A DNA stretch of 31,965 nucleotides from a virus. The notes under the pieces were generated by a model. That model was not told the DNA's origin and ran no database searches. It saw only the letters and a list, made by a program, of their open reading frames with translations. Where the stretch lies: positions 1 to 31,965 of IMG/VR virus record IMGVR_UViG_3300023179_003731; one strand, 5' to 3'. Made by a program: the position numbers and the translations under genes. Of the stretch, positions 1-31,965 are shown piece by piece. Position 1 is the stretch's first letter, and the number at the start of each line of letters is the position of its first letter.

Positions 1-2
1 GT

Positions 3-872
3 AAATTAACTGTCATCGATGGTCTTCATAGACTAGCCAAAGCCGTTAAAAACAAAATAGAAACTTTGCCGGTAAAGTGCATTACCAATGATGAATTACA
101 AAGCGCACATTTGAAGAAAGGTGTGGCGGAAGGCGCGAATCCAACTTCAGATAGCGCACAAGATGCACGGGGAAATCATCGTGGTGTTGTAAAGAAAAAT
201 AAAGACGGCTCTTATGTCGCAACCAATCAATCTGGCTCACGTAAAATTTTTAAAAGCGAAAAGTCTGCCAAGGCACACGCCAACTCAGGTCAGCAAGGTG
301 TGTCTGAAGTAAAACAACGCCTAGATCCCAAGTGCTGGACAGGTAAACACAAAGAAGGTACCAAGATCAAAGGTGGCATACGAGTCAATAACTGTGTGCC
401 TAACGAAAGCATTGATGAAGCAGGATCACCGGCACAGCAAGCAGCTATTGCCATTGCCATGAAAAAAGCCGGCAAAAAGCCTCAGAGTTTAGACGAACAG
501 TTTGACATGATCGAACACATGGTTGAACAACTGGCCCAAGAACATGGTGTAGATGCTGATCAAATTTGGGAAGACTTTGAATCTGTGGATGATCATGAAC
601 TGTTGGAAACAGCAGCTTGGCGTAGAAGTGCAGGCAAGAGCAAAAAAGGCGGGCTCAATGCCAAGGGTGTGGCCAGTTACCGCAGAGAGCATCCAGGAAG
701 TAAATTACAGATGGCAGTTACAACCAAACCCTCAAAACTCAAGCCAGGATCAAAAGCAGCCAAACGTCGTAAAAGTTTCTGTGCAAGAATGTCAGGAGTT
801 GATGGTCCAATGAAAAAGCCCAATGGCAAACCCACCCGCAAGGCGCTGGCATTAAGAAAGTGGAACTGCTGA
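3..872 (+). CDS. Basic Cys-containing phage protein with GVAEG motif, 5' end cut by window
   Basis: The frame is open to the left window edge, so the true start lies upstream; the first in-window start-like codon is TTG at 66. The N-terminal part holds a GVAEG peptide (bases 121-134 encode it) and a related GVSEV about 55 residues later, followed by a basic segment with CW, then NNCVPNES and IDEAG. The last 80 residues are strongly basic and end in KWNC, with an FCARMSG segment; I recall this C-terminal block as a recurrent module in T4-like phages (possibly a DUF6321-type domain, not verified). Stop and next start overlap (TGATG at 870-874). Role unknown; the basic tail and its neighbours suggest a DNA-associated or co-packaged virion protein. 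GVAE|G and SIDE|A resemble prohead-protease sites. Confidence 0.8.
   Translation, partial: KLTVIDGLHRLAKAVKNKIETLPVKCITNDELQSAHLKKGVAEGANPTSDSAQDARGNHRGVVKKNKDGSYVATNQSGSRKIFKSEKSAKAHANSGQQGVSEVKQRLDPKCWTGKHKEGTKIKGGIRVNNCVPNESIDEAGSPAQQAAIAIAMKKAGKKPQSLDEQFDMIEHMVEQLAQEHGVDADQIWEDFESVDDHELLETAAWRRSAGKSKKGGLNAKGVASYRREHPGSKLQMAVTTKPSKLKPGSKAAKRRKSFCARMSGVDGPMKKPNGKPTRKALALRKWNC
121..134 (+). repeat. VAEG-coding DNA repeat, copy 1
   Basis: GTGTGGCGGAAGGC, encoding GVAEG across its edge. The same 14 bases recur at 5671-5684 and 6049-6062, and with one change at 5857-5870. Confidence 0.8.
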
Positions 873-1351
873 TGAGAGCAAGTGAATTCTTAACTGAACT
901 AAAAATAGACAATCGGCACGGATTAGGTGCTGTGCCGCATAATGCAGATGTGAATTACTTTGGCCTGCAAGTTGCCATGCGTCCCAGCATGTTTCTAAAA
1001 CTCAGCTTGCCCTTGGACAAAAACTCGCCCGATGAGCAAGAAACCATACAACACTTGAAACAAAAAATCAATGACCCTGGATTTGGTGCGCCATTCTTGA
1101 CTATTAATGTGCCCGAAGCATGGGAAACAGATGACTTTAGTTTAGAGGCCAAGGTGCGTGATCATGACGGGCGCCATAGAATGTATGCTATAATAGACGA
1201 GCAAGGTGATCGCCCAGTTGAAACACATATCTTTTTGCCACACTTTCGCCGCAGAGATATTACAGATGGTATCATTGAGAATCTACGCAATGGCATATTG
1301 AGTCAAAATGGACAGTATGTAAGTGGTCCTATCTTTGGAGATGCCCGATGA
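872..1351 (+). CDS. Putative internal head protein with capsid-targeting N-terminus and DGRHRM motif
   Basis: The start is the ATG at 872, sharing an A with the upstream TGA; starting there gives MRASEFLTEL, a match in form to T4 capsid-targeting peptides and to the proteins at 1348, 1824, 2662 and 4172. A prohead protease of gp21 type (L/I-x-E cut) would be expected to cleave after FLTE. The body is about 150 residues with a central HDGRHRMYAI segment; D-G-x-H-R motifs occur in ParB/Srx-fold proteins, but nothing else supports that assignment. An ATGA overlap links it to the next gene. Family not recognised; co-packaging into the head is inferred from the N-terminus only. Confidence 0.8.
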   Translation: MRASEFLTELKIDNRHGLGAVPHNADVNYFGLQVAMRPSMFLKLSLPLDKNSPDEQETIQHLKQKINDPGFGAPFLTINVPEAWETDDFSLEAKVRDHDGRHRMYAIIDEQGDRPVETHIFLPHFRRRDITDGIIENLRNGILSQNGQYVSGPIFGDAR

Positions 1352-1785
1352 GAGCAAGAGAATTTGTAACTGAAGCAACATTTGCTGGACAAGAAGTCAA
1401 AGGAAATGCCTATGTAGATCTCAAGGATAAATTTCCACTGTTGTCTACATTGCTATACTTTATACCTGGGTTGCAACAAGCACTAGTATTGGCAAATGCA
1501 GCCAGTGCGGTTCAGATGTATAATCAAGCCATAGAAAAAATTGAAAAACAGTATCCTGCGGCAACTATTCAAGCAGCACAGCAAAAATCTGGAGATGCCG
1601 GTGAACCCTGGGAACCAATGATTACGCCACTGGATGAGCTCAGCTTCTTGGGATCACCATGCACCAAGGATTGTTCCGGTCACAGAGCTGGATATGCCTG
1701 GAGTAAGGCACGTGGCAACAGGAATGCTGCCAGTCACAGCAACAGTTTCAACAATGGTGCTAGATTGGCAGCACAGGGCAAATAG
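1348..1785 (+). CDS. Putative internal head protein with capsid-targeting N-terminus and Cys/His motif
   Basis: Begins MRAREFVTEATF, so a gp21-type cut after FVTE would leave an N-terminal Ala. Residues about 28-50 are hydrophobic (LLSTLLYFIPGLQQALVLANA) and could be a membrane-active or packing helix. The C-terminal third has CTKDCSGHRAGYAW, a compact Cys-Cys-His segment that could bind metal, and ends in a Ser/Asn-rich tail (SHSNSFNNGARLA). Start overlaps the previous stop (ATGA). No family assigned. The hydrophobic helix plus the targeting peptide would suit a protein carried in the capsid and ejected with DNA, but that is inference. Confidence 0.8.
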   Translation: MRAREFVTEATFAGQEVKGNAYVDLKDKFPLLSTLLYFIPGLQQALVLANAASAVQMYNQAIEKIEKQYPAATIQAAQQKSGDAGEPWEPMITPLDELSFLGSPCTKDCSGHRAGYAWSKARGNRNAASHSNSFNNGARLAAQGK

Positions 1786-1793
1786 AATAAATA
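1786..1793 (+). promoter_or_regulatory. T4-type late promoter (AATAAATA)
   Basis: AATAAATA matches the T4 late -10 element TATAAATA at 7 of 8 positions. It sits directly after the stop of the preceding gene and 31 bases before the ATG at 1824, in one of the few gaps of this block. Transcription from it would cover the following virion genes. Confidence 0.5.
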
Positions 1794-1823
1794 AAGCACG
1801 GATCACACTCAAAGGAATATACA

Positions 1824-2660
1824 ATGAGGTCAACAGAATTTATAAGAGAAGCAGGGCGCGACGAGCCAATGTCAGACGCTGCATATGCTGCTCAACGGGC
1901 ACAAGGTGAAAAGAATCTCAATTCAATTAAGAGATTTTTTGGCGGCACCCCAGCAGCACTACCAACTGGGACGGTTGACTCCAATGCTGGAGAACTTGGC
2001 AATCAGTCTCCATCAACAAGCATACCGACAGCGACCGCAGCACCAGTGGCACCACTACCAACATTAGAACCAACTTCGTTACCGGCAGTAGCCGGAACTG
2101 TTGACCCCAATGCTGGAGAACTCGGCAATCAGTCTCCATCAACAAGAATTCCATCAGACGACAAATATCCAGCAACAGCAGCACCTCAACAAATACAAGC
2201 ACCCGGGGAACAAGGGCGCGGAGCAGCAGCGCCGGCTGCTCCTGCCAACAGAGATTCCATGCCATTCAAGCAAGCATTTGCAGATGCCAAGGCGTCAGGT
2301 GTACCAACATTTACTTGGAAAGGTAAATCATACTCCACACAACTGGCCCAGCAAAGTGCAACTCCGGCTTCATTTCCAGCTGGAACAGTTAAAAATGCCG
2401 CAGGTGGATTAACTACCACCAATGCCGGCGGTGCTGCCACCAGTGTTACTCGAAACAGTCGCCCAGTTGTGCCTGGTTCATTAAGAGCAATACAACAAAA
2501 CAATCAGGCGTTGGCCGCCGCAGGCAAGCAACCTATAGTTGTTCCAGCTACCCCGGCTGCACCAGTGAAACCAGGTCTAGGCAACAGCCCCATGCGTGAA
2601 TCAAATTTTGACGAAAGTGTAAATCTAATGCGTCGTATGTCTACCATGTTAAAAGGCTAA
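1824..2660 (+). CDS. Ala/Pro-rich putative internal head protein with capsid-targeting N-terminus and internal tandem repeat
   Basis: Begins MRSTEFIREAGR, so a gp21-type site falls after FIRE. The 278-residue chain is dominated by Ala, Pro, Thr and Gly and is probably largely disordered. It contains two copies of GTVD(S/P)NAGELGNQSPST about 42 residues apart (bases 1974-2020 and 2100-2146). A more ordered segment, FKQAFADAKASGVPTFTWKG near residue 150, resembles short modules scattered through T4-like virion proteins. The C-terminus NFDESVNLMRRMSTMLKG looks like an amphipathic helix. SD-like AAGGAA lies 8 bases before the ATG. Function unknown; a low-complexity head-filling or ejected protein is the best guess. 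Confidence 0.8.
   Translation: MRSTEFIREAGRDEPMSDAAYAAQRAQGEKNLNSIKRFFGGTPAALPTGTVDSNAGELGNQSPSTSIPTATAAPVAPLPTLEPTSLPAVAGTVDPNAGELGNQSPSTRIPSDDKYPATAAPQQIQAPGEQGRGAAAPAAPANRDSMPFKQAFADAKASGVPTFTWKGKSYSTQLAQQSATPASFPAGTVKNAAGGLTTTNAGGAATSVTRNSRPVVPGSLRAIQQNNQALAAAGKQPIVVPATPAAPVKPGLGNSPMRESNFDESVNLMRRMSTMLKG
1974..2020 (+). repeat. 47-bp direct repeat, copy A
   Basis: In-frame repeat inside the Ala/Pro-rich gene. Copy B is at 2100-2146, 126 bases downstream, and differs at two positions by eye. Confidence 0.85.
2100..2146 (+). repeat. 47-bp direct repeat, copy B
   Basis: Second copy of the repeat at 1974-2020, in the same reading frame. The 126-base spacing is a multiple of three, so recombination between copies would keep the protein in frame. 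Confidence 0.85.
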
Positions 2661-2661
2661 C

Positions 2662-3309
2662 ATGAAATCATTTGAGTTCTTATCCGAAGCTACTGTCTTG
2701 GGCAATATCTATACCGCGAGATTCGGGGATTCCTTGCCGAGCATAGCCCAGGCCAATGATACCACCGTAGATGGCATCATGTGGCAAAATCCACAGTTTG
2801 CCAGCCCCGGTGATATACAGCCTGGATCACGGATACGATTGCCCGGTGCTGGTATGTCTGCAACGTCATCAATCAGTTCTGGCGGCGGTGCATCAGGCAA
2901 TGCAAAAATTGCCCTGAATTACTTTGTTCAGCAAGGATGGACCCCTGCACAAGCTGCCGGACTGGTAGCAAACCTACAAGCTGAATCTGGAAAAAATCTC
3001 AACCCTGACGCACTAAATTCCAAAGAGCAAGCATATGGCATTGCACAATGGCGTGGCTCGCGACAACAAGATTTTGCCAAACAAATGGGCAAACCCTTAC
3101 AGGGTTCTGGCTTGCAAGATCAATTGAAATTTGTACAGTGGGAATTGAACAACACAGAAGCAAAAGCAGGACAAGCATTAAAGAATGCAAAAACAGCCGA
3201 AGACGCTGCGGCTATTGTGGATCACTACTATGAGCGCAGCGGTGGACAAGCAAGACAACAACGCATGGCTATGGCAGCAGCATTGGCCCCAGCTACACAA
3301 ATGGCATAA
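2662..3309 (+). CDS. LysM plus tail-lysozyme-like peptidoglycan hydrolase with capsid-targeting N-terminus
   Basis: Three parts are visible. Residues 1-10 are MKSFEFLSEA, a capsid-targeting-like peptide with a gp21-type cut site after FLSE. Residues about 15-62 form a LysM domain (YTARFGDSLPSIAQAN through GSRIRLPGAG), which binds peptidoglycan. Residues about 78-200 match the phage tail lysozyme fold (Phage_lysozyme2-like): NYFVQQGWTPAQAAGLVANL, then QAESGKNLNPDA with the candidate catalytic Glu, AYGIAQWRGSRQQDF, and a YYERSGGQ end. Such domains cleave glycan strands. The N-terminal peptide suggests it is packed inside the head and not mounted on the tail. It lies one base after the previous gene and is probably co-transcribed with it. 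Confidence 0.85.
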   Translation: MKSFEFLSEATVLGNIYTARFGDSLPSIAQANDTTVDGIMWQNPQFASPGDIQPGSRIRLPGAGMSATSSISSGGGASGNAKIALNYFVQQGWTPAQAAGLVANLQAESGKNLNPDALNSKEQAYGIAQWRGSRQQDFAKQMGKPLQGSGLQDQLKFVQWELNNTEAKAGQALKNAKTAEDAAAIVDHYYERSGGQARQQRMAMAAALAPATQMA

Positions 3310-3332
3310 CCAATTATAGAAAGAGAATTATC

Positions 3333-3650
3333 ATGGCCGCAACAATAACTTGGACAGTAACCGAAATGGTCTGTCACCCATCCATACAAGAATACACAAA
3401 CGTGGTGCTTGTGGTTCATTGGAACTGCGCCGGTGTACAACACAGTTACAGCAGTCAAATGAATGGCTACTGTAATATTCCCGGTCCGACTGATTCCTTT
3501 ACGCCGTATGATCAACTGACACAAACACAAGTGCTGGAGTGGATTTGGGCCAATGGTGTCGACCAAGCTGCTATAGAATCATACGTGCAGGCTTCAATTG
3601 ATGAACAAGCAAATCCTCCAGTGGTAATGCCACTGCCCTGGGCCGCATGA
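3333..3650 (+). CDS. Small conserved phage protein (DUF7936-like)
   Basis: A 105-residue protein starting MAATITWTVTEM, with a beta-rich N-terminal half (TNVVLVVHWNCAGVQHSYSS) and a helical C-terminal half containing FTPYDQLTQTQVLEWIWANG. I recall this layout from short virion-cluster proteins of T4-like phages (a DUF7936-type family, not verified). SD-like AAAGAGAA precedes the ATG, and the stop overlaps the next start as ATGA at 3647-3650. No targeting peptide is present. Function unknown. Confidence 0.75.
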   Translation: MAATITWTVTEMVCHPSIQEYTNVVLVVHWNCAGVQHSYSSQMNGYCNIPGPTDSFTPYDQLTQTQVLEWIWANGVDQAAIESYVQASIDEQANPPVVMPLPWAA

Positions 3651-3886
3651 TCATGTTGATACGCGAATTTGTTGATCAGCCACGTGAAGGAATGGGATTC
3701 CTGGGTGAAAAGGATGTGGATGACAACTCAGTCTCTGGCCCAGTGGAAGCATATGGGTATAGATACAACAACCGAGATCAACGCATAGTATGGCGTAAAA
3801 TTTTCCCAAGTGGAGAAGCTGCTTATGCCTGGGCAGATAGAAATAATGCCACAGTATTAGGTACCCGCTCAACGGAACAAAGATGA
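3647..3886 (+). CDS. Small protein with divergent capsid-targeting-like N-terminus
   Basis: The ATG at 3647 overlaps the previous stop; a second in-frame ATG at 3653 would give MLIREFVDQPREGMGF, aligning better with the targeting peptides nearby, although FVDQ lacks the Glu expected at the cut site. The rest (about 60 residues) is charged, with two aromatic stretches (EAYGYRYNNRDQRIVW and AAYAWADRNNATVLG). The C-terminal piece resembles small phage modules seen in virion clusters. Linked to the next gene by ATGA. Function unknown. Confidence 0.7.
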   Translation: MIMLIREFVDQPREGMGFLGEKDVDDNSVSGPVEAYGYRYNNRDQRIVWRKIFPSGEAAYAWADRNNATVLGTRSTEQR

Positions 3887-4185
3887 CTGCACAGTTTGTG
3901 TTGATCAATGCGGATGTTTCAGTTGACTGGGACGGGCCGCCGCCAAACTACAGACTATACGTAGGCGGCGAATTGTTCTCTGAACGCACCTGGATCTGGC
4001 AAGATGAATATCTAGAAGAGCTTATACAGATTTATGCACCGCCGGGTGAATATGAATTACGCCGAGAATTGGTGGCACCGGCTCAAGGGCACATAGAAGT
4101 GACTAACACACGTATTAAACATGGCCCGCCAGGCGCACACATGATAAACAACACATTGCTAAGGATCAAAAATGAAAATACGTGA
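3883..4185 (+). CDS. Conserved small beta-rich phage protein
   Basis: A 100-residue protein starting MTAQFVLINADVSVDWDG. The sequence alternates short beta strands with Gly/Pro turns (YRLYVGGELFSERTWIW, YAPPGEYELR, RHGPPGAH-like region KHGPPGAHMINNTLLRI), which suggests a small beta-sandwich. Start overlaps the previous stop (ATGA) and its end overlaps the next gene by 14 bases. It lacks a targeting peptide. I do not recognise the family. Confidence 0.75.
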   Translation: MTAQFVLINADVSVDWDGPPPNYRLYVGGELFSERTWIWQDEYLEELIQIYAPPGEYELRRELVAPAQGHIEVTNTRIKHGPPGAHMINNTLLRIKNENT

Positions 4186-4384
4186 AATAATGGAAGACGC
4201 CAGCAGCGGCAGTTCAAGCACTGGATCTGTAGCAGTTGTAGTTCAACCCATGGGTATGCAAACAAGGTCGGGCGGTTCCATGTTGAGTGGTAAATACACA
4301 ACGGACCTGGCGCCTAACACACCTCGGGAATACAAAAGGAACAAGCATGCTCGCGGACAATTTAAAAACACTCCTGGCAACTAA
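4172..4384 (+). CDS. Short Ser/Gly-rich protein with capsid-targeting-like N-terminus
   Basis: Seventy residues starting MKIREIMEDASSGSSSTGS. The first ten fit the targeting-peptide pattern, with IME as a possible gp21-type site. The remainder is low complexity: a Ser/Gly linker, VAVVVQPMGMQTR, and a Lys/Arg/Asn tail. The start overlaps the upstream gene by 14 bases, and the last 38 bases overlap the Dps-like gene in another frame. Small proteins of this form occur in virion regions of T4-like phages. After cleavage a peptide of about 60 residues would remain. Function unknown. Confidence 0.7.
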   Translation: MKIREIMEDASSGSSSTGSVAVVVQPMGMQTRSGGSMLSGKYTTDLAPNTPREYKRNKHARGQFKNTPGN

Positions 4385-4787
4385 TTTTGCCTACTACTTA
4401 AAAGCACACCAATTTCACTGGAATGTAGAAGGTCCCGACTTTGGAGAACTACATGCTTTTTTTCAAGCCATCTACGAAGATGCTTATTCTGCACTGGATC
4501 CCACAGCAGAATACATTCGCTACCTAGGTGAGTATGCGCCAGGAAGTTTAGAAAGATTTATTGAACTCACAAAAATTGCCGGACAGATCAAAATTCCGCG
4601 TGCTCGACTGATGTTGGAAGAATTACACGCCAATAACAATCAAATGCTGGATTTACTAAATGATTGTTTTGCTTCGGCTAATGAAGCAAATGAACAAGGT
4701 ATTGCTAATTTTATTGCAGAACGACTCAGTGCTCATGGCAAGTATCGTTGGCAACTGACCAGTTATTTGAAAGCGGAACGAGCATGA
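4347..4787 (+). CDS. dps: Dps-like ferritin-fold protein
   Basis: The ATG at 4347 is preceded by AAAGGAA, a good SD; upstream start-like codons would overlap the previous gene far more. The protein (146 aa) has the Dps dinuclear-site signature: H24-W-N, H36, D51 and E55 occupy the positions of E. coli Dps H51, H63, D78 and E82 with identical spacing. The residue at the D67 position is Gln40. The remaining length suits a four-helix bundle without the long N-terminal DNA-binding tail. Dps proteins oxidise and store iron in a 12-mer cage and protect DNA. In a phage it might guard DNA or act on host iron. The altered ligand leaves ferroxidase activity uncertain. Confidence 0.88.
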   Translation: MLADNLKTLLATNFAYYLKAHQFHWNVEGPDFGELHAFFQAIYEDAYSALDPTAEYIRYLGEYAPGSLERFIELTKIAGQIKIPRARLMLEELHANNNQMLDLLNDCFASANEANEQGIANFIAERLSAHGKYRWQLTSYLKAERA

Positions 4788-5446
4788 GTGATGACATTGC
4801 AAACATACTGAAACGTCTGGCCATAATTGAGTCAGATACGACTCCGGTCTCGGTAAAAAAAGGACTGAATCAGCAACAAAAGTCAGTACCGCAACTGCCT
4901 GCATTGTTCCGGCCTGAAAATGTATCACCGGTGTTAGGCAGCAACAATCAAAAGAAACCCCTGGGCAAAAACATGGTTGGTGATAGTGTTCAGCCTGTTC
5001 GTAATGCATTAGCCGAGCGCATGGCTGCCATTGATGAAGATATGTTAAGTCGTGTCAAGAAGGATCTCACACAGTATCTGGACCGATTGGAACAAAAAGC
5101 CAAACAAGAAATTCAAGACAAGAATCCTGCCAAGTCTGACGATCAGGATCACTCAGAACAACATGCACCAGAAGAATCCCAAGAGCCCATGATGAGTGGT
5201 ACTGCCATGATGAGCCCAGTGAGTGTGGCCGAATGTGGTCCTGTAAAAATTATCACATTAGAAGATGGCACATGTTTAGAGTGTTGGGGGGATCAACACC
5301 GTGGATTTGAAATACGCCATCAAGGACGAGTATTACCCAGCCGGTTTAGCAACTTAGATGAAGCCGAAATGGCAGTAGAGATGTATCAAGCACATCGTCG
5401 GAGTCTACCCCAAGACCCCAGCCAAGATTACTTAGAAGAAGCATAA
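4784..5446 (+). CDS. Conserved phage protein with acidic low-complexity centre
   Basis: The ATG at 4784 overlaps the Dps stop (ATGA). The 220-residue chain has an N-terminal Gln/Pro-rich part, a predicted coiled coil around LSRVKKDLTQYLDRLEQKAK, an acidic disordered stretch (KSDDQDHSEQHAPEESQEP) and a compact C-terminal domain (ITLEDGTCLECWGDQHRGFE through AEMAVEMYQAHRR). The domain order resembles phage scaffold-like or head-associated proteins, but no family is recognised. It lies two bases before the GVAEG-repeat gene. Confidence 0.75.
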   Translation: MSDDIANILKRLAIIESDTTPVSVKKGLNQQQKSVPQLPALFRPENVSPVLGSNNQKKPLGKNMVGDSVQPVRNALAERMAAIDEDMLSRVKKDLTQYLDRLEQKAKQEIQDKNPAKSDDQDHSEQHAPEESQEPMMSGTAMMSPVSVAECGPVKIITLEDGTCLECWGDQHRGFEIRHQGRVLPSRFSNLDEAEMAVEMYQAHRRSLPQDPSQDYLEEA

Positions 5447-5447
5447 C

Positions 5448-6578
5448 ATGATTATTGATGATTTCTCCAAACCCAAACTCGTAGTGTCGGAAAGTTCTTA
5501 TGGCCGCCGAAACAAAGCAGGTTTTGAAATGGATGTAGAAGACTGGTATATTGTCAAAGACGATGGCAAAATGTACAAAGTTTCAATATTTCCAACTCAG
5601 CGTAAAGCAGCAAAAGAACATGGATATAGTCCCACTAGAGAAGAAGCTAAAAGAAAAGCCGGTTCTCAAGGTGTGGCGGAAGGCTCATTAGCAGAAATGG
5701 ATAAAAGTGCATCACAGCCCGGTCGTGATGGTAAAGTTAGCCATAAAACTTACGGCAGTCGTGACAACTACAAACTGGGTGATCCTGAAAGAACAGGAAA
5801 ACAAATATCCGCAGAAAAAGCCAAAAAAGATGCACTTGATATTTTGAAGAAACAAGGTGTGGCAGAAGGCTCTGAGCAAGATGATCCATATAAAGGTATA
5901 ACACCCGGGAATGGTCGAAGCGCCGCAAGAAATGCTCATAGATTAGGAAAGACTTATAAGAATCCTCACAATCCTAAGTACCATAAAGCAGCACATACGG
6001 AATGGGAAAAGGAGTATAACAACGAAATAGCACGATTGAAAAAGAAAAGTGTGGCGGAAGGCTTGACAGACGGTGCACAAGATCTGCACATTGGTGATCC
6101 TGTGATCATCACTGGCTCACGCAATGAATTTGAAGGTGCAACTGGTGAGATTGTGGACTTTGGGCGAGACAATCGTTTTGTTGTGGTTGACTTGTACAAT
6201 CACGGTCGACACAGCTTTCATTCCAGTGACGTCAGCTTCAATGAGTATGCCGGCAGCGATGACGAAGAAGCCAGAATGTACGATGCCGGAGAGTTTGGCG
6301 ATGATGCCCGGGACGGCATGGATGAAGCACGTATGAGTGCTGCTCAACGTTTGAGCACGGCTTGGGACAAGCAACGTGCCAAGAGTGATGCCAGCCTGCG
6401 TAGAACTCCAAGTTCAATCCCCAAGGCCGTGGACAAGGAACGCATGATCCGCGACATTGCTACTAGCGATGCCTCACCAGAACACAAGAAAGTGGCCATT
6501 GATGCGGTAATGAAAACCATGAGCGAAAGCCGTGCGCAACGTCAACAGCTACTGGCACAGATGTTAAACAGCCGTTGA
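5448..6578 (+). CDS. Modular virion-region protein with three (G/S)VAEG repeats and a KOW-like segment
   Basis: The 376-residue chain divides at three VAEG peptides (about residues 77-80, 139-142 and 203-206). The N-terminal module is DWYIVKDDGKMYKVSIFPTQ plus a helix; two short basic modules rich in Lys, Asn and Arg follow. After the third repeat comes IGDPVIITGSRNEFEGATGE, a KOW/SH3-like strand pattern, then an acidic stretch (SDDEEARMYDAGEFGDDARD) and a helical C-terminus. Each VAE|G resembles a prohead-protease site (L/I/V-x-E, small residue), so the chain could be a precursor cut into peptides. The repeat is also conserved as DNA. It is the last gene before the terminator at 6585-6610. 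Confidence 0.75.
   Translation: MIIDDFSKPKLVVSESSYGRRNKAGFEMDVEDWYIVKDDGKMYKVSIFPTQRKAAKEHGYSPTREEAKRKAGSQGVAEGSLAEMDKSASQPGRDGKVSHKTYGSRDNYKLGDPERTGKQISAEKAKKDALDILKKQGVAEGSEQDDPYKGITPGNGRSAARNAHRLGKTYKNPHNPKYHKAAHTEWEKEYNNEIARLKKKSVAEGLTDGAQDLHIGDPVIITGSRNEFEGATGEIVDFGRDNRFVVVDLYNHGRHSFHSSDVSFNEYAGSDDEEARMYDAGEFGDDARDGMDEARMSAAQRLSTAWDKQRAKSDASLRRTPSSIPKAVDKERMIRDIATSDASPEHKKVAIDAVMKTMSESRAQRQQLLAQMLNSR
5671..5684 (+). repeat. VAEG-coding DNA repeat, copy 2
   Basis: GTGTGGCGGAAGGC, identical to the copies at 121-134 and 6049-6062 and preceded by CAAG. Confidence 0.8.
5857..5870 (+). repeat. VAEG-coding DNA repeat, copy 3
   Basis: GTGTGGCAGAAGGC, one synonymous change from the other copies, preceded by CAAG as in copy 2. 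Confidence 0.8.
6049..6062 (+). repeat. VAEG-coding DNA repeat, copy 4
   Basis: GTGTGGCGGAAGGC, identical to copies 1 and 2. Here the preceding residue is Ser in place of Gly. Confidence 0.8.
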
Positions 6579-6584
6579 TTCTGT

Positions 6585-6610
6585 CAGAGATACTTTGTGT
6601 CTCTGTTTTT
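6585..6610 (+). terminator. Intrinsic terminator after the virion block
   Basis: CAGAGATAC, loop TTT, GTGTCTCTG form a 9-bp stem (one U-G pair), followed at once by five T residues. It lies just after the stop at 6578 and separates the virion genes from the homing-endonuclease gene. Confidence 0.8.
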
Positions 6611-6619
6611 ATGCACTAG

Positions 6620-6627
6620 ACTAAATA
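6620..6627 (+). promoter_or_regulatory. Weak T4-type late promoter (ACTAAATA)
   Basis: Matches TATAAATA at 6 of 8 positions, 22 bases before the ATG at 6649 and downstream of the terminator. Late promoters ahead of homing-endonuclease genes are known in T4. Confidence 0.35.
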
Positions 6628-6648
6628 AACACATATTAAGGGGTGTTT

Positions 6649-7386
6649 ATGTTCTACGTCTATGCACATTACAAAGCTGATGATCCTAATGGAGATCCTT
6701 TCTACATTGGAAAAGGAAAAGGACATCGAGAGTTATCACATCACAGAAATCCGTTTTGGAAGAATATTGTCAACAAGCACGGATTTGTGTCAACACGGCT
6801 CTATGAACATTTAACAGAACAAGAAGCGTGGGATATTGAAATCAAATTAATTAACCAATATGGAAAATTAACAGAGGGTACAGGATGTTTGTGTAACTTA
6901 TCTAATGGCGGTGAGGGCGCAAGTGGTGTTCGACATACCGACAAAACTAAAGAAAAATGGTCTAATGCCAAAAAAGGAAAAACCTGGGAAGAGATTTATG
7001 GACCAGAACAGGCTGCAGAAATACGTGCCAAAAGAAAATTAAAAAATCGTGTTCAGTCCACCGAAACTAGAAAAAAAATATCTGACGCTCATAAAGGTAA
7101 AATTATGCCGCCAGTGACTGATGAAACTAAAAGCAAATTATCGGCGGCCAGACTTGGCAAACCATCAAATTCAAAAGGAAAAAAATATTCTGAAGAAACT
7201 AGACAAAACTATAAGAAAGCTGCTATACTACGTGCTGCTAGGACAGATATTTACGAAAAAATTTCTGCCAAGTTAACTGGAATCAAACGTTCTGAAGAAA
7301 CTCGAAAAAAGATGTCTGACGCTGCAAAAGCAAGAGAATCTGCACGTCGAGATTCTAAAAAATTATTACTCACTAAGGAAAATTAA
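6649..7386 (+). CDS. GIY-YIG homing endonuclease with NUMOD3 repeats
   Basis: The ATG at 6649 is chosen because AAGGGG lies 6 bases upstream; the GTG at 6643 is less likely. Residues 1-90 form a GIY-YIG nuclease domain: MFYVYAHYKADD, FYIGKGKGHRE and the later E-IKLINQYG and CNLSNGG elements. The C-terminal half is a string of NUMOD3-type DNA-binding motifs (TKEKWSNAKKGKTW, TETRKKISDAHKGK, DETKSKLSAARLGK, SEETRKKMSDAAK). Free-standing GIY-YIG enzymes cut DNA near their own locus and spread by repair copying. The gene is more A/T-rich than its neighbours, consistent with horizontal arrival. Its target site is not known. Confidence 0.93.
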   Translation: MFYVYAHYKADDPNGDPFYIGKGKGHRELSHHRNPFWKNIVNKHGFVSTRLYEHLTEQEAWDIEIKLINQYGKLTEGTGCLCNLSNGGEGASGVRHTDKTKEKWSNAKKGKTWEEIYGPEQAAEIRAKRKLKNRVQSTETRKKISDAHKGKIMPPVTDETKSKLSAARLGKPSNSKGKKYSEETRQNYKKAAILRAARTDIYEKISAKLTGIKRSEETRKKMSDAAKARESARRDSKKLLLTKEN

Positions 7387-7647
7387 ATGACAACAAAAAC
7401 ATTCAACGGCGATCAGAAAATCAAGCTGATTCAGATTATTCAGGAAGGGATGCAAGTGACTCAAGAGATCGAAACTCTTACCGGTGGTCTCAATGACACC
7501 ATTAAGGCCATTGCTGAAGAACTGGAAATCAAACCAAGTGTGTTGAAAAAAGCCATCAAGTTGGCACACAAAGCTGAGTTTGGCCGAGCCAAGCAAGATC
7601 ACGAATTGCTGGAAACTATCTTGGAAACTGTGGGAAAAACTCTTTGA
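7387..7647 (+). CDS. dsbA: DsbA-like double-stranded DNA-binding protein
   Basis: The ATG directly follows the stop of the homing-endonuclease gene. The protein (86 aa) is all-helical and charged: IKLIQIIQEGMQVTQEIETL, LNDTIKAIAEELEIKPSVLKKA, then KAEFGRAKQDHELLETILET. The pattern fits the DsbA family of T4-like phages, in which DsbA binds late promoters and supports late transcription. The assignment is from recalled family features (length, LNDTIKAIAEEL-like core) and is not certain. A TTG start for the next gene overlaps its stop. Confidence 0.65.
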   Translation: MTTKTFNGDQKIKLIQIIQEGMQVTQEIETLTGGLNDTIKAIAEELEIKPSVLKKAIKLAHKAEFGRAKQDHELLETILETVGKTL

Positions 7648-7934
7648 TCCCTGCATTTAAAGATATTGTTAGATGGATACATGATGACTACACCAGTTCG
7701 CCTGTTCGTTTTATCGTAGAAATTGCGGCTTGGGCGATCAGTGTTGGGTGTTCAATCACTATGGCTCTCACTGTACCTACCCCTCCTCTCATTGTGCTAT
7801 ATCCTATTTGGATCTTTGGCTGTGTTATGTACGCTTGGGCTAGCTATACTAGGCGCAGCTTTGGGATGCTTGCCAATTATATATTGCTAGTATCGATTGA
7901 TTCGGTTGGACTATTAAGGATGATAATTAGTTGA
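7644..7934 (+). CDS. Small conserved phage membrane protein
   Basis: The start is a TTG at 7644 overlapping the upstream TGA; no ATG exists before the conserved-looking region. Ninety-six residues carry about three hydrophobic segments: FIVEIAAWAISVGCSITMAL, PLIVLYPIWIFGCVMYAWAS and ANYILLVSIDSVGLLRMII, after a charged N-terminus with WIHDDYTSSP. It should sit in the inner membrane. I recall similar small membrane proteins in T4-like cyanophages, of unknown role. Confidence 0.7.
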   Translation: MIPAFKDIVRWIHDDYTSSPVRFIVEIAAWAISVGCSITMALTVPTPPLIVLYPIWIFGCVMYAWASYTRRSFGMLANYILLVSIDSVGLLRMIIS

Positions 7935-7940
7935 CCTGTA

Positions 7941-7968
7941 TTGACGCTTTAAATCCATCGAGTAATAA
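7941..7968 (+). promoter_or_regulatory. Putative sigma70-like promoter for the polymerase gene
   Basis: TTGACG, 16-base spacer, TAATAA, just upstream of the polymerase ATG at 7983. AAAAAGGAAAA between -10 and ATG supplies the SD. The -10 is only moderately good, and another TTGACC lies at 7931. Confidence 0.4.
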
Positions 7969-7982
7969 AAAGGAAAATTTTC

Positions 7983-10139
7983 ATGTCGTACGTTGACGCA
8001 CTTTATGATCGAGCACACGATCGCATACATGTAGTTGAGAGGAAAGATGGTCGACGGGTATATCAAGAATACCCAGCCAACTATGTGCTGTACTACGACG
8101 ACCCACGAGGTAAGTTTCGTAGCATCTACGACACACCTGTGAGCAGATTTTCCTCACGCAATAACAAAGAATTTCGTAAGGAAGTGCGTATGCACTCCTC
8201 AAAGAAAATCTATGAGTCAGACATCAATCCTATTTTTCGTTGTTTAGAGGACAACTACAAAGGCCAGGATGGGCCTCAACTGCACACAGCGTTCTTTGAC
8301 ATTGAAGTAGATTTTGATCCAGAACGTGGATTCTCACCGGTCACAGATCCGTTTAATCCTGTAACAGCCATATCCATCTACATGGACTGGTTGGACCAAA
8401 TTGTCACATTAGCTGTACCTCCACGTCACATGAGCATGGAAACTGCAAGAGAAATTGCAGCAGAGTTCGACAACTGCTTTATGTTTGAAAAAGAAGCAGA
8501 TATGCTGAATACATTTCTGGATCTAATTGAAGATGCAGACATCCTTACAGGATGGAATTCAGAAGGCTACGACATTCCTTACACAGTGAATCGCATCACT
8601 CGAGTACTCAGCAAAGATGACACTAGACGCATGTGTTTGTGGAATCAGTATCCCAAACCACGTATGTTCGAACGCTTTGGTGCAGAGAATCAAACTTACG
8701 ATTTGGTAGGGCGAGTGCATATGGACTATATGCAATTGTACCGCAAATACACTTATGAAGAACGTCACAGCTATGCCTTGGATGCTATTGGCGAATACGA
8801 AGAAATTGGTCGCAAGACTGCATTTGAAGGCACACTGGATCAGTTGTACAATCAAAACTTCAAGATCTTTATTGATTACAATCGCCAGGACACAATGCTG
8901 ATTGGCAAGCTGGACAAGAAACTTAAATTCTTGAGCTTGGCCAATACTCTGGCACATGAAAATACCGTGTTACTGCAAACCACAATGGGTGCAGTGGCAG
9001 TTACTGAGCAAGCGATTATTATCGAAGCTCATGAACGTGGTATGGTAGTTCCTAACCGTAAAGAAAGATCCACAGATGAAGACACGCAAGCCGCAGGTGC
9101 CTATGTTGCTTATCCCAAAAAAGGAATCCACGACTGGATTGGTAGTATCGACATCAACTCGCTCTATCCCAGTGCTATTCGGGCCCTTAACATGGGCCCA
9201 GAAACCATTGTGGGCCAACTCCGGCCCACAATGACTGATCGGCTGATCCAAGACAAAATGGCCCAGGGAGATAGCTTTGCTGCTGCCTGGGAAGGATTGT
9301 TTGCCAGTCTTGAATACACAGCCGTGATGGAACAGCAACGTGGAACAGAGCTCACTGTGGACTGGCAAGACGGTACGGAAACTGTTCATTCAGCTGCTGA
9401 AATTTGGAAGTTGTTGTTTGATTCCAATCAACCTTGGATTCTCAGTGCCAATGGCACCATCTTCACTTACGAAAAAGAAGGTGTGATCCCAGGCTTGCTC
9501 AAACGCTGGTATGCTGAACGCAAAGAAATGCAAAAGAAAGCACGTGAGTTCGAAGGCAAGGACCCTGTGCAGTTTGAATACTGGGACAAACGTCAACTGG
9601 TCAAGAAGATCAACTTAAACAGTTTGTATGGCGCTATTTTGAATCCAGGTTGCAGATTTTTTGACAAACGTATCGGTCAATCAACCACATTGGTAGGACG
9701 CACCATTGCCAAACACATGGATGCATATGTGAATGAATGCATCACTGGCGAATATGACCACAGTGGCAAAAGCATAATCTATGGTGACAGTGTCACTAGT
9801 GACACATTGATCAAAACCAGCGATGGTGAAGTCACAATTGAAGAATTATTTAATCAATGCTTGGATCACAGCATAGTAGGAGATAAAGAATATGCTACTC
9901 AATCGTTTGCCAAAGTAGTTGGATTTAATGCATTAAATGACTGGCCGGTAATGAGTGAAATATCTTATGTCATGAGACACAAAACAAAGAAAAAAATATT
10001 TCAAATTGAGTTAGAAAATGGAAAATCGGTCAAGGTAACAGAAGATCATAGTCTAATGGTAGACCGAGATGGATTCCTATTAGAAGTTAAGCCCACGGAA
10101 ATAAAAGAAACAGATTTGATCATTTGCCTTAACACATAA
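7983..10139 (+). CDS. 43: DNA polymerase family B (T4 gp43-like), N-terminal part fused to split-intein N-half
   Basis: Residues 1-602 are the N-extein and 603-718 the N-intein. The 3'-5' exonuclease motifs are present: Exo I F-F-D106-I-E, Exo II NSEGYD and Exo III YNRQD303. Polymerase motif A is D390-I-N-S-L-Y-P-S and motif B is K-INLN546-S-L-Y-G. Motif C should read YGDTDS but is interrupted after YGD602, where SVTSDTLIKTSDGEVTIEEL begins an intein A block; the B block T-E-D-H follows. Translation stops at 10139 with no endonuclease or C-intein. The missing TDS and thumb are encoded at 11219-12079. Without trans-splicing this product lacks a catalytic Asp. N- plus C-extein total 888 residues, close to T4 gp43 (about 900). 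Confidence 0.95.
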   Translation: MSYVDALYDRAHDRIHVVERKDGRRVYQEYPANYVLYYDDPRGKFRSIYDTPVSRFSSRNNKEFRKEVRMHSSKKIYESDINPIFRCLEDNYKGQDGPQLHTAFFDIEVDFDPERGFSPVTDPFNPVTAISIYMDWLDQIVTLAVPPRHMSMETAREIAAEFDNCFMFEKEADMLNTFLDLIEDADILTGWNSEGYDIPYTVNRITRVLSKDDTRRMCLWNQYPKPRMFERFGAENQTYDLVGRVHMDYMQLYRKYTYEERHSYALDAIGEYEEIGRKTAFEGTLDQLYNQNFKIFIDYNRQDTMLIGKLDKKLKFLSLANTLAHENTVLLQTTMGAVAVTEQAIIIEAHERGMVVPNRKERSTDEDTQAAGAYVAYPKKGIHDWIGSIDINSLYPSAIRALNMGPETIVGQLRPTMTDRLIQDKMAQGDSFAAAWEGLFASLEYTAVMEQQRGTELTVDWQDGTETVHSAAEIWKLLFDSNQPWILSANGTIFTYEKEGVIPGLLKRWYAERKEMQKKAREFEGKDPVQFEYWDKRQLVKKINLNSLYGAILNPGCRFFDKRIGQSTTLVGRTIAKHMDAYVNECITGEYDHSGKSIIYGDSVTSDTLIKTSDGEVTIEELFNQCLDHSIVGDKEYATQSFAKVVGFNALNDWPVMSEISYVMRHKTKKKIFQIELENGKSVKVTEDHSLMVDRDGFLLEVKPTEIKETDLIICLNT
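9789..10139 (+). other. Split intein, N-terminal half (116 residues)
   Basis: Ser is the first intein residue, directly after the YGD of polymerase motif C. Block A is SVTSDTLIK; block B contains T-E-D-H in GKSVKVTEDHSLMVDRDG. It ends in a stop codon in place of a linker or endonuclease domain. The insertion point corresponds to the motif-C site (pol-c) used by inteins of archaeal B-family polymerases. Base composition is more A/T-rich than the preceding extein. Confidence 0.93.
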
Positions 10140-10142
10140 ATA
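10135..10142 (+). promoter_or_regulatory. T4-type late promoter (CATAAATA) overlapping the N-half stop codon
   Basis: CATAAATA matches TATAAATA at 7 of 8 positions and contains the TAA stop of the polymerase N-half. It lies 25 bases before the ATG of the endonuclease gene, with AGGAG at 10153-10157 between. Confidence 0.5.
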
Positions 10143-10166
10143 CTATGGTAATAGGAGTATCAGTGT

Positions 10167-11117
10167 ATGGTAAAATGCTTAGAGTGTGGATTTGAATCTA
10201 CTAGATTGCAATGGACTCATTTTAAATTTAATTGCACAGGAAAATTTAAAAACGGTAAAGAATATATGCTTGCATATCCAGGTGCCAAAGTAGTTGACCT
10301 ATATCTGGCAAAATCAACTGCGATTACCTTGGAAAATTTGACCAAAAAGTACGGTGCCATTGATGGCAACCAACGATGGCAAGAATACCGATCAAAACAA
10401 GCATACTCAAATTCATACGAATATAAAAAAGAAAAATTTGGATGGAGCCAAGAGCAATTTGAAGAATACAATTCATCAAGATCGCAAACCCTTGAAAAAA
10501 TGATACTTCGTCATGGAGAAACAGAAGGCATTGCTAAATGGGAATTGTATTGTGCTAGGCAAGCATACACAAATACCAAAAATTATTTTATTGAAAAATA
10601 CGGATTAGATAAAGGAACTGAAAAATATATTGCCATAAACAAGAAAAAATCAGTTAATAGTCCTGCCTTACTTTCTGAAAAATTAAATATTTCGCTTGAT
10701 CAAGCAACTGAAATAATTTTATCTCGACAAAAACAATTTTTTACCAGTAATCTTGAACAAGAATTTATATCTGCAATTGAACAACAAATTGGTACGCTAG
10801 ACAATACTACAAAAAATAAACCATTTGGAAAGTGGTCTTCTTTATTAAACACCTACGTCATCTATGATGTCAGACATAAAAAATGTATTATTGAATTTAA
10901 CGGAGATTATTGGCATGCAAACCCTAACATTTACAAAGATGATACAATCATCCGTGGCAAAAAAGCTGTTGACATTAGGCATAAAGATATGTTAAAATTA
11001 AAAACAGTTCAAGATTTAGGGTACAAAACCCTTGTGGTATGGGAATCTGATTTTAAAAATCATAAAGATTCAACAATAAAACAGGTATGTGAATGGATAC
11101 TCAGAGAACAAAAGTAA
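10167..11117 (+). CDS. Free-standing Vsr-like (EDxHD-type) homing endonuclease within the split polymerase locus
   Basis: The ATG at 10167 has AGGAG nine bases upstream. Residues 4-23 (C-L-E-C, then H and C) form a zinc-finger-like unit followed by EYMLAYPGAKVV, as in MucR-type fingers. Residues about 55-160 hold repeated DNA-binding-like units (KYGAIDGNQRWQEYRSKQAY and later YG-x5-G-x4-Y variants). The C-terminal nuclease resembles Vsr: IIEFNGDYWHANP, DIRHKDMLKLKTVQDLGYKT, LVVWESDF. This matches the EDxHD family (I-Bth0305I type) first described in phage fractured genes with split inteins (Dassa et al. 2009). It likely cuts intein-free polymerase alleles near motif C. The gene is A/T-rich, and its 3' end overlaps the C-half gene by 25 bases. 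Confidence 0.88.
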   Translation: MVKCLECGFESTRLQWTHFKFNCTGKFKNGKEYMLAYPGAKVVDLYLAKSTAITLENLTKKYGAIDGNQRWQEYRSKQAYSNSYEYKKEKFGWSQEQFEEYNSSRSQTLEKMILRHGETEGIAKWELYCARQAYTNTKNYFIEKYGLDKGTEKYIAINKKKSVNSPALLSEKLNISLDQATEIILSRQKQFFTSNLEQEFISAIEQQIGTLDNTTKNKPFGKWSSLLNTYVIYDVRHKKCIIEFNGDYWHANPNIYKDDTIIRGKKAVDIRHKDMLKLKTVQDLGYKTLVVWESDFKNHKDSTIKQVCEWILREQK

Positions 11118-11218
11118 AATCGGTACAATGTCTTGGAGAAATAGAGGATTATGTATATGATATTAGCATCGACAATCAAGATCCATTTTTCTTTGCAAAT
11201 GACATACTGGTACATAAT
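11093..11218 (+). other. Split intein, C-terminal half (42 residues)
   Basis: Block F is GEIEDYVYDISIDNQD and block G is FFFANDILVHN, ending in the His-Asn pair that cyclises. The first C-extein residue is Thr, a valid nucleophile. With the 116-residue N-half it makes a mini-intein of 158 residues. Confidence 0.92.
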
Positions 11219-12079
11219 ACAGACTCCTGCTATTTCTCAGCATGGCCCATGGTTCAAGCCGAAGTCGAAGATGGTAGAATGGAGTGGTCTGCAGAGACCT
11301 GTATTGCATTGTATAACTCCATAGCCGATCAGGTAAATGATTCGTTTCCGGGATTCATGGAACAGGCATTTCATTGTCCACGAGACATGGGATCTGTGAT
11401 CCGTGGTGGTCGAGAAATTGTAGCACGTACTGGATTGTTCATTACCAAAAAACGTTATGCTGTGTTGTACATCGACAAAGAGAACAAACGTGTGGATGTA
11501 AACGGCCGGCCAGGCAAGGTCAAGGCCATGGGCTTGGATTTGAAACGCAGCGATACACCTGTGGTTATTCAGGAGTTCCTTAGCGATCTTCTTAATAAGG
11601 TACTAACAGGAGCACAGCGAGAAGAAATTGTAGAATGTGTGAGAGAATTCAAATACAAATTTACCGACCGACCGGGCTGGGAAAAAGGATCACCCAAACG
11701 TGTGAATAACCTGACCAAGTATGGTAATTTAGAAGAGAAGAATGGCAAGTACAGCATGCCCGGCCATGTGAGAGCCGCACTGAACTGGAATACTCTACGA
11801 CGCATGAATTCAGACAATTACTCCATGCAGATTGTGGATGGCATGAAAACCATTGTATGCAAGCTCAAAAGTAATGCATTAGGATGGACCAGTATTGGAT
11901 ACCCCACTGACGAACATCATTTGCCCACATGGTTCAAAGAACTGCCGTTTGATGATGCCAGCATGGAAGCCACTGTGGTAGATCAAAAGATTGACAATCT
12001 ATTAGGGGTGTTGGGCTGGGACCTGCAATCTAGTACCAACACAGCAAATACATTTACTAGTTTATTTTCTTTTGAATGA
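11093..12079 (+). CDS. 43: DNA polymerase family B C-terminal part fused to split-intein C-half
   Basis: The ATG at 11093 is the first possible start; an in-frame TGA lies directly before it. Residues 1-42 are the C-intein and residues 43-328 the C-extein, which begins TDSCYFS and so restores motif C as YGD/TDS. KKRYAVLYID is the conserved K-x-Y thumb motif of family B. The C-terminus TSLFSFE resembles the clamp-binding tail of T4 gp43. The reading frame differs from that of the N-half, so read-through cannot join the parts. SD is weak, and the first 25 bases lie inside the endonuclease gene. The next gene overlaps by ATGA. Confidence 0.93.
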   Translation: MDTQRTKVKSVQCLGEIEDYVYDISIDNQDPFFFANDILVHNTDSCYFSAWPMVQAEVEDGRMEWSAETCIALYNSIADQVNDSFPGFMEQAFHCPRDMGSVIRGGREIVARTGLFITKKRYAVLYIDKENKRVDVNGRPGKVKAMGLDLKRSDTPVVIQEFLSDLLNKVLTGAQREEIVECVREFKYKFTDRPGWEKGSPKRVNNLTKYGNLEEKNGKYSMPGHVRAALNWNTLRRMNSDNYSMQIVDGMKTIVCKLKSNALGWTSIGYPTDEHHLPTWFKELPFDDASMEATVVDQKIDNLLGVLGWDLQSSTNTANTFTSLFSFE

Positions 12080-13266
12080 AACTCAGCAGCATAGTTGGAT
12101 ACCTCAATCAGTTGAACACACTTGATTTGACATCAGCTGTGAAACTTCGTGCGCAACTGGACGAAATCAGTTATGTGATACAAAATAGTCCAGTACAATT
12201 TCCCGAGCTTGCTGATGAATTACTTGCAACACAAGATCAAGTCAAATTATATCTACAACAACATAATCAACGTCTCGACAACATACGTCAAGCTGTTCAG
12301 CAGTTGATCCGGCAGCATGAACCTGCATACTTTGACCGTAGCACCCGGCTGTATGAGTCCATACAATATCAAACATCTCAGCAGATTCTGCAAAGAATCA
12401 GACCCAGAGATTCAATTGCCAAAAATCACTTGCATGACAGATTGCGAACTGGCAGTGATTGCCGCTGGCCAGGCCTGGTGATTGGCCCTGCACTCAGTGC
12501 TTGGGTAGAAGATTTGGTAGCCTTGGATCCCATGTATTTTGTAGATGTTCGTCGAGACCTGATTGATCCTGCTGTGGTTGTGTATCCCCCCGAATATCAA
12601 CGCAGAATACGCTGTTATGTGATTGATGATCGTGATGGGCCTATATTTCAACAACTGCCACAAAATCAATTTGGATTGGTGTATGGGTTTGACTATTTTA
12701 ATTTTCGCCCATTGGAGATTGTAAAGCAGTATATCCAGGAAGTGTTTGACCTATTGCGCCCCGGCGGCAAAATGTTTTTCAATTTCAATGACTGTGATCA
12801 GTCAGGTGGTGTAAGTTTGGTCGAACAAAACTATTGCTGTTATACCCCAACAACACTGATACATGAACATGTAAAGCAAGTGGGATTTGAAATTGTACAC
12901 CGGGGTTCCATTGACAATACCACAAGCTGGCTGGAGTTGCAAAAACCCGGGCAACTGACCAGCATTCGCGGCGGCCAGACCTTGGCCAAAGTTGTGAAAA
13001 AGCCCGGCCCAGTGCTGTTTGATTCCACAGTGACAGAACAGATTGTGCCAGACACTGTTGACATTCCTATCAAAAAACTCTATAATAGTTTAGACTTAGA
13101 CCAATTGATCGGCCTAGCTGGAATATTAGCTGTGGATATTACAAATGCCACTACCAAGGGCTTGTTTAATATCAAAAAAGTTCGAAGAACCATAGAGGCA
13201 TTTCTTGCACAGCAAAACCTGTCAGAAGACCAATTGAGAAAATTATTTAAAAGGACCCAAAAATGA
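12076..13266 (+). CDS. Class I SAM-methyltransferase-like protein with helical N-terminal domain
   Basis: Residues 1-110 are helical and Gln-rich (LDEISYVIQNS, QVKLYLQQHNQRLDNIRQAVQQL). The central part has a Rossmann-like methyltransferase layout, with PMYFVDVRRDLID as a possible acidic strand-2 loop, FGLVYGFDYFNFRP as motif IV region and FDLLRPGGKMFFNFNDCDQ as a clear post-IV motif. A basic C-terminal helix ends the chain. The usual G-x-G-x-G motif I is not obvious, so SAM binding is unproven. It sits between the polymerase C-half and the clamp with ATGA overlaps on both sides, suggesting a co-expressed DNA- or replication-linked role. Substrate unknown. Confidence 0.65.
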   Translation: MKLSSIVGYLNQLNTLDLTSAVKLRAQLDEISYVIQNSPVQFPELADELLATQDQVKLYLQQHNQRLDNIRQAVQQLIRQHEPAYFDRSTRLYESIQYQTSQQILQRIRPRDSIAKNHLHDRLRTGSDCRWPGLVIGPALSAWVEDLVALDPMYFVDVRRDLIDPAVVVYPPEYQRRIRCYVIDDRDGPIFQQLPQNQFGLVYGFDYFNFRPLEIVKQYIQEVFDLLRPGGKMFFNFNDCDQSGGVSLVEQNYCCYTPTTLIHEHVKQVGFEIVHRGSIDNTTSWLELQKPGQLTSIRGGQTLAKVVKKPGPVLFDSTVTEQIVPDTVDIPIKKLYNSLDLDQLIGLAGILAVDITNATTKGLFNIKKVRRTIEAFLAQQNLSEDQLRKLFKRTQK

Positions 13267-13985
13267 AAGACAATCTCTTAGACCTAGTACAACACACATT
13301 TGATCTTGGCTGTATCGACTTGATCAAAGTCACTGGCACCGACGCTGCTACCGCAGTAAACGGGCTAGCTGCTGATAATTCGGTTATTGTGGAAGCACAA
13401 TTTGCCAATCCTGTTGCTGATTTTATTGGTACATTTGGTATGCCCAATCTTGGCAAACTCAAAACCTTGATCAACTTGCAAGAGTATCGAGAAGATGCCA
13501 AGTTGACTATCACACGCAGAACTACCGGCGAACCTGATGGTATCAACTTTGAAAACAAAACAGGTGACTTCCGCAACAACTACAGATTCATGGCCAGTGA
13601 AGTTGTGAACGACAAACTCAAGACTTTGAAATTCAAAGGTGTTAACTGGCATATCACATTTGAACCCACTGTGGCAGCCATACAACGTTTGAAAATGCAA
13701 TGGCAAGCCAATTCAGAAGAAACCAACTTCCAGGTCAAAGTTGAGGACAAACATCTAAAGTTCTTCTTTGGAGATCACTCCACACACAGCGGTAACTTTG
13801 TGTTTCAACATGATGTGACCGGTAGTCTCAAACGCACTTGGTCATGGCCTATTTCACAAGTGATCAGTATCCTGGGCTTGGTAGGCGACAAGACCATGAA
13901 GATCAGCGATGATGGCTGTATGCAGATCACTGTGGATTCTGGTATGGCTGTTTACAACTACATTTTACCTGCACAAACCAAGTGA
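13263..13985 (+). CDS. 45: Sliding clamp (T4 gp45-like DNA polymerase processivity factor)
   Basis: The 240-residue protein is close to T4 gp45 (228 aa). It shows the two-domain clamp pattern of alternating strands: an N-terminal half with LGKLKTLINLQEYREDAKLT and a second half starting near TLKFKGVNWHITFEPTVAAI, ending in QITVDSGMAVYNYILPA. gp45 is a ring trimer that holds the polymerase and, in T4, also activates late promoters. The polymerase C-terminal SLFSFE would dock on it. Start overlaps the methyltransferase stop (ATGA), and the dpdA GTG overlaps its stop. Clamp-loader genes are not in this window. Confidence 0.88.
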   Translation: MKDNLLDLVQHTFDLGCIDLIKVTGTDAATAVNGLAADNSVIVEAQFANPVADFIGTFGMPNLGKLKTLINLQEYREDAKLTITRRTTGEPDGINFENKTGDFRNNYRFMASEVVNDKLKTLKFKGVNWHITFEPTVAAIQRLKMQWQANSEETNFQVKVEDKHLKFFFGDHSTHSGNFVFQHDVTGSLKRTWSWPISQVISILGLVGDKTMKISDDGCMQITVDSGMAVYNYILPAQTK

Positions 13986-15544
13986 CCACTCAAGACAATC
14001 TTACTGCAAAACAAACTGGTCCAGATGGGCAAAGTCAATATGCCGTTTTTCTTCCGGCCATCTCGGGATTCTATGCCACCTTTGTGGGCAAGCAACGCAA
14101 TGGCCCTTATGTAGATCCTGCACGTATGCCAGCTGGTCTCACCGACATGGAACAGATGAACTGGCTCAACAGCACCAAAGCATTGTTTCCATATCGTTGG
14201 AGTTTGTATTCAGGTGGACATGCCAATCTAGATCTTACCAAACAAGATTGGTCTGAAGACATGATTCGCAATCGAGAACCCGGCACGTTCATTCTAGGTG
14301 ACTCAGGAGGATTCCAGATTGCCAAAGGCCTGTGGGAAGGTGATTGGAAAGCCAATTCAGGTTGTGCCAAAGCACAAAAGAAACGTGCTGCTGTGCTCAC
14401 ATGGTTAGATAGTGTGAGTGACTACGGAATGATCTTGGATATTCCTACTTGGGTTATCCACGACAAGAAAGCATCACAAGCCTGCCAGATTACCACACTA
14501 CAAGAAGCTGTGGATGCTACCAAATTCAACAATGAATATTTCATGGCCCATCGCAAGGGCAAAGAAAACGGTGGTGCTCGGTTCTTGAACGTGTTGCAAG
14601 GTGACAATCACACCTCAGCAGAGCAATGGTATCAGGAAATGAAGGATTTTTGTGATCCTGCAAAGTATCCTGACACACACTTTGATGGATGGAGTATGGG
14701 TGGGCAGAACATGTGCGATGTACATCTAGTGCTCAAACGTCTAGTAGCATTGCGACATGATAATTTACTGCAACAGGGCAAACACGATTGGATGCACTTT
14801 TTGGGCACATCAAAGCTGGAATGGGCGGTATTGCTCACGGTGATTCAACGAGCAGTTAGAAAATATGTGAATCCCAACTTTACTATCTCGTTTGATTGTG
14901 CAAGTCCATTCTTGGCCACTGCAAACGGACAGGTATATCATCACATTGATCTGGCACACAATGAAAAGTGGTGCTATAGAATGAGTCCTATTGCAGATGA
15001 TAAAAAATACAGCACAGACACAAGACCTTACGGCACAGCAGTAATAGCAGATGGCTTGGTAGATCACTTTGATGAAAGTCCAATCAGTCAGCTATTGACC
15101 ATGAAAGATATCTGCATCTACCGGCCTGGAGATCTAAACAAGATTGGCAAAGAAGGCAAGACATCGTGGGATTCATTCTCATATGCATTGCTCATGGGGC
15201 ATAATGTTTGGATGCACCTGGAGGCTGTGCAACGTGCCAATCGTACATTTGATTCTGGTTCATGGCCTTACATGATGTGGAATGAAAACGGTGACCATGC
15301 TCACTTTGCAGATATTGTGGAAGCTATCTTTGCCACCAACAATCGTGCAGAATCCGAAGCTGTCATTGAGTCATACAGCAGATACTGGATGGATATTATT
15401 GGCACACGTGGATTCAAAGGCAAGAAGGCCATGAATGCCAATACACAGTTTTCGGCATTATTTGATGTGGAACAGGTCGACTCCAAGACCCAAGATCTGT
15501 TAAACTCACAAGCATTACAACAACTTGAACAGGATCAAGTATGA
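13982..15544 (+). CDS. dpdA: DpdA-type DNA-guanine transglycosylase (TGT family)
   Basis: The start is a GTG at 13982 overlapping the clamp stop (GTGA); no ATG appears before residue 48. D107-SGGFQIAKG matches the substrate-binding DSGG(F/Y)Q motif of tRNA-guanine transglycosylases. SFD305-CASPFLATANG corresponds to the FDC segment carrying the nucleophilic Asp. GMILDIPTWVI and LNVLQGDNH fit the TIM-barrel core. The zinc-binding Cys cluster of bacterial Tgt is not seen, as expected of the DpdA branch. DpdA exchanges guanine in DNA for a 7-deazaguanine base, protecting phage DNA from restriction. folE, queD and queE downstream supply the precursor. Length is 520 residues. Confidence 0.88.
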   Translation: MTTQDNLTAKQTGPDGQSQYAVFLPAISGFYATFVGKQRNGPYVDPARMPAGLTDMEQMNWLNSTKALFPYRWSLYSGGHANLDLTKQDWSEDMIRNREPGTFILGDSGGFQIAKGLWEGDWKANSGCAKAQKKRAAVLTWLDSVSDYGMILDIPTWVIHDKKASQACQITTLQEAVDATKFNNEYFMAHRKGKENGGARFLNVLQGDNHTSAEQWYQEMKDFCDPAKYPDTHFDGWSMGGQNMCDVHLVLKRLVALRHDNLLQQGKHDWMHFLGTSKLEWAVLLTVIQRAVRKYVNPNFTISFDCASPFLATANGQVYHHIDLAHNEKWCYRMSPIADDKKYSTDTRPYGTAVIADGLVDHFDESPISQLLTMKDICIYRPGDLNKIGKEGKTSWDSFSYALLMGHNVWMHLEAVQRANRTFDSGSWPYMMWNENGDHAHFADIVEAIFATNNRAESEAVIESYSRYWMDIIGTRGFKGKKAMNANTQFSALFDVEQVDSKTQDLLNSQALQQLEQDQV

Positions 15545-16047
15545 ATCGAGAAGGTCACGAAGAAGTAAAATTCTTCACAGGAACCGAAGTAGAACACACA
15601 CCAGCATTTGGCATGCCCACATTGTTTGTGGTTGGTGTTCAACAAGAGGAATGGATTGGATATAACTTGAATGGAAGGCGTCATATCTACTTTGGTGCCA
15701 ATCAAAGTTTTCCCAAGATCAACACCAATGACCATGTGAAGTGGACACAATGGGAAAATATGATTCGGCCGTTCCTGGATAGAGATTATCTATGCACACT
15801 AGATATAGATGTCAACTGTGTTGAAGGCTTGTTGGAATCCTCTCTTGTTGAATATCGCAACTTCATTCCAATGATCTCTGTCAAGTTGCCTTATATTCGT
15901 CAGCTGGGATACAATGCCACTCTCAAGCTGGACGACCGAGACTTTGCTGCTACCAACTCGGGCGTTTGGTGCCACAGCATTCATGATTTGCAAAATCGAG
16001 ACCACTTTACTGACTGGTCTAAATATACCAAGGACGAAATAGTATGA
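15541..16047 (+). CDS. Conserved phage protein coupled to dpdA
   Basis: A 168-residue protein starting MNREGHEEVKFFTGTEVEHT, joined to dpdA and to the next gene by ATGA overlaps. Visible features are FGMPTLFVVGVQ, a central YLCTLDIDVNCVEGLLESSL, LVEYRNFIPMISVKLPYI, and KLDDRDFAATNSGVWCHSIHDL. It is compact, mixed alpha/beta, with conserved-looking Asp, Cys and His residues. I do not recognise the family. Its fixed place after dpdA suggests a part in 7-deazaguanine chemistry or handling, but that is inference from context. Confidence 0.7.
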   Translation: MNREGHEEVKFFTGTEVEHTPAFGMPTLFVVGVQQEEWIGYNLNGRRHIYFGANQSFPKINTNDHVKWTQWENMIRPFLDRDYLCTLDIDVNCVEGLLESSLVEYRNFIPMISVKLPYIRQLGYNATLKLDDRDFAATNSGVWCHSIHDLQNRDHFTDWSKYTKDEIV

Positions 16048-16496
16048 CCGAACGCGAACAAGCATTAACTGAAACTCGACAACGCATAAAAAATCAAGCA
16101 ACAAGAATGATCTTTGTGCGATTCCAAAAGGAAGGTATACATTGCTATCCAGCCGCTGCCACAGATCCTGCACTGGCCACCGGCGATGAATATGATGTAT
16201 CGTTCCTGGCAAGTCCACATCGTCATATGTTTCACTTTGAAGTGACCATACAAGTATTTCACTCCGATCGTGACATTGAGTTTATACAATTTAAACGTTG
16301 GCTTGAAAATCTCTATGCCGGCGGTACACTAGAACTCAATTTCAAAAGTTGTGAAATGATCAGCGATGATTTGTATGAACAAATCGCTGCTCGGTATCCA
16401 GATCGTAAAATCATTATCACTGTAAGCGAAGATGGTGAAAATGGTGCAACGATCAGTTATGATATAACACATCCTTATCAATCCGTCAAACTCTAA
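16044..16496 (+). CDS. Possible QueD/PTPS-like T-fold protein (divergent)
   Basis: 150 residues, ATGA-linked to the preceding gene. After a charged helix comes RMIFVRFQKEGIHCYPAAA, then SPHRHMFHFEVTIQV and DIEFIQFKRWLENLY. This order (His, then H-x-H, then a D-x-E-F/LK-like strand-helix) parallels the zinc-binding and DF-x-x-LK elements of QueD. KSCEMISDDLYEQIAARY and IIITVSEDGENG could stand for the QueD SxEN helix and the catalytic E strand. The spacing between the first His and H-x-H is longer than in QueD. A bona fide queD is at 20719, so this may be a paralogue with another role. The assignment rests on motif order only. Confidence 0.6.
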   Translation: MTEREQALTETRQRIKNQATRMIFVRFQKEGIHCYPAAATDPALATGDEYDVSFLASPHRHMFHFEVTIQVFHSDRDIEFIQFKRWLENLYAGGTLELNFKSCEMISDDLYEQIAARYPDRKIIITVSEDGENGATISYDITHPYQSVKL

Positions 16497-16507
16497 TAGG
16501 AAAAAAC

Positions 16508-16732
16508 ATGGCAAAAATCATCATCAAGCACAATCCCCGTACCGAACAAACCTGGGAGGATCTGGACCAGTATCGTGAGTTCTGTGTGGACTACGGTTAC
16601 CGGTTCAACGAGTCGGATTTGTATAACTTCCGCAGTTATGCATTTCAACAATTCAACAAACACACACAGGGCAAATCTGCCAAGAACATGTGGGATGAAG
16701 ACTCTCGTCGCCTTGCTGGTCAGCGTTCATGA
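16508..16732 (+). CDS. Small conserved phage protein
   Basis: Seventy-four residues starting MAKIIIKHNPRTEQTWEDLD, preceded by TAGGAAAAAAC as SD. It is charged and aromatic (YREFCVDYGYRFNESDLYNF, FQQFNKHTQGKSAKNMWDED), probably a single small alpha-rich domain. The stop overlaps the start of the glycosyltransferase gene (ATGA). Not recognised. Confidence 0.7.
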   Translation: MAKIIIKHNPRTEQTWEDLDQYREFCVDYGYRFNESDLYNFRSYAFQQFNKHTQGKSAKNMWDEDSRRLAGQRS

Positions 16733-17907
16733 GAAAACTTTACTACATGGGATTAGAGCCGTACCGGGCTCGATATACTTTACAACTGCAGGACTGGAAT
16801 ACTGCGGTATTTGATCGCCGTGGTATTGACTATGTGGTAGTGCCTGGAGAAACGCTCAGCACGGATCAAGCAATTGTAACAGGGCAAGTGCTTGACGCAC
16901 ATGGTCGCACATACTTTGGTATGAGTCAGCTGATGAATCTAATCCGTCGGATGAAAGCAGGAGAACTAAACTGTGAAGATGTTATCTACTTTGAGGATAT
17001 GTTTCAGCCAGGCTTGGAGTCTTTACCCTATATTCTTCAGCAGATCAACCCGGCTTTCAGGCCTAGGATTTATGTTCGTTGTCTTGCTCAGTCCATTGAT
17101 CCTGATGATTTTGTTCATGTATGGGGCATGTCTCGGTGGATGGGCCATTATGAAAAAATGGTGGACTCGTTTGTAGACGGTGTGCTTGCTACCAATGAAG
17201 AAATGGTAGCACACATGAAGATTGCAGGTTGGACTAGTCCAATCTACAATATTTCGGGCTTGGCATTTGGCAAATCGGAAGTACAAAATCGTGTAGAATC
17301 TATCAAACCATTTGGTGATCGTAAGCATCGGATTGTATTTTCGGCTAGATGGGATCAAGAAAAGCAGCCTGATTTTTACATGGACCTCATTGAAGCATAC
17401 TTTACACGTCATCCAGGGGCGCATGGTGTTGAATTTGCAATATGCAGCGGTGGTAAACTAAAAAGTAACAACGATAGTTACATGCAACGTACACGTGATC
17501 TACAAGCACGTGGGTTGCTAACTGTATATGAAGATTTAGAGAAAAATGACTACTATAATATCGTTAATGATAGTCGTGTTGTGTTTAATTGCGCCCTTCA
17601 AGATTGGGTTTCAAACACAGTCTCGGAAGCAGATGCTCTTGGGTGTAATGTTTTATACCCTGCTTATAGGTCTTTCCCTGAGACTTTTAGTAATGACCAT
17701 ACACGTTTATACATTCCCTGGAGTATAGAAGATGCGCTTGATAAGTTAGAGAAGCTGTTGAAGAAACCTCACGAAAAGCTGGGCAAAATAAGTGATTACA
17801 ATAACGGTACTATTGACCGTATCATTGATATTTTAGAAGGCCACGGTGAAGATATGTTACGTATGGGCGTGGACTATCGTAAACACACTAGAGAAAGCAA
17901 ATACTAA
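16729..17907 (+). CDS. GT-B fold glycosyltransferase (GT4-like)
   Basis: The 392-residue chain has two Rossmann-like halves. The N-half contains EDVIYFEDMFQPGLESLPYI and IYVRCLAQSIDPDD; the linker SPIYNISGLAFGKSEV leads to KHRIVFSARWDQEKQPDFYM, the typical start of the donor-binding half of GT4-type enzymes (R/K after SARWD). AICSGGKL, RGLLTVYEDLEKNDYYNIVND and the E-A-x-x-G-like segment VSEADALGCNVLYP (phosphate-binding Glu) fit family motifs. It would transfer a sugar from a nucleotide donor. galE follows directly, which suggests a UDP-hexose donor. Target could be modified DNA, a virion protein or host surface glycan. Confidence 0.82.
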   Translation: MRKLYYMGLEPYRARYTLQLQDWNTAVFDRRGIDYVVVPGETLSTDQAIVTGQVLDAHGRTYFGMSQLMNLIRRMKAGELNCEDVIYFEDMFQPGLESLPYILQQINPAFRPRIYVRCLAQSIDPDDFVHVWGMSRWMGHYEKMVDSFVDGVLATNEEMVAHMKIAGWTSPIYNISGLAFGKSEVQNRVESIKPFGDRKHRIVFSARWDQEKQPDFYMDLIEAYFTRHPGAHGVEFAICSGGKLKSNNDSYMQRTRDLQARGLLTVYEDLEKNDYYNIVNDSRVVFNCALQDWVSNTVSEADALGCNVLYPAYRSFPETFSNDHTRLYIPWSIEDALDKLEKLLKKPHEKLGKISDYNNGTIDRIIDILEGHGEDMLRMGVDYRKHTRESKY

Positions 17908-18852
17908 ATGGATGTAGTAGTAACTGGGGCAGCTGGATATATTGGTGGGCAGATAGCACTATTACTCAGTGACACTGGCCATCGTGTGATTGGAATTGAT
18001 CGCAGGCCTTGCCCGGCACATTTAAAAGATGTATTCTATAATTTTGTACAGGCCGACTTTGATAGTGATCGAGCTAAAACAAAGTTAATCCAGGTCCAAC
18101 CCAATGCCATTATTCATTGTGCTGGTACCAGTTTGGTAGGACCCAGCGTTAAATATCCAAGTGATTACTATAATAACAATGTGATCAAGACCATTCGATT
18201 GCTGGATCTTGTGGTCAATGCTTTGCCTAAAACTAGATTTATTTTTAGTTCAAGTGCATCTGTGTATGGTAAACCCATTCTAGATACATGTTCAGAGGTT
18301 GATCCATGTGAGCCCATGAGTCCATACGGCGAAAGCAAACGCATGGTCGAACAAGTGCTGGCCAGCTATCACCATGCATACCGTCTTGACTATGTGGCAT
18401 TCCGCTACTTCAATGCATGTGGTGCTGATCATCTAGGCCGACACGGACAAGAACCTGGCGCCACTCATGTGATTGCTAGAATCCTAGAATCCACTCGTGA
18501 TCACACACAGTTTTCCTTGTATGGCAGTGACTACGAAACACCCGACGGAACGTGTATACGTGATTATGTGCATGTGGAAGACATTGCTTATGCTCATGTG
18601 TGTGCATTGGATGCTGCTGTGCCATCCGGTATTTACAACCTAGGATCCGACACCGGCACCAGTGTGAAAGAAATTCTAAATCTTGCTGCTACAATTGCAG
18701 GTTCTGTCCCGGTAATACCAGAGTCTCGTCGAGAGGGTGATCCTGCTGTGCTCACTGCCAGTTCAGCAAAGTTCAGTAAATTGATACCTGACTGGCGTCG
18801 GTACACACTGTCTGATATGATTCAACATGCCTGGACTTGGTATGTTCGATAA
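17908..18852 (+). CDS. galE: UDP-glucose 4-epimerase-like NAD-dependent epimerase (extended SDR)
   Basis: GAAGYIGGQIALLL is the NAD-binding GxxGxxG motif at the N-terminus. SSSASVYGKP carries the catalytic Ser/Thr, and SPYGESK supplies the Y-x-x-x-K pair. RYFNACGAD, YGSDYETPDGTCIRDYVHV and GIYNLGSDTGTSVKEI are diagnostic GalE segments. Length (314) is slightly below bacterial GalE (about 338). It interconverts UDP-glucose and UDP-galactose or N-acetyl forms, supplying donor for the neighbouring glycosyltransferases. The gene starts right after the glycosyltransferase stop. Confidence 0.9.
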   Translation: MDVVVTGAAGYIGGQIALLLSDTGHRVIGIDRRPCPAHLKDVFYNFVQADFDSDRAKTKLIQVQPNAIIHCAGTSLVGPSVKYPSDYYNNNVIKTIRLLDLVVNALPKTRFIFSSSASVYGKPILDTCSEVDPCEPMSPYGESKRMVEQVLASYHHAYRLDYVAFRYFNACGADHLGRHGQEPGATHVIARILESTRDHTQFSLYGSDYETPDGTCIRDYVHVEDIAYAHVCALDAAVPSGIYNLGSDTGTSVKEILNLAATIAGSVPVIPESRREGDPAVLTASSAKFSKLIPDWRRYTLSDMIQHAWTWYVR

Positions 18853-19438
18853 GATACTTGAATTTGAACGGGCACTGGCCCGGTTCACTGGCGCTCCTGC
18901 TGCAATCATGACCGATTGCTGTACACATGCTATAGAGATGTGTTTGCGATATGAGCAAGTGAAGGGTCTCAAGATGACTCCGTACACTTACTTGAGTGTG
19001 CCCATGACCATGCACAAGTTAGGCATTGACTATGTGTACTTGGACGAAACGCAACAAACATGGAGTGGCGAATACAATTTCATATACACCAGGGTCTGGG
19101 ACAGTGCTAGAAGATTGGAACCAGGCATGTATCGCACAGGACAGATGCAATGCTTGAGTTTTGGGCATTCTAAGCCTTTACAGATAGGTCATGGTGGTGC
19201 TATACTGTTAGATAACAAGCAAGCCTATGATGTGATGATAAAACAACGATATGATGGTCGCGACCTAAATATCTCACCCTGGGAAACACAGAAAACATTC
19301 CAGTTGGGATATCACTACAGGCCTGCAATTGAAGATGCCGAACGTGGACTAGAGTTATTGGCGCAGTACGAAACTGCGCCAGAACAACCCAAGTTTGTAC
19401 AGTATCCAGATTTACGAAACATAACCATTAAGGAATAA
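18842..19438 (+). CDS. Truncated DegT/DnrJ-like PLP-dependent protein
   Basis: I prefer the ATG at 18842 (MFDKILEFERALARFTGAPA), which matches where this family normally begins; an in-frame ATG at 18827 is possible. It overlaps the end of galE. The N-terminal FTGAPAAIMTDCCTHAIEMC segment and LSFGHSK-PLQIGHGGAILL (Schiff-base Lys with the Gly-rich turn) identify the family of sugar aminotransferases. At about 199 residues it is roughly half the usual length: the second half of the fold and part of the middle are absent. It may be a minimal enzyme, a non-catalytic binder, or a decayed gene. The frame is intact, which argues against simple decay. Confidence 0.75.
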   Translation: MFDKILEFERALARFTGAPAAIMTDCCTHAIEMCLRYEQVKGLKMTPYTYLSVPMTMHKLGIDYVYLDETQQTWSGEYNFIYTRVWDSARRLEPGMYRTGQMQCLSFGHSKPLQIGHGGAILLDNKQAYDVMIKQRYDGRDLNISPWETQKTFQLGYHYRPAIEDAERGLELLAQYETAPEQPKFVQYPDLRNITIKE

Positions 19439-19439
19439 C

Positions 19440-20231
19440 ATGCGAGAATTTAAACCCGATCCAGTCATACATTCACAAACCCAAGAATTTGTCCCAGTAG
19501 AAGGACAAACATTCTACATCAAAAAAGATAATGCAGCACAAGGCCGATATCTAAGCACCGTAATTCGCGACCGCATGCGAGCTGATGGCAAAAGATTCTG
19601 GGCAGGCGATAACATCAGTGATTATCTAGTTGGTCCTGACAAAGAAGATTTGATCGATGAAACCACAGCAGCATTCGAAAGAGTTCTAGATGCATTACTA
19701 ATTGATCGCGAAACAGATCCTAACTCAAAAGGTACAGCACGTCGACTGGCCAAAATGTACTTCAATGAAATTATGGCAGGAAGATATGAACCAGCGCCGG
19801 ACGCAACAGCTTTTCCAAATGACTCAACAGACCGCTACGAAGGTATGCTTGTGGTACGTAGTGAGCTTCGAAGTATGTGTTCTCATCATCACCAGCCTGT
19901 ATCTGGGGTTGCCTACATCGGTATCATTGCCGCTAATAAACTTATTGGTCTCTCAAAATACACACGGATCGCTCAGTGGTGTGCTCGTCGAGGTACACTT
20001 CAAGAAGAACTAGCCAATGACATTGCAAGAGAAATCATGGAGGCCACTGACTCCAGTGATGTAGCGGTTTATATACAAGCTGAACATGGTTGCTGCACCA
20101 ATCGAGGTATCATGGCACACTCAAGCCTTACACAGACCACTGTGCTTAAAGGTGCATTTAAAGACGATCCTGGCACAAAGAAAGAGTTCTTTGACAACAT
20201 CAAACTACAACAGGAATTTGCGCCGCGATGA
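19440..20231 (+). CDS. folE: GTP cyclohydrolase I
   Basis: AAGGAATAACATG gives a good SD. In the C-terminal two-thirds the diagnostic motifs are present: C-S-H-H-H in MCSHHHQPVSGVAYIGI (zinc Cys and catalytic His), ANKLIGLSKYTRIAQWCARR, LQEELANDIAREI and EHGCCTNRGIM (second zinc Cys). It converts GTP to 7,8-dihydroneopterin triphosphate, the first step toward 7-deazaguanines and folates. A non-conserved N-terminal extension of about 60 residues precedes the core. It lies in the same strand run as dpdA, queD and queE. The HIT gene overlaps its stop by 4 bases. Confidence 0.93.
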   Translation: MREFKPDPVIHSQTQEFVPVEGQTFYIKKDNAAQGRYLSTVIRDRMRADGKRFWAGDNISDYLVGPDKEDLIDETTAAFERVLDALLIDRETDPNSKGTARRLAKMYFNEIMAGRYEPAPDATAFPNDSTDRYEGMLVVRSELRSMCSHHHQPVSGVAYIGIIAANKLIGLSKYTRIAQWCARRGTLQEELANDIAREIMEATDSSDVAVYIQAEHGCCTNRGIMAHSSLTQTTVLKGAFKDDPGTKKEFFDNIKLQQEFAPR

Positions 20232-20632
20232 TACATTACCAAACGCTAGATGATGCACAAGCCGCCGGTGTAGCACCCTGGGATCTAAAAGTACCAGAGT
20301 TAAGCGATTTTCATGTCACTGTGTTTCGAGATCGCTATCCTGTGACCCGCGGCCATTTGTTGTTTGTACCTTACTACAATACCGATGCTGTGATCAACGA
20401 CTGTATGGAATCGGCCATGCGGTATGGTCGTCGTATGGTAGAACAAGGGCATTGTGAAGGATTCAACATTGGTATCAACATAGGATCTGCTGCTGGGCAA
20501 ACAGTGATGTATCCACATGTGCATTTTATTCCGCGACGATCAGGCGATACTGCCAATCCGGTTGGCGGTGTGCGTGGAGTTATATTTGGCCAGGCTGACT
20601 ATAAAGCCACCGGCTATCAACTGCCGTTATAA
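20228..20632 (+). CDS. HIT-family nucleotide hydrolase/transferase
   Basis: 134 residues starting MIHYQTLDDAQAAG. FHVTVFRDRYPVTRGHLLFVP is the N-terminal HIT strand pair; the GINIGSAAGQTVMYPHVHFIPR segment contains the HIT motif (here H-V-H-F in place of H-x-H-x-H) after the classical NxG-x-AGQTV stretch. HIT enzymes act on nucleotide phosphates such as dinucleoside polyphosphates or nucleotide-sugar adducts. The first two His are kept; the third position is Phe-Ile, so hydrolase activity needs testing. ATGA overlap with folE. A late promoter overlaps the stop codon. Confidence 0.85.
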   Translation: MIHYQTLDDAQAAGVAPWDLKVPELSDFHVTVFRDRYPVTRGHLLFVPYYNTDAVINDCMESAMRYGRRMVEQGHCEGFNIGINIGSAAGQTVMYPHVHFIPRRSGDTANPVGGVRGVIFGQADYKATGYQLPL

Positions 20633-20635
20633 ATA
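20628..20635 (+). promoter_or_regulatory. Exact T4-type late promoter TATAAATA
   Basis: All 8 bases match the T4 late consensus. It includes the TAA stop of the HIT gene and lies 84 bases before the queD ATG at 20719, so queD and following genes could have their own late transcript. Confidence 0.6.
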
Positions 20636-20683
20636 TTCACAGCGGCCTTGGACGTCGACCCGCTTTATAAACTCCGCCGCCTA

Positions 20684-20692
20684 TGCTATAAT
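20684..20692 (+). promoter_or_regulatory. Extended -10 promoter before queD
   Basis: TGCTATAAT is a perfect extended -10 element, with TTTATA at 20664-20669 as a weak -35 (17-base spacing). Transcription would begin about 20 bases before the ATG, with AGGAG in between. Confidence 0.55.
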
Positions 20693-20718
20693 CAACATAG
20701 TTCTATAGGAGAAAACAC

Positions 20719-21201
20719 ATGGGATTCACTGAAAAGAAATTCAAATCAACAAAGACCTATAACCAAATAGGTCCGGTCGCGTATCGCCAATGGCGTGCCG
20801 ATAGTCATTGCAATTTAATACATGGATACGCACTATCATTTCATTTTGAATTTGAAACAGATGATTTGGATGCTAGAAATTGGGTGTGTGATTTTGGTGG
20901 ATTGAAACCACTCAAAGGGCTACTAGAAGATTGGTTTGATCATACTCTATTAGTAGCACAAGATGATCCCATGCGTGAACATTTGCTAAACTTAGGCAAG
21001 CTAAAACTAGCAAAGATCACCGAAGTAGAAAAGACTGGTTGTGAAGGCATTGCTGACTTTTTATATGAATATATTAATACAATCTTTTTGCCCAACTACG
21101 GTGAGAAAGACCGAGTATGGTGTTGCAAAGTAGAAGTGCGAGAAACTGATGCTAACATGGCCATGCGTGTCGGGCATAGAGAAGACAACGAATTTCAATA
21201 A
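20719..21201 (+). CDS. queD: 6-carboxytetrahydropterin synthase-like protein
   Basis: SD TAGGAG precedes the ATG. SHCNLIHGYALSFHFEFE corresponds to the QueD region with catalytic Cys (S-H-C) and zinc site. The usual HGH is HGY here, so one canonical zinc His is replaced, a variant I recall in other phage QueD proteins. NWVCDFGGLKPLKGLLEDWFDHTLLV is the DF-x-x-LK and DH-T-L-L segment. VEKTGCEGIADFLYEYI and CKVEVRETDANMA supply the SxE(N)-like and catalytic Glu elements. It converts dihydroneopterin triphosphate to 6-carboxytetrahydropterin, between folE and queE products. 160 residues, a little longer than E. coli QueD (about 120). Confidence 0.87.
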   Translation: MGFTEKKFKSTKTYNQIGPVAYRQWRADSHCNLIHGYALSFHFEFETDDLDARNWVCDFGGLKPLKGLLEDWFDHTLLVAQDDPMREHLLNLGKLKLAKITEVEKTGCEGIADFLYEYINTIFLPNYGEKDRVWCCKVEVRETDANMAMRVGHREDNEFQ

Positions 21202-22028
21202 TGACCAACAAAATTGATATCAGTATTTTGTTGCCCACTCGCGGTCGGGCACAAGCATTGATGAGTAGCATACAAAGTCTCTGCACTCTTGCTGAGGACT
21301 TTGCTTCAATTGAAGTATTGTTTGGTGTGGACCATGATGACGTGGTAGGTATGGAAAACATGCTACACAACGTGTGCCCTTGGATTGAAGAACACAAAAT
21401 TAATCATAAGATTTTGGTATTTGAACCACAAGGGTACAACAACTTGCATCGTTATGTAAATGGGCTTGCTGAACACAGTCAAGGTTCTTGGCTGTTCTTT
21501 TGGAACGACGATGCTGTGATGAAAACTCCTGCATGGGATGCACGTATACGTGAACACACAGGCAAGTTCAAATTGCTGAGTGTGTATACACATAACGATC
21601 ATCCTTACAGTATCTTTCCCATCTTGCCAAGAAAGTGGTTTGAAATTCTAGGGCACATTAGTCAACACAGCTCAAATGATGCATATGTGAGTCAGATTGC
21701 ATACTATTTGGATATCTTTGAACGCATCAATGTGCATTGCGATCATAATCGATATGATATCACTGGTGCAAACAACGATGCAACGTTTCAACAACGTCGT
21801 ATTATGGAAGGTGATCCCAGTCAACCTGGTGATTTTAATCACCCCGACATGGTCAAATTGCGTACCACGGATGCTGCCAAACTGGCCACATGGATGCAGG
21901 ATCAAGGACTTGATCTGTCTTTTTTTATCAATGCATGGCAAGGAACACAAGACCCCTGGGTCAAGATGCGGGCCAACGATGTCAATAATCAAGTTGATGC
22001 TGTGTCTAGTCGAGTAAATACCTTATGA
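21201..22028 (+). CDS. GT-A fold (family 2-like) glycosyltransferase, copy 1
   Basis: The first base of the ATG is the last base of the queD stop (TAATG). IDISILLPTRGRAQALMSSI is the GT2 N-terminal strand. SIEVLFGVDHDDVVG is the nucleotide-sugar Asp region, and WLFFWNDDAVMKTPAWD carries the D-D metal-binding (DxD-like) site. FPILPRKWFEILGHIS and the NDATFQQRRIMEGDPSQPGDFNHPD segment are shared with the paralogue at 22197. 275 residues, no membrane segment, so probably cytoplasmic. The acceptor is unknown: modified DNA, virion protein or lipid-linked sugar are possible. Confidence 0.85.
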   Translation: MTNKIDISILLPTRGRAQALMSSIQSLCTLAEDFASIEVLFGVDHDDVVGMENMLHNVCPWIEEHKINHKILVFEPQGYNNLHRYVNGLAEHSQGSWLFFWNDDAVMKTPAWDARIREHTGKFKLLSVYTHNDHPYSIFPILPRKWFEILGHISQHSSNDAYVSQIAYYLDIFERINVHCDHNRYDITGANNDATFQQRRIMEGDPSQPGDFNHPDMVKLRTTDAAKLATWMQDQGLDLSFFINAWQGTQDPWVKMRANDVNNQVDAVSSRVNTL

Positions 22029-22123
22029 CAAAACAGAAAATCAGCTGTATCCAACCCAAATTCCAACAAGGTCTCAAAGAATTCAATCCTTGCTGTTTGA
22101 CACCGCAGAAGACTCAAACATGA
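22025..22123 (+). CDS. Micro-ORF (32 aa) with C-x-P ... NPCC pattern
   Basis: ATG overlaps the previous stop as ATGA and its own stop overlaps the next micro-ORF as ATGA. The peptide includes CIQPKFQQGLKEFNPCCL, whose Cys spacing resembles the entry to radical-SAM/SPASM proteins (C-x-P then NPCC). It may be a remnant of such a gene or a real coupled peptide. The perfect stop-start chain suggests translation. Confidence 0.4.
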   Translation: MTKQKISCIQPKFQQGLKEFNPCCLTPQKTQT

Positions 22124-22200
22124 GTGAGGATCACTTTTTGGAGAACATATACCTTGGTAGAAAATGCAACTTTGGAAAAATCACAATTACACGAACATGA
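22120..22200 (+). CDS. Micro-ORF (26 aa) in the ATGA chain
   Basis: Begins MSEDHFLENIYLGRKCNFGK and ends in a stop that overlaps the next glycosyltransferase start (ATGA at 22197-22200). No family recognised. The overlapping codons on both sides are the only support that it is translated. Confidence 0.35.
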   Translation: MSEDHFLENIYLGRKCNFGKITITRT

Positions 22201-23039
22201 ATCTTGCTACACAAAATCCCAACATTGATATCAGTGTGTTATTGCCAGTACGTGCAAGACCAGTTCCAATGGAACAATGCTTGCGCACATTGATTGATAC
22301 TGCCACTAGCCCAGAACGCATCGAGGTATTGATAGCATTTGATGATGATGACACTGATACCATTAAATATTTTATAGATGTGATTGCTCCATATCTTGAT
22401 TTAAAGGGTGTGACCTATAGTGCTATGCAATTTAAACGCTTGGGCTATCTTCGTCTCAACGAATATCTCAATGAGTTGGCCAATCACAGCACAGGCGCCT
22501 GGATTTTCTTCTTGAACGACGATGCAGTGATGACCACCACAGCATGGGATGATGTTATACGTGAACACAATGATCGTTTTGCATTGTTGCGAGCCGAAAC
22601 CAATCACGGACATCCATATGCTATTTTTCCCATCTTGCCACGCAAATGGGTGGAGATTACTGGACATATCTCACCACATCAAATCAATGATGCATGGACC
22701 AGTCAGATTGGGTGGATGTTGGATATTGTGATCACTGTACCTATCATGATCGAACATGAACGGTTCGATCTCACTGGCAAAAATGGTGACGATGTTTTTA
22801 TGAATCGTCCTATGCTGGAAGGCAATCCCTCTCATCCTAGAGATTTTAATCATCATACCTGGCGAGTACGGCGTACACAAGATGCTGTAAAACTTGCAAA
22901 TTACATAGCATCATTGGGATATGATGTCGAACATTTTAAATTGGGTATGGAAAACAAAATTGACATCTGGGCAAAGATGTTGAAATTAGACACCAAGGGT
23001 CTAATGAAATCATGGAGCAGCACTGAACTTGACAACTGA
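22197..23039 (+). CDS. GT-A fold (family 2-like) glycosyltransferase, copy 2
   Basis: The ATG at 22197 fits the ATGA chain; an in-frame ATG at 22164 would add 11 residues. IDISVLLPVRARPVPMEQCL, RIEVLIAFDDDDTDTIKYF, WIFFLNDDAVMTTTAWDDVI (metal-binding D-D), FPILPRKWVEITGHIS and the NRPMLEGNPSHPRDFNHHT region align along the whole length with the protein at 21201, marking a duplication followed by divergence. Shared N-D-D-A-V and ILPRKW elements suggest the same donor or fold, while differing surface stretches suggest different acceptors. The methyltransferase gene overlaps its 3' end by 11 bases. Confidence 0.85.
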   Translation: MNLATQNPNIDISVLLPVRARPVPMEQCLRTLIDTATSPERIEVLIAFDDDDTDTIKYFIDVIAPYLDLKGVTYSAMQFKRLGYLRLNEYLNELANHSTGAWIFFLNDDAVMTTTAWDDVIREHNDRFALLRAETNHGHPYAIFPILPRKWVEITGHISPHQINDAWTSQIGWMLDIVITVPIMIEHERFDLTGKNGDDVFMNRPMLEGNPSHPRDFNHHTWRVRRTQDAVKLANYIASLGYDVEHFKLGMENKIDIWAKMLKLDTKGLMKSWSSTELDN

Positions 23040-23808
23040 ACTTATAGACCGAATCAAACATTACTGGAATGCACAACCTTGTAATGTCAGGCATAGCCTT
23101 AGCGAACCAGGCACAGAACAATATTGGAATGAAGTCACTGAACGTAGATTCTTTGTAGAACCTCATCTACGTGATTTTGCTAGTTTTCATTTGTGGCGTG
23201 GCAAACGTGTGTTAGAAATAGGATCAGGTATTGGATCCGATGCTGTGGAGTTTGCACGTCACGGTGCTGAATATGTGGGAATTGATCTTTCAGCAGAATC
23301 TGTGGCCATGAGTCAACAAAGATTCAAACTGTTTGGCCTGTCAGGTGAGTTCCATGTGATGGATGGTGCAAACAGCGCAGCAGTGGCTGCACTGGGCAAA
23401 TTTGATCTAGTGTACAGTTGCGGGGTACTACATCATTATCCAGATATGACCACATGTTTGAACAATATCCATGCAGCATTGGTGCCCGATGGAGAATTCC
23501 GCATGTTGGTATATGCAAAGAACTCGTGGAAATATGCCATGATCCAAAAAGGTCTGGACCAATTTGAAGCACAATCGGGTTGTCCGTATGCCAAGGCCTA
23601 TAGCAAGGAAGAAATTTATGATCTGCTGGAACACAAGTTTCGAGTACTGAGAATTAGACAAGATCATTGTTTCATGTATAATGTACCCAAGTACCGCGCA
23701 GGTGAGTACGAACTAGAGCCTTGGTTTGCTGTGATGTCCGAAGACATGCGAGCAGCAGTGAAAGAATACCTGGGTTGGCATTTGTTAATTAAAGCACAAA
23801 AAATATGA
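23029..23808 (+). CDS. Class I SAM-dependent methyltransferase
   Basis: TTG start at 23029, 11 bases inside the glycosyltransferase gene, with GGAG upstream; the next in-frame ATG would remove motif I, so TTG is likely. GKRVLEIGSGIGSDAVEFA is a textbook motif I (ExGxGxG). YVGIDLS is the acidic strand-2 motif. FDLVYSCGVLHHYPDM is motif IV, and LVPDGEFRMLVYAKNSW the later strands. It resembles Methyltransf_11/25 types acting on small molecules or glycans. Location among sugar-transfer genes suggests methylation of a sugar or nucleobase. Substrate unknown. Confidence 0.85.
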   Translation: MTTELIDRIKHYWNAQPCNVRHSLSEPGTEQYWNEVTERRFFVEPHLRDFASFHLWRGKRVLEIGSGIGSDAVEFARHGAEYVGIDLSAESVAMSQQRFKLFGLSGEFHVMDGANSAAVAALGKFDLVYSCGVLHHYPDMTTCLNNIHAALVPDGEFRMLVYAKNSWKYAMIQKGLDQFEAQSGCPYAKAYSKEEIYDLLEHKFRVLRIRQDHCFMYNVPKYRAGEYELEPWFAVMSEDMRAAVKEYLGWHLLIKAQKI

Positions 23809-23839
23809 GTAAACTTAAAATCTCCAGGGTGTAATATTT

Positions 23840-23867
23840 TTAACTAAAACTCCTCACTCTGTATAAA
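23840..23867 (+). promoter_or_regulatory. Putative sigma70-like promoter upstream of queE
   Basis: TTAACT, 16-base spacer, TATAAA, in the 171-base gap before queE. The gap otherwise holds only a doubtful 34-codon ORF (23898-24002). No clear preQ1 riboswitch fold was found. Confidence 0.4.
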
Positions 23868-23979
23868 ACACATCACACTACAGTTAGAAGTTGGTGTATG
23901 CCAGATAGTAAATGGAAAAAAGAAGGATTTACTTGTGAAAAAATCTTTATATCATTAAATCAATTAAAGGAATATGTAA

Positions 23980-24846
23980 ATGTCAAAAATAAAAATTGCT
24001 GAGTTATTTTACTCGTTGCAAGGAGAAGGCCGATATATGGGGGTTCCCAGTGTATTCTTACGCACATTTGGCTGCAATTTCCGCTGTGCAGGATTTGGCA
24101 TGGCACCTGGTGAACTCAGCAAAGAAGCAGATGATATTGCTGTTATGAATGCCATGCATCCATTCAAGAAGTACGAAGAACTACCATTAGTTAGCACAGG
24201 ATGCGATAGTTTCGCTAGTTGGCATCCTGACTTTAAACATCTTAGTCCCATGCTTACCACTGATGCTATTGTAGATCGTATTATGGAAATTCTTCCACAT
24301 GGTGAGTGGCAAGACGAACATCTTGTTATCACGGGCGGTGAACCACTGCTGGGTTGGCAACGTGCTTATCCGGACTTGCTAGAGCATCCTAAGATGGTAG
24401 GACTCAAAGAAATTACCTTTGAAACAAACGGTACTCAAAAGCTAACAGAAGAGTTTAAAGAATTTCTACACAACTGGAGAAAGCCGGAACCTTATTGCGT
24501 TCCAACACGAGAAATTACATTTAGCGTAAGTGCTAAACTGCCATGCTCGGGTGAGAAGTGGTCGGAAGCTATCTGTCCAGAGATTGTATCTGAATATCAA
24601 CAAGTTGGTACAGTATATTTGAAATTTGTCATTGCCACAGAACAAGATTTTGCCGATGCACAATGTGCCACTGAACAATTCCGTAACGCAGGATTTCGAG
24701 GTCATGTTTATCTAATGCCAGTTGGGGGAGTTGAAAGTGTATATTCATTGAATAACAAGAATGTAGCATTACTTGCAATGAAACACGGGTTACGATACAG
24801 TGACCGATTGCAACTACCTTTATTTTCCAACGCCTGGGGAACTTGA
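23980..24846 (+). CDS. queE: 7-carboxy-7-deazaguanine synthase (radical SAM)
   Basis: AAAGGAATATGTAAATG supplies an SD. LFYSLQGEGRYMGVPSVFLR is the QueE N-terminal signature. FGC32NFRC36AGFGM holds the first two cluster Cys; the third is C75 in VSTGCDSFASWHP, separated by an insert of about 38 residues. This split arrangement differs from the CX3CX2C or CX14CX2C forms of bacterial QueE, and I recall it from other phage QueE. LVITGGEPLLGWQ is the SAM-binding GGE motif. It rearranges 6-carboxytetrahydropterin into CDG, the precursor of preQ0. QueC, which makes preQ0, is not in this window. Length 288, longer than E. coli QueE (223). Confidence 0.93.
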   Translation: MSKIKIAELFYSLQGEGRYMGVPSVFLRTFGCNFRCAGFGMAPGELSKEADDIAVMNAMHPFKKYEELPLVSTGCDSFASWHPDFKHLSPMLTTDAIVDRIMEILPHGEWQDEHLVITGGEPLLGWQRAYPDLLEHPKMVGLKEITFETNGTQKLTEEFKEFLHNWRKPEPYCVPTREITFSVSAKLPCSGEKWSEAICPEIVSEYQQVGTVYLKFVIATEQDFADAQCATEQFRNAGFRGHVYLMPVGGVESVYSLNNKNVALLAMKHGLRYSDRLQLPLFSNAWGT

Positions 24847-25082
24847 TGCCCTTGGATAGTGTGACTCAAGCACCTCCATCAGAGAATTGGGGGTTGAATA
24901 GAGCACAGGGCTGGAAATTAAAATTATGCTGGGGTCCGAGGAAATGTTTTATCAGCAGCAAACCATTGTGGGGTAAACGTGCGTATGTTGCTGAAACCTA
25001 CATAAACAATCTCGGAGACCCAGTGATAGAAACTTATTGGGTTGATAAACATGAGTTTTTGTTGTGGCAACTGAAACGATGA
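24846..25082 (+). CDS. Small conserved phage protein
   Basis: The ATG at 24846 shares its A with the queE stop (TGATG). Seventy-eight residues with many Trp (NWGLNRAQGWKLKLCW, KPLWGKRAYV, YWVDKHEFLLWQLKR), probably a single small beta-rich domain. The stop overlaps the next gene as ATGA. Not recognised. Confidence 0.65.
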   Translation: MPLDSVTQAPPSENWGLNRAQGWKLKLCWGPRKCFISSKPLWGKRAYVAETYINNLGDPVIETYWVDKHEFLLWQLKR

Positions 25083-25546
25083 CTAAAAATTCAGCCAATG
25101 GTGTGAGCAGTTTTGACAGTGAGTCAACTGGTATGTTGGTGCATTTCCTCAACAGGAATGTAACACCGTATGCCACATCCACGCTGGGTCCAAAATTTGA
25201 TCTTGTGCCTGTTGAAAAACAAAAGGACATCATGATCAATGTTGCTAGAATGCATTCTCAACAGGAATACAATCGCATCATGGATCTAGTTCGGGTGTTA
25301 GAATCACAAGCACAAGATATCAAACGACGCTTGGAAATAACAGATGCAGTGCATGCTGCTGAATATCAGTTTCAGACCTATCATGGACAGACCTATTGGT
25401 TGGTGTTTGATACTGACAAAAACAAAACCATCTTGGTAAAATCAGGACCCAATGACTGGAGCAGCGCTGCTCCTGAACATTACGAATATATTGCCCAAGT
25501 CAAATGGCTGGGCGATTATACCTGGACAGAAGTAAAAGAGGAATAA
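25079..25546 (+). CDS. DUF2452-like conserved protein
   Basis: ATG at 25079 overlaps the previous stop (ATGA). 155 residues: MLVHFLNRNVTPYATSTLGP, KFDLVPVEKQKDIMINVARM, a helix (YNRIMDLVRVLESQAQDIKR), then YWLVFDTDKNKTILVKSGP and a C-terminal DYTWTEVKEE. The order PYAT-PKFDLVPV-LE-QA-IKRRLE-YWL matches what I recall of DUF2452, a family found in phages and some bacteria with no established function. It is followed after one base by the next conserved gene. Confidence 0.7.
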   Translation: MTKNSANGVSSFDSESTGMLVHFLNRNVTPYATSTLGPKFDLVPVEKQKDIMINVARMHSQQEYNRIMDLVRVLESQAQDIKRRLEITDAVHAAEYQFQTYHGQTYWLVFDTDKNKTILVKSGPNDWSSAAPEHYEYIAQVKWLGDYTWTEVKEE

Positions 25547-25547
25547 C

Positions 25548-25982
25548 ATGGGATTATTTGATAGATTTTTCAGTGAAAAAGAAAAAGCCCCGGCAACATT
25601 AGCTGCTGCGCCAACACCTGAGATAAAGGAAACTCCTGCGCCTCGAAAAAAGAAGCCCCTGGAACAACCCAAGTCAGCCAAGCAATTGGCCACGGAGAAA
25701 AACTTACCTTATGTGAACATTCTCAAAATGGATGTGGATCTGGACAATTTGCATCAAGGGGCATTTGAACTGGACTGGAATGAGATTTTTGTAGCACGAC
25801 TAGTCAAGGCAGGCTACATGATCAAGAAGGATGATACTGATGTCGAAATTGTGGACCGTTGGTTCCAAAACGTATGTAGACATGTGGTAATGGAAACTTG
25901 GGAACAAGAAGAAGCCATTGCCAAGAGCGGCGTTTGGGTACGTAGCACAGACATTGGTGACGGTCGTACTGAAGTATCGTGA
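25548..25982 (+). CDS. Conserved phage protein with disordered N-terminus
   Basis: Starts MGLFDRFFSEKEKAP, an amphipathic helix, then a Pro/Ala/Lys-rich linker (TPEIKETPAPRKKKPLEQP) and a compact C-terminal domain (VNILKMDVDLDNLHQGAFEL, DWNEIFVARLVKAGYMI, VDRWFQNVCRHVVMETW). The FDRFF start could be a membrane- or partner-binding helix. The gene follows the DUF2452-like gene after one base. I recall similar proteins in T4-like phages, without function. Confidence 0.7.
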   Translation: MGLFDRFFSEKEKAPATLAAAPTPEIKETPAPRKKKPLEQPKSAKQLATEKNLPYVNILKMDVDLDNLHQGAFELDWNEIFVARLVKAGYMIKKDDTDVEIVDRWFQNVCRHVVMETWEQEEAIAKSGVWVRSTDIGDGRTEVS

Positions 25983-25988
25983 AAATAT

Positions 25989-26078
25989 ATGTCAACTGTG
26001 ATAGTCATACCGCATGATCAATTTGAGCCAGCACCTGATGGATCATGGCATTTTGGTAAACATGCCCATTGTTTTTGA
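25989..26078 (+). CDS. Possible micro-ORF (29 aa)
   Basis: Begins MSTVIVIPHDQFEPAPDGSW in the 145-base gap before the nuclease gene. No clear SD. It fits tightly after the previous stop and ends before the promoter at 26072-26100, but coding is unproven. Confidence 0.3.
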   Translation: MSTVIVIPHDQFEPAPDGSWHFGKHAHCF

Positions 26079-26100
26079 ACTGAATTTGTGTTACTATACT
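26072..26100 (+). promoter_or_regulatory. Putative sigma70-like promoter for the 5' nuclease gene
   Basis: TATACT at 26095-26100 with TTTTTG 17 bases upstream (or TTGAAC at 14 bases). The ATG is 28 bases further on. Moderate match only. Confidence 0.4.
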
Positions 26101-26127
26101 GTATAGAAAACAATATATTGGATCTCA

Positions 26128-27150
26128 ATGCGATATCTCTTGATTGATACAGCTAACACTTTTTTCCGCGCCCGTCACTCTGTGTTCCGTGCTGCCGATG
26201 CGTGGGAAAAAGTAGGATATGCTTTGCACATTGTGATGAGCAGTGTGAACAAGGTACACAAACAGTTTCAAGCAGATCATGTGATTTTTGCACTAGAGGG
26301 GCGATCCTGGCGCAAGGACTTTTATGCTCCTTACAAGAAAAACCGAGCTGTGGCTCGTGCTGCATTATCGGACACAGAACAACAAGAGGATAAACTGTTT
26401 TGGGAAACCTACGATAGCCTCACTAAATACTTGACCGACGGTACTAATTGTAGCGTTATCCGCCACCCTGAAGCCGAAGCAGACGACGTGATTGCTCGCT
26501 GGATAGCCTTGCATCCCCAAGACGAGCACTATATTATTTCATCAGATACAGATTTTGTGCAATTGCTGGCACCCAATGTTAGCCAATACAATGGCATCAC
26601 TGACGAACTTCACACTGTAAATGGCATTTTTGATGCCAAGGGTCGACGTGTGCAAGATAAAAAGACCAAAACAGACAAAACAATTCCTGATCCTGAATGG
26701 TTGTTGTTTGAAAAATGCATGCGTGGCGATACTTCAGACAATGTGTTCTCAGCGTATCCGGGTGTGCGCGAAAAAGGCACCAAAAACAAAGTGGGTCTGC
26801 GCGAAGCATTCGAAGACCGCAACAGCAAGGGATTCAATTGGAACAATCTCATGCTGCAACGTTGGACTGACCACATGGGTGATGAACATCGTGTGAAGGA
26901 CGACTACGAACGCAATCGTGTGCTGATTGATTTAACTGCACAGCCAGACGCAATCAAAGCCAAAGTAGATGGCGCAATACGTGAACAGATCAGCCACAAA
27001 GACATTGGTCAGGTTGGTGTGCGATTCATGAAGTTCTGCGGCCAATACGAACTCAACAAATTATCTGAATCAGCAGAGCAGTATGCTCGCTGGCTCAATG
27101 AAACCTACAAAGGAAAACTAGATGAGCATCGTAGCCAAACCCATAGTTAA
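26128..27150 (+). CDS. rnh: T4 RNase H-like 5'-3' exonuclease/flap nuclease
   Basis: LLID7TANTFFRARHS is the N-terminal metal-binding strand. FALE57GRSWRKDFYAPYKKNR matches the helical-arch segment, with Glu at the usual Asp (T4 D71) position. EAEADDVIARW, YIISSDTDFVQLL and CMRGDTSDNV are the three further conserved acidic motifs. T4 RNase H removes RNA primers and flaps from lagging strands. At 340 residues it is a little longer than T4 RNase H (305), mostly at the C-terminus and in a KDKKTKTDK-like insert. The next gene overlaps by 29 bases. Confidence 0.9.
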   Translation: MRYLLIDTANTFFRARHSVFRAADAWEKVGYALHIVMSSVNKVHKQFQADHVIFALEGRSWRKDFYAPYKKNRAVARAALSDTEQQEDKLFWETYDSLTKYLTDGTNCSVIRHPEAEADDVIARWIALHPQDEHYIISSDTDFVQLLAPNVSQYNGITDELHTVNGIFDAKGRRVQDKKTKTDKTIPDPEWLLFEKCMRGDTSDNVFSAYPGVREKGTKNKVGLREAFEDRNSKGFNWNNLMLQRWTDHMGDEHRVKDDYERNRVLIDLTAQPDAIKAKVDGAIREQISHKDIGQVGVRFMKFCGQYELNKLSESAEQYARWLNETYKGKLDEHRSQTHS

Positions 27151-27580
27151 AGATCAGTTTTACATCCTCACACAGGATGATAAAAAAGTCGGCAACATTG
27201 AAGCCACAGGTGATGGTTTTGCAGTACGGATCAACAATCAGTTGTTACCATTCAAAACCATGGCCATGATCCGCAAACAAGTTGATATTGAATTTCCAAC
27301 AGTGGGGAACAAACCCAGTCGAGAACCTGCCAGTTATCAAGTACAAGGATATCCTTCGGGATCCCGAGTATACAATCCCATCTGGGATGTGCAACATAAG
27401 CTGCCATTGTTTACCAAAAACAACAAATCACGCTCGTGGTATGCTGCCGGGTGGTATCAGGTCAAACAACGTCGCACATGGGCTATTGTACAAAGTCCCA
27501 AACTCATTACTTTGGAACGTTATCCGTACCAAGGTCCATTTTATACTCGAGAAGAAGCCAGTGTCCGACCCCTTCCTTAA
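27122..27580 (+). CDS. Conserved phage protein, possible small beta/DNA-contact domain
   Basis: 152 residues starting MSIVAKPIVKDQFYILTQDD, overlapping the nuclease gene by 29 bases in another frame. The N-terminal half is beta-rich (KVGNIEATGDGFAVRINNQL), with a central FPTVGNKPSREPASYQVQGY and a basic aromatic C-half (KSRSWYAAGWYQVKQRRTWA, YPYQGPFYTREEA). I recall similar proteins next to nuclease genes in T4-like phages. Function unknown. Confidence 0.7.
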   Translation: MSIVAKPIVKDQFYILTQDDKKVGNIEATGDGFAVRINNQLLPFKTMAMIRKQVDIEFPTVGNKPSREPASYQVQGYPSGSRVYNPIWDVQHKLPLFTKNNKSRSWYAAGWYQVKQRRTWAIVQSPKLITLERYPYQGPFYTREEASVRPLP

Positions 27581-27598
27581 CTTAAAGAAAAAAACAAA

Positions 27599-27967
27599 AT
27601 GAACGTATTTAGAGATCAAGAAAAATTTATGAAAGCCTGTGACCAAAGTGTCAACGAGTTTAACAAAGATCAATTTAACTTATATGTTTCATTGATTGAT
27701 GAAGAAGTTAGAGAATTATATGATGCTATCACAGCACACGACCAAGTCGAAACTGTGGATGCACTTATTGACATTTTAGTTGTGACCATTGGCGCATTAC
27801 ACAGCATGGGTGCAGATGCCGAGGGTGCGTGGAAAGAAGTAATGGCCACTAACTTTGCCAAAATTGACAGTGCTACTGGTAAAGTTCGCAAGCGTGAAGA
27901 TGGAAAAGTACTCAAGCCCGCTTTCTGGCAGCCGCCGCAACTCGAGCAATATCTAAAAAAGAAATAA
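27599..27967 (+). CDS. MazG-like nucleoside triphosphate pyrophosphohydrolase
   Basis: 122 residues. YVSLIDEEVRELYDAI supplies E-E-x-x-E, and VETVDALIDILVVTIGAL supplies E-x-x-D; together they form the metal site of the all-alpha NTP-PPase fold. The C-terminal KIDSATGKVRKREDGKVLKP and FWQPP element is typical of the phage subgroup. Such enzymes hydrolyse (d)NTPs or alarmone-like nucleotides and can alter host nucleotide pools. SD-like AAAGAAAAAAACAAA is A-rich only. The stop is one base from the stop of the convergent homing-endonuclease gene. Confidence 0.85.
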   Translation: MNVFRDQEKFMKACDQSVNEFNKDQFNLYVSLIDEEVRELYDAITAHDQVETVDALIDILVVTIGALHSMGADAEGAWKEVMATNFAKIDSATGKVRKREDGKVLKPAFWQPPQLEQYLKKK

Positions 27968-27968
27968 A

Positions 27969-28631
27969 CTATCGAATGGTATATCTATTTTTGTATATAC
28001 TGTTCTTATTATATCTTTTTGCCCAAAATAAAGACTTTGGATCTATTCCGAGCGGTTTAAGAATCTCTACAGAGTTATGACAATCAAATGGTATTTCGAC
28101 ATTATCTATTATATCTATAAGAGTATAAGTTTTAACTGGTAAGATTCTAGATTCGTTTTTCTTCTTGACGCTTGCCGAAATTTTGTTTCTAATTTCCTGC
28201 GGAGTTTCTCGGTTATAGTTCCAATGACCTGCGCCAGATCTATTTTTAGACATTTCTAATTTTTGTTCGTCGGACCAAATTTTCTTTCCGACCTTTCCTT
28301 TTGATATATTGTTCTTAACTTCCTTTGAAGGAATCCACCCCGAGTTTCCATCTCCGCCGTCAGTTTTATTTCGAAGTATGCCCGTACTATTGTCAATTCT
28401 GCCGTACCATCGGATCATCCTTCGTTCGATTGCCAGGGACCCGACATCAGTTAAATTGTGTTCAAGAATGACAATATTAGAAAGATCTGATTTCGGAAAA
28501 ACAGTACGATCTGATTTTGACCATGCTCGTAACCCAGATCCTTTTCCTATGTAATACGGTGATCCGTCTTCTCGAAGATATGCATATACATAAAACCCAG
28601 ACGGCGGGTTATTTTTTGAGTAAATAATCAT
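27969..28631 (-). CDS. GIY-YIG homing endonuclease on the opposite strand
   Basis: The only - strand gene. Residues 12-90 hold the GIY-YIG domain: [28 protein letters not shown], then [20 protein letters not shown] with the catalytic Glu region and TDGGDG. The C-terminal part has NUMOD3-like motifs ([50 protein letters not shown]) and a further domain ending [19 protein letters not shown] lies about 10 bases before its ATG. It is A/T-rich and looks like an insertion between the MazG-like gene and the fragment at 28708. Its own late-type promoter lies upstream. Confidence 0.93.
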
Positions 28632-28693
28632 GCTGATAGTTCCTTAATAACTGTTAGAGTAGTCGGATGTTAGAGCATCGTGGGCTACACTTT

Positions 28694-28701
28694 TATTTAT
28701 C
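28694..28701 (-). promoter_or_regulatory. T4-type late promoter (GATAAATA) for the minus-strand endonuclease
   Basis: On the - strand GATAAATA matches TATAAATA at 7 of 8 positions, about 63 bases before the ATG at 28631. It is the only promoter-like element seen for this gene. Confidence 0.45.
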
Positions 28702-28707
28702 AAAGAT

Positions 28708-28797
28708 ATGGCAGAAGTTTTGAAACCACAAGGTTGGGAACCACCAAACTTGAAACCGTTCTTGAAAAAGACCGGCGCATTTAACAAGTTCTCTTGA
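28708..28797 (+). CDS. Micro-ORF (29 aa), possible gene fragment
   Basis: Starts MAEVLKPQGWEPPNLKPFLK and its stop overlaps the next ATG (TGATG). The frame is open back to a stop at 28660-28662, so the upstream part could once have been coding. No SD is obvious before the ATG. It may be a small gene or a 3' remnant left beside the inserted endonuclease. Confidence 0.4.
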   Translation: MAEVLKPQGWEPPNLKPFLKKTGAFNKFS

Positions 28798-29003
28798 TGA
28801 GTATACATATCAATCGATTCATTGACTCGGTAAAGGCACATGAGGCACGTGGACAACGTGAATTCATGATGCCATTGAAGGATGCCAAGGACCTACATGC
28901 GGATATTACCAAACTGTTAATGGCCCTGGTTGACTTGCAAAATCTCCAGCTTGCACAAAAAGAACAAGTTATCACTGTGGAACTGAACGGCCGAGACTTC
29001 TAA
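28797..29003 (+). CDS. Small helical conserved phage protein
   Basis: Sixty-eight residues starting MSIHINRFIDSVKAHEARG; ATG shares its A with the previous stop. The chain is almost all helix, with a leucine-rich amphipathic stretch (DAKDLHADITKLLMALVDLQ) suited to a coiled coil. The stop TAA directly abuts the hairpin at 29004. I recall similar small proteins in T4-like phages; function unknown. Confidence 0.65.
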   Translation: MSIHINRFIDSVKAHEARGQREFMMPLKDAKDLHADITKLLMALVDLQNLQLAQKEQVITVELNGRDF

Positions 29004-29040
29004 ATACTCCTACATTTAGTATAAATAAATGTAGGAGTAT
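29004..29040 (+). promoter_or_regulatory. Perfect 15-bp hairpin sequestering the RBS of the next gene
   Basis: ATACTCCTACATTTA and TAAATGTAGGAGTAT are exact inverted repeats around the 7-base loop GTATAAA. The right arm contains AGGAG (29033-29037), the SD for the ATG at 29046, so any transcript entering from upstream would hide it. A late promoter covers the loop. Confidence 0.85.
29020..29027 (+). promoter_or_regulatory. Exact T4-type late promoter inside the hairpin loop
   Basis: TATAAATA, 8 of 8 to the T4 late consensus. Initiation would fall near 29033-29034, giving an mRNA that lacks the left arm and so exposes the SD. Confidence 0.7.
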
Positions 29041-29045
29041 AATGA

Positions 29046-29342
29046 ATGAGTCGTCCCAAACCTTCAGTTTTAATAGAGAACACCAACAAGCACACATACA
29101 AGACTGAACAGGTATTGGCCAGCGAAGGTATCTGGGCAGTATTCTTCGACGGCCGACCAATCAATCTCAAGACCTCCAATCTGTTAACACAGTATCCAGG
29201 CCCCAAGTATAAAAAAGTTTCTTTTTCCAATAGCGGACATGCAATCAATTTGGCGCGTAAACTAAACATTCAGTTTAGAACTGACAAGTTTTCAGTGGTA
29301 CTACTCCAGCAAGGGGATAAAATATATCCCAATGCGAAATAA
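29046..29342 (+). CDS. Late-expressed conserved small phage protein
   Basis: ATG at 29046 lies 8 bases after the AGGAG at 29033-29037; the ATG at 29042 opens only a 21-codon ORF. Ninety-eight residues starting MSRPKPSVLIENTNKHTYKT, with a mixed alpha/beta pattern (GIWAVFFDGRPINLKTSNLL, KYKKVSFSNSGHAINLARKL). Control by the hairpin-plus-late-promoter device means translation is expected only late in infection. The end overlaps the next gene by 11 bases. Family not recognised. Confidence 0.75.
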   Translation: MSRPKPSVLIENTNKHTYKTEQVLASEGIWAVFFDGRPINLKTSNLLTQYPGPKYKKVSFSNSGHAINLARKLNIQFRTDKFSVVLLQQGDKIYPNAK

Positions 29343-29694
29343 ACAAGCCATTACTGAAGCACTGATCAGGCAGTATCCTGAATCTCAGCGGCCAGGATTA
29401 GATTGGGCCATGCAAACATGGTGGCGTAATTCTCGTCAAGGTGCAGGCATGCGACTCAGCCCGCATGGTTATATGGTCATGCAACGAATGAATATCGAGC
29501 ATTATAATTTTGATATTCAACTAGAACAAGTACGTCCCAAACTACTGGTACAGCTAGATCAACGATTACAAGATCCATATTATCTCAATCTAGATAGAAA
29601 GAATTCTAGCATTAAATTTTACGGATCCAAAGAAGCATTTTTAGCCAATCTATATGGGGATTTAGACCGCTTTCTTGAGCACTACACACAGTAA
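29332..29694 (+). CDS. Conserved phage protein
   Basis: 120 residues starting MRNKQAITEALIRQYPESQR. The N-terminal half is helical with WAMQTWWRNSRQGAGMRLSP; the middle has HGYMVMQRMNIEHYNFDIQL, and the C-terminus DRKNSSIKFYGSKEAFLANL. It overlaps the preceding gene by 11 bases and would share the late transcript. I recall this pattern from T4-like phages; function unknown. Confidence 0.7.
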   Translation: MRNKQAITEALIRQYPESQRPGLDWAMQTWWRNSRQGAGMRLSPHGYMVMQRMNIEHYNFDIQLEQVRPKLLVQLDQRLQDPYYLNLDRKNSSIKFYGSKEAFLANLYGDLDRFLEHYTQ

Positions 29695-29710
29695 AATTGT
29701 TGTAAAAAAG

Positions 29711-29724
29711 CCACAATATTGTGG
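29711..29724 (+). promoter_or_regulatory. 14-bp perfect palindrome abutting a -35 element (operator candidate)
   Basis: CCACAATATTGTGG, self-complementary, ends one base before the TTGACC of the next promoter. Its position suggests a repressor or activator site; no T-run follows on the + strand, so it is not a + strand terminator. Confidence 0.5.
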
Positions 29725-29753
29725 TTGACCGGATTTGCCAAATCGGCTATAAT
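29725..29753 (+). promoter_or_regulatory. Strong sigma70-like promoter (TTGACC-17-TATAAT)
   Basis: TTGACC, 17-base spacer, TATAAT. The expected start site (about 29760) coincides with the A of the downstream ATG. Confidence 0.75.
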
Positions 29754-29759
29754 ACGTGT

Positions 29760-30104
29760 ATGGAAGCAACAAAAGCCACTCGTAAAAAGCGTGTTGATCG
29801 CACTCATATCGTGTATGCTCTGCACATTGATACAGAGTTTTACATTGGTATCACTGCCAAGACTCAGCGCACAATCCCAATGAGCCTGCGTAGCCGTGTT
29901 AACAAACACATCTATCGTTCGCGCACTGAGGACAAATCCTGGTGTCTGTACCAAGCAATTCGTACAGCAGGTGCTGACAGCATCACCGCTGTGATTGTGG
30001 ACATTGTGCGTGGCAAAGATGCTGCACACAAACTGGAACGTGAGCTGATTGCTCAGTACGCACCCACACTGAATACTGATGTGCGTGTGAAGCAAAACAG
30101 TTGA
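29760..30104 (+). CDS. Small stand-alone GIY-YIG nuclease-domain protein, probably leaderless
   Basis: The ATG at 29760 is chosen because upstream in-frame codons lie within the promoter. After a basic tail ([14 protein letters not shown]) comes [20 protein letters not shown], the GIY-YIG core, then R-S-R-V-N-K-H and [15 protein letters not shown] with the catalytic Glu and Asn. There is no DNA-binding domain of the NUMOD type, so it is unlike the two homing enzymes and nearer to single-domain GIY-YIG proteins. 114 residues. Base composition is like its neighbours. Promoter geometry predicts an mRNA beginning at AUG. It could be an early host-DNA or repair nuclease. Confidence 0.8.
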
Positions 30105-30110
30105 CCAGAA

Positions 30111-30139
30111 TTGACAAATAATCACAGTTCTGCTATAAT
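30111..30139 (+). promoter_or_regulatory. Consensus sigma70 promoter (TTGACA-17-TATAAT, extended -10)
   Basis: Both hexamers are perfect and TGC precedes the -10. Predicted start 30146 lies at the beginning of the conserved leader 30145-30161. Drives the gene at 30179. Confidence 0.88.
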
Positions 30140-30144
30140 AGACA

Positions 30145-30161
30145 CTTAGACAGTTAATTAA
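30145..30161 (+). repeat. Conserved leader repeat, copy 1
   Basis: CTTAGACAGTTAATTAA, at the predicted RNA 5' end. Copies at 31297-31313 (identical) and 31558-31574 (one change). Confidence 0.85.
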
Positions 30162-30178
30162 CTAGGCAAGGAAACCAA

Positions 30179-30418
30179 ATGACTGAATTCGAAAAGAACT
30201 GCTACGGAATGTCTCAAGACGATATTCGTGAGCAGTACATGAACAGTATCACCGCTCGCTTCTCCGGCCTTGAGATGGTCGTCATGAGTCTCTTGTCGGA
30301 CTGCCAAGAAATCATGGCAATGGGAACTGGTCCTCGCTCAACCGAGTATACTCGCAAGCAGATGAACATTGCTAAGTTCATCCTGTCTGAGATGATGGAA
30401 GCTCGTCAAGCTGCATAA
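30179..30418 (+). CDS. Small early phage protein
   Basis: Seventy-nine residues starting MTEFEKNCYGMSQDDIREQY, all-helical and Met-rich (LEMVVMSLLSDCQEIMAMGT, KQMNIAKFILSEMMEARQAA). CAAGGAAACCAA before the ATG holds the SD. It sits behind a consensus promoter with the shared leader, typical of early host-takeover genes. Function unknown. Confidence 0.75.
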   Translation: MTEFEKNCYGMSQDDIREQYMNSITARFSGLEMVVMSLLSDCQEIMAMGTGPRSTEYTRKQMNIAKFILSEMMEARQAA

Positions 30419-30423
30419 AACAG

Positions 30424-30452
30424 TGTACAATAATTAGACGATTTGTTATAAT
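30424..30452 (+). promoter_or_regulatory. Sigma70-like promoter (TGTACA-17-TATAAT)
   Basis: Perfect -10 with a weaker -35; ATG of the next gene at 30480. AAGGAATCACCAA supplies the SD. Confidence 0.7.
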
Positions 30453-30479
30453 TGATCTATCAAAACAAGGAATCACCAA

Positions 30480-30605
30480 ATGGTAGTTTACATAGTCAGT
30501 TATAGAGGCACAATCTATGGTGTCTTTGATTCAAGGCGAAAGGCACAGGATTCGGAATACGGTGATCTTTACGATGCTTGCATCATTGAAATGGAAGTAA
30601 AATGA
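30480..30605 (+). CDS. Small early phage protein (41 aa)
   Basis: Begins MVVYIVSYRGTIYGVFDSRR and ends in an ATGA overlap with the next gene. A promoter and SD precede it and the frame is clean. The pattern (three short strands, then an acidic helix) recalls small phage proteins that resemble half of a ubiquitin-like or ferredoxin-like unit, but no family is assigned. Confidence 0.65.
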   Translation: MVVYIVSYRGTIYGVFDSRRKAQDSEYGDLYDACIIEMEVK

Positions 30606-30997
30606 AATACACGTACAAACTGACATTTCCGACATTTACAAAATGGCGCCCCAGCTATTCTGCTCAGATGGAGGTTGTCAAAACTTTGCGGAACTTGTGT
30701 TCAGAGTTAAGTGCCCAAGAAGCCCAAGACATGGTCGATGAGGGCGGTGAGTATTTGGTGGATATCGGAGGCGATCGGGCCGACGCCGGCCTTGTCCTAA
30801 CAGGTCTAAGGATTCTTCGGGACTATGGAGTTATTTTTGACCACACTGCTCACTCAGATGAACCAGAGCCTGACATCCAGCGAACTGTGAAAACTGACAC
30901 CCTGGATGATCTGCGCACTGTGGCCATTGCTGCACTGGATCGTGGAGAGCATGACATTGCCATTGCTTTGATTGAACTGATTAAGAAAAATAGTTGA
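30602..30997 (+). CDS. Early phage protein of unknown function
   Basis: 131 residues starting MKYTYKLTFPTFTKWRPSYS, linked to the previous gene by ATGA. The N-terminal half is mixed, with RNLCSELSAQEAQDMVDEGG and a Gly/Asp-rich turn; the C-terminal half is helical and acidic (LDDLRTVAIAALDRGEHDIA). SAQEAQDMVDEGG resembles short helices of ribosomal L7/L12-like C-terminal domains, a weak resemblance only. Its stop lies inside the -35 of the next promoter. Confidence 0.7.
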   Translation: MKYTYKLTFPTFTKWRPSYSAQMEVVKTLRNLCSELSAQEAQDMVDEGGEYLVDIGGDRADAGLVLTGLRILRDYGVIFDHTAHSDEPEPDIQRTVKTDTLDDLRTVAIAALDRGEHDIAIALIELIKKNS

Positions 30998-31022
30998 CGA
31001 TAAATTGGTTCCAGTATATTAA
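30994..31022 (+). promoter_or_regulatory. Sigma70-like promoter with deleted leader (TTGACG-17-TATTAA)
   Basis: Aligns with the promoter at 31263, but about 22 bases between -10 and SD are missing. The -35 overlaps the stop codon of the preceding gene. Confidence 0.6.
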
Positions 31023-31031
31023 AGGACAAAG

Positions 31032-31262
31032 ATGAACGAACGTAAACAACCAGAAGCCTTGCGGCTGGCTGAATATCTTGACCTGCCGCACATCGGTCAA
31101 CACAAATCCGCCGATGAACTGCGCCGACTACACGAAGTAAATCAAGAATTGCTGGCTGCGTTGGAAGAACTACTGTCTGACGCTGGGAATCACATACATT
31201 TTACGGTTTACACCAAACTGTACAACAAATACCGTAGCGTCATCGACAAAGCAGAAAAATAG
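31032..31262 (+). CDS. Small early phage protein, ALRLA family member 1
   Basis: Seventy-six residues starting MNERKQPEALRLAEYLDLPH, then SADELRRLHEVNQELLAALE and a helical tail. The start and the A-x-ELRRL segment are shared with the protein at 31323, marking a paralogous pair. Similar MNE-PxALRLA-ELRRL proteins are common in phages of beta- and gammaproteobacteria (recalled). The middle helix is a likely coiled coil. AAAGGACAAAG before the ATG is the SD. Function unknown. Confidence 0.75.
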   Translation: MNERKQPEALRLAEYLDLPHIGQHKSADELRRLHEVNQELLAALEELLSDAGNHIHFTVYTKLYNKYRSVIDKAEK

Positions 31263-31291
31263 TTGACAATAAATCGGTTCTAGTATATAAT
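31263..31291 (+). promoter_or_regulatory. Consensus sigma70 promoter (TTGACA-17-TATAAT)
   Basis: Both hexamers perfect. Abuts the stop codon of the previous gene. Predicted start 31298 lies at the beginning of the leader copy 31297-31313. Confidence 0.88.
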
Positions 31292-31296
31292 TGATA

Positions 31297-31313
31297 CTTA
31301 GACAGTTAATTAA
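31297..31313 (+). repeat. Conserved leader repeat, copy 2
   Basis: CTTAGACAGTTAATTAA, identical to 30145-30161, followed by AGGGCAAAG and the ATG. Confidence 0.85.
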
Positions 31314-31322
31314 AGGGCAAAG

Positions 31323-31505
31323 ATGAACGAACCAAAACCCCTAGCACTGCGGCTGGCTGATGAACTAGAACGCTGGCCTGAGGATATGCGGCCGCATCGT
31401 TCTTTTGAAGCCGCCGCCGAACTGCGCCGTTTGTATCAGGAAGTCCAGCGGCTGGAGGCTGACCTTCTCGATATTCACTATCAGAATTCAATGAACGGTG
31501 AGTAG
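31323..31505 (+). CDS. Small early phage protein, ALRLA family member 2
   Basis: Sixty residues starting MNEPKPLALRLADELERWPE, with AAAELRRLYQEVQRLEADLL as a predicted coiled coil. Paralogue of the protein at 31032 and behind a near-identical promoter. SD AAAGGGCAAAG. Function unknown. Confidence 0.75.
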   Translation: MNEPKPLALRLADELERWPEDMRPHRSFEAAAELRRLYQEVQRLEADLLDIHYQNSMNGE

Positions 31506-31523
31506 CACTATTGACTATATTAG

Positions 31524-31552
31524 TTGACAAATAATCGTTTTGGGTATATAAT
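31524..31552 (+). promoter_or_regulatory. Consensus sigma70 promoter (TTGACA-17-TATAAT)
   Basis: Both hexamers perfect. Predicted start 31559 is at the beginning of the leader copy 31558-31574. Confidence 0.88.
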
Positions 31553-31557
31553 ATACT

Positions 31558-31574
31558 CTTAGACAGTTAACTAA
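31558..31574 (+). repeat. Conserved leader repeat, copy 3
   Basis: CTTAGACAGTTAACTAA, one change from the other two copies, followed by AGGGCAATG and the ATG. Confidence 0.85.
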
Positions 31575-31580
31575 AGGGCA

Positions 31581-31820
31581 ATGATGAAACCACGTTACTA
31601 TGCAGGTCTGACATTGACTCAAGCCAGGGCTGTTCGTATTCTGAATAAATCTTATCTGTCACGACTCAGCCAAAATGATCGTGAAGGTGCATTTCGTTCA
31701 GTTGCTTTGGCTTACCATCGTCTGACTCCAGATGTGGCTTCTATCATCAAAGCACAACAAAATCAAGGCTGGCCCACTCCTATCTTGGCAGCACTATCAC
31801 GCGCAATTCAAATTGTTTGA
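31581..31820 (+). CDS. Small early phage protein
   Basis: Seventy-nine residues; ATG at 31581 or 31584 (MMKPRYYAGLTLTQARAVRI). Basic and helical (NKSYLSRLSQNDREGAFRSV, PTPILAALSRAIQIV), possibly nucleic-acid binding. Behind a consensus promoter with the shared leader. Function unknown. Confidence 0.7.
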   Translation: MMKPRYYAGLTLTQARAVRILNKSYLSRLSQNDREGAFRSVALAYHRLTPDVASIIKAQQNQGWPTPILAALSRAIQIV

Positions 31821-31829
31821 GGTATAATT

Positions 31830-31965
31830 ATGTCCAAGCATCCTTCGACGGTTACTGTGACAAAATATGTCAATGGGATAGCACAGTCTACCAAGGTAGT
31901 CAACTCTAAGATGTCTGGCTATATTTTGGTCACTCAAGATGGCTATGGTGGGGCTCCAACACGTG
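31830..31965 (+). CDS. Start of a gene cut by the right window edge
   Basis: ATG at 31830, seven bases after GAGG. The frame stays open to the end and begins MSKHPSTVTVTKYVNGIAQS. No family can be assigned from 45 residues. Confidence 0.6.
   Translation, partial: MSKHPSTVTVTKYVNGIAQSTKVVNSKMSGYILVTQDGYGGAPTR

What the first reader, a model, noticed from the sequence alone, without database searches (positions are those of the whole stretch)
7983..12079. DNA polymerase broken at catalytic motif C by a split intein, with a free-standing EDxHD endonuclease gene between the halves
Seen: the polymerase reads to YGD602, then an intein A/B block and a stop; 1.4 kb later a 42-residue C-intein ending VHN leads straight into TDS and the thumb. 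The two halves are in different frames. A separate Vsr-like nuclease gene lies between and overlaps the C-half by 25 bases. Known: fractured phage genes with split inteins and this endonuclease family were described by Dassa et al. 2009 for other genes, and contiguous inteins occur at the same motif in archaeal polymerases. Inference: an essential replicative polymerase depends on trans-splicing, since each half alone lacks an intact active site.
Basis: partly seen in the sequence, partly recalled or inferred. Interest (0 to 1): 0.85.

Follow-up and report, generated by a model that had tools for sequence, protein, structure and literature searches.

The report
Phage DNA polymerase split by mobile intein
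A phage's replicative DNA polymerase gene is cut in two inside its catalytic motif by a selfish element, a split protein-splicing intein with a homing-endonuclease gene between its halves; this kind of arrangement is already known, but close relatives show the element jumping between polymerases, losing its endonuclease many times, and several times healing back into one continuous gene.

Summary
ORF 7983-10139 encodes a family B polymerase up to YGD602 plus a 116-residue N-intein. ORF 10167-11117 is a Vsr-like nuclease. ORF 11093-12079 is a 42-residue C-intein (…ILVHN) leading into TDS and the thumb. Removing 9789-11218 leaves an 888-residue polymerase, and intein-free relatives read straight through.

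The kind is known. Aeromonas Aes123-type, Campylobacter CP21, Pseudomonas MIJ3/PA5oct and Tenacibaculum PTm1 phages carry split-intein PolB, and YGD|TDS is the classical pol-c site. The locus is a new member of a known kind.

Comparison of about 160 loci adds two things. (1) The element moves: 95-100% identical elements sit in polymerases 70-80% identical, with sharp boundaries. (2) It decays in two ways. The endonuclease gene was deleted at least 10 times with the intein left split. At least 4 times the halves fused back into a contiguous mini-intein that still carries out-of-frame endonuclease codons, most clearly L202 against its 98%-identical split sister L118.

Trans-splicing and cleavage are inferred, not shown. 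The support is conserved splice residues, dN/dS mostly about 0.02-0.2 even between endonuclease-less alleles, no second PolB in ten larger relatives, and a solved homologue (PDB 9hth).

The parts
7983..9788 (+). N-extein of the family B DNA polymerase (602 aa, exonuclease + palm to YGD of motif C)
   Evidence: PHROG 262 DNA polymerase E 6.6e-139
9789..10139 (+). N-intein, 116 aa plus stop: Ser1, R63-H64 (NX motif), T84-x-D86-H87-S88 (block B)
   Evidence: (PDB 9hth E 1e-21)
10135..10142 (+). CATAAATA, one mismatch to the T4-type late promoter TATAAATA, overlapping the N-half stop codon
   Evidence: consensus match only, function inferred
10144..10167 (+). Leader hairpin (arms 10144-10153 and 10158-10167) with the Shine-Dalgarno GGAG in the loop, ending at the endonuclease start codon; degenerate in the window, strong in relatives
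10167..11117 (+). Free-standing Vsr-like (EDxHD-type) homing endonuclease, 316 aa; nuclease fold at residues 190-316, helical region before it
11093..11218 (+). C-intein, 42 aa (MDTQRT...VYDISI...ILVHN); start codon lies inside the endonuclease gene
11093..11117 (+). 25-base overlap of endonuclease 3' end (WILREQK*) and C-half start (MDTQRT)
11219..12079 (+). C-extein (286 aa + stop): TDS of motif C and thumb
   Evidence: PHROG 262 E 7.8e-44
9789..11218 (+). Whole mobile element, 1430 bp, inserted between codons YGD and TDS (pol-c site)

Best explanation
The locus is a mobile 'fractured gene' element at the pol-c site of a phage family B DNA polymerase. Two half-polymerases, each fused to half of a Ser1/Thr+1 split intein, are translated separately. 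The intein halves associate and splice in trans (Ser1 ester, transfer to Thr+1, Asn cyclisation), joining YGD to TDS and so rebuilding catalytic motif C in an 888-residue enzyme. The Vsr-like endonuclease between the halves is a selfish homing enzyme: it cuts intein-free YGDTDS alleles of co-infecting phages, and repair copies the whole 1430-bp element. It is probably expressed late, from a TATAAATA-like promoter and a leader hairpin that holds its ribosome-binding site. Once fixed, the endonuclease is dispensable and is repeatedly deleted. Out-of-frame deletions leave an endonuclease-free split intein; in-frame ones fuse the halves into a contiguous mini-intein. Shown by sequence: anatomy, exact insertion, lateral movement of the element, repeated endonuclease loss, independent fusions. 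Inferred: trans-splicing, DNA cleavage, late expression.
For: Intein homology and splice residues: TIGR01445 E 5e-13, PF14890 E 7.3e-10, solved polymerase intein 9hth E 1e-21; Ser1, NX His64 and block B T84/H87 invariant in a diverse set (motif NX is the Ser1-intein signature, PMC10189870). Empty sites contiguous at YGDTDS. Mobility: window element 97-99% identical to that in L152 (extein 87%) and 95-96% identical to that in L174 (extein about 71%); L134/L135 elements 100% identical with exteins about 78%. Selection on both halves: dN/dS mostly 0.02-0.2 wherever dS is measurable and not tiny, including pairs that both lack the endonuclease (L185/L190: IntN 0.12, IntC 0.07). Endonuclease fold: Vsr Z 11.9, I-Bth0305I Z 11.3; D234, E243, H250 invariant in 65/65. 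No second PolB in ten relatives. Decay series: at least 10 forced endonuclease losses, 4 forced contiguous origins, AU test against one origin p 1e-52. Fossil endonuclease codons in contiguous inteins: L202 KVKKWILKEQL* out of frame, identical to L118; L184 KVTK*ML; L227 WIQNT.
Against: No biochemical test of splicing or cleavage for any member of this clade. The closest tested relatives are Aes123 and LCGC14/CP21 type PolB inteins, and native Aes123 splices only about 30% (PMC11923092). The split gene 43 of Aeromonas phage 25 works as two non-covalent chains (PMC2988022), so splicing is not the only way to live with a broken polymerase. The window's leader hairpin is weak, and its promoter match is one of 17 with up to one mismatch on that strand of the window.
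Confidence: 0.88

Rival explanations
1. The two halves assemble without splicing, as in Aeromonas phage 25 gp43A/gp43B; the intein halves are inactive relics.
For: Non-covalent split gp43 and split NrdA exist in T4-like phages (PMC2988022). Several relatives of the window carry further breaks of the same polymerase with free-standing endonucleases and no intein match in the tests run (L136, L109, L151).
Against: The break lies inside catalytic motif C, where tails of 116 and 42 residues would block an active site. Intein residues are under strong purifying selection even where the endonuclease is gone. Fused alleles keep a complete intein rather than losing it.
Confidence: 0.07
2. Assembly or sequencing error that broke one contiguous intein-containing gene.
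For: The window comes from a metagenomic contig, and contiguous inteins at the same site do exist (L184, L201, L202, SCTP-2).
Against: A complete conserved nuclease gene lies between the halves; more than 70 independent contigs and several isolate genomes (Aes123, KP13-7) have the same layout; the 95-99% identical elements in L152 and L174 cover the same region.
Confidence: 0.01
3. Contiguous inteins are ancestral at each node and the endonuclease gene broke each of them independently; that is, no split intein has healed.
For: For site-B member L247 the direction is ambiguous: its linker is homologous to the leader of separate C-halves and could be either source or product. Splitting of contiguous inteins is the textbook direction (PMC7765530).
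Against: Contiguous site-A rows are single tips inside split clades, with four origins forced and one origin rejected. They keep out-of-frame codons of the conserved endonuclease C-terminus (W310 region): exact in L202, decayed in L184 and L227. The endonuclease tree broadly follows the intein tree, so the split state is old.
Confidence: 0.12

Closest known systems
Aeromonas phage Aes123-type PolB1 split intein with VSR-like endonuclease (JN377899 and relatives)
   Same: PolB broken in motif C by a split Ser1 intein, VSR/EDxHD-like nuclease between the halves (38% identical over 82%), overlap of nuclease end and C-half start
   Different: Inserted two codons later (DTD|S, Ser+1); N-intein only 37% identical; polymerase additionally broken into 43A/43B
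Pseudomonas phages MIJ3 / PA5oct PolB split intein (PMC6892783)
   Same: About 50% identical polymerase, same split-intein family (44%), endonuclease gene between the halves
   Different: Insertion at YGDTD|S; the nuclease is an HNH-type enzyme
Klebsiella phage KP13-7 PolB
   Same: Same YGD|TDS site, split intein, 36% identical Vsr-like nuclease
   Different: Intein only 32% identical; annotated as hypothetical proteins
Nanoarchaeum equitans split PolB and Mimivirus/archaeal pol-c inteins (PMC549080)
   Same: Exactly the same insertion point YGD|TDS
   Different: N. equitans: no endonuclease gene between the halves (own knowledge, unlinked genes); Mimivirus/archaea: contiguous inteins
Salicola phage SCTP-2 PolB contiguous mini-intein
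   Same: Related intein at YGD|TDS in a related polymerase
   Different: One ORF, no endonuclease
Fractured genes with EDxHD endonucleases (Dassa et al. 2009, not held; recalled)
   Same: Conserved enzyme gene broken by a split intein with a free-standing Vsr-like endonuclease inserted
   Different: Whether PolB at pol-c was among their loci could not be checked here

Membership tests
Fractured gene with split intein | Host gene broken into two ORFs, each carrying one intein half with splice-site residues | tested here: met
Fractured gene with split intein | Free-standing endonuclease ORF between the halves | tested here: met
Fractured gene with split intein | Intein-free contiguous homologues exist | tested here: met
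   L014-L093
Fractured gene with split intein | Trans-splicing restores the host protein | not testable with these tools
   needs co-expression; supported only by selection and homology to 9hth
pol-c intein allele | Insertion between YGD and TDS of PolB motif C | tested here: met
   site definition PMC549080
Cysteine-independent (Ser1) inteins, Aes123 type | Ser at 1, Ser/Thr at +1, NX-motif [RK]H and block B His | tested here: met
   Ser1, Thr+1, R63-H64, H87 (PMC10189870). Non-catalytic Cys are present
Aes123 PolB1 allele | Insertion after DTD with Ser+1 | tested here: not met
   window is YGD|T
EDxHD / Vsr-like homing endonucleases | Vsr-like PD-(D/E)XK fold of the catalytic domain | tested here: met
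   model pLDDT 91; Vsr 1cw0 Z 11.9 and I-Bth0305I 3r3p Z 11.3. Sequence profile against Vsr only E 0.06
EDxHD / Vsr-like homing endonucleases | Conserved E, D, H and final D catalytic residues | tested here: inconclusive
   E197 62/65, D234 65/65, E243 65/65, H250 65/65; the last D of the motif was not assigned
EDxHD / Vsr-like homing endonucleases | Site-specific cleavage of the intein-free allele | not testable with these tools
   lateral movement of the element fits

The most novel reading that the evidence does not exclude
Splitting of an intein is reversible in nature. At the pol-c site of these phage polymerases, split inteins that carry a Vsr-like endonuclease gene lose the nuclease by deletion (short-homology breakpoints where examined) and at least four times independently fuse back into contiguous mini-inteins, which keep out-of-frame fossil codons of the nuclease. 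Others stay split without it. This completes a cycle empty - fractured - relict split - contiguous, with sister alleles about 98% identical in different states.
Probability: 0.8. Interest if true: 0.65.

Novelty: new member of a known kind. Interest (0 to 1): 0.5.

Why it matters
The locus itself adds to a short list of phage replicative polymerases that must be joined from two chains. The comparison matters more. Textbook accounts treat natural split inteins as end products of a broken contiguous intein. Here near-identical alleles are found intact-with-nuclease, nuclease-deleted-but-split, and re-fused, so the forces that make, keep and undo split inteins can be tested on natural sequences. 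The clade also holds dozens of untested Ser1/Thr+1 split inteins, with natural fused counterparts, for protein engineering.

Tried and rejected
Group I intron or other structured RNA at the break: no Rfam match up to E 1 in 7600-12300. Extra copies of PolB in the same record or relatives: only the two or three pieces of one gene. Idea that the window's insertion site is unusual: rejected, it is the classical pol-c site; the YGDTD|S site of MIJ3, Aes123 and about 30 contigs is the other one. Idea that further breaks in L109, L136 and L151 are more split inteins: the inserts there are free-standing endonuclease genes and no intein match was seen next to them, though those flanks were not scanned with intein profiles. 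dN/dS between most extein pairs could not be used because synonymous sites are saturated. A profile search of the endonuclease against PDB sequences gave only E 0.06 to Vsr, so the fold comparison was used instead. A request with wrong coordinates failed. Dassa et al. 2009 could not be read.

Full report
OBSERVATION. The N-half (7983-10139) is a family B polymerase to YGD602 followed by a 116-residue N-intein. The C-half (11093-12079) starts with a 42-residue C-intein ending ILVHN and continues TDSCYF. The nuclease gene (10167-11117) lies between and overlaps the C-half by 25 bases. Profile matches: DNA_pol_B 1.6e-25, Intein_splicing 7.3e-10 and 1.4e-4; intein_Nterm 5e-13, intein_Cterm 17.6 bits over a cut-off of 15.6. 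Excising 9789-11218 leaves an open 889-codon frame including the stop. The record is a 31,965-base virus contig with no other PolB match.

PRIOR ART. The best solved relative of the intein is 9hth (E 1e-21), a polymerase intein that I take to be the Aes123 PolB1 crystal structure. PMC11923092 describes the Aes123 intein as a cysteine-less split intein of T4-like Aeromonas phage polymerases that splices in trans. GenBank already labels Aes508, Aes516, AS-gz and PTm1 PolB 'intein-containing split DNA polymerase precursor' and Aes123 as N-intein / putative VSR endonuclease / C-intein. PMC12707363 adds CP21, LCGC14 and GOM PolB split inteins; PMC6892783 describes MIJ3. In all, 48 of 50,697 phage records match the window N-intein. 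YGD|TDS is the pol-c site of Mimivirus, archaea and the split N. equitans PolB. The finding is therefore a new member of a known kind.

ANATOMY AND CHEMISTRY. Ser1, Thr+1, C-terminal Asn, penultimate His, block B TxDHS (T84, D86, H87, S88) and the NX-motif RH (63-64) are all present, and H64, T84, D86, H87 and S88 are invariant in a diverse set. This fits oxyester (cysteine-independent) splicing (PMC10189870). The second Asp of YGDTDS, a metal ligand of family B polymerases (established knowledge), is on the C-half, so the N-half alone cannot be active.

ENDONUCLEASE. An AlphaFold2 model built on 36 family members has pLDDT 91. Residues 190-316 match Vsr (1cw0, Z 11.9, 2.7 A, 112 residues) and the EDxHD homing enzyme I-Bth0305I (3r3p, Z 11.3). 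Foldseek E-values are weak (0.017 and 0.18), but these enzymes rank at the top. D234, E243 and H250 are invariant in 65 of 65. The residues before position 190 are helical and hold repeated conserved W/Y/Q positions, suggestive of DNA-binding repeats (inference).

EXPRESSION SIGNALS. In the leader between the N-half stop and the nuclease start, 31 related leaders support a 10-bp hairpin with the Shine-Dalgarno GGAG in its loop and the start codon at its foot: 81% of cells pair, against at most 56% when slid, and six pairs change on both sides. Shuffle controls are moderate (5-19 of 500 reach the observed value for four of five measures, 52 for the fifth). A TATAAATA-like late-promoter sequence overlaps the stop codon in most site-A elements. 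T4 homing endonucleases are controlled in a similar way (PMC2988022). In the window itself the hairpin is degenerate and the promoter has one mismatch, so this part is tentative.

MOBILITY. Intein-free polymerases are abundant; L014 is 96/91% identical in protein and contiguous. Elements are far more alike than their hosts: window and L174 95-96% against about 71%, L134/L135 100% against about 78%, L095/L180 99% against about 75%, with sharp change at the insertion point. The endonuclease tree broadly follows the intein tree, so the element usually travels as a unit. MIJ3 and L254/L255 carry an HNH-type enzyme instead. The same intein family occupies two positions two codons apart, YGD|TDS and YGDTD|S; the intein tree needs four changes, so the site has shifted a few times.

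DECAY AND HEALING. Two scans with N-intein sequences gave loci chosen without regard to the nuclease. Many are split but have only 35-370 bases between the halves, usually with recognisable nuclease remnants; the deletions examined spare the C-half start codon, which lies inside the nuclease gene. On a careful tree of 62 site-A inteins with three site-B outgroup rows, this relict state needs 12 changes, 10 of them forced by well supported branches. The four contiguous site-A inteins need four origins, all forced, and one common origin is rejected (AU p 1e-52). L202 and L118 are sisters (100/96) whose inteins are 97-99% identical in DNA; L202 lacks 952 bp between short AAAA repeats, and its linker is the nuclease C-terminus KVKKWILKEQL* read in another frame. 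L184 (KVTK*ML) and L227 (WIQNT) keep decayed versions; L201 keeps only a short stretch. L261/L263 are a second contiguous/split pair at the other site. For L247 the direction is ambiguous.

SELECTION. dN/dS of both intein halves is mostly 0.02-0.2 where dS is measurable and not tiny, including between alleles that both lost the nuclease (L185/L190 0.12 and 0.07; L243/L252 0.20 and 0.08). Some of that divergence may predate the losses. Ten larger relatives (68-328 kb records, completeness unknown) hold only the pieces of one PolB. Together these argue that the halves are functional and needed.

LIMITS. No splicing or cleavage experiment exists for this clade. The window is a fragment with unknown host. 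The loci are top-ranked hits, so state frequencies are not population frequencies. The claim that split inteins healing into contiguous ones is unreported rests on searches of an open-access library only and on memory.

Noticed in passing
L136 (984-7934), L109, L151, L123, L134, L167, L170: Relatives in which the same polymerase is broken again, near residue 112 and/or 512-548, by free-standing endonuclease genes with no intein match seen; in L136 the polymerase appears to be encoded in four pieces, only the last joint carrying a split intein.
   Followed up: partly
L004, L142, L158, L160-L167, L240-L265 versus window: The same intein family occupies two sites two codons apart (YGD|TDS with Thr+1, YGDTD|S with Ser+1); the intein tree needs about four switches.
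   Followed up: partly
window 6643-7386: A GIY-YIG-like homing endonuclease gene (PHROG 314, E 3.6e-24) sits about 600 bp upstream of the polymerase gene.
   Followed up: no
window 27969-28631, minus strand: A second gene sharing PHROG 15526 with the upstream GIY-YIG-like gene, on the opposite strand to its neighbours.
   Followed up: no
window 19440-24846: GTP cyclohydrolase, QueD-like and QueE-like genes with two glycosyltransferase-like genes between: a possible 7-deazaguanine pathway for DNA or tRNA modification.
   Followed up: no
L100, L230, L227, SCTP-2 (L006): C-inteins ending in Lys-Asn instead of His-Asn (penultimate His replaced).
   Followed up: no
L171/L172 leader: A 13-bp hairpin pairs the endonuclease Shine-Dalgarno with an upstream arm and holds a TATAAATA-like promoter in its loop, the arrangement known for T4 I-TevI.
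   Followed up: no
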